Source: Antedon bifida (Eukaryota > Echinodermata > Crinoidea > Comatulida > Antedonidae). Taken from it: DNA of 64,000 nucleotides. The stretch lies in assembly GCA_963402885.1 (NCBI GenBank), contig OY727100.1, forward strand, positions 21,795,665 to 21,859,664, written 5' to 3'. Shown in pieces: positions 1 to 64,000 of the stretch. The position numbers and the translations under genes are program-made. Every line of letters starts with the position of its first letter. Within the stretch, counting starts at the first letter, position 1. The notes below the pieces were generated by a model. The model saw only the letters and a program-made list of their open reading frames with translations. It made no database searches and was not told where the DNA came from.

Positions 1-288
1 ATCAAAGATATGACACAAATTCATGCATCATACACAAATAATTTGCATTTACCCAAATAAACATAACAAAAAAAAAAGAAAATCATTCTACAATTATTCC
101 AAATGTTCTTTTTATAGTGCCTAGAAAGAGTGGGGAGATGGACTGCATCAAAGATATGACACAAATTCATGCATCATACACAAATAATTTGCATTTACCC
201 AAATAAACATAACAAAAAAAAGAAGAAAATCTACAATTATTCCAAATGTTCTTTTTTTAGTGCCGAGAAAGAGTGGGGAGACGGACTG
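1..288 (+). repeat. 146-bp tandem duplication over a KCC 3' splice site
   Basis: Bases 1-146 are repeated at 147-288 with few differences. Each copy holds intron sequence, an acceptor and the first bases of the KCC exon. The right-hand copy (acceptor ending 260) continues into the full exon. The left-hand copy (acceptor ending 117) has TAG where the real exon has GAG, so it is a decayed pseudo-exon. The left boundary may extend beyond the window. Confidence 0.9.
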
Positions 289-3200
289 CGTGGTCTGTCT
301 TTACAAGCTGCACGTTACAGCTTACTGAGGCTAGAAGAAGGACCCCCTCACACAAAGAACTGGAGGTATGCTTTAGCGAATAAAAATGATTGTGTAAAAC
401 GAGTCGAGAATTACACAATATAGGATGTCTTATCAGTTAATGATTTGGAAAATTAATACAGTATTTCTTAGTGGTAACTCTGCTGTTGTTTAAATTAGTG
501 TCTCATGGAACAACTTAGTATTTAAATTTTTTTTTTTTGCTCTTTAGACCCCAAGTGTTAGTTCTTTGTAAGTTGGATGAGGAGTTATTGCCTAAACATC
601 GTAGATTGCTGAGTTTTGCAAGTCAGTTGAAAGCTGGTCGTGGTTTAACTCTCGTCAGCTCAGTTATAGAGGGCGACTACACAACAAAATATCCTGAGAG
701 TCAAGCAGCCGCACAGGTTTGGGTTATTAATTGTTAGTATGGACTTTCCAAATGTATACCAAATACTATAGGTGCTTGAATCATTCACGACACTGATTGG
801 TTTGTGAGCATGCTCAGAAATCTGTTCTTTGTATTTTGTCATCATATTTTGTAATCAAATCGAGTGGTAATGGTAATAAAAGATATAGAATCTGTGTTAT
901 CCCTTATGACCATTTACATGAAGCGTGCGGGCAGTTTACGCTCAGGATAGATATAGATCTATGTGGGACAAGCTATGCGGTTTTCCGCTTACTGTTACCG
1001 CTCGTCTGTGTAAATTGGCCTTTACACATTTATCATATTCCCAATCTTTTATTTACTCTTTCTAATCAACAGGAGTTAAGAAAGGTTATGACTGAGGAGA
1101 AAGTAAAAGGGTTTCACCAAGTACTCATAGCAAGAGATGTCAATGATGGTATCTCTGCATGGTAAGACTCTCCCATAATTAAGACACCAGGTGCCGTATT
1201 CACCATTCACACTTAGGTTAAGGGAAACAAACACAATTTTAAAAATCTTCTATCTAAATGTATACAATTTAAGGGAAATATTTAAATATTTATTGAGTTA
1301 AGTGAAATACTTAATATTTAAGGGAAATATCTCACTTAAGTGTGATTGGTGAATACGGCCACAAACCCCAATAGAATCAAGTTGGCCTCGTGTTTACATT
1401 CTTGATTCTACCATGCCTACTACAATAAACCTCTTGTGGGAAACCCCTAGAAGATACTTTCCCATAATACAATCGAGGGGCAATATATGTTTTAATAAAG
1501 ATGCTCTCCAGGTGGAATGCCATCCTGAGATAAGTAGTAATAATTAATACAGTAGTTTTCTTCTTCTTGTTTTTTAATTAATTTTTATGTAATTTTACTT
1601 TCTATGGACCAGAGATTCCGAAATAAAAGATGAATGATTGAATGAATACTACGGCTCTATTCAAAAGACAGCTCTATTAATAAATTTAAAATATTTAAAT
1701 ATTGTTATCATTTGTTACAGCATCCAGATGTCTGGTCTCGGTGGACTTCAACATAATACAGTAATCGCTGGTTGGCCCTACGGGTGGCGACAATCTACTG
1801 ATGACAGAGCATTTAGAGTCTTCCTTAGTAAGTCTAAACCAATTATATAAAATTGAGATTAAATTTAATTAAATGACCCTTAAATGTGTAAACTTTATAA
1901 GTTCACTAATACTGTAGTAGTATTTTATCTGTTTTTTACAAAGTACAATTATAATATTTTTTGTTTTTTTATTTCCTAGATGTTGTTCGCAACGTGTCCT
2001 CAATGCATAACGCACTTCTTGTTCCGAAGAACATAACGCTGTTTCCTAGCAACGATCAGAAGCTTGAAGGGGGCAGTATTGATGTCTGGTGGATTGTCCG
2101 TATCTTTTTTATTGATTATGTTATTATATTTTTCATTATTTTAATATTATTTTATCTATTTTTTACTGAAGATGGATTATTGACAATTATTGTTCTTGTG
2201 TTAAAGAAAATTGAAATGTTTAGATGAGTGTACACATATTAATTAATATTAACAATAAATATTTAATGAAAAATGTCAATGTAAGTGCCAGATTTTGCAT
2301 GTGTGGCTTTTGCTCAGTCCAGCCTTACCCCATCCTATTGACGATGATCACTTTATAGCTAAAATAGCTTAAAATAAAATTTGATATCTGTATTTTTTAA
2401 AAAAAATTTTATATATAATATACTATGTAAAAATTCCTTATTCTAGCTATTGTTCTTGAATATAATTTGTTTTATCATTCCTTAACTGTTGTTCAGATGA
2501 TGGAGGTATGCTAATGTTACTGCCGTTCCTCCTAAGACAACACAAAGTATGGAAGAACTGTACTATGAAGATATACACTGTGGCCCGTATCCTTTTTTGT
2601 ATTGCAATGCTCACAGCATTTAGTGCTAATACTATTTCTTTTCTTCTTTTTATACACATCCAACAGCGAGTACCTCGCCAATTACAGGACGGATAAACTA
2701 TTTTAATAATTGATCATGCTTATAAACTAAGTTGAAAGAGTTGTGAGTTTAATACAACCCTGGCACTAGGTCAGGATTGAACCCCGGACCTTGTGATTGG
2801 AAGGCAAGCATGTTAACCACCAAGCTACAGCTCAACTATGCTGTGCTCTAAACCATGGAAGGTTTTAAGCTCTAGCTATAGGTTTGGCCCTAGTTTGAAG
2901 CCGGTCCTCAATCTACGTGTCCATCAACTGGTTTTTTGTTTGTTGTAATACTCACAGTATTTGAATAACTACAGACAGCTTCAACACCCAACAAAGTGTC
3001 CTCTTAATAGGGGTGTCCTCTGAATAATGTTTGGCTGTGTTGTTAAGATATATTTCCCTGTGTTTGTTGAACGGGAAAGTTTCCCCTTATAGGAGTGTCT
3101 AAATAGATGACTAAATGACTAAAGCTCTGTCTACACTATCAAACTAATTTGACAAAAAAAGTGTGATGTGCCCAAATATGGTAGTGATATGACATCATCA

Positions 3201-5881
3201 TCACGTTTTTTTGTCGCATAAAGTTTGATAGTGTAGACAGACCTTAAGAATAGAATATACCACATAATGATAGTAAATGCTTCTTGACAACATTTAACAG
3301 AAATGGAAGATAACAGCATTCAAATGAAGAAAGATTTAAAAACATTTCTGTATCATTTGAGAATTGACGCCGAGATTGAAGTTGTTGAGTTGGTAAATTA
3401 CTTACCCAAACCATTTTACATTTAATTGTTGTAGTTGTAGATATTTATAGACACAACCAGTGGCATAACGGCTATGAGGACTCACTGGCTAAATCCAGTG
3501 CCCGGTGCTTATAGGAGCCCTGAACAGGACCGGAGGAGAAATAGGGCATTAAAATATGTTGAAACAGACTAAAATCGCCCAAGGCCTCCAGCGGTCATTT
3601 AGCGTCCCTAAACCATCTCAGGCCTCTGTGTTATGTCACTGGCCACAACCCTATAACAATGATTAGTCTTTGTAACCAATTGATTTGTTTTGCTAGCCTG
3701 GTTGTGACATCTCGGCTTACACGTATGAGAGAACTTTGTTGATGGAACAGAGGACCCAACTACTGCGTCAGATGAAACTCACTCGTAAAGAGAGCTCTTT
3801 TAATGTAAGTATCTCATATTTGAAACCTCTAGTCTTAAAGGTCATAGGTCATACAAGGGTAGTTTAATCACGTAAAGAGAGTGCTTTTGATGTATCTCAC
3901 ATTTGAAACCTCTACATAAAGGTCATAGGTCATACAAGGATAGTTTAATTACGTAAAGAGAGCTCTTTTGATGTAAGTATCTCACATTTAAAACCTCTAG
4001 TCTTAAAGGTCATAGGTCATACAAGGATAGTTTAATTACGTAAAGAGAACTCTTTTGATGTAAGTATCTTACATTTGAAACCACTAGTCTTAAAGGTCAT
4101 AGGTTAAAATTAAACTAATGTAATGTTATAGGCTCAAGCAATTGTCGATCTTCATCACATCCCTGCAAGTGAAACCGACGGCGCCTCTCCGGCAAAAAAC
4201 ACAGGACGTAAAGTTCGATTTGCCCGACAAGAGTCGTCTCCATTTGACGAGGAAAGTGAAAAGGAAGATGTGCTGAATGTGTCCAATTTAGCGAATATTA
4301 GTGAGATTACGGAAGACGATGTTGATTTAATGGACATGGAACCGGAGAAACAGAAGGCTGATGCAGCTGGTAATGATACTGATGGGTTGCTTGACATTAA
4401 ACCGTAAGTGATGTGCCCAATGGTAGTGATATGCTCAAATATGTTAGTGATATGCCCAAATATTATTATGTATGTTGTCTACACTTTCAAACCAATTTGA
4501 CAAAAAAGTGTGATGTATGGGCACATCACATTTTTTTGTCACATAAAGTTTGATAGTGTAGACAGAGCGTTAGACAAGACATACATAGTATTAAGCTCTG
4601 TCTACACTATCAAACCAATTTGACAAAAAAGTGTGATGTGCCCAAATATGGTAGTAATATGATGTCATCGTGTCCATATATGGGCACATCACACTTTATT
4701 GTCACATAAAGTTTGATAGTGTAGACAGCTTTATAGAAATTGTGGTCAAATTTTGATTATTGGTCGTTTTTGAGGTTTTAAATGATGTAGTTAAAGACAA
4801 AAATTCCCATGTTAATTTTTGTTTGTTTTTTTTTTTTTATTAGATCTGATCGTAATGTACGTAGAATGCACACAGCCGTTAGACTGAATGAGATCATCGT
4901 GGAGAAGTCTCACAAAGCACACCTTGTAATATTAAACTTGCCTGGACCACCTAAGTTGCAGCGAAAAGAACAAAACTGTATCCTTTAACAAATTCATGTT
5001 TACTTCCATAGAAACTGGACTACCTAAGCTGTAGACAAAAGTGTACCCTTAACAAATTCATGCTTACTACCAAAGAACTTATAACACAAGAATCTCCTGT
5101 TCTTCAATTTGCATTCAAAACACAGTATCGGAAGTACAGAGTTAAAAGGTCAAACTGGGCGACGCCATTTCACAGCATGGAGCAGCGCCCTCTCCAAACT
5201 ATCAATTCCTATAGAGGGCTCAGTCAAATATTCTATCCCCTCTATAGTATTAGCAGATACCTTCTATGATTTTGACTTTCTAATTTGATGAGGCCGTGCT
5301 ACTCCATGGCTTACAATGGCGCCACCCATTAGCTCTATCTATCCTACAATGCCTTTCGAAATTTGTACACGCTTTGGACGAGCAGGAGATTCTTGTGTTA
5401 CTACCATAGAAAATAACCATGATTCCACTGCAGTTACTGCAGTACAGCTATATTTTATTTATTCTTTAACCTGTTTATGTAATTATTTAGCAAGCTTTTT
5501 GGAGAGTAATCCAAACACACTGTTTATTGCAGTGACTGTAAACTAAATTCATACATTATTGCAGTAAAATATGTAGTTACTGCAGTAACTGTAGTAGAAT
5601 AATTTTGACAAGATTCCTAAATGAAATGAAAGGAGAACCAACGAGGCTCAACTAAGCAATGGATGCCTTTTGTCACTGTTTACTATCTTTATTTTTTTGT
5701 TTGTGATATTACATGCAATAATGTGCTCTCAATCTTTATATGTTATAAACGTGAAATTAATAATGAAATTTTCCTTAAAAGTTTAACAGATATGGAATAT
5801 CTTGAGGTCTTAACAGAAGGTCTTGAACGTGTTCTGATGGTTCGTGGAGGAGGTCGAGAGGTCATCACAATTTATTCCTAA
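261..5881 (+). CDS. SLC12A4-7-like (KCC): K-Cl cotransporter (SLC12A4-7 type), C-terminal half, 5' truncated by the window
   Basis: Electroneutral K+/Cl- symporter of the plasma membrane, used in cell-volume and chloride control. Coding exons: 261-365, 548-716, 1073-1161, 1721-1827, 1980-2099, 2497-2586, 3301-3392, 3697-3804, 4132-4403, 4844-4977, 5790-5881; phases are consistent and give 458 aa. Only the cytosolic C-terminal domain is present; membrane segments lie to the left. Diagnostic stretches are [63 protein letters not shown] and the C-terminus [12 protein letters not shown]. The conserved [11 protein letters not shown] segment holds the threonine that WNK-SPAK/OSR1 phosphorylates in vertebrate KCCs (KCC2 T1007, KCC3 T1048). 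The acidic exon 4132-4403 is poorly conserved. Three introns look U12-type. I cannot assign a vertebrate paralogue; invertebrates commonly have one KCC. Confidence 0.96.
1191..1365. mobile_element. MITE family B in a KCC intron
   Basis: About 175 bp with imperfect terminal inverted repeats of about 25 bp: the left end reads GCCGTATTCACCATTCACAC and the right end is its near reverse complement, ending GGTGAATACGGCC. The interior is AT-rich with repeated TTAAGGGAAATA motifs. No coding capacity, so a non-autonomous DNA transposon. Confidence 0.75.
2100..2496 (+). other. U12-type intron in KCC
   Basis: The donor reads GTATCTTTTT, one base from the U12 consensus GTATCCTT. ATTCCTTAACT lies about 12 nt before the AG and matches the U12 branch consensus TTCCTTAAC exactly. 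Phase 1, between IDVWWIV and HDGGMLML. Confidence 0.8.
2640..2836 (-). mobile_element. tRNA-derived SINE family 1
   Basis: Reverse-strand copy of the element also found at 7052, 43101 and 59470. On the minus strand it has an A-box-like TAGCTTGGTGG and a B-box like GGTTCAATCC, then a body ending near CTCGCTGTTGGATG and an A-rich tail. Confidence 0.85.
2975..3100. repeat. CCCCTATTAAGGGGACAC module, degenerate copy
   Basis: AAAGTGTCCTCTTAATAGGGG and nearby TTTCCCCTTATAGGAGTGTC match the dispersed module seen best at 50083-50152. Inverted-repeat arrangement, no coding capacity. Confidence 0.55.
3122..3246. mobile_element. MITE family A copy
   Basis: Terminal inverted repeats of the TCTGTCTACACTATCAAAC type enclose the family core TGTGATGTGCCCAAATATGG. 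Short interior. Lies in a U12-type KCC intron. Confidence 0.9.
3460..3650. repeat. dispersed repeat shared with 43605-43760
   Basis: The segment containing GGGCATTAAAATATGTTGAA and GCCCAAGGCCTC also occurs in a TSNAXIP1 intron. Its GGGGCCCCTG-type parts resemble the 69-bp array at 39.9-40.25 kb. Family unknown. Confidence 0.6.
3784..4106 (+). repeat. Four-copy tandem duplication of a KCC 5' splice site
   Basis: Units of about 81-87 bp begin at 3784, 3871, 3952 and 4039. Each starts with the last about 20 exon bases (CGTAAAGAGAGCTCTTTT) followed by intron sequence. Units 1, 3 and 4 keep a GTAAGTAT donor; unit 2 has lost the GTAAG. The first unit holds the donor (3805) that keeps the KCC frame. 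Confidence 0.9.
4474..4571. mobile_element. MITE family A copy, shortened
   Basis: TTGTCTACACTTTCAAACC at the left and AAAGTTTGATAGTGTAGACA at the right enclose a reduced core. Copy-like core fragments lie just upstream (4408-4460). Confidence 0.8.
4594..4731. mobile_element. MITE family A copy
   Basis: Near-complete element with both inverted repeats and the ATATGGTAGTAATATG core, 20 bp after the previous copy. Preceded by TTAAGCTCTG. Confidence 0.9.
4978..5789 (+). other. U12-type intron, last intron of KCC
   Basis: Donor GTATCCTTTA is a perfect U12 5' splice site; the branch site TTTTCCTTAAAAG lies about 11 nt before the AG. Phase 1, between QRKEQN and [12 protein letters not shown]. Confidence 0.85.
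5424..5612. mobile_element. Palindromic element family C
   Basis: Ends are built from CTGCAGTTACTGCAGTA and its complement, with GTTTATTGCAGTGACTG inside. The same organisation recurs near 35.7-36.1, 57.9-58.1, 61.0-61.2 and 63.9 kb. No ORF; a MITE-like element. Confidence 0.7.
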
Positions 5882-6420
5882 AAGGTTGGCCAGGTAACAA
5901 AGAGCAACTCGGCTAACATTCTTTGACTCATGGGAAGGTTATTGACTCATGGAAAGGTTATTGATTTATGGGAAGGTTTATTGACTCATGCGAAGATTAT
6001 TGATTCATGGGAAGGTCTTTGATTCATGGGAAGGTTTACGTTTACAAACAAATGGAACTTCCTCAAAACCTGACTTTTTTATATAAAATATATGTGTAAA
6101 TTTACTTAGGATAAAATGATGATGGCATAGTTTAAAATATAAAATGCTGATATATTTTAAGTTTAGTATTAGGTATTTTTTAAAACAGTTTAGCCAAATA
6201 TTAAACTACCTTAATAAGTGTTGTATTTTTTTACGTGACTTCTGTACGGTGTGCTTGTTAAAAACAGGTAAATTTACTTAAATTATATTAACTGAAATTA
6301 ATGTTTTGTAATTTTGTAAACTAATTTGTAGTTTAAACTAAAAAGAAAGTCTATTATGTGTTAAGCTAGATGTAATTGTGTTTACGTATTTGGTATCTTA
6401 ATAAAAAAACTTTATCTTTA
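5882..6420 (+). other. KCC 3' UTR (inferred) with poly(A) signal
   Basis: AATAAA at 6400-6405 is the first canonical poly(A) signal after the KCC stop, which would give a 3' UTR of about 540 nt. Inferred from position only. Confidence 0.5.
5922..6038 (+). repeat. About 20-bp tandem repeat in the KCC 3' flank, with TGACTCA sites
   Basis: Six degenerate units of the form TTGACTCATGGGAAGGTTA start about 40 bp after the KCC stop, so probably in the 3' UTR. Three units contain the AP-1/TRE palindrome TGACTCA. Whether these sites are used is unknown. Confidence 0.75.
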
Positions 6421-8040
6421 CAGACAAAATGGCGTCTGTAGAGATGTGACTGTTCGTCACGCTTGATCAAGCAACCACGGTGCTTCTTTAGCTATGCATC
6501 AGCTGCCATAGAGAGAAAAAAGTTATATTTTATATGTTTAGTTTTTGTATCCATCGCTGTTATTTGGTAGTTGTCGCGTTTTAAGGTCGATCGCGACAAA
6601 ATAAAAGCTCGCGTAATAGTCATGTGCGTATAAAACTTTACCCGCCATTTTATAGCAATAGCAATCACCAGTAAATCCACGATTTTAAAACAACCTAAAC
6701 ATTGTAAAAAAAGTGCAGAACTTTTTCATTTATTTATTTTGTTATTTACGGGGTGAGAGAGAGCTAAGTAGGTAATCCCACACCCCCTCCCCCTTTGGAT
6801 TTGCCTATTTAAATATATTTAGCAACTTATACTGTACGCATGCTTGTCTAATCTGGTGTACAACCAATTCCTATACTTAGGAGGTGATCCGCCGATGTAA
6901 ATAATATTTCATTTATTTTGTAGATTCTGCGAAATTCAGGATGTTATAATAATCGCATGCTGCAACAACTTATATCACCTTAATCATAGCATTTATTTCA
7001 TAGTTTTACTAATTATTTTTCTACAGTTAATTGTAAGGAAAGACATTGGAGTGGAGCTGTAGCTTGGTGGTTAACGTGCTTTCCTTCAAATCCCAAGGTC
7101 CTGGGTTCAATCCTGACCTAGTGCCAGGGTTGTAACTCACAACTCTTTAAACTCCACTCCCTAAGCCTCAAATGAGACTTTATAAGCACGATAAATTATA
7201 AAATAGTTTATCCATCCTGTAATTGGCGAGTTACTCGCTGTTGGATGCGTATGAAATAAAAAAAAAATAGTTTTGTATGAGTGAAATGCTGTTATAGAGA
7301 TTATATTATAGTCTGTGTATTAAGTGTATAGGTTTTGTAAATGTGATGCCTTTAGTTGCGATTGTAGATGTTGGTATATTGAAGGGATAAATAGAGGTTG
7401 GTTCACACACATTACAATTATTAAAGATTGGTTCACATTAGTAAAGCATATAAATACTGTACATATTAGAATATGGGTTTGGCACACATTCAAATAGGGG
7501 TTATTTCACACTAGAGTTATTAAAGGTTGTTTTACACTAGTTAGGTATTACAGGTACTACTCTACACATTAAAAACACAGTTACACAGTCAAGGAATTAA
7601 CGATGGTTCACTTCAGAGTAAAGCCAAAATGAGGCGTGTTCACACTAGAACACTTTTTATGATGCAGTGTGTACCATAAGACATGTTTATGTTAGCCTAA
7701 CATGAGGAAGCACATTTGCCAATATACCGTCTCAATGATCTCATCTACAATGTCATTGCATTGTTTTAAACAATAATATATTGTAAACTTCCAATATTTT
7801 CTATTAAAACCTAATTAAATGTAATACTTTGTGATATCAGATTTTTAGGTAGTTAAAACTGCATCCTTGTATATTGTGTTTATATTTCGTATCGTTACCA
7901 TAGACACCAATGTTTTAAATAAATATTCTGTAGTAAATGCACCCACTTTTTAATAATTATGTTTTATCGGACTGATGACTACACACTTTTTTCTGCAGTA
8001 TGTTCAGTATTGGACTTTGATCTACATTATTATTCTTATG
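6421..8040. other. Intergenic between KCC and RGS22 copy A
   Basis: Apart from a SINE (7052-7269) I see no gene. Degenerate GGTTCACACTAG motifs recur at 7390-7650. The region is AT-rich with no recognisable coding exon. Confidence 0.6.
7052..7269 (+). mobile_element. tRNA-derived SINE family 1
   Basis: Starts GGAGCTGTAGCTTGGTGG (A-box) with B-box GGTTCAATCC about 45 bp on, then a family body and a terminal A-run. Not a working tRNA gene: no cloverleaf can be closed. Confidence 0.88.
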
Positions 8041-8045
8041 GACAG

Positions 8046-8350
8046 TGACGTCACTATCAAAATATGACAAACTATCGCATTGTGCTGACGTCAAAAACTA
8101 TCGCATTGTGCTGACGTCAAACTATCGCATTGTGACGTCAAACCATCACAATGTGACGTCAAGCTATCGCAATTTAACGTCAAGCTATCGCATTTTAACG
8201 TCAACCATTTTATGTCAACGTAACTATCGAAAAGTAACGTCGATCTATCAAAATATGACGTCAAACTATCGCAATGTGACGTCGAACTATCGAAATGTGA
8301 CGTCAAACTATCGCAATTTGCTGACGTCAAACTATTGCAATGTGACATCA
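8046..8350. repeat. 19-22 bp minisatellite rich in CRE palindromes (TGACGTCA)
   Basis: About 14 units of the form TGACGTCAAACTATCGCAA, eight with a perfect TGACGTCA, the CREB/ATF palindrome. Ends about 170 bp from the RGS22 copy A stop. The same repeat stands at the matching place after copy B, so it predates the duplication. Confidence 0.88.
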
Positions 8351-8521
8351 AATCAAAATACTATTGTAAATATTGTTTGTATTATGTCATATTATTCGGG
8401 GTAAAAATAAATCATAAGCTCAAGTCACGATACTTCACTTTTATTGATACAACACAATCGTTTTCGTTTGATGACGTCATGAAAGTTAAAAAAATATATA
8501 TATTCTATGTTGGATTCTGCA

Positions 8522-11500
8522 TCAAGTACTAACAGGCATAGCCTGTTGTGCAAATTTTAACTGGTGTTTAATGGTATTTATAGACTGGCTAAACCTTCTC
8601 AGTCCCTGCGACTGCATCGCGTTCAGAAGTAGTTTACTTTCGTTTGTACCGCCGCTGTCAAATTCACCGGATTGGTATAATTGCCGCATCATGCTGCGGT
8701 AACGGCCCTGTTTTACTGTCGACTTTGGTTTAGGCGGTAAGATTAGTTGGAGACCGTGTTGCAAGTTGAACGTTATCTTTGGTGCGTCATCCACTATCAA
8801 GTACAAAAGTCAACACAATTCGTATGAAATCTTATTAATTATAATATAAATTTGTGTTTATGAAATGATATCTAATTAAAAATTATAAAACTGCAAAACC
8901 ATTTTTTAAAAAGAATAATAAAACCATTAGCGGTAATTTGGTTACAGACGTAAATAAGCCGTATGTTTTGCTTTCGGTGGCTGCTTGATTATTATAATTT
9001 ATTTTTATGACGTCATACTCACCAGATCTTCCAGTAGCCTGTTTAAATTTGTATTGACCATCCGTAAACTGTAATGGTGGATTCCTGATGCTGTGCGTGC
9101 GCTGAATGGTTGCAGATGACGTTGATTCCATTCGACGTACTGGGGCAAACCGTTCTCGGCAAAATCTTTAACAAGAAATTGAGGATTTTTTAGATCGATG
9201 CGGTACAGTACTTTTTCTAGTATACTCCGTAAATAAAAGAGAACACATTTTAATTGAAATCGTCAGAAGAGGTATTACGTAATAAATAAAAAAAACAATT
9301 TGAAAACATTTATTGACTACTCTAAGCAAATAGCGAACATGGTGGGAAGGATTTGGGAGAAAATGTGACGTTTGCTCCCAAAACCCTTCCCATCATGCAT
9401 TGAGCAATGACGTTCCTCGCGAAATCAAGGTAATCTCTTCTTCCTCGGTCACATTTGCCTAGACAGAAGAAGAGATTACCTTCCTAAATGTACTTAACCT
9501 AACCCTCTAAATAATCTCTCAACTATTAACACGCTATTGATAGACATCGAACCCAGGGTTCGTCAATTGACTATGATCGCAAGTAGTTAGACCAGTAAAA
9601 GTGGTCAAGGTAATTGCGTGTGCTAAGGAGAAAGCTTCGTTCCCACTAGAAACGTAACGCAAGCAAGTTGACCAATGACAAGCAACAGTTCAATAATCCA
9701 TCGCTTGTGATTGGTCATTGCGTTGATTAAGAAATGAGTAGATTGGATCAGAGAAATGAAAAAGATAGGAAAATGGATTTCTTACTTCTTCCAGCAGTAG
9801 AGTACAACAGCGAATATTGATACTGTCGCGTCGTGGAACAATCCTCTTTCTATCAGTCCACGATTTGCTGTATCCAGAATCTGATCTGCTATTTCTTGCG
9901 ATATGTTAATCTGAAATGGCAGGTAGAGTAGTAGCCACATTAACAGTCGCTGAGGAAGGATTCATCTAAGCCACCGTGCCATTCGCATACACCACGCACA
10001 GGATCCGGTACTTCGCGCGCAGGACACCAAACGTATCGTCACGCACCAGAACGGCAGGATTCCGACTATGGAACGCCGTAATTGCTGGTGGTAGCATCTC
10101 ATTTGTCTAATCTAATGCTCTGCCTACATTATCAAACTTTTATAGTGCGACAAAAAATGTGATGTGCTCATATATGGACACGGTGATGTCATATCACTAC
10201 CATATTTGGGCACATCAGTTTGATAGTGTAGACAGAGCTTAAGGAGTTGTTGTAGCTACTAACCTGTAGCTTAGGTAGTACATGTGAATCAATGTAACAG
10301 CTGATAATGGCTCGTGCCTTCAGTTGGACAAACTCTTCGTCGTCAATTGTGTAGGTTCCTTGTGAGGCTGCCCTGACGGCGTTATCAGCCAATTGTTTGT
10401 ACCTGTCAAATTAATTGTTAAACTTCGACTAAACTTTCTTAGCGCAGAGTCTGTTTATACCTATGCACAAACAATTGACAATGCAAAGCGTGCTTAAGCT
10501 TAGTTCTTACTAGGATGCAACGCAGGGACGTAAACGCATCGGAAGTTTGACTATTAAAGTGGTCAAAGTAATTGCGTTGCGCTTATGTACTTTTATGTGC
10601 TAAGAACCAACCTGTAAGATTCGTTGTCACTTAAGAGACGTAACGAAAGCAAGTTGGCCAATGACAACCGACAGTTAAATAATCCATCGCCTGTGATTGG
10701 TTAAATCGCTTACGTTGCGCGTACGCCCTTGTGCTGCGCCTCCAGTGGGAACCAAGCATTATGGAAACGTTGTATTGCTTGATGTCTGGTTGGCGGTTAT
10801 TAGGCCTACAGATTGTCGTCATATTGACGCGGATTGTAGCCTACCTTGATGTCTGGTTGGCGGTTATTAGGCCTACAGATTGTCGTCATATTGACGCGGA
10901 TTGTCGCCTACCTTGATGTCTGGTTGGCGGTTATTAGGCCTACAGATTGTCGTCATATTGACGCGGATTGTAGCCTACCTTGATGTCTGGTTGGCGGTTA
11001 TTAGGCCTACAGATTGTCGTCATATTGACGCGGATTGTAGCCTACCTTGATGTCTGGTTGGCGGTTATTAGGCCTACAGATTGTCGTCATATTGACGCGG
11101 ATTGTAGCCTACCTTGATGTCTGGTTGGCGGTTATTAGGCCTACAGATTGTCGTCATATTGACGCGGATTGTAGCCTACCTTTCTACCTCTGCTAAAAAT
11201 CTGACGTCGTTCTGAATTCTTTCAACAATCACTACTTTGTTGCAGATCACTCGTTTAAGTAGAATACCGGATTGTTTTTGTTCTGGCAGAAAAAACGAAA
11301 TGTTTAAAGTAGTGCGATGGCGTTAGTTACAATCTGTTATGCATGAGTAATTAATGAATGACGTAATGCATAAACGGGGAAAGATTTGTACTCGTGATAT
11401 ATCTTGTATTATAAAGGTGAAATTAACTTAGCTGATTGACGTTGTTTTGTACTTATTGACCGCGCTCCATCAGAGGCATACATTTTGATAAAAATCAATA

Positions 11501-14500
11501 AGCTACTGGTGTTTTTAGTCGCGTGCAACAGCTCACTATGTCGGTCGGTCAGTAAACACTAACTTAAGCACGCGACTGCAGCCATCTATATGGTCTTGTT
11601 TAAATGAATGAATTTTGGATTGCTGGTATGAAGAAATTAGCTACTGTCCCAGCTGACTAAATGGGCTTACTTTCGAGGTCTTTATGGACTTCTTTTCGCA
11701 TGAAGTTCTCAAACAGGAGTAGCGATACTGGGTTCAGTAACCCTCGTCTAAAGCTAACAACACTACTGATGAATATTCTCCATAATGATTTCTAAAGGTA
11801 AAAAAAGCATAAATTATAATATTCGGCAAATAACGGAAGAACGTACACGCACACACACACGAACGAAGACGCATGGCGGATTGCAATAAAGGTCTTAAGA
11901 CCTACATTTATAATTACAATCCGCCCCAGGACCTCCAAAGTCAAGATGCTTTGACAGAATAAAACTTTGATTGGACAATTCAACCGCCACATAGACTATA
12001 TCAACTAACTGAAGACCGACCTATTTGGCGACCCAGCCTTGCAGTCACTACTGTCGGACGGAATCGAATAAATGAATGAAAGTTATTGTTCTTAAACTCT
12101 GTCTACACTGTCAGACTAGTTTGACCAAAAAAAGTGTGATGTTATGGTGGTGATATGGCCAAATATGGTAGTGATATAACATCATCATGTTCATATATGG
12201 GCACATCACATTTTTATTGTCGCTCGGTTCATTCTTTTAATATTGTTATCTTGTGCTTTTTTTCTGTTATGTTTGTCTTTGTATTTTTTGAGTGAACCCG
12301 AATAAAACTGAACTGAACTGAACTGAACATAAAGTGTAATATTGTTAGACAGCGTTACCCTTTTCTTTTGTCGTCCTGTCCTGCTAATTCGAGTTGAGAG
12401 CGAAGACTCAGTCAATACCATTTCCGGCTCTTCTTCTGGAAATGAGTCTCTGTACAATTCAAACCTTTGAAACACATTCACAACACAACAGATATAAATC
12501 ATAAGAAACATTAAAAGTATTGATTGCTTTAAAACAAATGTTAAAATCATGTTATTGTCTTACCAATTATCTTCGATACTTATAGCAACACAAGCCTGGG
12601 CTGACATGATCATCTGTGGTGTCACTTTTTCCAAATATGGAATATCTTCAATTATTTCAGCGCTACATTGCAAAGCCGAACCTACAGTAGAAACACATTT
12701 TAAAACATATATTTTGATCGGGCGTTTATTCGAAATACTACACCGTTTACGTACGAATTTGATAGAAGATTTCTTTACCGTTTCCAGTGGATTTGTTGAA
12801 GAACTTTTTGACAATATGGTTGGTCTTCATTTGTCGTGATTTGGCGTCTTTGCAAATACTCTTCATGTTCTCCACTGCTTGCCAAAAGAGAAGTGGCAAG
12901 TCGCTCTTCTCACTTGCCAAGAATCGTTTGAAGAACTGAAGTTGAGAGCTGTCTCTGAGTATCTCACTGAATGATCTGAAATTGGCACCAGTACATACTT
13001 AAAGTTAAGAGATGAGATAACATGGAGACATAGTGGATTTGAAAAGAAGAAAGAGGATCGATGAACTGAAGTTGAGAGCTGTCTCTGAGTATCTCACTGA
13101 ATGATCTGAAATTGGCACCAGTACATACTTAAAGTTAAGAGATGAGATAACATGGAGACATAGTGGATTTGAAAAGAAGAAAGAGGATCGATGAACTGAA
13201 GTTGAGAGCTATCTGTGAGTGTCTCACTGAAAGATCTGAAATTGGTATCACATCACATCTTACGAGAGATAACAAAAAGAAGAAGTATACTGTAGTTGGA
13301 GTGATAGAGGACTGAAGAGAATTCATTCTTACTTGGGTTGTAACGGACGATAGAGAATCCCACCGTTTTTTTTCCTAATAGTTTTTAGAGTTGAGAAGCT
13401 TCCTATCAACGAATCTCTTGATTCTGGCGTTGCTCCTATCGGCTTTAAAATTCGTCGAATCTCCACTACCGGTGCTTTTGTTTCTTCAGCTTTCGGTTCG
13501 ATCGTTTCTGGTTCCTCAATATATTTCACTTCCTCTTTGCCTAATATAAAAGTAATTTCTTATTGTTAGCAATCCAAAACTAAATGTCTTTTTTCATAAT
13601 GGTTTTAATTGGAGAGATTATTGAAGAGTGTACTAACATTTACGAATAACTTTAATCTTTGTCGGTTCCAAACTTCCTTCATCGCCGCTGTCACTATCTG
13701 GATCTGACAAGTCGGCCATGCTGTCTTCGTTTTCTAAACAAAAAAAATCATACTTGTAGTTATTCTAAAGAATATAACCATCGGTGTTTTTCGATTCCAT
13801 TTGTGTAGTACCAGTTAATTGAACATGGCTTTAAGACATCAACAAGAACAAATACAACCAAGAAAGATGTTAAATGTATTTAAAAATGTATAAAATATAA
13901 ACATGTAATTAGTTGTGAACCAGAACAAAACTTACTTGTGTAAGCCGACAAGCTCTTAGCATGCTCAAAGGCATTGATAATTCTGCGCGGAACAAAAGCT
14001 TTTGACAGACCATAATCATCAGTCTTGGAGGTCGTTGCATCACCAGACTTGTCGTCGGTAAGTTCGTCCTTTTTAGGTGGCTGCTGATGGTTAGTCAAGC
14101 TGGATGGCAGAGCTGACGCTGCTTGTTGATCACTTCTTCTCTTCATCCAGGTTCTGGCAGCTTTCTTCCTTGTCTATAAATAGAAACAAGAGGTTTTAGA
14201 TTGATCTGATTGACAAGATTTTGGAAATTGAATAGGCCTAATGTAAGCCTATTAGTTATATTCACTAATCGTACCGTTCGATTGAGAAATTCTTCTCCAT
14301 CGTACTTCTTGAACAGTTGCAACACCTCTCTCAGCTTTTCACAAACCAGGCCTTGTACATACCGAACACATTCGTCTGTGACATAGCTATCCAGTGTCAG
14401 GTATTCCGCCAATTTTTGCATCAGGTGATTTCCAAGCTGAATACACTGGCTACTAGAGCTGGTAAGATACACCGTTTTGATATGCATTGCAGCAATGTAC

Positions 14501-17500
14501 TTTACTCTGTGACCACTGGTGTCAAAATGATAGATGGATGTGTTTAGGTAATCTTCTGATTTCTGCCAGAATTTCAAGTATTTGATGTTTTGTTGCTGTC
14601 CATTGCAACGTAAGAAAGTTTCAAACGGACCTCCTGCAAGTCTGTCCGAAACAATTGTGTCAAACACGCTAACAATCTCATTTTCATTGACAACAGATCT
14701 GAAGTTCCAATCGACGTAATAAGGTTCCGTTAGAGAAACTTCGTGAAAGGCGTTGAACTGAGACTGGTTTTTCTGATTAGGTAAAGAGGAAACTATTGGA
14801 TCGCATTCTGATTGGTTGTTTTTTGGTTTTTGTTCAGTCTTGACTATTGTTTTTCTCGGCTTCTTATTAATCTCTGGTAACTTATGCTTGTCTTCCTTCC
14901 CCTCAACCTTCCCCTCAACTTTCCCCTCAACCTTCCCCTCAACCTTCCCCATCGCTTTATTGGCCATCTTCTGCAAACGTGCCAAGTTCGCTTTGGTCAA
15001 TGGTCTCATTACACCATTTTTTCCAGGAGTCTTTCTTCTTCCTCCCCCCATCTTTATGTAATGTGCTTTTAATAAATCTTTGTATATTTCTTTTGTGGCA
15101 TGTAAAGTGTCTGTTTTATTTTTATTATTTGAACCGTTTTCTTTTACTTTCTGACGTGCTTGAAGTTGTGGTAAACCAAGTTTTGGTGCATCTTCAAGAG
15201 AGGGATCGCCAAACGGTTTATTTTTACCTTTCTCCTCTGCTTTGGGTTTAGAAGTAGTCTCTTCAGCAGCGATAGATTCGTTTGTAAGTGATTGCATTAG
15301 CATTGATAAATCACTGAATTTGATGTCTTTTTCTGGTGTATGTTTCTTTTTCTTTGGTGGCACAGGAGTTTTTGTTTCTCTAACGTCTTGTTTTTCAGTT
15401 GATAAAGTGGAAATTCTTCGTAATGATGCATGATCATCATCCGTGGACTCTTGTTTTTTATCGTCATCAGATTCGATGACTTGTTGTATAATTTCGTCTG
15501 TTTTATCAGGTGTTTCTTTAGTTTTGTGAGTTACTGCTTCTTTGCTATTTAGCTTTTTTAAATTGTCTACTGTTTCCACTGGAAAAACAAAGAAGCAAAT
15601 CTCAGTTAAAGAAACTGAAAATAGAACAAAGTCATTGCTTACGAAGTTTTACATTTTTAACTTGCCTTCATTTTGAGGAACGATTGGTTGTTGTTCTTTT
15701 GGTGTGTGTACTGGTTCAGTGCCCAAGTTGTCAGCAGATTCTGATGGTGAAGTAGTCGGTTCTGTCTCAGGCAATCCATCACGTGGGTTCCATTCATTCT
15801 CGTCATACTGGTCTTTATTAGCTGCTGTATCTTCTAATTTCAACATGGCTGCCAGTTCGGTACTGATACTGGACGATGTGAACATTGACAGCACGTTGAT
15901 ATGCGTCTGGCCTTCAACCCTAATGTTATCTGACGCTTCCTGTTTTTTGGTACCGTCGTCGGTTTCGGTAAGTTCAGACAAACTTCGAACGTGAATCATA
16001 CAACAACCAGGTTGATACACAATGTCTCTTTGAACTATTGAAGAGAAAAGATGATATTATACTGTTTAGGTAGATTGCACTCTGGGTTTAGTATGAGTAA
16101 AACTGTTATGCTTGGTTACCGCTAGGACGCAAAGTGATTTGACCAATCACAAGCGATGGATTATTCGAACTGTCGATTTTCATTGGTCAACTTGCTTGTC
16201 ATATCATCTCGTCCTTGCTTTGCGTTTGCATGCTTACGTCATCTTTTGTGTATATAGTACTGACGATTTGAACTTTGACATCTTTAACCTCTTACTTACT
16301 TTCTCTATTTTTCATCGACGTTGTCTTACAGCTGATCAGAAATCGTGGAACCCAGTAATTTTTTAAAGATTTCAGGATGAATCCTTGGACGATTGTTAAA
16401 GTGTTTATAGCATCATTAACAAAGGAATCTGTCGTCGTCTTTTCAGAATCTACAGATAATAGGCCTATGCCACGTTTGCTACTCATGAACTCTGAAATGT
16501 TAATACGAAATAGTTTATCAAAAAGTAGCATTGATACAGAGACAATTAATGATGACAATTGATAATAAATAATGATATTCATATCGAAATGATGGTCGAA
16601 GATGATGAATATTATATCAATACCTGAACAGGGCTTCCATTCGTCCCACAGTTCCATAACTCCTCCGTTTTTGTAATACTTTGCCGAGATTTTACTAAAC
16701 AGTTCCCGACTCAGTTCTTTTTCATCTTTCGTCGCTTTTCGGAATCGTTCGGCATCTATCCAGAACTCGTACCCTCGTTCTCCTGCGGTGCCAACCAAAA
16801 ACGCCCGAAAGCGTCGCATTCCGGATGCTTTGCTTAAGCATTTGCTAAGAAGCCTTCGATCTAATGTCTTGTCTTCCACTCCTATTTACCGTATTTTTTT
16901 ATATTGAGAATGAGATAGAAATTATAGTATGCTATTAATAAAGGTTTAGCCTCTAACCCCTATTCCTTCAATCACGCCTATGCTCATCTTAAGCTCTGTC
17001 TACACTATTTTGACAAGTGTGATGTGCCCAAATATGGTAATGATATGCCCAAATATGGTAGTGATATGACATTATCATGTCCATATATAAGCACATCACA
17101 TTTTGTTTAACATAAAATGTGATAGTGTAGACAGATCTTTATACTAATAGTTTGTTGTAGCTTTGTTATACGTGATTACTTACCGTATGCAGTAGTAACT
17201 GCATGAGTTGGTTGGTGTAAATGTGTCTTTAGTAGATGCTTACACAAAATGTAATGTAGGTAGAGGTCTGTCTTAAAGAATAGCGGAGCACGATGCGTTC
17301 TCACCCATCTCATTAACTTCACTCGATCTAAACGCTTTCAAGACATGAATTAAAGATCATCTAAATGATATTTAGGAATAACTTATAGTAGGTAATAGTA
17401 TAGGCCTACATTAGGCCTATAGGTTCATCTTTTAATTTTAAGAATGTATTCATTGTTATAACTCGTGATACCAAATCATGGAAGCCAAACATTGTTGCAT

Positions 17501-18063
17501 TAATAATAATTGAATAGTTGAATTGAATGTATAAAAAAACTGCATATTTTGTTTAAATATAAATTATAACTTACGTGTTCAGTGCGTTTTAAAGGAGGGT
17601 CAAGCTCAAATACATGCTCCGAGAAACGATATAACAACCGTTGAGCAAAAATCTTTTTAAAAATAAAAGATAAAATGATTGTAAATTTTATATAGGCCTA
17701 GGCCTCCTAAAAGGTAAAGCTACTGTTTCTGTGCTGTGCTGAAACGACGAATTATACGGGCCTATAAATAATAATATGAATATTGATATTAAATTTCAAA
17801 CATTTATTAGATTTTACCGGTAATGATAGAAATATATTGAAATAGTCGACGAACGTGCGGTCACAAAGAAGTCGAGCTAATTCCGTCTCGGTAGGAATTA
17901 GACCTGAAAGATTGAAAATAAAAAAGAATATTATTTTTTATTTTATGATCACCTCACACCACTAGCATATAGCCTAGATGTTTAGGTACGAGCTGCCGTT
18001 AAGTAACTAACATAGAAAACTGATCTCACCTTTTGGTTCCAAATCATTTATATCAAAATCCAT
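8522..18063 (-). CDS. RGS22: RGS22-like protein, copy A (20 exons, 1445 aa)
   Basis: Multi-RGS-domain protein related to RGS22, a cytosolic G-alpha-binding protein of testis and ciliated tissue in vertebrates. Exons in order: 18063-18030, 17903-17818, 17652-17575, 17334-17184, 16881-16624, 16491-16300, 16034-15666, 15578-14275, 14173-13936, 13733-13638, 13540-13333, 12975-12779, 12681-12564, 12464-12359, 11791-11671, 11282-11180, 10402-10264, 9910-9786, 9165-9023, 8793-8522. They sum to 4338 nt. The N-terminus has FVDYFNIFLSLP, typical of RGS22. RGS-like folds begin near residues 125 (RRFRAFLVGTAGERG), 690 (GGPFETFLRCNG), 1005 (FKRFLASEKSDLPLLFWQAV) and 1150 (FENFMRKEVHKDLE). A Lys/Glu-rich, probably disordered linker fills exon 8. 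Intron 7 has a GC donor. No break seen. Transcription start unknown; the start codon matches copy B. Confidence 0.92.
9634..9736. mobile_element. Inverted-repeat element family D
   Basis: Begins GTTCCCACTAGAAACGTAAC, then GACCAATGACAAGC and an inverted TTGTGATTGGTCATTGCG. Same family as 10500, 16106 and 18632. Intronic, non-coding. Confidence 0.65.
10118..10242. mobile_element. MITE family A copy, reverse orientation
   Basis: CTCTGCCTACATTATCAAAC to GTTTGATAGTGTAGACAGAG with the core on the minus strand (CACTACCATATTTGGGCACA). In the RGS22A intron after exon 17. Confidence 0.88.
10500..10762. mobile_element. Inverted-repeat element family D, longest copy
   Basis: Outer ends GGTTCTTAC..., CCAGTGGGAACCAAGC; interior with GGCCAATGAC and GTGATTGGTTAAATCGC as inverted CCAAT motifs and ACGTTGCGC repeats. 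Directly abuts the 67-bp array. Confidence 0.6.
10779..11180 (-). repeat. 67-bp minisatellite, six units, starting at the RGS22A exon 16 donor
   Basis: Exactly six near-identical 67-bp units (402 bp). On the coding strand the array starts at the last base of exon 16, so the real donor AAG|GTAGGCTAC is its first element. Each later unit again carries CAAG|GTAGGCTAC, a donor-like site. Copy B has no array at this position. Confidence 0.92.
12093..12359. mobile_element. MITE family A copy reaching the RGS22A exon 14 donor, with a nested insertion
   Basis: The left end reads CTCTGTCTACACTGTCAGAC; the right end GTTAGACAGCGTTACCC runs into the exon 14 donor. The donor GTAACG therefore lies in MITE-derived sequence. 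The element is split by an insert at 12222-12328. Confidence 0.75.
12222..12328 (+). mobile_element. Truncated non-LTR retrotransposon 3' end (LINE-like), nested in a MITE
   Basis: A 107-bp insert ends with AATAAA and four CTGAA repeats, a tail style of L2/CR1-like LINEs. No coding sequence remains. Family assignment is inferred from the tail alone. Confidence 0.5.
12933..13262 (-). repeat. 130-bp tandem repeat over the RGS22A exon 12 acceptor
   Basis: About two and a half units of 130 bp. Each includes intron sequence, a CTGAAAT-type acceptor and the first about 40 bases of exon 12. The frame-consistent acceptor is at 12976; upstream decoys lie near 13106 and 13236. Copy B has a two-unit version, so the repeat predates the gene duplication. 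Confidence 0.88.
14893..14954 (-). repeat. 12-bp coding minisatellite in RGS22A exon 8
   Basis: Five in-frame 12-bp units encode repeated KVEG. The matching place in copy B is a short unrelated acidic stretch, so the expansion is specific to copy A. Confidence 0.85.
16106..16246. mobile_element. Inverted-repeat element family D
   Basis: Has CTTGGTTACCGCTAGGACGC, TTGACCAATCACAAGCGATG and the inverted TTTCATTGGTCAACTTGCTT. Intronic in RGS22A. Confidence 0.65.
16990..17141. mobile_element. MITE family A copy
   Basis: TTAAGCTCTGTCTACACTA to ATAGTGTAGACAGATC with a duplicated core (GCCCAAATATGGTARTGATAT twice). In RGS22A intron 4. Confidence 0.9.
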
Positions 18064-18250
18064 TTTAAATTAATTTATCCTTTCGTATATTGTTTTACTC
18101 GTTAACTCTCCCAGCTAGCCATCGCCGACATCGTATATTAAAACGTGTACGGTTGTTCTGTGCATTTGTTGTTGTCATGTCTTCTTCCCCCGTGCCAGTT
18201 ACTACAGCGACAAATGCGTATTTCGGAGAAATGTAAGGTTGCGCAACCCG
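18064..18250 (-). promoter_or_regulatory. RGS22A upstream region, degenerate X-box
   Basis: About 160 bp aligns with the sequence upstream of copy B (shared GCCATCGCCGAC and ACAGCGACA..TGCGTAT). GTTACTACAGCGAC (18198-18211) differs from the RFX X-box at two positions, and the perfect X-box of copy B is missing here. Promoter role inferred. Confidence 0.55.
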
Positions 18251-18631
18251 ACGCGTTGTTCGCACGGTACGCACTATATTATTTTTTTGTCATTTAATGG
18301 CGCTCTTTAACATCTCGCTAAAATAAAAGAATGGTGGTGTACACAGACAAAATGACGTCATTCAAGACGCATAAAGGTGTGGTGGTAGTAGGTATGCAGA
18401 TGTGACATACTCATAATACGTAAAACTGCTGGACAAATAAGTCAACTAAAATTAAGGTAATTCTCAGCAGTTATAATACTAGTATTTATTTAGTCACCAT
18501 TGGCCGGTCGCTCGCTCAAATTTTAGCACGCGACTGCAGCTATGTATGGCCTTGTTAAAATACAGATAAGAAACACGTAGGCTGTACGACGTGTTATTTT
18601 AATAAATGCATATCCAGGCACCATCCATTCA

Positions 18632-18802
18632 CGTTCCTATACCGTATAAAGGCTTAAGCGTGTGAATTGACCAATCACAAGCGATGGCTTATTCGCTTGT
18701 GATTGCTAACTGTCTATAACTTCGCTTGTCGCTTGTCATTGGTTAAAACGCTTGCGTTGCGTTTACGTCCTTGCGTTACGTTCTAGTGGGAACCAAGCTT
18801 TA
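18632..18802. mobile_element. Inverted-repeat element family D
   Basis: TTGACCAATCACAAGCGATG to CTAGTGGGAACCAAGCTT, with inverted CCAAT motifs. Lies between the two RGS22 genes. Confidence 0.65.
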
Positions 18803-19015
18803 AGTCTAATTGTACATTGCACTGACGATGCCAGCCTTCGCCAATGCATTAACATTATAATAATATTTAACATTTTTAAAGAAATGCTATTCTAACCAAT
18901 TATAGCAACGTTCTTTGATGATAGTTATTGACCATCAAACGTTCTACAAACTACATTTATTTAGTAATTGAATTAAATTGTTAGTATGAGATTTTTAAAT
19001 CATTCGCATTTTTAG

Positions 19016-19112
19016 CAGTATGGCGACAACAAGCATATGATCGGTAGCGGAAGGCCCCGAGTTCCACCAAACTCAAAGAGTGACGAAGCATCTGAAATGT
19101 TATCGTTAATGG
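19016..19112 (+). pseudogene. GGCT first coding exon remnant
   Basis: CAGTATGGCG, GTAGCGGAAGGCCC and AGTGACGAAGCATCTGAAAT match the start of GGCT exon 1 (35350-35440) in order, with small deletions. No other GGCT exon is found nearby. Probably a leftover of a duplicated GGCT gene. Confidence 0.82.
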
Positions 19113-19162
19113 ATTATAATGATATTAGAATTCTGTATACTAATGTATACATTCATAAGCAA

Positions 19163-19345
19163 TATGACGTCAACTATCGCAATACGACGTCAACTATCGC
19201 ATTATGACGTCAACTATCGCAATACGACGTCAACTATCGCATTATGACGTCAACTATCGCATTATGACGTCAACTATCGCATCGAAAGTTTGACGTCATA
19301 TTGCGATTATTGACGTCAAACTTTCGCAATGTGATGTCAAAGTAC
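19163..19345. repeat. CRE-palindrome minisatellite beside RGS22 copy B
   Basis: About nine units of TGACGTCAACTATCGCAT, six with a perfect TGACGTCA and two with CGACGTCA. The last units are inverted. Ends about 155 bp from the copy B stop, matching the array at 8046-8350. Confidence 0.88.
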
Positions 19346-19501
19346 TGTTATCGTCACGAGTTTGTGTATTATTATCATATTATTCGGTAAAAAAAAGAAA
19401 CAATTTTAAACTTATGTTACTTAAGTTTAATTGATACAACAAAATCATTTCATGATGTCATAAACAAAACAATATTCTATCTTGAATTTGTTAAATTGCC
19501 T

Positions 19502-22500
19502 TTAGTTAGGCACACCAGCAGGCATAAATTGCTGTGCAAATTTTAACTGTTGTCTAATGGTATTTATAGACTGGCTAAACCTTCTATGTTGCTTAGCACT
19601 CATCCCCTGTGACGACTGCTGCATCGCGTTCAGTAGTATGTCGTTTGTACCGCCGCTGTCAAATTCACCGGATTGGTATAGTTGCCGCATCATGTTGCGG
19701 TAACGATCGTGGTTTACGGCGGACTTTGGTTTAGGTGGTAGAATTAGTTCCAGACCCTGTTGTAGGTTGAACGTTATCTTCGGTGGGTCGTCCGCTATGA
19801 AGTAAAAAAAAAATCAACAAGTTTATACCAAGTCTTATGCAATATATGTTGTTTAAAGGTTTACATGGCCAATAAACGGTGTCGAAAAACTGGCAGAGTT
19901 CAATGACATATTTGTTTCCGGTAATTTTGACAAAGACAATTCTAAAGCTCCATCTTCTTCTTCTTCGTATTTTTTGGAGCCAACTTCAGATGTGAAGACT
20001 CTGCTCCTGCGTATCTATGCGCTGTGGACTTGGATGTTACCTTTTCAACAACAACATTCTTCTCCCCTAAGGGTCACATCGTGTCATCGGCAGCCAACTA
20101 CGGCGCCATCTACACTATAAAACTAGTTTGACAAAATAAAAGTGTGATGTTCCCAAATAGGGTGGTGATATGACATCATCGTGTCCATATGGGCACATGA
20201 CATTTTTTTTGTCACATAAAGTTTGATAATGTAGACAGGGCTTAAGTTGCATAGAGTTTGTGTGGAGTTTTTGTTTGCATTCGATGACTGAATTATTGGG
20301 TTTTATTTCATGCTCACCAGATGTTCCAGTAACGTGTTTTAATTTGTATTGACCATTCTTATACTTTAATGGTGATTTCTTGCTGCGTTTCTTGGTCTTG
20401 GGCTTAGTCAATGTTGCAGACTCTGCCGATACCGCTGCTTCCATTCGAGAAGCTGGAGGTGCCGGCGCAATCCTTTCTCTGCAAAACCTGACAAAATAAA
20501 ACATACAATATTATACAAATATTAAACCAACAAATTGGTCGCTCGTGCTCTGTACTAATTTCATTCTTTTCTCAGTTTAAAAACTAAAGACGCTTAAGCA
20601 ATCATAATAATTCTTACTTCTTCCAGCAATAGAGTACAACAGCGAATATTGATACTGTGGCGTCGTGGAACAATCCCCTTTCTATCAGTCCATTATTTGC
20701 TGTATCCAGAATCTGATCTGCTAATTCTTGCGATATGTTAATCTGAAATTTAGTCGTGAGTACCCATGTTAACAAACTTATTCGAAGTGTCAAATGTAAC
20801 GTACAAACATTATCACTGACATCGTGTATCTCAATGACTTGCGCTTGTCAGTTAGGATATATCTAGTGACTGTTGCAGATTTGGGCGTACCATACTAACC
20901 TGTAGCTTAGGGGGTACATGTGAATCAATGTAACAGCTGATAATGGCTCGTGCCTTCAGTTGGACAAACTCTTCGTCGTCTATTGTGTAGGTTCCTTGTG
21001 AAGCTGCTCTGGCGGCGTCATCAGTTAACTGTTTGTACCTTTGTCAAAAATGATATAAGACAATAGATAATAGTTTTCATTAATATAAACTATCTTGGTA
21101 GTAGTGTGATGGCGCTAGTTACAATCCGTTATACGTGATTAATTCATTAGATGACGTAATGCATAAATGACATAAACACGGGGCAAGATTGGTACTCGCG
21201 GTTCAATGTAGCTTTACTTGTCATCATCGTATCGATATATTGTGTAGCCTACCTTTCTACCTCTGCCCAGAATCTGAGGTCGTTCTGTATTCTATCAACA
21301 ATCACTACTTTGTTGCAGATCATTCGTTTAGATTGAACACCGGTTTGTTTTTGTTCTGACAGAAACATGAAAAAAAGTGATGTTTACAGAAGTGCGATGG
21401 CACTAGTTACAATCCGTTATGGGTGATTAATTAATGAATGACGTAATGCATAAACGGGCATAAATAGGAAGAAAGAGTGTTGTAAAGTATTAACATTTTC
21501 ATTTTGGTCAAAAGCTTGTTGCAGACCTGTAACAATGTTTGTATTTTGGCGATGATTTAAACTAACTAATGGGCTTACTTTCGAGGTCTTTGTGAACTTC
21601 TTTTTGCACGAACTTCTCGAATAGGCGTAGCAATACTGGGTTCATTAATCCTCGTTTAACGCTGGCCACATTACTGATGAACATTCCCCATAATGCTTTC
21701 TGAAAATAACGAAAAGCATTACTACATTATTACGCATCGTCAGCGAAAGTCGGCGGATGATCACAGTCACGTGTCATTTACGTTCAAGTGGAAACCAAAC
21801 TTACAAACCAATATTAAGAACTTGCTAGCCATACATTATTAGTTTATTCTTACACTTTTCTGTCCTTGTTCCATTATTCGAATTGTGAGCAGAGACTCGG
21901 TCCCTGACGTCTCCGCTTCTTCTTCCGGAAATGAGTGTCTGTATAATTCAAACCTTGAAAATGTAGTCGAAGAAAAATGAAAAGTAAACAAATACAACAA
22001 GAAATCAAATCGTGATTTAAAAAAAACAAATTCAAAAATGTTTGGAGAAGCTTAAGGAGTTTATTTGCTCACCAATTATCTTCGATGCTCTTAGCGACAC
22101 AAGCCTGGGCTGACATGATCATTTGTGGTGTCACTTTGTCCAAATATGGAATATCTTCAATTATTTCAGCGCTACACTGCAAAGCCGAACCTGGAACAAT
22201 ACAATATGCAAATTAAACGTGGTTATACGCATGCGCAAAGCTTTCTTGGCTTTGATACGAATTCTTTACTAACAAGTTACATACCGTTTCCAGTGGATTT
22301 GTTGAAGTACTTTCTGACAATCTGGTTGGTCTTCATTTGTCGTGATTTGGCGTCTTTGCAAATACTCTTCATGTTCTCCACAGATTGCCAAAAGAGGATT
22401 GGCAAGTCGCTCTTCTCATGTGCTAAGAATCGTTTGAAGAACTCAAGTTGAGAGCTGTCTCTGAGTATCTCACTGAATGATCTGAAATTGGCACCAGTAG

Positions 22501-25500
22501 ATACTTAAAGTTAAGAGATGAGATAACATGGAGACAGTGGATTTGAAAAGAAGAAAGAGGATCGATGAACTGAAGTTGAGAGCTATCTGTGAGTGTGTCA
22601 CTGAATGATCTGAAATTGGCACCGGTAAATTAAGAGATCATGGAGACAAATGGAGTTGAAAAGAAAAAAAGGACTGATAAACTCAAGTCAAGAGCTGTGT
22701 TTAAAGGCAAACTCAGACAGCGTCGTACGACGAGGCCTGACAAAAAATGTTTAAAGTTCTCTCCCGACGACCTAAAAACTACGCCCGATGCTTTCTCAAG
22801 ACGTTTCGTCGGCACTTGTCGTACGACGCTGTCTGAGTTGGCCGTTAGTATCTCATTGATTTATTTGAAATTGGCACCAGTATTTTTATACTTAACGAAT
22901 TTAAAGAATAAAGATAACGAAGGGAACATTATACCGTAGTTGGACAAGTCTTACTTGGGTTGCAATGGTCGGTGGAGAGTCTTGCCATTTTTCTCGATAG
23001 TTTTCAAAATTGAACTGCTAGCTTTCAACATATCTTTTGATTCTTTTCTGCCAGGTTGTGTACGTCTAATTTCTATTTTTTCCACTGCTTTTGTTTCTTC
23101 TTTCGGTTCGATCTTCTCTGGTTCTTCCAATTTCACTTCCTCTTTACCTAAGATCAAAACAGATTGCTGATTTATAGAAGTGATCTAAAAATAAATACAT
23201 GTCTTATCTAATTCATGTGATTACTATTCACTTTGTACTGACATTTACGAATAACTTTAATCTTTGTCGGTTTCAAACTTCCTTCATCGTCACTGTCACT
23301 ATCTGGATCTGACAAGTCGGCCATGCTGTCTTCGGTTTGATTTTCTAAAAAAAAAATCAGAAAAATACGTTTTTGCTATTAATATTTGATACAAAATTAT
23401 TAAATAAAGAACTTTACTTTACTTTAAACATCAAGAACGAGCATTAGAATGTATAAACATTATTCGGATATATTTTTTTTAAATACAGAACGAAATGTTT
23501 TAAGATCAAGTCCAATAACTTACTTGCGTAAGCTGACAAGCTCTTAGCACGCTCTAATGACTTTATCATTCTGCGCGGAACAAGAGCCTTTGAAAGACCT
23601 GTATCATCGTCAGCGTTGGTCTTGGAGGTCGTGGCATCACCAGACTTGTCGTCGGTAATGTCGTCCTTTTTAAGTGACTGCTGATGGTTAGTCAAGCTGG
23701 ATGGCAGGACTGAAGCTGCTTGTTGTTGATCACTTCGCTTCATCCAAAACCTGGCGGCTTTCTTTCTTGTCTGTAAAAATAGAAATAAGACGTTTGAAAG
23801 TGATCTGATGGAATTGAATTGAATATACTGTAAGCCTATTAATCATGTCCATGTACCGTTCGATTGAGAAAGTCTTCTCCATCGTACTTCTTGAACAGTT
23901 GCAACACCTCTCTCAGCTTTTCACAAACCAGGCCTTGTACATATCGAACAAATTCGTCTGCAACATAACTATCTAATGTCATGTATTCCGCCAATTTTTC
24001 CATCAGGTCATTTTTAAGTTGAATACACTGGCTACTGGAGCATGCAAGATACACCGTTTTGATATGCATTGCAGTAATGTACCTTACTCTATGGCCGCTG
24101 ACATCACACTGATAAATGGCTGTGTTTAGGTAATCTTCAGACTTCTGCCAGAATTTCAAGCAGTTAATGTTTTGTTGCTGGCCGTTTCTACGTAAGAAAT
24201 TTTCAAACGGACCCCCTGCAAGTCTGTCCGAAACAATTGTGTCAAATACGCTAACAATTTCATTTTTGTTGACAACGGATCTCAAGTTCCAATAGACGTA
24301 ATATGGTTCCGTTACAGACACTTTGTGGAAGGCATTTAACTGGGACTTGTTTGTCAGGCTAGGTAAAGAAGAAGCCATTGGATCGCATTCTGATTGGCTG
24401 ACTGTTTGTTCAGTACCTATAGATATTATGCTCGACTTCTTATTATTAATCTCTGGTAACTTAAGCTTGTCTTCGTTCTCATCAGACTTTCCCATCGCTT
24501 TATTGGCAATCTGCTCCAAACGTGCCAAGTTCGCTTTGGTCAATGGTGCCATCACACCACTACCTCTACGCCCAGATGATGCCTTTCGTCTTCCACCTCC
24601 CGCCATTTTTGTGTAGCCTGCTTTTATTGAACTTCGGCGTCCTTCTTTTGTTTTGTTTGGAGGTTCTTCGTCTGTCTTTGTTTTCTTCTTCTTCTTTGGA
24701 CCATCTTCCTTGACTTTCTGAAGTGCTAGAATGTCTGCTTGAAGTTGTGGTAAACCAAGTTTGAGTGCATCTTCAAGAGAGGGGTCGCCAAGCGGTTTCT
24801 TTTTACCTTTCTTTCCTGCTTTGGGTTTGGTAGTTTCTTCAGCAGTCGTCGTCGGAGCGCTAGACTCGTTTGTGAGTGATTGCATTAACATTGAGAAATC
24901 ACCAAGACGAAATTCCACTGACATAGCTTGTTGTCTTTTCTGTGGTTTATATTTCCTTTTCTTTGGTGGCACAGGAGTCTTTGTTGCTATGACTTGTTTT
25001 TCTGTTGTGAAAGACCCCGTGGAAATTCTTCGTAACGATGCAACACCAGAAGAAGACCATGACAGTCGACGCATGCTGGATGAACTGGAATCTCGCGCCA
25101 ACAGTTCAGGTGTTGCAAAACTCTGTCGTCTGCGCTGAGCCATCTTTTTAAACCGTTCGTGATACTGGTTAAATTTTTCGTTGTCTATTCTTTTTTCTTC
25201 ATCGTCATCTGTGGTCTCTTGTTTTTTATCTTCGTCTGATTCAGTGATCTGTTGCATAGTTTCGTCTATGTTAGTGGGTGTTTCTTCTGATGTTTGAGTT
25301 ACTGTTTCTTTGCTTATTTGCTTCTTTAAATCGACCTCTACAGCATTCACTGAAAACAAGATGTAAATTACAGTTATTAAGTGAAATAAAGTATAATACT
25401 AGAACAAAACCATTGCTTATTGACGCATTTCATTCATGACTTGCCTTCTTCGTGAATCACTTCACTTTTTTTAGGAACGATTTCTGTTTTTTGTTGTTGT

Positions 25501-27655
25501 TCTTCTTCTTTTGGTGTGAGTATTAGTTCAACACCCGCGTCAGGTTCTGGTGGTGGTGTAGTTTGTTCTGGTTCCTCAGAAATATCTTCCTCAGAGATAG
25601 TTGGTAGAGGGAATCCATCACTGGTATTCCATTCGTTCTCGTCATACTGGTCTTTATTAGCTGTTGTCGTTTCTCCTGTGTCTTCCAATTTCAACATGGC
25701 TGCCAGTTCGGAACGCCTGATACTGGACGATGTGAACATTGACAGCAGGTTGTTTACACTCTGGCTCTTGAGATGCGTCTTGCGCGCGACTTTAATGTTA
25801 TCTGACATCACTTCCTGTCTTTTGGCACCACCGTCGTCGGTGTCGGCAAGTTCAGACAAACTTCGAACGTGAACCACGCAACAATCAGGTTGATACACAA
25901 TGTCTTTTTGAACTGAAACAAAGGGTGGACATTGGATCGGAAATGTTTAATGAGGTTGTGTCAAAGAAAATTGGTAGGCCGTACTGCTGTAGTTTAAACA
26001 GCAGTTCTTGTGTCTAGTATGATGACGTCTTACCTTCTCTATTTTTCATCCACGTTGCCTTACATCTGATCAGAAATCGTGGAACCCAGTAATTTTGGAG
26101 AGATTTCAGGATGAATCCCTGGACAATGGTAAACGTGTTCAATATGTCAATGCTGGAATCTGTTGCCGCATCAGAAACTGCAGTTAACATGACGTCACGT
26201 TTGCGACGCTTTAACTCTAAAATAATATGAATCAGTTTCATACGAATGTCAAATACGGTAGTGATAATTATGTTTCTGTTGTGATTATATCGAATTAAAA
26301 TGAAAAGATGATACTACCTGAAAAGGGCTTCCATTCGTCCCACAGTTCCATAACTCCTCCATTTTTGTAATACTTTGCCGAGATTTCACGAAACAGTTCC
26401 CGACTCAGTTCTTTGTCATCTTTCGTCGCTTTTCGGAATCGTTCGGCATCTATCCAGAACTCGTAGCCTCGTTCTCCTGCGGTGCCAACCAAAAACATCC
26501 GAAAACGTCGCATTCCGGATGCTTTTCTTAAGCATTTGCTAAGAAGCCTTCGGTCCAATGTCTTGTCTTTCAAGCCTAGTTATGGGTTTTTCGAGTAAAG
26601 ATTGAGGTAATGAAATATATTAGTACGGGCAGGGTGTGTTGTGCGGTTTGGTGGTTAAGATGCTCGGCTACCAATACCACATTCATTGGTTCAAATCCTG
26701 TCAGCGGTTAGGAAGGTCCACTCTCAAAGAGAAGATTATTTAGATTAAATCCAATGGTCATAATATACATAATATATTCTATATTTTTGTTTTCCGCTTA
26801 CCGTTACCGCTCGTTTGTGTAAATTGGCCTTCATTTTTACTTACCATATTCAGTAGTTATTGCATGAGTTGGTTGGTATAAATGTGTCTTTAGTAGATGC
26901 TTACACAGAATGTAATGTAGATAGAGGTCTGTCTTGAAGAATAGCGGAGCACGATGCGTTCTCACCCATCTCATCAACTTTACTCGATCTAAACGCTTAA
27001 ACATTATTCATAAAGGCGGAATAATAATATAATAATAATAATAATACCAATAATATTTTAAAATGTAATTTTATATATACAGTATACTGTACCTTATAGT
27101 ATACAAAGTTCTATTTCTAAACGTATTTAAAGCGGCCTACATTAGTTTGTGAAGAAAGCCTGTAAGCATTTAAATCTCAAACTTTGTTTTTTGTTTACAT
27201 ATTACTTACGTATTGAGTTCGTTTTAAAGGAGGGTCAAGTTCAAATACATGCTCCGAGAAACGATATAACAACCGTTGGGCAAAAATCTTAAAAGAAAAA
27301 CATTTTATGAAATGAAAGAGGCCTAGGCCTACTGTAGTGATAGACTATACATGCCAATTCTAATACAGTATGAATATTGATAGGCCTATTAAATTTCAAA
27401 CATTTATTAACTACAAAAACATTACCGGTAATGATAGAAATATATTGAAATAGTCGACGAACGTGCGGTCACAAAGAAGTCGAGCTAATTCCGTCTCGGT
27501 AGGAATTGGACCTGAAAGATTGAAAATAAAAGAATAATCTAGTCAGTCAGTACTAAATGTTTAGGTCTACATTTAAGTAGGCCTAGGGCTAACTAAAAAA
27601 TAAATATAAAACTGAAATAACCTTTTGGTTCCAAATCATTAATATCAAAGTCCAT
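19502..27655 (-). CDS. RGS22: RGS22-like protein, copy B (20 exons, 1552 aa)
   Basis: Tandem paralogue of the gene at 8522-18063 with the same 20-exon structure. Exons: 27655-27622, 27511-27426, 27287-27210, 26995-26845, 26575-26318, 26216-26034, 25912-25445, 25349-23857, 23770-23524, 23344-23243, 23147-22955, 22481-22285, 22190-22073, 21953-21854, 21699-21579, 21355-21253, 21038-20900, 20742-20618, 20487-20318, 19794-19502. They sum to 4659 nt. The four RGS-like folds are well conserved; the linkers differ. Exon 8 holds a segment absent from copy A with basic-Ser sites (RRRQSF, MRRLSW) plus the shared LRRIST. Intron 7 has a GC donor (AAG|GCAAGT). An X-box lies 97 bp upstream of the start. 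Role in G-protein or ciliary signalling is inferred from vertebrate RGS22. Confidence 0.92.
20102..20245. mobile_element. MITE family A copy
   Basis: ATCTACACTATAAAACTAG to AAGTTTGATAATGTAGACAG with the usual core. In RGS22B, intron before the last exon. Confidence 0.88.
22449..22630 (-). repeat. Duplicated exon 12 acceptor in RGS22B
   Basis: GTTGAGAGCTGTCTCTGAGT at 22447 recurs in altered form at about 22577, with the intervening acceptor and exon start. Homologous to the array in copy A but with two units. Confidence 0.82.
26632..26760 (+). mobile_element. tRNA-derived SINE fragment, family 2-like
   Basis: GTGCGGTTTGGTGGTTAAGATGC with a B-box GGTTCAAATCC resembles the head of the SINE at 53346. 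The 3' half is lost or divergent. Confidence 0.6.
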
Positions 27656-27751
27656 TTTAAAATTGTTATTTTATTTTCCTCGGCCACGCTCCGCCATCGC
27701 CGACTCGACACCGTATAGAAAACTTTTACTTGTTACATTTCTGCGCATTTT

Positions 27752-27781
27752 GTTGCCTCAGTAACCAGTTACCACAGCGAC
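27752..27781 (-). promoter_or_regulatory. Paired RFX X-box upstream of RGS22 copy B
   Basis: GTTGCCTCAGTAAC (27752-27765) fits the X-box consensus GTNRCC-N(0-3)-RGYAAC at every position. GTTACCACAGCGAC (27768-27781) follows two bases later with one mismatch. They lie 97 and 113 bp from the start codon, the usual range for RFX-driven ciliary genes. Confidence 0.75.
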
Positions 27782-27863
27782 AGTTATGCGTATTTGAAGA
27801 GAAAGTAGTGTTACGCGTAAGAATATTCAAGCTGCGTACTGGACAAATTGGTCACGTGTCTAG

Positions 27864-28340
27864 TGGCATATATCGAGTTTGATAGAACAACTGGAATATC
27901 ATCAAAGCAAAGTAGTGATAGTCAAATTAATTATCCAACTTACATATTATGTATCCGACTTATATATTTTGAAAAGTAAATATTCTAATTTAAAGTATTC
28001 AAATGAAATTGATGTTAATTAAAACTATATAACTGTAGTTTTTATACAAATGGGTGTGTGGGCGTATGGATGGCATGTTAGATAATGTTTCATAGAAATT
28101 GCCTACATTTGACCTACAGAGAATATATGTTTGTGGTCAGTAATGACGATTTTAGAAGTAGAGGTCTAATACTTGTGGACTCATAACACTCTTAGTCTTA
28201 TAGACTAAAACATTGTAAGACAAATGGACTATTTTTTCCTGTTGTATTTTGAAAGACTTTTATGGTGGCAAATAATGAACTTTTATTAAATTCCGGTAGA
28301 TAAGAAGGAAACTGACTAATGTCACATAATATTAATAGTC
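27864..28340 (+). pseudogene. Duplicated last exon and 3' flank of the YWTD gene
   Basis: Matches 33671-34140: GATAGAACAACTGGAATATC, then the post-stop flank with AAATTCCGGTAGATAAGAAG. The coding part has frame damage and lacks the other five exons. A further piece at 28590-28725 matches 34410-34560 (ACTCTTTTAAGTACCAAAGT). Confidence 0.88.
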
Positions 28341-28725
28341 ATTCACTTTGACAACAAATTTGAATATGACAAAAAATGTGAATATCTTTAATAGAATGTT
28401 TAGCAAGGACGTGTTTAAAATGATTCTTAAACATCATTATATTATTCTACAATAAATTTAGTTCAAATTAAGGACGTCCCGGCCTTGGTTCTATAAAATA
28501 TTTCTATCCATGGTTTTAATGCGTGTGTTTTATCTTTAAAACATTGTGTGTGACAAACCCCTTACTACTAAGAACGAACCCTTTTATATTTGTTGTTTAC
28601 TCTTTTAAGTACCAAAGTTATACCATATTATATAAGAAGTTTGTTTAAGACTTAGACGTAAGACGTAAGACTTAATTAATCGAAGCCTGTACTTTATTTT
28701 AAAGCGTGTTTATATTTGTGTTCTT

Positions 28726-29929
28726 TCCCGGCCATTTCCCATCTTGTTCGATTTTCTAGTTTGATGATATTTTTATTTAGTGAAAAGTAAAAAGAGGTAT
28801 GTATATTGAATGCCGCCGAGGCAAATGTAGATATTATATAAAATGAGTATTTTAAACTACAAAAAGTGTACATGTAGGCTAATAATATTGCAATTTATAA
28901 GTCGTGATAAGAGGCCAATAACAACTCGTTATACTGTATAGCGCCCGCTATTGGCCAAGAAATAATAATACAGTAATAATATTGTCAGTACTAAACCATT
29001 GATCTGAAGTCCATATAAGGAAAATGGTTTCAGTCACGTGCAAATGTCCATCAATAATGGACTGGTCCTGTCACGTGTTAGCTTTACTGACGTTAAACTA
29101 ACGTAATTCTATGAAATAACGACCGCAGCTCATATCTAGTCTAAGTACGTAACACTTTTTAGGAAAATGCTCCATTTGCATGATTTGTTTAAATGCCTAA
29201 CAAGTTGAAAATAATATTATGTTGTCAGCTTCTTTTGTGTCTTGTTTAGTAATTAATTACTTTGCTCGTTAAGCGCGCTTCTCAACAGGAACGTTTATTT
29301 AATTAAAAAAAAATAATTTACTTAGTAGTGCCCGGATGTCGAAAAATAATACTGAGACCTCATCGTCGGTATATGCCGCGCGGTGTATATGATCATTTGC
29401 GATACGATTTCTTATCAACGTTAATCTGCTTGCGTCGTGGTTGGTCAAATTACTTGCGTCGCTGGGAACCAAAATACAATTCTGGGCGCAGAAAAGACGT
29501 ACACGTAACGCACGTAATTTGACGACGGGAAGATCAGGATTAAAATAAAACGTTACATGCAGCTTTATATTACCAAAGTATTACAATTATTCAAGTTTGA
29601 CGAAAGTGTTTTTTTTTTACTTGTCCCACCTTCTTATTCATGTCTAGGGCGGATCTCGACATTTTGAGATGTTGGAGGGGGAGTGGGAGGGATGCCACAA
29701 GAAAAGGGCACATCCGAGTCTGAGTATTTGAGCGAAATGTTAAAATATGTCTTTATTTTCTGGCCTGTATGTATAATGTAAGTGACCTGCTTTTTTGGGG
29801 GCCTATTGTAAATTTGCATACTTATTTCCTATGTACCTGGTAGTTGTCCTCTTAAATACTCCACAAGCAAGTCTGACAAAGAGGCAAACACATTCAACTT
29901 TACACATAGAGGTCCTTAGCATAGTGGCT
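28726..29929. other. Intergenic, no gene seen
   Basis: AT-rich sequence. Two CACGTG-type sites flank a weak inverted repeat near 29030-29085, and 29410-29475 has GCTTGCGTCG motifs reminiscent of family D. No coding exon recognised. Confidence 0.55.
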
Positions 29930-30470
29930 TAGTAGTATACTAGTAGTAATGTTTTATTTGTGTAATATAATCTATAAAACGGATTCTCATCAATAATAAA
30001 AACAACGACTTAATATTTAAATTCAGACGATATGATAAAGATGGTATAGTAATTAGAAATTCATTAAACATCACGTGATATTCTATTCGTCTGAATTATA
30101 CATATTGCTTAGTAGTACTAGCGTAGTAATAATGCAGTCTAATCTATAAAACGGATTCTCTCATCAATAATAAAAACAATTGACTTAATAATTTAATTTA
30201 GACAATATGATGAAGATGGTATAGTAATTAGAAATGCATTAAACATCACGTGATATTCTATTCGTCTGAATTATACATATTGCTTAGTAGTACTAGCCTA
30301 GTAATAATGCAATATAATCTATAAAACGGATTCTCTCATCAATAATAAAAACAATTGACTTAATAATTTAATTCAGACAACATGATAAAGATGGTATAGT
30401 AATTAGAAATGCATTATTAAACATCACGTGACATTATTCCATTTGCCTGAATTATACATAGTTATTCGTA
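29930..30470 (+). repeat. Three tandem copies of a 180-bp unit
   Basis: Units begin near 29930, 30109 and 30289. Each contains CTATAAAACGGATTCTC, AGATGGTATAGTAATTAGAA and CATCACGTGATATTCTATTC. No coding capacity. Confidence 0.88.
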
Positions 30471-30498
30471 GGCCTACTTCAATATTTGTTTTGGTAAA

Positions 30499-30690
30499 AT
30501 CAACCATTTCCAACGTATACTTTGTATGTGGCGTATGTACATCAACCATTTCCAGCGTATGCCTTTGTATGTGACGTGTGTACATCAACAATTTCCAGCG
30601 TATTACTTTGTATGTGACGTGTGTACATCAACCATTTCTAGCGTATTACTTTGTTTGCTGTGTGTACATCAACCATTTCTAACGTATTAC
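30499..30690 (+). repeat. Five tandem copies of a 43-bp unit upstream of the YWTD gene
   Basis: ATCAACCATTTCCAGCGTAT recurs at about 43-bp spacing and ends 26 bp before the start codon at 30716. It therefore occupies the probable 5' UTR or core promoter. Confidence 0.85.
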
Positions 30691-30715
30691 TTTACTTACT
30701 CAACTGAAGACAAAA

Positions 30716-33700
30716 ATGATTGTTTTTGCTTGGTTTTACCTGGTGATCAACTCCCATGTTTTGGGGGATAGGCCTGCTACGGTCCTGCCAACCACGGATA
30801 CTGGTAAATAATTATTAATTGTTAACGTACTTTGTCTTAAGTGTTGTTATTAGGGTGAAGAACAAAGTTTGATGGATACCAAATGCAGTAAGAGACCTAC
30901 CTAATCGGATCCAATGCACAGTGCTTGGGCCCAAGTTTTGATTTATCATCTTTTAGTAAAAATGAATCTTTCTAAATAGACTCTGCTTCAACAGGTTATC
31001 CCTCAATCAGACTTACTCTGGACACCTACCATGGTGACTGATATATAATAGTCTGTGACAGTTGCTATTACTTTACACCGATATTTTAAAGCCCTAAAAA
31101 ACTGTTTAGTGGTAATAGTAATAATAATTAATACTTATAATAGCAGTAACATGTCAATAGCTGAAATGATGATGAGCATGTTTATAATGTACCATATTCT
31201 AGAAAAAATCCATCTGGTGTCAGATGATTTGTTAAGCTAGTACTAGTAGCCGAAATGTAGCAAACTAGTAATATTATGATAAAATAAATCATCTATTTTG
31301 AATATAATTAGTTTTCCTATTGCATTTTTAGAGTTTGGAAGTGGAGATTATAGTTCTATAGAGGTTGGAAGTAGAGATTATAGTTATGATCCCGAAGAAT
31401 GTGTTATGACTTACAAACACTGGACAGAACAAAGTAAGACGTGTTGTTATTATATGATTATTACTTTTAATAATTTACTTATTCAATAACGTAAATCAAT
31501 ATACTGATTTATAACCAATTTTCGATTGTGTAAATATCAATTAGATACTAATAAATTAATAATAAGCTATATTAGTTGTCTTGGGTGATTATCTTTTTAT
31601 TATTACATTAAATTAATCGTTATTGTTTTTACAGATAATATTATATTTGTGGCCAACTGGTCTCCACCTGGAATTTACATGTCAAATGTAAGTTCCACTT
31701 TAAGGTTTGAGGTAGCGATGGAGGATGTAGAGTTAACCGCACCCTCCGCTCTTGGTTATGATGGCACCATATCTACACTATACTGGTCTGACTTTGGCAA
31801 GAATACCATTGAACGATATTCATTTGATACTAACCAACATGAAGTGTTTGTGTCTAATATTGTGTATGGTAAGAAAACAATATTTAGTCTAAAATTTTGT
31901 TTAAATTTTTTTTTTTAATTAAAAAGAATAGGCATCTTTATATTTTGGTAGCAATTGTTTAAATTGTGTATGCTTATTATAGTACAAATAGGCAATCTTC
32001 AGAATATTTTAATGGTTGAACCACATCCTAAATTGTGTATGCTTATTATAGTACAAATAGGCACTCTTTTGGATATTTTAATAGTTGAACCACATCCTAC
32101 ATTGTTTTATTGTTAAATAATCATGAATATAATAACAATAAAGCAAAATCAGTCGTTAGGAAAGTTACGTCACAAAATCAACGCGTACTGTATAGAGACT
32201 ATAATTATTATAGTCTATCAAAACAAATTTTAGAAAGTTCATAATTTCTCTGCCAAACAAAGCGGAAAGCGTCCTGAATCCGTCTCTCTGTCAAATAATG
32301 TCTATGTTATTCCATACTCTGTCATCAAACACAATTGGGATTAAACAAGTTTATATGAGAATCTTTTATTAGATCTTCTACAAGTTTAATAGTATAGGCC
32401 TACATACAATAAATACTCTTATTTATGGCTTGAAGAGTTGGACATTTAAAATGTGTATACAGACGGGTTTGTCTTTATGAAACCCTATAGCATAACTGTA
32501 GTTAGATTGTATATTATAGTTTGTGATTATAACGGGTTTCAATTTTTCATCATTTATAAAGTGCGTAATTTAGCCGTTGATGGAGCTGGAAAGAAGCTTT
32601 ATTGGACAGACTATTACCAAAACCGAATTGAAGTAATAAATCTGGATGGAACAAACAGAAGAATACTGATTGACACAGAATTAAATTGGCCAAATGCAAT
32701 TGAGATAGACACAACCAACGGGTATGTCACTCTCTATTGCTACCGTTATATTATATCTCTTCAATGAGATTAACTAGTTAACTTCACATATCCATAATAT
32801 CGATTATTACGTAAACATGTATTATTAATGCATTAGCAAAATAATTTACCTATTTTAATAATGAATTAGGAAAGAAATAATTATTTATATTTTTTCATAC
32901 ATTCATTATAAGAATTTAATTTCATTTAATAACTCAGCTTTAGTTATTTTGTAAGTGTTTCTCTGGTATATATGTCACTGTACACAGTAACTGTAATTAA
33001 CATACTATATTTAATTAGATACCTGTACTGGACTGATACAGGATTCGACAAGATAGAGCGAGTGAAGTTAAATGACTTGAGTACAAGAACCGCTTTAGTG
33101 ACAACTGGACTTGGTTGGCCATCCGGACTTGTTTTAGCAGTTCCCGGTAAGTTATGGGTCATAAATGTATGCATGTTATATATTGATACTCTAATGTTTT
33201 AGGCTATCTAGGTAGGCTCTTAGGTTAAATCCTTTAAGATTAAACAACACGATCATTTTGCAGTAAGATCATGGGGTAAGACTAATTTGGTCATGTTTAA
33301 TACATTGTGATGCTAAAATGTTACAATTATATGTTAAAATGTAATAGTACCAAATTCCTTAACTATTTTACATTTATACCTGTCAACAGTCTTCAAACAG
33401 TTTTCAAACTTGCTCACGTAGGCACTTTTACTATGAGTGAAAGGAGCACATCCATTATTATCAAAATATTAAATTGAATCCATCCGCTATTTCACTGTAG
33501 CTTTTATATATTTTAGATGGAAAGATGTATTGGTGTGATTCCGACAAGAGGGTGATTGAGGAAGCTAACCTTGATGGATCTAACAGAAGAACGATTATAA
33601 CGCTTCCTGGAAAGAGTCCGTTTAGAATTGACATTTATAGAAACTACCTGTACTGGACAGAACCCTATGGTGGTGGCATATATCAAGTTGATAGAACAAC

Positions 33701-33764
33701 TGGAATATCATCAAAGCAAAGTAGCGATAGTCGACTTAATGATCCAAGAGACTTATATATTTAA
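30716..33764 (+). CDS. Secreted YWTD (LDL receptor class B) repeat protein, 319 aa
   Basis: Exons 30716-30803, 31332-31433, 31635-31868, 32562-32721, 33019-33146, 33517-33764; 960 nt in consistent phase. It opens with a hydrophobic signal-like MIVFAWFYLVINSHVLG, then an acidic linker with a short internal repeat (GSGDYSS / VGSRDYSY). Five class B blades follow: LYWSDFGKN, LYWTDYYQNRIEV, LYWTDTGFDKIERV, MYWCDSDKRVIEE and LYWTEPYGG. There is no EGF module, LDL-A module or transmembrane segment, unlike LRP receptors. A YWTD beta-propeller normally needs six blades, so the fold may be incomplete or use the divergent N-terminal strand. Probable secreted ligand- or receptor-binding protein; partner unknown. 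Part of the gene is duplicated at 27864. Confidence 0.85.
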
Positions 33765-34680
33765 AAAAAGTAAATATTCTAATTTAAAGTATTTAAATGA
33801 AATTGATGTTGATTAAAACTATATAATTGTAGTTTTTCTTTATACAAATTGATGTGCGTATGGCATGTTAGATAATGTTTAATAGAAATTGCCTACATTA
33901 TTTCTTTAGTATTAAAGTAGGCCTAGAATAGCATATAATGTTTGTGGTCAGTAACGACCATTTCGGAAGTAGAAGTCTAATACTTGTGCACTCATAACAC
34001 TCTTATAGACTAAAACATTGTAAGACAAATGGACTATTTTTTTTCTGTTGTATTTTAAAAGACTTTTATGGTGGCAGATAATGAACTTTTATTAAATTCC
34101 GGTAGATAAGAAGGAAACTGACTAATGTTAGTTATTCACTTTGACAAAATTGAATTTAAAAAACTGTTTGTACTTGAAAAAAATTGTAACTTAAAGCAAA
34201 ACAACGTGGGATTTTGGGGTGGGTGGGAATTTTCATAAGTGAGACTTAATATTCATTTTTTATTTATCGACATCATGGCGGAGAACCTGGTTTTAAAACG
34301 TCTTAGTGTTGAATTCCGGTATTCGTTTAATACTATTTTTCAGAGTCTCGCTCAAAAATTCTTTTATTTCTTCATGGATTAATGAATAGATGGATACATA
34401 TCGACGGTGACATCAACTCTTTTAAGTACCAAAGTTATACCATATTATATAAGAAGTTGTTAGTCGAAGCCTGTATTTTATTTTAAAGCGTGTTTATATT
34501 TGGTGTTTACTCTTTTAAGTACCAAAGTTATACCATATTATATAAGAAGTTTGTTTTTTAATCATAAATGTAAGCCTAACAGCGGCCTAACAATCATTGA
34601 ATAAGAATACGGGCGTTAGCCGTCGTCATAGGGGAATTTCCCTTTTAGGATTGTTGGTGGCGCTCTGCATATTCAAAGAA
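33765..34680 (+). other. YWTD gene 3' flank
   Basis: Shared with the duplicate at 27.9-28.7 kb. Internal repetition of GTTTACTCTTTTAAGTACC at 34412 and 34505. No further ORF. Confidence 0.55.
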
Positions 34681-34689
34681 CGGTACTTT

Positions 34690-34774
34690 CCCCTGCGATA
34701 AAAAGTGACATTCGACAGGTAGGAGCGCATGTGAGCAGACAAGACCTGCGCTGGTGGTCACGTAAAACTGTACA
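34690..34774 (+). other. Candidate 5' UTR exon of GGCT
   Basis: Relatively GC-rich sequence ends GTACAG|GTAAGTTTT, a strong donor. The first coding exon has an acceptor (AG at 35350-35351) just before its ATG, so a non-coding first exon is needed. Its start is not visible. Confidence 0.5.
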
Positions 34775-35352
34775 GGTAAGTTTTAGTTACTAAAGTAGTT
34801 TAGCTGTTAAATTTAATGTAATAAAGAATATTATTATTAATTCAAAACAAACAAGAAGTAACAGTATAAAAAGAATACCTCCCTATATGTAGTGCTTTGA
34901 CGTCTGGGCAGGCAGGGTAAGACCCGGCACGTTTTTGCTAATCCAGGCAGGGGACTAGCACGCACTGAAGCCCACCACAACACATGTTACCTAAAGGCTT
35001 AGGCCTACTTTAGTTGCACGCCGTAATATGCTAACATATTCGTCAATGCCTAATATATTAAATATTAAAAATTATAACTGATAATATTAAATATAAATCC
35101 AGGACATTTATGAATGGAATATTCTTGGAGAACTATTTTAGGAATTCAATAAGATGTTCATCTTTTTATAAAATTATTTGAAATAATTAATATTTAAAAA
35201 TTTGAAAACTCAATAGAAAAAAAAATTATCCTTTTAAAACACTAGAGAATAAATAATAATAGGCCAAAGTTGTTATAATTTGTTTTTCATTTTGGGGTTA
35301 TACTGTATAATTTTTTGATAATCATATTTTGAAAATTGTTTGTTTTGGTAGT

Positions 35353-38300
35353 ATGGCGTCAAATGCGAATGAGGTAGCGGAAGGCCCTGTGTTTGAGCTC
35401 AAACCCTCGACAGAAAGTGACGAAGCATCTGAAATGTCATCATCACGGCAATTTAATGAAGACGAATTCCGACCTTTGCGTAGAGGTTTCTTCTTGTATT
35501 TCAGTTATGGCAGCAATTTGTTAAGAGAACGACTTCTCATCAAAAATCCTTCTGCCACATTTTTGACAATTGCAAAACTAGAGGTAATTTTTATCCTGTT
35601 TTCCTTTATGAATTATGTTCTTATTTCATTCCAAATTTTTAAATAATATTAATCTCCATTTTACCTTTATTTACGGGTGGGAAGGGAGGGAAGAAATTAC
35701 TGAATTCAGATGCACAGTAACTACATTTTTTTCTGCAGTAAAATATGCTTTGTTGTTTTTGTTTCAATTGGGAAGTCTACACTATCAAACTAGTAAAAAT
35801 GTGATGTGCCAAAATATGGTACTGATATGACATCATCATGTCCATATATGGGCACATATTTTAATAGTGTATACATTGTTTATGATTGAATAAAAAAAAC
35901 TTAAATAATTTAATAAAAGTTTAAAGAAACAAAATATAAATAAGAAAAATGTAGTTACTGCAGTAACTGCAGTAGAATAATTTTTAAAAATACAGGTACA
36001 TTCAAACATTTTGAAGCAACAACAGTGTGTATGATTACAACAGAAAAGCTTACTAAATAATGTAATAAAATGTAAACAAAAACACAATATAGTTACTGCA
36101 GTAAAACTAACTGCAGTGGAATAATTTTTAAAATGCATGTACAGTACATTCAAACCATTTTTTGAAACAACAACATTTAACTATTTGTTTACAAGAATAT
36201 TTTATTGAAACTTAATAGCTGAAATATTTCAGTTTTATGACCATCTTCACACGTCTCATTTCTGGCGTTCTGAGTGAACTCATTGCCTGTTTGACCTCAA
36301 CTTAATTGTTCATGTATTGATTAGAAGCTATTTAAGACAAAACAATTGATTGTTTCATTGAATAATCTGCCCATGAGTTAATTTAAAGAATACTTCTTAA
36401 TGATTTTATTCTTACTAATTGCAATGGAACTGTTTTGTTGATATCAGTTTTTGAATTTTTACAATATTTGCATTTCCCACCCACAAATCAACCAACAGAT
36501 AAAGACAGGGGACATCCCTATTTACAGGCAACACATATTCAGGGTACACTACATTAAAGAGATACTTCTATTTAGGGGACACACCTATTTAGGGGCCATG
36601 CCTATTAATGGGACACCTATTCAGGGGATACAACATTAAGGGGATACTTCTATTTAGGGGACACACCTATTAATGGGACACCTATTCAGGGTACACCACA
36701 TTAAGAGGATATTTCTATTTAGGAGACACGCCTATTAAGGGGACACGCCTATTCAGAGGACACCTCTATTCAGAGGACACCATATTAAAGGGATACTTCT
36801 ATTTAAGGGACATGCCTATTAAGGGGACACGCCTATTCAGAGGACACCATATTAAAGGGATACTTCTATTTAGGGGACGCACCTATTAAGGGAACATGCC
36901 TATTAAGGGGACACGCCTATTCAGAGGAGACCACATTAAGGGGATACATCTATTTAAGAGACACCACTGTTAAAGGGACACTATGGGTTTTAACACTACG
37001 CCCAACCTCTATTCAGGGGACACCTATGAAGAGAATACCTAAAGTTGCCTTAAACTCTATTGAATGTCATTGTACTCTCATATTAATAATAGTCTAGCCA
37101 ACGTATTTATTAGTTTCTTTGGTTTTTTAGGATTATAAATTAGTTTTTGGTCAACAAAAATCGTGGAAAAGTTCTGTATGGAAAGGTGGCGTAGCAAGTA
37201 TAGAATATTCACCCGGTGATCATGTGTGGGGTGTCGTTTGGAAACTTAGCAGGCGCCACCTTACAACACTAGATCAGTAAGGTTTTTTTTATACTTTGAT
37301 TACTGTAGTAACATACTGTATGGTGTATGATTAAATAGTCTGAAACTGCTAGTCCTATACTAGAGGCTGAGCAGAAGAAAAGCAGCCTATAGTACACCTT
37401 TGGACAATGGTCCATTAAGCTCTGTCTACACCATCAAACTTTATGTGACAACAAAATGTGATGTGCCCATATATGAACATGATGATGTCATATCACTACC
37501 ATATTTGGGCATATCACTACCATATTTGGGCACATCACATTTTTGTGTCAAACTAGTTTGACAGTGTAGATAGAGCTTTACTAGAGCATATATTCTGTTC
37601 CCTGCTGATCTTTTATATTATACTATTTTTTTCCCTCACAATCAACAAAGTACAAAAGGTATTTATATAAATAAAATAAGGTAAAAGTATGTGAAAGAAG
37701 ATCAAATAAATTTTTTTATTGACCTTTTTATTGACTAGCTGAAATACCAACATGGCTTTGAATTGAATTTAAATAAATTAATTGAATTGAATTTAAATAA
37801 ATTAATTGAATTTAAATAAATTATTTCATTATTTCCTTATATGAATAGTCAACTAGGAGTACATCTTCATATATATCAACGTTTTGACACCACTGTCACA
37901 ACCCAACATGACGAAGGCCTCCCGGTCTACACCTATCACATAGAGCGGTTTATCCCCATGAAACCCTCCCCCCAGTATGTCGACGTTATTCTTATGGGTG
38001 CTAGAAACGAAGGCATACCACAAGATTATTTAGACTCACTCGCTGAAGTCGATCATAACCGTTACCAAGGAAACGTACGTGCGTATCAGGAAACGTTGAT
38101 GTTGATAAAAGATTGGGAGGAAGCGAGGAAAAAGACTCGCAAATGTATAGTCTTGTAAAAGTTGGCATGGAAATGAATGCTGTATGAAAGGTACTGCGAG
38201 TTGGTCTATGGCATTGTGGTCTGTTGTATGGTTATTGTGGTTTGTGCCAAGTATTGAAGTACTTGATGTGGTGGTCGTTGCTCTGTGATGTCGCTCTCCT

Positions 38301-39551
38301 CTTCGCTACTTGAATATATTTACCAATTCTTGGCATGCTCTTCAAAACGCATTCAGAAAAAACTTTTTCCCAACATGAGTGTCTGCCTGTCTGTCTGTTT
38401 GTCTGGATAAATGACTGAATATTTTGCTTTTATTCAATTAAAATGACAACGATCTTTTATTTTATATTTTTGTCTTTTGAGTGTAATGAATTTATTGTTT
38501 ATATTATTATAAATCCTAGCAGTCTATATTAATGATTTCTACACATCAAGCAATAGTTCCAGAGTTTTTTTTCACTCTTGCTTTATTTTATTTTTCAGTC
38601 TTGATTTTTTCACTCTTGCTTTTTTTCACTCTTGCTTTATTTTCACTCTTGCTTTATTTTTACTCTTACTTTATTTTTCAATCTTGCTTTATTTTTCACT
38701 CTTGCTTTTTATTTTACTCTTCCTTTATTTTTCACTCTTGCTTTTTATTTTACTCTTGCTTTTTATTTTACTCTTCCTTTATTTTTCACTCTTGCTTTTT
38801 ATTTCACTCTTGCTTTTTATTTTACTCTTGCTTTTTATTTTACTCTTGCTTTTTATTTTACTCTTGCTTTTTATTTTACTCTTGCTTTTTATTTTACTCT
38901 TGCTTTTTATTTCACTCTTGCTTTTTATTTTACTCTTGCTTTTTATTTCACTCTTGCTTTTTATTTTACTCTTGCTTTTTATTTTACTCTTGCTTTTTAT
39001 TTTACTCTTGCTTTTTATTTCACTCTTGCTTTTTATTTTACTCTTGCTTTTTATTTCACTCTTGCTTTTTATTTCACTCTTGCTTTTTATTTCACTCTTG
39101 CTTTTTATTTCACTCTTGCTTTTTTTCCACTTTTAATTTTTTTTATTCACTAGTTAATTTTTACTCATTTTTAAATTCAGTCTTGCTTTAATATTTTTCA
39201 CTCTTGGTTTTTCTCATTCTTTATTGTTTAAAACTGTATATATTATTGACTTTATAGTCGGTATATATTTTTATTTTTTTTTTAAGACAAGAACGAGGAT
39301 ACCATGGAATAGAAGTGAACACCGAATCGACTACGGAAGAAACATTAACTTGCCGTACGTACGTCATCAGCAACGAGGTAGTTTTATGTCCACCACACCC
39401 AAATTATTTAGATGTGATCGTCAGGGGTGCCATACAAAACGAGTTAGGCGAGGACTATATTAAGAAATTAAAAGCAATTGAGCATAATGGCTCTGAGGAA
39501 ACAACTTCTATATACCTTGACGTTCTTAAATTAATAGAACAAAATATTTAA
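35353..39551 (+). CDS. GGCT: Gamma-glutamylcyclotransferase with two alternative last exons
   Basis: Cytosolic enzyme of glutathione turnover that converts gamma-glutamyl amino acids to 5-oxoproline. Exon 1 35353-35583, exon 2 37131-37276, then either exon 3a 37849-38158 (228 aa) or exon 3b 39287-39551 (213 aa). Both fit the same phase-2 junction. The substrate loop YGSNLL (residues 52-57) and GDHVWGVVWKL are typical. The catalytic glutamate (human E98, in LDEQEGV) falls just after the exon 2/3 junction: exon 3b gives LDQQERG (Glu128), exon 3a gives LDHQLGV (Leu128). Residues 1-45 extend beyond the human N-terminus and are acidic and Ser-rich. The ATG at 35353 follows an acceptor; an in-frame ATG at 35329 is upstream of that acceptor and less likely. 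Confidence 0.92.
35715..36125. mobile_element. Family C palindromic sequence, several partial copies
   Basis: GTTACTGCAGTAACTGCAGT-type motifs occur near 35725, 35950 and 36095, with a MITE-A copy inserted in the first. GGCT intron 1. Confidence 0.65.
35776..35876. mobile_element. MITE family A copy, short
   Basis: AGTCTACACTATCAAACTAG to TTTTAATAGTGTATACA with the core ATATGGTACTGATATGACAT. GGCT intron 1. Confidence 0.85.
36490..37050 (+). repeat. Satellite made of GGGGACAC..CTATT units in GGCT intron 1
   Basis: Degenerate 16-17 bp units such as AGGGGACACGCCTATTA are grouped into larger repeats carrying GATACTTCTATTT. They are related to the dispersed CCCCTATTAAGGGGACAC module and to the TSNAXIP1 array. 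Confidence 0.85.
37416..37577. mobile_element. MITE family A copy, reverse orientation
   Basis: TTAAGCTCTGTCTACACCATC to TTTGACAGTGTAGATAGAGC, core on the minus strand with a duplicated CACTACCATATTTGGGCA. GGCT intron 2. Confidence 0.88.
37849..38158 (+). other. GGCT: GGCT alternative terminal exon 3a (Glu to Leu, CaaX end)
   Basis: Encodes 103 residues after the junction, still clearly GGCT (MKPSPQYVDVILMGARNEG). The catalytic-glutamate position reads Leu (LDHQLGV). The C-terminus is EEARKKTRKCIVL: a basic stretch and a CaaX box. Leucine at X is the usual geranylgeranyltransferase-I signal, so this isoform is predicted to be prenylated and membrane-bound. The frame is fully open, which argues against decay. 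Confidence 0.85.
38565..39130 (+). repeat. 18-bp minisatellite between GGCT exons 3a and 3b
   Basis: About 30 units of CTCTTGCTTTTTATTTTA, with TTTCA variants. The array is strongly pyrimidine-rich on the coding strand. The unit length is a multiple of three, so all three plus frames are open by chance of periodicity. It ends about 155 bp before the exon 3b acceptor. Confidence 0.93.
39287..39551 (+). other. GGCT: GGCT alternative terminal exon 3b (keeps the catalytic Glu)
   Basis: Splices after exon 2 in the same phase. Gives LDQQERGYHGIEV with the glutamate in place, then CRTYVISNE and IKKLKAIEHN, close to vertebrate GGCT. It has no CaaX box and ends EQNI. This is the canonical enzyme end. 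Confidence 0.85.
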
Positions 39552-39869
39552 AATCGGATATTGTCACGGCTACAGTATGATCCAGGAATCGCAGTGTGAG
39601 CAGTGAACAGACTAGCAATCTATATAAGGGGATTTTTTTTCTATAATTTGGGTGGGTGTTTTTTAAAAATAACAATGAACATTTTATTCACGTTTATAAT
39701 GGCAATGATTGTTCAGCACACATGGTTGCACATTATTAGCTTACTATCTGTGTAGGAATCAATATGTTATGCATACAGTGCCAGCCGTTATCTCTGTTTT
39801 GTACATTGTCAATACAATTAATTGCTTTCTTGATGTCATTTACATATCTACGGTGGCATAATGCAGGGG

Positions 39870-40250
39870 GCAAAGGTCCCTGGTGTAGCACTCCTAACAC
39901 ACCAACACTGGGTAGTTGCATTGGATGCTCTTGACCCTTAAGCTCTGGGGCCCCTGGTTTAGCACTCCTAAGTGCCCTCCAACACTGGGTAGTTGCATTG
40001 GACTGCTCATGCTCTGGGGCCCCTGGTTTAGCACTCCTAAGTGCCCTCCAACACTGGGTAGTTGCATTAGACTGCTCAAACTCTGGGGCCCCTGGTTTAG
40101 CACTCCTAAGTGCCCTCCAACACTGGGTAGTTGCATTAGACTGCTCAAACTCTGGGGCCCCTGGTTTAGCACTCCTAAGTGCCCTCCAACACTGGGTAGT
40201 TGCATTGGATGCTCTGGGCCCTTAAGCTCTGAGGCACCTGGGTTTAGCCA
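39870..40250. repeat. 69-bp minisatellite downstream of GGCT
   Basis: About five units with GCCCTCCAACACTGGGTAG and CTCTGGGGCCCCTGG. Locally GC-rich, unlike its surroundings. It shares GGGGCCCCTG motifs with the dispersed repeat at 43605-43760. Confidence 0.9.
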
Positions 40251-40689
40251 GTGAACGCTCATATTTACATCAAGTACGATACAAAAACCCCTCCCCATCC
40301 CTTTTTTCATGGAAGCTGTATAGTTGATAATGACAGATTACACTATACATATGCAATACCATATGCTGTAAAATAAATATACTGCATTTGCTTCTATTTT
40401 GACCAAATAATATTATCGACAAACGCATTGTTGCCAATTGAAAAAATGTACTAGTATTATTATTATTATTATTATTAGTATATGTACTGTATATAGTAAT
40501 ACCTGTATATTATTAATTAGTTATAAATAGATTAATTTATTACTCTATTGTTTACTACTATGTATCTGTAGCATTTGTTTTAATGAAAAAGATGAAACTT
40601 TGATTTTGTTTTTGTCTTGTAATGGTATTGATCCGCAGTCAAAAGTCAAAATTGAGAGGTTTTACTCTATGTACAATATTATACAGTAT

Positions 40690-40695
40690 TTTATT
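40690..40695 (-). terminator. Candidate TSNAXIP1 poly(A) signal
   Basis: AATAAA on the minus strand, about 330 bp after the TSNAXIP1 stop. Chosen by position only. Confidence 0.4.
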
Positions 40696-41024
40696 ATGCA
40701 AAACATAAAATATTTTCTTCATACTGCTGTATTTACTCAAAAGTTTAAAATATCCAACTATATTGACAATCAATATTGATTGATATTGTCTTGAAGTAGA
40801 ACAAAAGTGTAAAACCAAACATGCGTAATTTATTACAATTCTTGATGACAAGTTGCGTCCACACGCTTTATAACCCGCTATCATAATTTACAATAAACAA
40901 GGACAAGTTCAATAAAGCGGAACATTCTTTTAATTCAAGCAAGAAATGTATGTATTTGTTTTCCCAACCGGAGTAAAAATAAAACATTTTTTCGCTTTTT
41001 ATGATTTGGATATGGCATCTTCAC

Positions 41025-44000
41025 TCACATCATGCCGGAGGTGTTCAGTTTACCGATTCGTCGTACAGCACCGGTACTCAGGCGTTTTAAGATAACATCG
41101 ATGGGTTCTGGTTCGGCATCGTTTATCAAATCTTTGGAAACGTTATAAGCACGAGCGAGATACGAGTGCAGGGAAGTTTTATCGATTTTTGCATCGACGA
41201 CAGCGATTGCGATTCTTAGTTCTTTAACTGGAACATCCTCCCTACGAGGAAAAAAAAAATTTTTTTTGTGTAATTGAATATCAAAATATTTTTAAAGCGT
41301 AAAGTATATTTTATCTAGTATAATTAGAAATTGTTTTTGGGAATAATCTTAATCTTCTATACGTGCATATATTTAATCTCTGATCCCTGTCATTTGTGTA
41401 TAGTATTAGTACTTGGCAAAATAAAATATACCTGCAAATAAAATATACTGTACGTGCATATATTTAATCCGATCCCTGTTATTTGTGCATAGTATTAGTA
41501 AAATAAAATGTTGCCAAGTATAGTACTTGCTGTGTTTGTTTGTTAGCAAGGTAGCGCTTACAATTTTCAAGTTAAGTCATTCTGAATATTTCGGTGTACA
41601 TAGGTATAGGTTCTGTAAGTATATAATATACTTACAGAACATGCCTTTTGAAATTCAAGAAAATCAGATCATTAATAACTTCACAAATAAACAAATTTGT
41701 ATTCTTTTAACATGGGCCGAAATATCAACATGTGGCAATATTTTGCCAAGTACTTCACTCAGTTTCTGAGTTCTTTCATATCTATAGTACTAGCCCCTGC
41801 ACTTACTCTCTTTCTCCGAGTTCTTTTTTAATCTGTTCTATATAAATCTCTCTCTCCTCGTGTCCTTGGCTTTGTATCAGTAGCAGGAATGTACTATTCC
41901 TTGCTTCCTCATCCTAAAAGATAGAGTTAACACAATTATCAACATCCGTGGCCCTATGACCTAAACCAGGAATTTATCATCAGAATCGTAATCAATATGA
42001 TTATGATAACATATAATAATATTATATTATGCCGTACCACTAAGAACAAATCTTGGTATTTCATCGTCGTTGGGTCGTCAGAATTAAGCTCTGCGAGGGC
42101 GGTGTCCATTAATTTCTCTATTGATTCGTCGTCTTTGATCGGAAAGTTGTCTCTTAGCACCTTCTCGAATAAATCACGTGGAAGTAAACCCTGTAGAAAA
42201 AACATACAAAATGAGAAACAGTTTGTCCAGTATCATAGTCCAAATCCATGATACAGTGTCTCATAATAATGATAAAATGTCTGGAAAGTTTCATAAATTT
42301 TTTAGGGGTGTATCATAGTGTAGGTATAATGGCATTTATTAGTCTATCCATGTAAGGTGCCATGTCATAATCTTGTTTCTATTGTTAAAAACAGAGTAAG
42401 ATGAGAAAAAAAGTGTACAGTATCATAGTCCAAATCCATGATACAGCATCACATAATGTAAGTAGGAATATTGAGTGAAATACCTCAGTCGCCATTTCTT
42501 CGTCGGCTTTTTGCAGTGAATCATGAAGTTTTGAAAATAACTCCATTTCTTGGTAATACCTTTCTTCATCAATCTGTAAAAAAAAAATGCGAACAAATTT
42601 AGCATAACCTCAATTTAAGGGCCACTAAACTGTGAAACGAACAGGGGATAACACAGTACTTCATGTTTTAACACTACGGCCAACCTCTATTAAGGGGCAC
42701 TCTGTTGGGTCCTTGATGGTGTCCATTTAACAGAGGTTAACTACTGTATATAATGTCTCATTTACTGCTATTGTTGCCTCGAGGAAAACAAATTATATTT
42801 GACAATAAAGTTATCTTGAATTTGTTTTAAAAGTTAACTACTGTACGTCTTACTTCTTCTGTCAGTACACCATAGAAAAGATCAAATGGTGAGTCATCGT
42901 AAGTCTCGCAGGCATCTTGTAAGTTGTAGAAATACTCAACAACAGCTGTTGGCTCATTATTTAGTTTCTGCATTAGGTACGTATTCAGGAAGTCCGCCAT
43001 TGTTTGCCGTGACTCAGTTTCTCTCTGTAATAAATACCCGCTAAAGTGTAACACACATAGTAAATAACTAACCATGAATAAGCTCATAAATAATGTTTTT
43101 ATTTTTTTTATTTCATACGCATCAAAGAGCAAGTAACTCGCCAATTACAGGATGGATAAACTATTTTATAATTTATAAGTATCATTTGAGGCTTAGGGAT
43201 GGAGTTGAAAGAGTCATGAGTTACAACCCTAACACTAGGTCAGGATTGAACCCTGGACCTTGGGACTGGAAGGCAAGCATGTTAACCATCAAGCTACAGC
43301 TCCATAATTGTAAATATAACTTTGTTTTCTGTGTTATTTGTGGACAAAGTTTATGTGCTTTAACTGCTTCAGATCAGGAATGTACGTACTTCAACATTGG
43401 CTTTAGACTTCTCTGCCCATAGTTCTTTGATGATGGCAACTGCTTCCGGTCTGGTCCATTTCAGTTTCTTAACCATTCCTTCATGTTGAAGATATTTAGG
43501 AACATCCTCACCAGTACCCTGGAGGAAACATTGTACAAACACATAAATTAATTTTGCTTTGTTTGGCCCTAAATTGGCTTAAAGATTGGCCTTTGAGTTT
43601 CGATGGAAGCAGTGGCTTTGAGTGCTCACTGGAAAAACACAGGGGCCCCGGAGCTTATGGGGCCCCTGAGCAGTGCCCAGAGGAAAAAACAGGCATTAAA
43701 ATATGTTGAAAAAGGCTAAAAATGCCCAAGGCCTCTAGTGTTGGAGGGCCACTCAAAAAAGCAGTCACTTTTATTCATAATTCATAAATTGTTCTGATTT
43801 TCATAGCATGATGCTAACCACATACCCTTCCTTCATAGAAATCTTCCGCTGCAGCTGCACCTGATATGATCTGGAGAAGCACCTCTACACGTTCATTACT
43901 TGTCTTGTCTTTTGAGAGGTCCTGCCATTTATCTTCTCCACCTGAAATGACCTCTGCACATCTTGCCCAGTCCGGTCTAAGTGATTAATATTTGTATGAT

Positions 44001-47000
44001 GATAAAAATGTCTGGAAAGTTCCATTAATTGTTTAGGGGTGTATTATAATGTAGGTATAATGGCATTTATTTATTTATCCATGTAAGTTGCCATGTAATA
44101 ATCATTTGTTTGCAATGTTACTTGATTTTCAGATGTGACTGGCATTTAAAATATTCTTTTTTAGTCTGATTTTTATTTATACCTTGGTGTTGCGCTTCTC
44201 TTGAGTGTTTCAAGATCCGTGTAAAACTGATCTCGTTGCTGGATCACCTGATCATGAACTTGTAACAGTGTGCTAATAAAAGACAAACAAATATACTTTA
44301 AGCTCTGTTTTAAAAATGTGATGTGCCCATATATGGACATGATGATGTCATATCACTACCATATTTGGGCACATCACTACCATATTGGGCACCTCACACT
44401 TTTTTTTGTTTGATAGTGTAGACAGGGCTTTAGACAATTTAATTTTATTAGTTACAGTTTTAAATCCTCCAATTCAGTGAAACTGGAACCTCAGCGCTTT
44501 TTAAATTGTACTTACTCATGTTCGGACATCAACTGCACGTTATCGGTCTGTAATTGTGTCAGCTGATTCGTAACAACCTAAATGAAAGATTGTAAATACA
44601 GTATGTCATAATCATTGCTATTATTGAAATTTTGTTATCATCATATGAATATTTTTTATGTGTATTAATGGTGATGAAAAGGACACAAAATGGCTGGTGT
44701 GTACCATGTGACTTGATATTCACTGAGATGAATGTCACACCTAATTACTTTATATATATATATGGGTTATGATATATACAAACCTCATGTTCTTTTGTAA
44801 GGTTTTCAAAATCCCTTCTTGGAATGACATCACCATAATTGGCAATCATCTCGTTTAATTGTATCGTAACTGCTGTCATATCTTCTCGAGCTTTTCTGAA
44901 TTTTTAAATAAAAATAACATTAATGTTTGTTTTATTTTCATTTAGTTATAAGTCTTATTTGTTGACACAAATATATCTCGTAATAAAAAATATAGTATGC
45001 GTCTCATTTGTAGTCTACTAGTACCTGTATGTGTGAAGTTTGTAATATTAGTTTAAAATTAGTGGATTAGATTACATTTTATTGTGCCTACGGAATACTA
45101 AAATCTAGTCAAAGCACTTACTTAAGAGCGATCTTAAGTCTGATAGGGTCTTCCTTGGACTCTGCCGACGCCTCTTGCACACCAGCTTGGTTCTTCTGGT
45201 TGTCCTCTTGTTGATATTTCAGATCATTGATGTCTGACACTAGAAGTTTTCTGGCATCGCATTCATTTCTGTATTTTTGATATTCAACGGCTACTTCATC
45301 TTGAAGCTGTGACAAATAAAGCAAAGTTTAGAAGAACCCCTATTAAGAAGACACTTTGTACCCCTATTAAGAAGACACTTTGTACCCCTATTAAGAAGAC
45401 ACTTTGTACTCCTATTAAGAAGACACTTTGTACCCCTATTAAGAAGACACTTTGTACCCCTATTAAGAAGACACTTTGTACCCCTATTAAGAAGACACTT
45501 TGTACCCCTATTAAGAAGACACTTTGTACTCCTATTAAGAAGACACTTTGTACCCCTATTAAGAAGACACTTTGTACCCCTATTAAGAAGACACTTTGTA
45601 CCCCTATTAAGAAGACACTTTGTACTCCTATTAAGAAGACACTTTGTACCCCTATTAAGAAGACACTTTGTACCCCTATTAAGAAGACACTTTGTACCCC
45701 TATTAAGAAGACACTTTGTACTCCTATTAAGAAGACACTTTGTACCCCTATTAAGAAGACACTTTGTACCCCTATTAAGAAGACACTTTGTACCCCTATT
45801 AAGAAGACACTTTGTACCCCTATTAAGAAGACACTTTGTACCCCTATTAAGAAGACACTTTGTACCTCTATTAAGAAGACACTTTGTACCCCTATTAAGA
45901 AGACACTTTGTACCCCTATTAAGAAGACACTTTGTACCCCTATTAAGAAGACACTTTGTACCCCTATTACCTTTTCAATCTGTTCTTCAAACTCCACATG
46001 GTCCCGTTTCATGATAGTAATCGTTTCTTGTAACTTTTTATTCTCTTGTTTCAGTTCCGTCATCTCTTGCCGTTCCTCCCCTCGTAATGCCATCACCTTC
46101 TGGTCGCACTGTTCAGATACTGTTACCAGCATCGACTAAAATGATCCAAAAAATACAGTAATGTCACAGGGAACAAATTTTTTATATAAAATATTGGAAT
46201 TTGGAAAGCTCTGTCTACACTATCAAATTTATGTGACAAAAAAATATGATGTGCCCATATATGGACATGATGATATACATACATATCACTACCATACTTG
46301 GGCTTAATTTGATAGTGTAGACAGAGGATAAAACATGGAAGTAAACAAACCTTGAGAGGTTGAAGTTCACGGATCTGCTGACGTTGATGCGATAACATCA
46401 TTTCATATTCATTCTTGATGGCCGACAGAAGTGGACGATACGTTTTAAAATCTTGAATTAAATATTCAAATACTTCTCTGAAAGCCTGTTTAATTTAAAA
46501 GAATTTTTTTTAGGAATTAAAATAATTAGAAATATTAATATAATGTACTGCATATGTCTGTGATAGTCCTAGGTTAGGACTACTAGTATTCCAATAAAAT
46601 GGGAAAGTTTAAAATAATACCTGTAGCCTTAGCTCGCTAGGCCCAGACTGAGAACAGTCCAGGTTCCTTAGTTCCTTTTTTAGAAATGATTCCAATTGGT
46701 CTAAAAACTTCGGCTTGGGAATGATAGATCGTTGTGGACTGTTGTCTTCAATGCCATCTACGTTGTGCTGCTGCCTCTGGTTGTAAGACGTCAGCGCGGT
46801 AGTTGCTTGAGCAGTGGCGTGGGCTGGCCACGTGTCCACCTTCCCAGCTTTTATGTCTACATATGGCTGTGAAAAAAATTTAAAGTTTATGTTTATGTGC
46901 CTTGTTAATGGTAGAATCACTCCTTTAAGACACCCCTATTGGGGGGACACTTTGATGGATCCTGAATGAAGGTGTCCACTTGATTCTACTGTACAAGGAT

Positions 47001-47723
47001 TTAATGGTTAAATATTATATACCCTCCTGTTTTTACCTTCAGCGTGTTTGGTTCAGGTAAGTTATGTTTCATCAAGTCGCCAGTTAACGTCAATTGATAA
47101 TGTGGTCCTGATTGACTCATTGGGTATCCTAGGCCTGGTGATGGACTTTTTCTGCATTGGAACAAACAAATGAAATCATTAATATAAAACAATTTTTCAT
47201 ATTGCATCACCATTGTTAATTCACTCATTTGACTTTACGATTGCAAATTAAATTGTTCACACACAGTGTCGGAACAAAACACTACATATAGAAATGATTA
47301 ATATTAATATGGCAATGCTTACTACTACTAATCATATATAGGTAACCAGTAGTAGTACCAATTCTATTATTTTATTTTTTATAAAAAATATAAAAAAATA
47401 AAATCCATCATTGAAAATGTTTTGTTTGGTTATTTGTTTTTTTACCTCATGATGAATGAATTGTCTTCTTTCCTCCTCTCTATAATGTTAATTACTGGTG
47501 CATTAACAAAGAAGCTACAGAAAAGGCTATCCTATCTGGTGGCGTGGTGTAACCCGGGTTGGACGTTTCTCCCCAGGGCGGACCAGCCAAAACTGGTGTG
47601 ACACTCCGAGACTGACTGATGAGGCTCAATACACAGACAGCCTGGGCCTAGCCTACACCCCGAAAAATATACTTTTTTCTCAGCTTACCTTGTAATTGGA
47701 GGTAATTTAGCTTTTGCAGACAT
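41025..47723 (-). CDS. TSNAXIP1: Translin-associated factor X-interacting protein 1 (16 exons, 720 aa)
   Basis: Coiled-coil protein reported to bind TSNAX (TRAX), with testis-enriched expression in mammals. Exons: 47723-47689, 47151-47037, 46866-46621, 46485-46351, 46135-45971, 45306-45122, 44895-44784, 44577-44516, 44272-44183, 43976-43826, 43518-43390, 43024-42854, 42573-42484, 42190-42038, 41913-41807, 41241-41025; 2163 nt. Diagnostic matches to the human protein: PKPKFLDQLESFLKKELR, FKTYRPLLSAIKNEYEMML, RNECDARKLL, YGDVIPRRDFE, RDQFYTDLE and TPRPDW. The middle (about residues 130-390) is predicted coiled coil. Residues about 600-650 (LFEKVLRDNFPIKDDESIEKL) resemble the C-terminal region of the human protein. 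The intron after exon 5 is a 24-bp minisatellite. EDC4 lies head to head upstream. Confidence 0.93.
42640..42735. repeat. CCCCTATTAAGGGGACAC module, degenerate copy
   Basis: CCAACCTCTATTAAGGGGCAC and TGGTGTCCATTTAACAGAGG form an imperfect inverted pair in a TSNAXIP1 intron. Confidence 0.55.
43101..43304 (-). mobile_element. tRNA-derived SINE family 1
   Basis: Reverse copy with B-box GGTTCAATCC and TAGCTTGATGG A-box, ending with GAGCAAGTAACTCGCC and a T-run. TSNAXIP1 intron. Confidence 0.87.
43605..43760. repeat. Dispersed repeat, second copy
   Basis: Shares GGCATTAAAATATGTTGAA and GCCCAAGGCCTCTAG with 3460-3650. GGGGCCCC-rich. TSNAXIP1 intron. Confidence 0.6.
44301..44434. mobile_element. 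MITE family A copy, reverse orientation
   Basis: TTTAAGCTCTG at the left (inner part of the repeat lost) to TTTGATAGTGTAGACAGGGC. Core on the minus strand. TSNAXIP1 intron. Confidence 0.82.
45337..45969 (-). repeat. 24-bp minisatellite filling the TSNAXIP1 intron after exon 5
   Basis: Twenty-six complete 24-bp units (45337-45960) plus a partial unit. The unit contains CCCCTATTAAGAAGACAC. On the coding strand the array starts one base after exon 5, so the donor GTAATAGGGG is formed at the array edge. A C-to-T variant at the second base marks units 4, 9, 13 and 17, a four-to-five-unit higher-order period. Both strands are open because 24 is a multiple of three. Confidence 0.95.
46207..46328. 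mobile_element. MITE family A copy, reverse orientation
   Basis: GCTCTGTCTACACTATCAAA to TTTGATAGTGTAGACAGAGG. TSNAXIP1 intron. Confidence 0.88.
46918..46990. repeat. CCCCTATTAAGGGGACAC module, degenerate copy
   Basis: ACCCCTATTGGGGGGACAC and AAGGTGTCCACTTGATTCTA. Intronic in TSNAXIP1. Confidence 0.55.
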
Positions 47724-49641
47724 CTTTTTATTTTCTGTAGTAGTTTTTTTTTATTTAAGAAAGGCTAATGTTTATAGTTAATTCATAATTATTTTTAACA
47801 CAGTCCGACTGAGATTTTCGGAATCAAAATAAAGTGTAAATAAACATGGTGGCGCTATTTAGAAAACCATGACAACCGACCAAATTTACACCACCAAACT
47901 TCATACTCACTGAATCCATTCATGCGTGACCATTTCAGGTAGTTTTGTTGACTCTAGTCTCATTTAAAATTACATAATTGTAAGACTATACATATTTCAA
48001 TTACCACAAAAAAAAACATAAAAATAACAATAAGCTGAAAAAGAGATACATGATAAATGCCATGAAAGCTTATTACAATGTTTTGCCCTATGCTTTTAAT
48101 TTTCTGAGCATAGAGATATCTCTATGTTCATAAGTAAGTACAGTTCTAACTAAATTAAGATTCCTGTAGGCCCTCAGTGTGATATTTATTAGAGGTATGG
48201 ATTTTCAGATTATGATCTTTCAAAATAATCGTAATAATTAAATTTATTAGACAGATATATATATAGTATTACTAGTAGGCCTAATGCTATTCCTAGATAT
48301 ATTGTCCCCTTGAAAAACTAATTTTTAAATTTTTTTGTTCAATATATTATTAATGTTACATAATGCTGAATCGAAAAAAACAATTGTTTACCGGAACAAC
48401 TTTATCTTTAACAAAATAGTCAAATTGACTAGAATTCAATGGGTTTTTGGTTGAATTTTATTTTTTATTAAATCGTTTGTTTTTTATAAGTGAAAACATC
48501 ATTTTTAAAGTGTTTTTCTTTTACGAAAGTGATTAACTTGATTAAACTGCAAAATGGTCTATTCAAATTCTTTTTCATTAATCTTCATTTTTCATGTGTT
48601 TGGGGGACAATACATCTTTAAGCTTTAAGTACAAAAATGATCGAATCGAAAAAAGATACAAGATGTAGGGGTGTATGTCACGTGACTTTTGAGATTCAAG
48701 GAGTTGAATGTCGTAAACGCTGCACATTTGTGTAGGCTGCCATGTTATGGCTCGATCAAATTATACTGATACGTGAGTAAGAAATTATCAATATAAATTT
48801 TATTCAAATTTGTAATAACAATTTGCTTAATAATTTTACAATTTAAACATTTATTTGTTTCATAAAAATTGAAGATAAATATATATTTATAAAATATATT
48901 TATTTATAGTTTGAAAGACTTGGAAGGTCAGGTTATGGCGAGCTAGAAATTGAGAAAAAAACACGCGAGGAGAGTTAGCGAGAGACCTGATGATGGCTAG
49001 AAGCGTTAAGAAGTAGACGTTCTATATTGTAATTTTACTGTTTCTTAATCTATACAAATGTTTAAATAGGATCCAAGCGCTATAGGTAATATCGTCGATG
49101 AGATTGTGATTAATAAAAAGCTTTTGGCTAGCCTAGGCCTACTAGCTAGGGCCTAGGCTAGTCCTACAAAAAAAAAATTTTGTCTGTGCGGGAAGCTATC
49201 GTATCGTATCGGTATCATCTTTTTGGGGTTCCTGTAGTAATGGCGAGACTCTAGGGCCTAGGCCTAGATATTTAACAAGCCTTAATTTTAAGCATTTGGT
49301 ATACCCAATAATGTATATTTGTGTGATATTACTAAATACTAGTCTTAGTTAATTAGAAGTATTGACTCTTTATTATAATTAAATGGCAAAATAGAATATT
49401 TTTTATTTAATTTAATATTAATAAAATAAACATTTTTGAAAAAGTTTGTAATATGAAGTCTGTGTAGTCGACAGGCCTATTCATGTATTCACCATAATTG
49501 ATGATGATGGGATACAATGTGCTATAATATTAATAATAAGATGTTGTAAATAACTAATTTACTTTTTATTTGATTTAATAAATTAAAATAAATATATAAT
49601 ATTATAATAACTTGTTTTTACCATTGCAGTATTTTTTCTAG
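47724..49641. promoter_or_regulatory. Divergent intergenic region of TSNAXIP1 and EDC4
   Basis: About 1.9 kb separates the two start codons. It probably holds both promoters and a non-coding EDC4 first exon: a mini-exon 49642-49668 carries the EDC4 ATG after an acceptor. A candidate upstream donor ATAC|GTGAGTAAG lies near 48772. Otherwise AT-rich with no conserved site I can name. Confidence 0.5.
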
Positions 49642-49665
49642 AAAACTAACTTAAAAGTGTTAATA

Positions 49666-52600
49666 ATGGTAAGTAAAATTAAACTTAACTAATATTATGA
49701 GCTTTAAATAGAAAGGAAGTTAGTTAATTGTTGTGAGGTGGTTTCCCGAATGATCGTAAAATCAAAACGGTACTGACAGAACGGTATGACCAACTAGCGT
49801 TCTTGTCACTCACAGAAGTACTGATGTACTGTAGCAGCCTATCTGTACGGCGACTAAAGAATGTAACCCGACAGACATGACTAACCACGACTTTTAGTTG
49901 AAAGAAGATGGAAACATTTTGTTATGAAGAGTTTTACTGTCAAAATATGTACAATATGTAAATAATGTAATTATATCTTATTTTGCAGGCTTCCAACGGC
50001 AGAGGAGATGCTACCCTCCTAGATGCTACACTGCTCATGAAGACTAAACAAGAAATGTAAATAGCCTACACCGATACAGTAGAACCCCTATTAAGGGGAC
50101 ACCTTTGGGACCCACCAAAGTGTCCCCTCAATAGGGGTTCGGTTAACTGTGGTCTTAAAACATATACAGTATTTCCCATCATTCTTTTCATGTTAATGTG
50201 TCCCATTAATAAAGGTGGTCCCTGATTAATTCTGTCCATTTAATTTTAAATGAAATATACGTTAATATAATATATAAATTAATTTGTTTTTCGTGTATAG
50301 TTTTTTTTTTCCAAATCCTCGTGCAAAAAAGAAAAAAAAGATACAAGATATATATTTATTGTCACTTTTGGAAATTCAGAAGTAAAATTCTTTTTCCTGA
50401 TGCTAAAATTATATAAAAAGTGGTAAAAACTCAAAAAAGTTCGAATATTAAGAATAACTTTGGAATAATCGATTGCTGAAGTGCGGCAAAATAAATGTTT
50501 TGATGTTTGTTTGTGTTTATGTAGACATTTAACTGGTGATGACACTAGTGATTCATATCCAGTGTATGGCAGAGAGGTTCACATTGTATCAAGTGACAGC
50601 TCGTCTATTGATGTGAACACTCCAGGCAGTAGTAAGGTAAGTCATATCAATTCGTCTTGGAATTAAACAATTTGCTAAAACGACTCAGAAATTTGCTTAT
50701 AATGGTCACTGATAACAAATTAAACCTTTTTTTGGTTTGATTGGTGTATGAGGCTCAAATTGGGTGGTTTTGATTTGCATTGACCTTGAAATGTCAGGTC
50801 AGGTCAATTAATATGTCGTAGAACCAACCAAAGCTGTGTCAAGCTAAGGTGTGAGAAAACACGTTCTACCTTCCCAGCATGCACACAATGAATTAACACA
50901 ACTTCAGAAATCTTGTAATTACTGTGCTGTCTATTTATTCCTTGGCTGTTTTGTTATAATAATTTTTAAAATACAACGTGACAAATAAAGAGCTGGCCAT
51001 GAGTTGAGTATATTATTTTAACATGTTATTTGGTAATTTTTTTAAAGGTGAAAATAACTCCTGTAGTGAACTATGATTGGGAACACAAATATTACATAGG
51101 AAACCTCATAGCAGTCAGTAGTAATTATGTAGCTTATGTACTCAAAAGTAAGTAAAACTATAATGTGACCCAAAAAATGTGGTGTGCCCATATATGGACA
51201 TGATGATGTTATATCACTACCATATTTGAGCATATCACTACCATATATGGGCACATCACACTTTTTGTGTCAAACTAGTGTAGACAGAGCTTAAAGCCTC
51301 GTCTCCACTATCATATTTTATATGACAAAAAAATGTGATGTGCCCATATATGGACATGATGATGTCATATCACTACCATATTTGAGCATATCACTACCAT
51401 ATTTGGGCGTCTCAAAACATAGCCACAAAATCTTTACAGGTTCAAACCGTATGAATGTATTATATCATGACATATATTTCCTGTCTTTTTCAGTTAGCTC
51501 TGGTTATGGTGTTCGCATTTTAAATCGCAAGACATCAACTCGTTCTCTGATCAAAGGATTTGTTGACGTCGTGTCTGACCTGGCGTTTGCGCACACAAAC
51601 TCCAACATATTAGCATGTATTGACAAGTTGGGAAATGTAACTGTGTATGAGCTACAGGAAGTTAATGATAAGATACAGTATCCTTTGAAATCATTTCTAG
51701 TATATATATTTTGATATTAAATGGAAAAATAATTTATTGACAATTCTGAGGGTATCAGTGGGTGGATCTCAAAAAATACAAATAAGCACTGAATAAATGA
51801 CAATGCTGTGGGTATCAGTCGCTGGATCTCAATGGAGATACAAAATAAAATAAGCACAGAAAAAATGACAATGCTGTGGGTATCAGTCGCTGGATCTCAA
51901 TGGAGATTCAAATAAAATAAGCACAGAAAAAATGACAATGCTGTGGGTATCAGTCGCTGGATCTCAATGGAGATTCAAATAAAATAAGCAAAAAGCTAAA
52001 TCAAAACGATAAAGTAAAACATTCTAACATTACTCTAATAAATAAAACTAAACATTTTATAATACTATTGTTATAAATAGTCCATTATTTTATACTATGA
52101 TAAACTTAACTGAAATCTCAGACATGAACTTAAAGTAAATATAACGCAAGCCGGCAGTAACGTTAGCAGTGAGTTCCACCGGGTCGTCTGGTGCCTGTGT
52201 ATTCCAGATACGCCAAGCGAAACTGGCTCAACGATTTCAACAGATGAGGGCGGTAGAATCCTGGCTCTTACTCATGATAACGTTGTAAGTACCGAACAAC
52301 AACAAAGTTTAAACATGGACATACTCTGATCAGTACATATTATATTATGTTGAGTAACTTATACTTTCTACGCAATTGACCAATCACAGTTTGGATATTA
52401 AACCCATCATGTGTTATGATTGGTCAAACCGGTCTTAAGCTAAGATTGAATATGTATATAATTATAATATTTTGCATTTTGTCCTTGCAGGCAGAAGTGT
52501 GGGATATTGATGTTATTGCGGACAAGTATGGCAGTGACCCAACACCAGTGTACGATGTTACAGAAGGGGTGATAACAGTACGAGATGGACACACATTGGT

Positions 52601-55600
52601 AAAACATCATTATAAAGCTTTGTCTACACTATTTTTGTCAAAAAAAGGGTGATGTGCCCAAATATGGTTGTGATGTGCCCAAATATGGTTGTGATATGCC
52701 CAAATATGGTTGTGATATGCCCAAATATGGTTGTGATATGCCCAAATATGGTTGTGATATGGTAGTGATATGCCCAAATATGGTAGTGATATGACATCAT
52801 CATGTCCATATATGGACTCATTACATTTTTTTGTCACAAAGTTTGATATTGTAGACAGAGCTTAATAGTATTTACTATTATTACAAAAAATATATTATTA
52901 ATTAATAATTAGTAGTAATATTACAAAATTTATTTAGCTCAAAATAATGTTATAGTATAAAACATGCATATTTTTATTTTAAGTGAAATAATTATTTATT
53001 TTTCTTTGTAGCCAATTACTGATGTAGCAGTAGCACCTGATGCATCTGTGTTAGCAACCGCTAGTGTGGACGGCAGTGTCAAATTTTGGCAGATATACTG
53101 GGAGGGTACTGATCCTCCCAGACGGTTACACCAGTGGGTACCTCACGGTGGAAAACCCATCTCAACTATTCTATTCTGTGACAATCATAAGTTCCAAGAT
53201 CCTAAGTACGTTGACACTAGTTTTATTTTAAAGCTTTTGATTTGCTATGACCTACCTACCTAGGTATTATGTTTCGTTAGTTGTCTCAACCTATAAACCA
53301 CCAAAACAATGTCTAAGTAGCGTGTCCCAAATTTACGCATGCGCGCAATTGTGGCTTGGTGGTTATGATGCTTGGCTACCACTCCAAGGATCCTGGGTTC
53401 AAGTCCCGTCACATGTCAGGATTTTTTCTCAGGACAAAATTACAACTCCACTCCCAAAGACTTGTAATAAGACTTTGTTTATGTAGAGCATCTTGTGTAT
53501 ATGTTTGTCTTGTGAACCTCTGAGGGTCTCTAATGATCAGCAATTGCTGGATGGATCACCCTCATTAAATATGGTCCAAAAAAAAAAATATGAATTGACA
53601 ATAGCTAGCTTGTTTGTAGATCGTCAGTCATCGCAAATTGAAAGCTAAGTGTTCAAGGCAGAAATTATGTATTAAATGATTACATTTTTGTATGTTTTAA
53701 TGTTTTTTTTAATTTCCATAAAAAATAAATTAGAATATTCAAATGGTTAATAACATGTTTAAAAACATTCAGCTAAAAATTCATGGAGGTAACAAAATAT
53801 CACCCGTCATAATTGATATTCTAAATATCTTAAAATTAATGGACGTTTGTACATTTGTTCTGTAGCTATAAATATTTTTAATTTGTTGTTTTCATCTAGT
53901 GTTCATTTCTGGCGATTTCTGATAACTGGCGCCAACCAAAACAGCGAGTTAAAAATGTGGTGTACAGTCACTTGGACGTGTTTACAAACAGTTATGTTCT
54001 CCAGCCCGACACCGCAACCGTACCCTAGCCTGAAAGCAAAACTAGACCTAACAGCGTCGTATATCGTTATGTCTGATATTAAACGAAAGGTAAGCAGATT
54101 CGTAAAATGTAAGAATGTGTGAAAGCCAACTGACCAAGTCTCCTGGGAGATCTCAGATATTTTGAGTCCTTTTCTTCCCTCCCATTAATATGCCATTTCT
54201 CGTGATTGTTTTTTTAATATGGAAAAATATATTATTTAGATTCTAAAAAGGTAAAAAATGCATTCCCCAACATATTTTCCATTCTTCCCTCATCTGAATA
54301 GCAGCTGGCATTCCCATACTAAGGATGCCAATGCCTTAAGCTCTGTCTACACTATCAAACTTTATGTGTCATAAAATGTTCATAATCATATATGGATACG
54401 ATGATGTCATAACACTACCATATTTGGGCACATCACACTTTTTTTTTTAGAATAGCATCCGATTTAGTTTTATACATTTAATTTATAGTGCCCTATCTTT
54501 TTTGGGTGTGTTTTAAAAAATTGGTACCTCTGTACAATCCTGCCTGTAATATTACCATATCTTCTATATTTTGATTAGGTATTATATATTCTGCAAGTTC
54601 ATCAAAATGATGAGAAAGGAACGGCTCACATCAGTTCTGTGTCCGAGTTCCTACTCACTCAACCCATGCTTAGTTTTTATGTAGTGGACGCCAGCAAGAA
54701 AAAACTCAAACATACGGCTGAGTACGACAACAATGAGGAAACATATTTATCAGGTATATTGTTTATTTAAGCTCTGTCCACACTATCTAACTTTATGTGA
54801 CAAAAAAGTGTGATGTGCCCTTATATGGACATGATGATGTCATATCACTACCATATTTGGGCATATCACTACCATATTTGGGCACATCACACTAGTTTGT
54901 TTGTAGATAGAGCTTTATAAAGCGTATTGCGTTATTAAATCTCAATGCATTTTAAAGTAAAATCACAAATAAATTACAAAGAACATTAAAATACAATATC
55001 ACAGTAAAATTGACGAAAACATAAACAAACATTTAAATTATTTTTGGAAATTTAGCACAATTATTACAGTAAAAACCTCTATTGAAGGAACACATTTGGG
55101 ATCAACAAAGTGTCACTTAATAGGGGTGTCCCTTCAAAAGAGGGTACAAACATACTGTACACTAGATACATACAACAAAACCTCGATTTCAATAATTTTA
55201 TAAAAAATCTTTGATATGAACATACAGGATTTACACCCAGAATCTGTGGTTTCGAAGACCGGTACATATTAATATAAGGTAAAAAATCTTATGTATGGTT
55301 TTTTTTTTGGTAGGAGAAATGGAAAGCGTGATTGGTACAGTTGTCAAAATGTATTGTGTTCACACTAAGTAAGTCATTTAAATTTTAGCATATATTTTTT
55401 TCTCAACATAATCAGGTCATTATTATTATTATTTTTACCAGACCTACCAAGCAAATAACCGGAATTTTAACTCATGGCCTGAATTTAATTTGACTGACCA
55501 TCAATTTTACTGGTTTGTTTTTCTTAGCAGACCTGTACTAAAACGAATGCTTGTATTATAATCCCTGTCTGTAAGTCATTTTAAAGAAATTGAGGGTGGG

Positions 55601-58600
55601 GGAGGGTGCGATGTTATTGAGCCTTGCATAGCCTCTTGAACCACTAATATGTCAGATACCTAATACATTTTTAGGTGTAGTACTATACTCGTTGCAAAAA
55701 TATTGTGCTTAAAATTTAATTGAATTTTTTTTTTTTTTTTTAAGATCTTTGCAAGAATTTCAAATTCGGTTCCAACCACAGTCGTCAGTAGAGCAGTCTG
55801 TGTGTGAATCTATAAGCTCGTTGTCGCAAGATGATACTGGTGAGTTTGTCAACTTTCAATTTTAATGATTAAAAAAATGATTAAAATATTTACATAGTAG
55901 TGAGGCTGTGTTCACACTGAGCACGGATTCTGGTCTGATGCCCGGAAAAAACATCGGTGTAGTTCTTTTTTTCTAATGCTCTGTCTACACTATCAAACTA
56001 GTTACACAAAAAAAATGTGATGTGCCCAAATATGGTAGTAATATGCCCAAATATGATAGTGATATGACATCATGTCCATAAAGTTTGATAGTGTAGACAC
56101 AGCTTTAGAAATGTGTTAATGTTGCAGAGCCCAAAAAAATGGATCATGGCCCAGAGTTTTCTCTAGCACCAAATCAAATCCTGGCTCTGTGTGGACGTAC
56201 CTTAAGTTTGAATAAATTGATTACATTAAATTTTCATTGACAGCTCTACATGATGGCTTGTCTGACATGAGCTTCTTAGACCAGTCAATTGATGCCGATA
56301 CCTCACAAGGAGAACAAGAATCAACTGCCAATCAGCACGCGACGCCTTCAAATTCTACCACTGCATCTTTTACGTCGGAGTCTGCCCGTTCTGGTGGCCA
56401 ACCAGTCTTAATGACACCACAGGATTTCATGAAGGGTGCTCGACATTCTGCCACTGGTGACAGTGTCTCCAGCACCAGCAGCTTTACACAAGTAACAGCC
56501 ATCAACAGCTCCATCGATGACCTTTTAAGCTCCAGGACATCCTCCGACACAACAAGAATCATGACGCCGGAGAGTTCCCATACAATGACTCCTTCGTCTC
56601 TACAACCAACACCAGAATCTGCTTCTCTGTTGACGCCATCTTCGTTGCCACTGCCTGTATCACCAGTTGACTACGATGGCACACCAGTGAGCTCAAGATC
56701 GGGCGTCGGAAGTAAATCAAGACTTCTTGAAAAGAGGTTGTCAGATTCAAGTGCTGAAGTGGCTACGATACTTGGTCAGGACATTGCGTCGGAGGTCGAT
56801 ATAAACAATGAAACAACACCAGTTGTAGATGGACAGTTGAAAGATGAAAGTGACACTGCTGATTTTGCGGAGCCCGAGGAGGAGAAGATGGAAGTACCAG
56901 ATGCTGAAGAGAAACCAGCTGTTGAGCTGTAAGTATAAGACATCGATTCTGAGTATGTGTTGCTTTCACTTGAGTGCTTGGTGATATTGTAATGTGGTCA
57001 TAATCATGTTGTTGTAACCTCTTGGAATGTATAGATCCTCTAAAATTACAGTTAAAAATAAATTAATTTTAGGGCCCAACCCAGCATTTATAAACTGTAA
57101 ACACTCTGGAATCAAGGTCTGAAATGTTGATACTACTTTTTCAAAAAAAAAAATTTTTTTTTAGAAAACATTGTTAACCCAACCCATGTGGGATTTCCAA
57201 TTTTTTTACCTTTTATGATTCGACGCCAGAATTTAAGCATGAATATAGCTCTGTCTACATTATCAAACTAGTTTGAATAAAAAGTGTAATGTGCCCAAAT
57301 ATGGTAGTGATATGCATAAATATGGTAGTGATATGACATCATCATGTCCATATGTGTGCCCATCACATTTGTTGTCACATAAAGTTTGATAGTGTAGACA
57401 GAGCTTAATACTTATATGTATGCATCATTTTTGTGTATATTTGTTTTATGCTAGAAAATCTGAAAGTTTAGATAAGTTTCCGCAAGATGATTTTGAATCA
57501 ACGATGGATGAGGGACAGGACTCTAGCACTATGCATGTGAATGACCATGAGGGAAATGAAACCAGGTAATAATCAACAAGCCCATGAGCTTATTTGTGAA
57601 ACCTTTAAGCTCTGTCCACACTATCAAACTACTTTGACAAAACAAGTGTGATTTAACCATATACAGGATCAAACTGCTTTGACAAAACAAATGTGAAGTA
57701 ACCATATATGGTAGTGATATGCCCAAATATGGTAGACTACTAGTGATATGACATCATTTTCATATATCGCGCACAACACATTTTTATGTCACATAAAGTT
57801 TGATAGTGTAGATTTGCTTATAATGTTCAGTATAACTGTAAATTACTGAATGCTTTATTTTGGCCAACCCATGATAAATTGTTATTTGTAATGTTAATTA
57901 TTAATACAATAGTTTAGGGCCATTTTAAATTTACTGCAGTAACTATTTTATGCAATTATTTAGCAAACTTTTTTTAGTTAATCATACACACTGTTTATTG
58001 CAGTGACTGACTCATCAACAGAAAGCAAATTTAGTTACTGCAGTAACTGCAGTAGAATTGTAAAGTTAGAATTGTAATAAACTAAGCTTTCTTTTTGTAC
58101 AGTTCTGATGCTGATGTATCGTCGTCAAGTAAGGATCAGTCCTTATTAGGGCGTCTTAAAAAAGAGAAGCGCAAACATGCCTCCCCGAAAGTTTTGGTTA
58201 GAAGGTCGCTACAGGTGCTCGACAATCCTATTGTGGATCTAAGCAGCGTGAGTTACTTTGTTTCTCATATCTTTTTCATTTTTTTTTTATATAATTTTTT
58301 CATAATTGCAAACATTTTCGGTAACAATATACATGAACTTGTAGGATTATTTAATTGCGGGAAGTAAACAAAAGTCTCAAACACAGAAGCTGTCACATTT
58401 TTCAGCATTCGGTTTATTCAAAACTGCAAAGTTTTATCATAGAAAATTTGGCTTTCATTAAAATTTAATGAAAACATATAATAATATTTTACGAGGTTTT
58501 TAGTTGATTTTTATTTTTTGCGTTTATTTTACAATATGTGGATCGACATTGGTTATCTCATCACCGTATTTACAGTGGAAACATCTCTTTTCCTCAGATC

Positions 58601-61600
58601 ACGGATGGATTAAAAGAAATAACAGAGAGATTAGATAAACAACAAGAGGAGATGAGTCAACTGAGGAAGGAGATGAACAGAAATCAACTATCTAATAGCA
58701 TCAACCAATCTTTAAAATCTAGAATAGATAAATTAGAAAAAGGACTAAGTTCAAAGGTTGAGAATTTGTTTACCAAACATGCCGAGTCAGAACGTATCCT
58801 TTCTTTTCTGTTTGCTTTGTACAGTCAGTTGAAAGTTCAAATTCCGCACTGTGAACATGTTAAAACAATCAAATGTTGGCTAGGCCTAACTGTTGTCTAC
58901 ACTTGACGATGTATCATGGGGTGTAATCTACTTAAGTAGTGGCCCAGGTGCTAAGCCTAGGATGATTTAATTAAATATCAGGCTGCCTACTTATTTCCTA
59001 GAATCATAACACAATGTTTAATTGTATATTTTAGTGGCTCGTCTTCCAATCCCAAAATGCCATTTTCAAAATGGCCTACTGTAGCACTATATGGGCGCCA
59101 GTTAGGTTGGTTATGAATATAATACATAGGCAGTTAGTCTGACCGTATGGAATTAGGATTTAGTAACTTTGAATGTGTGTATTAAAAAAATAAAGAAATA
59201 TATTAATACTAAAAGAATTACAATGGCGCTGAAATCAAGTATAGTATTGATGGTTTTAAAAAAAAAATAAATCTATTTTGATGGTTAAATTCTTAATAAG
59301 GTCAAAGGTCAGAGATCAAAGTTAGCGCAGCAAGAGGACAAACAAAAACAGGATAAATTAATGGACAATATTTCACATACATTACGGCAATCTGTAACGA
59401 CAAAGTTGGATAAGACGGTAAAGACGGAAATACAGCAACATGTAATGCCACGTAAGTCAATAAAAAGTAGTGGCGCTGTAGCTTGGTGGTTAACATGCTT
59501 GCCTTCCAATCCCAAGGTCCAGGGTTCAATCCTGACTTAGTGCCAGGGTTCAATCCCGACCTAATGCCAGGGTTGTAACTCATGACTTTCATACTCCACT
59601 CCCTAAGCCTCAAACGAGACTTAGTTTATAAGCACGATAAATTATGAAATAGTTTATTCATCCTGTAATTGGCAAGTTGCTCGCTGTTGGATGCGTATAA
59701 AATATTTTTAAAAAAACATACAAAAATAACATGAAAAATATTGTCCTAACGTTATTGGAATAATCATTTTTCAAACTTGTAAATGATATTTGAGATACTT
59801 ATGATTTACTTTTTAGAAATTGAGAAAATGGTTCAGCCACTCGGTGACCGATTACATGAAACGGTCAGTCAAAAAATTACGGCCACTAATGACATCATGA
59901 AAGAGAATATATCTAAACTGGTCAAGTCACGGGTAAGTAAAGAATATAAATAAATTGGTCAGTAGTGCAAATCTAAAGTATCAAAAAGAATATGATTAAC
60001 TGGAGAGTGTGCAAATAAATTGTTTTTAAAACGCATTTTTTTTTATTGTTAAATTTTTGACCTTACAGTCAACGACGGAAGCCATGGGTCAGGCAGCCGC
60101 TAATACGTTATCAAACACGATACAATCAACATATCGGGATGCTTTCCACTCGTCCATTCTACCGGCGTTTGAACGTAGTTGTCAGAACATGTTGTCGCAA
60201 GTCAACGCAGCTTTTGAATCGGGAACCCGAGAATGTAAGTTCTTATATATAATGCTTAAATCTCAATGCACTGTACAGTAAAAATCGTAAAAAAGTATTA
60301 AACTAATTTGCAGTTGAAAAAGTTAAAAGGTTTTTAAAAAGTGCAAAAATAATAAACTGTATTTGGTCATCCCTGGTTCCAATCATAAGTCCATCCATCA
60401 CAATAGTAAGATTAATTTTTCTGTATTAAAAGATTCTTGTTTCAAGATTTGTTACTTACCGCGCAATCGTTTAAAATGCTACTTTTTACGATAGGAATTA
60501 ACCTTCATCATTACGCAATTTATTATTTAGTAAAAAGCTTTAACCGATGTATTTCTACTTATTACATCGTAATTATATAACATAATTTATCTTTATTAAC
60601 TAAGAGTTACTTATACTAAACGCTGACCTTACCGAAATAATTGATGGTTTTAAGTGTTTTAATCTGTCATAGCGTACTGTTAATTTTATCGTCATGGCAT
60701 TTGTGGATTTTATTGTCCGCGAGTAATGCACAAGTGCTTTTAATGCGGTTATTAATCTATTACTGCAGTAAATTGTTCACAATTGTTTGAAATTGTAAGA
60801 AATGATACCTTGGAATATATATAGTCTGATTATTGCAACATTATCATTCGTTCATTAAAGCTCTGTCTACACTATCAAACTAGTTTGACAAAAAAAGTGT
60901 GATGTGCTCAAATATGGTAGTGATATGCCCAAATATGGTAATGATATGACATCATCATGTCCATATATGGGCACATCACATTTTTTTGTCACATAAAGTT
61001 TGATAGTGTAAACAGAGCTTAAGAAAAACCATGACAAATATTCTACTGCAGTTCCTGCAGTAACTACAGTACTTTTTTTCTTGCAATGATATGATTTTAG
61101 TTTGTTTCAGTAGAAGTATATGAAGCAGTCATTGTAATAAACAGTGTTATAAAATAACATTGCTAAATAACATGTAATTACTGCAGTAACTGCAAGATGT
61201 AATTACTGCAGTAACTGCAGTAGAATTTTGACAATGTCCCTTTAACATGGCAGGTACATTTAGTTCACTGAAATTGTTGGCCAAGTGGGCCAGTAACTAG
61301 TCCAGTTAAATGGGAACAGTGAATACGTTTTTTAATTGGAAACTGGTGGGTTTTTTTTTCCTTTTCGTAATCAAATTATATACAGTTATTATACTGTTGA
61401 ATATAATTAAGTTTGTATACATTTTTTTCTGTTAATTTTTTTAATGTAGTATGTAATTATAATTTTATAGTTATTGGACATCACGTTCACAATTTTTTTT
61501 AAATTAAATATTCCAATAATCTTGTGAAATATATTTTTGATGAATATATTACTTCTTCTAAGAATATAGTTGTATATTAATATTTCTGGGAGGAAAAGTC

Positions 61601-63645
61601 GAGTGCAGTTTTCTCTTGAAACCGGTTTTACGACCAAGATTTACTGGAATAAATTGCTTTAAATAAAAAAAATTACACTTTAGTACAACTAGTAGTGGTA
61701 GGATAGGTCTAGATATTAAAAGCATTACACATATTTTCTCAACTGTATTCATATTAAAGTACAATATATTGTATTAGGATTAGAATATTAAAGTTAGGTA
61801 GCTCACTTATTTATCAGAAATGTTCGACAAATTTAAGTTCATCCAGTTTTATAATTGTAAAAACGTCATCTACAATTTTATATTTATACTTAAGCATCAA
61901 GGTCTATAACTACCCTGGACAAACTAGCCTGTTAATCTATTTTGTGCACCTGCCAACCACTAGCATGCTGTAGGTGTGTTTTAGATTAGATGTTTGGGAC
62001 TTTTTTTTATTTTTAATGGAAAAACACACTCATAATTGAGTAAAAAAAATATTGAAAGCAAAATTAAATAAAATATGATTTTGTTATTACAGATCTGCAA
62101 CATGTGGATTCGCAACTTCAAAAGTTACGTCAAAAACATGTTGATGCCCGCGATCCGATCGTAGCTGAGATGAAGTCAATGGTTGCCAGTTTTAAGGAAA
62201 CTTCCGCTAAGTTGCATGAAGATACTAAAACGTTAATCCACCAGGATATGGGCGTGAAATTGGAAGAGGTCGTCGGAAGGTTGGTAGTTTTATTTGAACT
62301 TGTTTAGTACGAATATGAATTCATGGAGATATGCCCATTCCAAGATCAATTTGTATATAACAGCGATATAGGGTATTATTACATATACTTTATTATTTCT
62401 TATACATTATACTTTATAATTTTTTATACATTACATATACTTTTAAATTTCTGCATAAGATTACGAAAATGACTTGAAGCAACTTTACCTTTTTAATATA
62501 AAAATAATGAAACTAATGATAAAACTAACCATTACTGAATGATATATTTTCCAAAATAATTTTAAATAAAGTGCATGTGGCACTTTGATGTTATATAACA
62601 GCATAATATTTGATATATGCCTGTGGCATATAGTAATTATCATTCTGGTAATGGTATATCAAACTCAATTATCAAAACAATGTACGTCTAGCAAAGCATA
62701 TAATATAATATTGATTATCTATTAATAAATATAGTTCTCGAGTTCCTTTTACTATTTTATTCATTGTTTCGTGATGGCCGGCAAAAATGATGTCGATATG
62801 TTTAGAAAAATTTTGAAATAAACGCTTGAGGAGATTTCTGAATCGCAGTCTTAACTTCCTTTAGATGAGAATTTTATTTATATTTTTTAAATCCAAATAA
62901 TGATGTAAAAATAATTTCATAAAAATCTATACTTGGTTAGATCTTGTATTTTGGCAGTTTGTTTATACTTACAGTACTTACAACAATAAATATATTTAGA
63001 GAAAAATCTTTATAAAAATTGCATTTTATTCCTATAAAGCTAATTAACATATAGGCTGAATACTTGGCAGTGTAACGTGGGTGTGTGATAAATCTTTCAA
63101 TTCAGAAAAAAAAAATTGTAATAAATCAGCTTTTTCCCTCAGTTTCACTGTTTATTAATTAATTTTCAATATATCACTGGCCTGTTTAGAGTCTATATGC
63201 CTACTGTACATGTATACTGTATATGTATTATATATATTATAATTATACAAATTATACCTACTGTACCTAAATTGATTGATTGTTAAACGGTATAATTTAT
63301 CATCTTTAAATCATCATTATTCAAATTTATTTATATTATTCAATGTTATTCAAATTTATATTATTCAATGTTATTCAAATTATTCAAATTTATTTAAATT
63401 ATTCAAATTTATTTAAATTATTCAAATTTATTTATAGCATGGAGAAAAACATTGTAACTAAACTAAAAGAAGTTGTAAAAGAAGAATTAACGATAGCGTT
63501 ACAGGATCACTCGGCCACCGTGCAGGATAGCATTAGCGCCGCCATACGGTCGCAAACTCCGCTCCCGCAGGTTGACCTTCAAGCAACGCAGAGCAGGATT
63601 GCGCAACAACTCAGTCAGGGTCAAATAAATGAGGCGTTCCAGACG
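49666..63645 (+). CDS. EDC4: Enhancer of mRNA-decapping protein 4, 3' truncated by the window
   Basis: P-body scaffold (Ge-1/Hedls) that brings DCP2 to DCP1a for mRNA decapping. Exons: 49666-49668, 49989-50056, 50525-50636, 51048-51147, 51494-51677, 52122-52284, 52491-52598, 53012-53205, 53900-54089, 54579-54753, 55314-55368, 55745-55839, 56244-56928, 57455-57565, 58103-58247, 58598-58793, 59308-59451, 59817-59932, 60069-60234, 62093-62279, 63438-63645; 1135 codons so far. The WD40 part has YDWEHKYYIGNLIAVS, DLAFAHTNS, LATASVDGSVKFWQIYWEG and HFWRFLITGANQNSELKMW. A long Ser/Thr-rich linker (exon 56244-56928) follows. The helical C-terminus has AYREAF-like STYRDAFHSSILPAFERS and SRIAQQLSQGQINEAFQT. 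The first exon encodes only Met. Two introns look U12-type. The last exons lie to the right. Confidence 0.96.
50083..50152. repeat. CCCCTATTAAGGGGACAC module, clearest copy
   Basis: AACCCCTATTAAGGGGACAC and the inverted GTGTCCCCTCAATAGGGGTT flank CTTTGGGACCCACCAAA, a near-perfect palindrome of about 65 bp. EDC4 intron 2. Confidence 0.8.
51160..51292. mobile_element. MITE family A copy, left end lost
   Basis: Core on the minus strand with two CACTACCATAT repeats, ending ACTAGTGTAGACAGAGC. Starts about 12 bp after an EDC4 donor. Confidence 0.8.
51294..51412. mobile_element. MITE family A copy, right end lost
   Basis: CTCGTCTCCACTATCATAT start and minus-strand core. Directly abuts the previous copy. 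Confidence 0.78.
51678..52121 (+). other. U12-type intron in EDC4
   Basis: Donor GTATCCTTTG is a perfect U12 5' splice site. AAACTTAACTG (branch candidate) lies about 12 nt before the AG. Phase 2, between DKIQ and HELKVNI. Carries a 69-bp tandem repeat. Confidence 0.82.
51738..51990 (+). repeat. About 69-bp tandem repeat, about 3.5 units
   Basis: GGGTATCAGTCGCTGGATCTC and AAATAAGCACAGAAAAAATG recur four times inside the EDC4 U12-type intron. Confidence 0.88.
52613..52864. mobile_element. MITE family A copy with internal expansion
   Basis: Standard ends (AAGCTTTGTCTACACTA and ATATTGTAGACAGAGCTTAA). The core GCCCAAATATGGTTGTGATAT is repeated about six times in tandem, so the element has grown to about 250 bp. 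Confidence 0.9.
53346..53592 (+). mobile_element. tRNA-derived SINE family 2
   Basis: A-box TGGCTTGGTGG and B-box GGTTCAAGTCC, then a long body (CTGAGGGTCTCTAATGATCA) and a poly(A) tail. Body unlike family 1. Confidence 0.83.
54336..54448. mobile_element. MITE family A copy, right end damaged
   Basis: CTTAAGCTCTGTCTACACTA start with minus-strand core; the right inverted repeat is missing after TTTTTTTTTAG. EDC4 intron. Confidence 0.8.
54769..54914. mobile_element. MITE family A copy
   Basis: TTAAGCTCTGTCCACACTATC to TTGTTTGTAGATAGAGCTTT, two minus-strand cores. Begins about 15 bp after an EDC4 donor. Confidence 0.85.
55070..55150. repeat. CCCCTATTAAGGGGACAC module, degenerate copy
   Basis: AACCTCTATTGAAGGAACAC and the inverted AGTGTCACTTAATAGGGGTG. 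EDC4 intron. Confidence 0.6.
55974..56106. mobile_element. MITE family A copy
   Basis: GCTCTGTCTACACTATCAAA to GTTTGATAGTGTAGACACAG with two cores. EDC4 intron. Confidence 0.9.
57246..57409. mobile_element. MITE family A copy
   Basis: GCTCTGTCTACATTATCAAA to GTTTGATAGTGTAGACAGAG, complete. EDC4 intron. Confidence 0.9.
57605..57820. mobile_element. MITE family A copy with duplicated left arm
   Basis: The left arm (ATCAAACTACTTTGACAAAA) occurs twice before the core; the right end is GTTTGATAGTGTAGATTTGC. EDC4 intron. Confidence 0.85.
57935..58060. mobile_element. Palindromic element family C
   Basis: TTTACTGCAGTAAC on the left, GTTTATTGCAGTGACTG inside and GTTACTGCAGTAACTGCAGT on the right. 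EDC4 intron. Confidence 0.7.
58794..59307 (+). other. U12-type intron in EDC4
   Basis: Donor GTATCCTTTC is a perfect U12 5' splice site. The branch candidate ATTCTTAATA (two mismatches) lies about 12 nt before the AG at 59306-59307, which is the acceptor that keeps the frame. Confidence 0.72.
59470..59712 (+). mobile_element. tRNA-derived SINE family 1
   Basis: GGCGCTGTAGCTTGGTGG head; the B-box block (GGTTCAATCC) is duplicated about 27 bp apart. Body and A-rich tail as at 7052. Confidence 0.88.
60858..61022. mobile_element. MITE family A copy, close to full length
   Basis: Best full-length copy: AGCTCTGTCTACACTATCAA to GTTTGATAGTGTAAACAGAG, two cores, then CATCATCATGTCCATATATG. Preceded by TTAA and followed by TTAA. 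Confidence 0.92.
61045..61225. mobile_element. Palindromic element family C
   Basis: CTACTGCAGTTCCTGCAGTAA to GTAATTACTGCAGTAACTGC, the right motif occurring twice. EDC4 intron. Confidence 0.7.
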
Positions 63646-63854
63646 GTATGTATATTTTTATTTGTTTACAAATTATAAATTATTTGTTTTTAACCATTTG
63701 TAAAATCCGATATTGCTATACATATGGTTCTACGACAACAATAGTTTGTAATATAAATTAGTACAACCTTTGAAAGTGAAGGAAAAAAAAGTATTTGTAT
63801 GCACGTAATAATTATAAATGATAAATTTGCAGTCAAGTCATTAAGTCGGACCAT

Positions 63855-63945
63855 ATTAATCTACTGCAGTATACAAACAAGTAACTACAGTACTTTTCTT
63901 AGAAATTTATGAGACAGTCTGCAATAACTGCAATAAACAGTGTGT
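63855..63945. mobile_element. Palindromic element family C, partial
   Basis: CTACTGCAGTATAC, GTAACTACAGTACTTTT and TGCAATAAACAGTGTG are family-typical. It probably continues past the window. Confidence 0.5.
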
Positions 63946-64000
63946 AGAATTACCAAAAAATAAAATGCTTGAAAAATCATTGCTTAAAGTGTTAAAAAAT

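What the first reader, a model, noticed from the sequence alone, without database searches (positions are those of the whole stretch)
35353..39551. GGCT alternative last exons predict a switch between a soluble enzyme and a prenylated isoform lacking the catalytic Glu
Two terminal exons fit the same phase-2 junction after exon 2. Exon 3b supplies the glutamate that corresponds to human GGCT E98, known to be required for catalysis. Exon 3a supplies leucine there and ends KKTRKCIVL, a basic stretch plus a CaaX box of the geranylgeranyl type. Exon 3a keeps other family motifs (SPQY, MGA), so it is not decaying. One gene could make a cytosolic cyclotransferase and a membrane-bound form that binds gamma-glutamyl ligands without normal turnover. 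I know of no lipid-anchored GGCT.
Basis: partly seen in the sequence, partly recalled or inferred. Interest (0 to 1): 0.86.

Follow-up and report, generated by a model that had tools for sequence, protein, structure and literature searches.

The report
Crinoid GGCT gene, two last exons
A feather-star gene for a glutathione-pathway enzyme carries two alternative endings, one of which lacks the catalytic residue and ends in a possible lipid-anchor signal; the sequence is real, but whether the animal uses that ending is untested.

Summary
The window is crinoid DNA (near Antedon mediterranea). A three-exon gamma-glutamylcyclotransferase (GGCT) gene has two homologous last exons that fit the same phase-2 junction. 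Exon 3b gives a 213-aa enzyme with the catalytic Glu (human E98). Exon 3a gives a 228-aa protein with Leu there and a C-terminus KKTRKCIVL.

Exon 3a is no chance frame. Alone it passes Pfam's AIG2_2 cut-off, as 3b does. It keeps 17 of 25 family-conserved positions, and its basic-plus-CaaX end occurs in 1 of 1029 open frames of the window. The two exons are the only matches over that cut-off that a search of the own genome returned.

Use of 3a is not shown. Two protein searches found no 3a relative. The three crinoid entries found are 3b-type. Exon 3a evolves fast. Donors at its end or inside could also join it to 3b in frame.

Best reading: an alternative-last-exon switch, working like CDC42 or KRAS, between a soluble enzyme and a membrane-anchored, catalytically dead GGCT-fold protein (0.42).

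The parts
35353..35583 (+). Exon 1 of GGCT (ATG to donor GAG|GTAATT), with YGSN motif; shared
   Evidence: 90% to A. mediterranea P0001 by tblastn
37131..37276 (+). Exon 2, shared, ends in phase 2 (donor TCA|GTAAGG)
   Evidence: 96% to P0001
37849..38158 (+). Exon 3a: proposed alternative last exon; Leu at the place of human E98; KKTRKCIVL end and TAA stop
38144..38155 (+). Codons for CIVL, the CaaX-like end (X = Leu), behind the basic stretch
   Evidence: prenyl type recalled
38437..38442 (+). ATTAAA, first of the two commonest poly(A)-signal hexamers behind exon 3a
   Evidence: consensus match only, commonness recalled
38608..39124 (+). 18-bp pyrimidine-rich minisatellite (28.9 copies) between 3a and 3b with 29 TCTT words; possible splicing-regulator sites
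   Evidence: role inferred
39287..39551 (+). Exon 3b: last exon that carries the catalytic Glu; 95% to A. mediterranea, 59% and 53% to the two Anneissia proteins

Best explanation
One crinoid GGCT gene carries two homologous, alternative last exons after exon 2. Joined to 3b it makes the ordinary cytosolic cyclotransferase. Joined to 3a it makes a GGCT-fold protein that keeps the YGSN motif and three conserved tyrosines but has Leu for the general acid/base Glu, so it should not turn substrate over. Its basic tail and CIVL end should be geranylgeranylated and hold it on membranes. Shown: both exons, their phase, homology, the E to L change, the tail. Inferred: splicing to 3a, loss of activity, prenylation, membrane place, ligand binding.
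For: Both exons fit one junction in frame. Exon 3a alone passes PF13772's cut-off. 17 of 25 conserved columns kept against 7 of 32 variable ones matching the majority, Fisher p 0.001. In the exon-3 tree the 3b exons of Antedon and Anneissia exclude 3a with 97/96 support, so 3a is probably older than that split, while an unused frame of this length would have a half-life of about 1.6-8 My at assumed rates. One of 1029 window frames ends in basic residues plus CaaX. No second GGCT gene was returned by two searches of the own genome (4 matches, all at this locus; 3 matches, 2 over cut-off, both at this locus). Glu98 is the acid/base residue, and equivalent Glu mutations of ChaC1 and GGCT abolish activity (PMC7022552, passages).
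Against: No transcript of 3a was seen. Two protein searches found no 3a relative. The A. mediterranea and the two Anneissia proteins are 3b-type, with no 'isoform' in their names. Exon 3a has the longest branch and four non-conservative losses, and is no closer than 3b to the vertebrate rows by identity (30-36% against 34-40%). Its acceptor has a poorer pyrimidine share (0.68 against 0.77 for exon 2 and 0.82 for 3b). The tree's long branches could wrongly place 3a (warning). Conservation of the CaaX in a relative could not be tested.
Confidence: 0.42

Rival explanations
1. Exon 3a is a relict: an old last exon beside 3b, still open but no longer spliced or spliced only as noise. The CIVL end is chance.
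For: No 3a relative in two protein searches; 3b-type only among the three crinoid proteins found; longest branch; catalytic Glu and three further conserved residues changed non-conservatively.
Against: Frame open over 102 codons with conserved columns favoured; short expected life of an unused frame; CaaX with basic tail rare in this window; in-frame splice fit.
Confidence: 0.33
2. Exon 3a is an internal, skippable exon: a donor at CTT|GTAAAA (38154/38155) or at CCA|GTATGT (37974/37975) joins it in frame to 3b, so KCIVL would lie inside a longer protein, or be left out, and no CaaX exists.
For: Both donors leave phase 2, which 3b accepts (counted by hand).
Against: The donor at the stop scores -0.04 against 6.8 and 4.5 for exons 1 and 2, in a weight matrix written from memory; the other scores 4.3 but cuts the domain at SPQY. 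The product would hold all or part of two C-terminal halves. In-frame fit is expected by chance for 1 in 3 sites.
Confidence: 0.1
3. Exon 3a is spliced and makes a stable, soluble pseudoenzyme or a protein with another chemistry; the CaaX is not used or another acidic residue replaces the Glu.
For: ChaC2 is reported to keep activity after either of two Glu is changed (PMC7022552, passages). CaaX sites are not all used (recalled).
Against: No Glu lies in the LDHQLGVHLHIY stretch; CIVL with a basic stretch resembles Rho-type ends (recalled).
Confidence: 0.15

Closest known systems
GGCT (human C7orf24; PDB 2pn7, 2i5t)
   Same: Chain residues 16-177 (isoform A, best E 3.8e-43) and 16-169 (isoform B, best E 6.5e-41) align; YGSN motif; exon 3b keeps the catalytic Glu
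   Different: Isoform A has Leu for E98 and a longer basic tail ending CIVL; both have a long N-terminal extension
CDC42 exon 6 / exon 7 alternative last exons
   Same: Works alike: the choice of last exon sets the lipid-modified C-terminus (PMC6411841, passages)
   Different: Both CDC42 forms are lipid-modified and differ in the last 10 residues; here the exon also swaps the catalytic half-domain, and only one form has a CaaX. Not homologous
KRAS4a / KRAS4b exon 4
   Same: Exon choice changes the last part of the fold plus the membrane tail (PMC11636682, passages)
   Different: Both KRAS forms keep a CaaX and have comparable intrinsic activity
Asterias amurensis two-domain GGCT (P0002)
   Same: Nearest row to exon 3a (domain 2, 38% over 89 columns)
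   Different: Keeps QEG; two domains in one chain; ends KDAKL, no CaaX

Membership tests
GGCT (PF13772 / PF06094) | Profile match over curated cut-off | tested here: met
   Isoform A 74.7 and 28.3 bits, isoform B 68.2 and 35.5 bits, cut-offs 27 and 22.8; exon 3a alone 51.1 bits to PF13772
GGCT (PF13772 / PF06094) | YGSN substrate loop | tested here: met
   YGSNLLRER in shared exon 1
GGCT (PF13772 / PF06094) | Acid/base Glu (human E98) | tested here: not met
   Leu in isoform A; met in isoform B. Isoform A is thus a GGCT-fold protein that fails the catalytic-residue test
GGCT (PF13772 / PF06094) | Cyclotransferase activity | not testable with these tools
   needs purified protein
CaaX-prenylated protein | C-a-a-X at the very C-terminus | tested here: met
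   CIVL before TAA, if 3a ends the protein
CaaX-prenylated protein | Motif kept in relatives | tested here: inconclusive
   No 3a relative found; no other crinoid genome was available to me
CaaX-prenylated protein | Lipid on the Cys | not testable with these tools
   needs labelling or mass spectrometry
Alternative-last-exon gene | Two candidate terminal exons in phase with one donor | tested here: met
Alternative-last-exon gene | Transcripts with each exon | tested here: inconclusive
   3b-type protein models exist in A. mediterranea and Anneissia; none found for 3a; no transcript data held

The most novel reading that the evidence does not exclude
A crinoid GGCT gene uses an old duplicated last exon to make a geranylgeranylated, catalytically dead GGCT at membranes, which binds gamma-glutamyl ligands as a sensor, carrier or decoy, opposite the soluble enzyme of the same gene; a pyrimidine-rich minisatellite before 3b may set the choice.
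Probability: 0.28. Interest if true: 0.75.

Novelty: new variant of a known kind. Interest (0 to 1): 0.5.

Why it matters
If real, one splice choice would switch an enzyme of glutathione breakdown on or off and move it from cytosol to membrane at once. The listings of four literature searches showed no prenylated GGCT (15 of 110 papers listed; all 9, 3 and 5 listed; I saw listings and, for one of these papers, passages). I made no search aimed at inactive GGCT isoforms. It would extend a splice-to-lipid switch known from small GTPases to a metabolic enzyme, and give a natural binding-only GGCT to study.

Tried and rejected
Separate gene for 3a: tblastn of the 14 fetched proteins against the window (E up to 0.05) found exon 1-like and exon 2-like sequence at one place each, and two genome searches returned no further GGCT locus (only the best candidates are scored there). 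The third PF13772 match, on C1 (21.6 bits, under cut-off), passes PF06094 (GGACT) with two exons.

Other acceptors near the start of 3a (AG at 37856 and 37859) shift the frame, counted by hand, so the Leu is not an artefact of the junction chosen.

Retrocopy that would prove an exon 2-3a mRNA: a 24-base junction pattern with up to 3 mismatches matched 0 times. This says nothing about transcription.

Age of the exon duplication: the tree puts 3a with Asterias weakly (81/77), but holding all crinoid exons together is not rejected (p-AU 0.164). Unsettled. The same tree joins the 3b group with Physella (88/83) and warns that long branches meet.

Structure: AlphaFold2 of A. mediterranea P0001 with 13 rows gave mean pLDDT 55.1, too poor to use; no fold search was made. 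Isoform A was not sent, because the tool asks for proteins that the DNA gives letter for letter and the isoform is spliced.

Bacterial promoter and terminator scan and Rfam on 35000-40500 (0 matches) are not informative here. Papers on Antedon genomes (listing and passages) and on alternative last exons with CaaX (listing) gave only the CDC42 precedent.

Full report
What the window is. A search with the spliced isoform A gave 14 proteins out of 160 candidates, the best being 'gamma-glutamylcyclotransferase-like [Antedon mediterranea]' (69% over 93% of the query); an Asterias and two Anneissia proteins come next. Exon 3b is 95% identical to that A. mediterranea protein over 88 columns. The window is therefore from a crinoid near A. 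mediterranea; the species itself is not given. The genome has 315,563,634 bases in 27 contigs.

The gene. Exon 1 35353-35583, exon 2 37131-37276, exon 3a 37849-38158, exon 3b 39287-39551. Both last exons continue the phase-2 junction. Isoform A has 228 residues and ends KKTRKCIVL; isoform B has 213. Both match PF13772 and PF06094 over the curated cut-offs and solved human GGCT over chain residues 16-177 and 16-169 of 188 (best E 3.8e-43 and 6.5e-41). The solved chains 2i5t, 3cry and 2rbh show E, Q and A at one column; that column reads L in isoform A and E in isoform B. PMC7022552 (passages) states that Glu98 is the acid/base residue of human GGCT and that equivalent Glu mutations of ChaC1 and GGCT abolish activity; PMC13039682 (passages) used an E98A mutant to test whether the enzyme activity matters. 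PMC7022552 also names tyrosines 87, 109 and 144 of ChaC2 as conserved in the pocket of this fold. Isoform A keeps a Tyr at the three conserved Tyr columns of exon 3 (Y135, Y155, Y169); that these are the pocket tyrosines is my inference.

Is exon 3a real? Its frame alone scores 51.1 bits to PF13772 and that of exon 3b 47.0, cut-off 27. A search of the whole genome scored 4 candidates and returned 3 matches: these two exons, over cut-off, and one under it in a GGACT-type gene. Its G+C is 0.44, against 0.33 in intron 1 and 0.29 between exon 2 and 3a. In an alignment with 10 non-crinoid exon-3 rows, 3a keeps 17 of 25 conserved columns and agrees with the majority in 7 of 32 variable ones (Fisher p 0.001); 3b keeps 19 of 24 and 3 of 29. 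By plain identity 3a is no nearer than 3b to the vertebrate rows (30-36% against 34-40%); it is nearer to Asterias domain 2 (38% against 33%).

Age. The tree has 15 rows and three well-supported branches. Exon 3b, A. mediterranea and both Anneissia exons form one group (97/96) that leaves 3a out; 3a has the longest end branch (2.46) and sits with Asterias (81/77); a tree with all crinoid exons together is not rejected (p-AU 0.164); the program warns of long branches. If 3a is older than the Antedon-Anneissia split, it has probably outlived the expected life of an unused frame, half-life 1.6-8 My at assumed rates of 2e-9 to 1e-8 and an assumed indel share. A neutral simulation from today's sequence met no stop in 49%, 24%, 14% and 2% of 300 runs each at 10, 20, 30 and 50% amino-acid change. 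A recent fall into disuse cannot be excluded by this.

The tail. Of 1029 stop-to-stop frames of at least 30 aa in the window, 7 end in a broad CaaX, 4 of them in a narrower geranylgeranyl-like form, and 1, exon 3a, has at least 4 basic residues in the 10 before it. Most of those frames are not genes, so this is a chance level, not a proteome rate. X = Leu pointing to geranylgeranyltransferase I is recalled knowledge.

The case against use. A search with words from exon 3a alone found 6 candidates and none scored; a search with the exon 3a frame alone, to catch short models, found no candidate sharing three words. These searches reach close relatives only: Asterias, 38% alike, was not returned. 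But a 3a isoform of A. mediterranea at the likeness seen for 3b would have shared many words. The names of the A. mediterranea and Anneissia entries carry no 'isoform'; that this usually means one protein product per gene in RefSeq is recalled. So a 3a isoform is either absent there, unannotated, or not in the database.

Rival splicing. CTT|GTAAAA at the stop of 3a and CCA|GTATGT inside it would both join 3b in frame (phases counted by hand). In a weight matrix written from memory they score -0.04 and 4.3, against 6.8 and 4.5 for the donors of exons 1 and 2. The first is poor; the second cannot be dismissed by score, but its product breaks the domain at SPQY. Two further donor-like sites in 3a (38075, 5.0; 38079, 4.4) are out of phase with 3b. 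An ATTAAA lies at 38437, fitting an end of transcript behind 3a. Between the exons lies an 18-bp pyrimidine-rich minisatellite with 29 TCTT words in 517 bases, against 5 in 1547 bases of intron 1, 1 in 572 bases between exon 2 and 3a, and 6 in 432 bases just behind 3a. TCTT as a polypyrimidine-tract-binding-protein word is recalled; PMC6411841 (passages) says PTBP2 takes part in Cdc42 splicing. A role here is speculation, and a simple repeat gives such counts without any function.

Comparison. As a mechanism it resembles CDC42 and KRAS alternative last exons (passages). As a family member, isoform B is a GGCT by the sequence tests made; isoform A has the profile match and fails the catalytic-residue test. 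Literature searches for GGCT with prenyl, geranylgeranyl, CaaX or echinoderm showed no lipid-anchored GGCT in their listings (15 of 110 listed, all 9, 3 and 5 listed); the one paper opened among these speaks of cyclotransferase and CaaX in different proteins (PMC4951486, passages). The library lacks most subscription journals.

Verdict. A real, unusual gene layout with a bold but untested reading. One look at a second crinoid genome would decide most of it.

Noticed in passing
27879-28646 and 33688-34556: Two copies, about 5.8 kb apart, of the 3' end and following sequence of a gene with an LDL-receptor class B repeat (Pfam match at 33501-33764; the first copy was not scanned), 88-98% alike in blocks, with a third, 75% copy of one block at 34400: a tandem duplication just upstream of GGCT.
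   Followed up: partly
36568-36981, 38608-39124, 39943-40214: Three minisatellites in and behind the GGCT gene; the last has 4.0 copies of 69 bp at 97% match, so it is young or homogenised.
   Followed up: partly
37446-37550: 30-nt inverted repeat, 90% complementary, 45 nt between the arms, between exon 2 and exon 3a; MITE-like, with a related stretch in intron 1 near 35775 seen by eye only.
   Followed up: partly
L008:1140-1800: GGACT-type gene of the same genome on contig C1 (two exons pass PF06094), which has Glu at the catalytic-type place (LDRLEG, by eye).
   Followed up: partly
   Followed up: no
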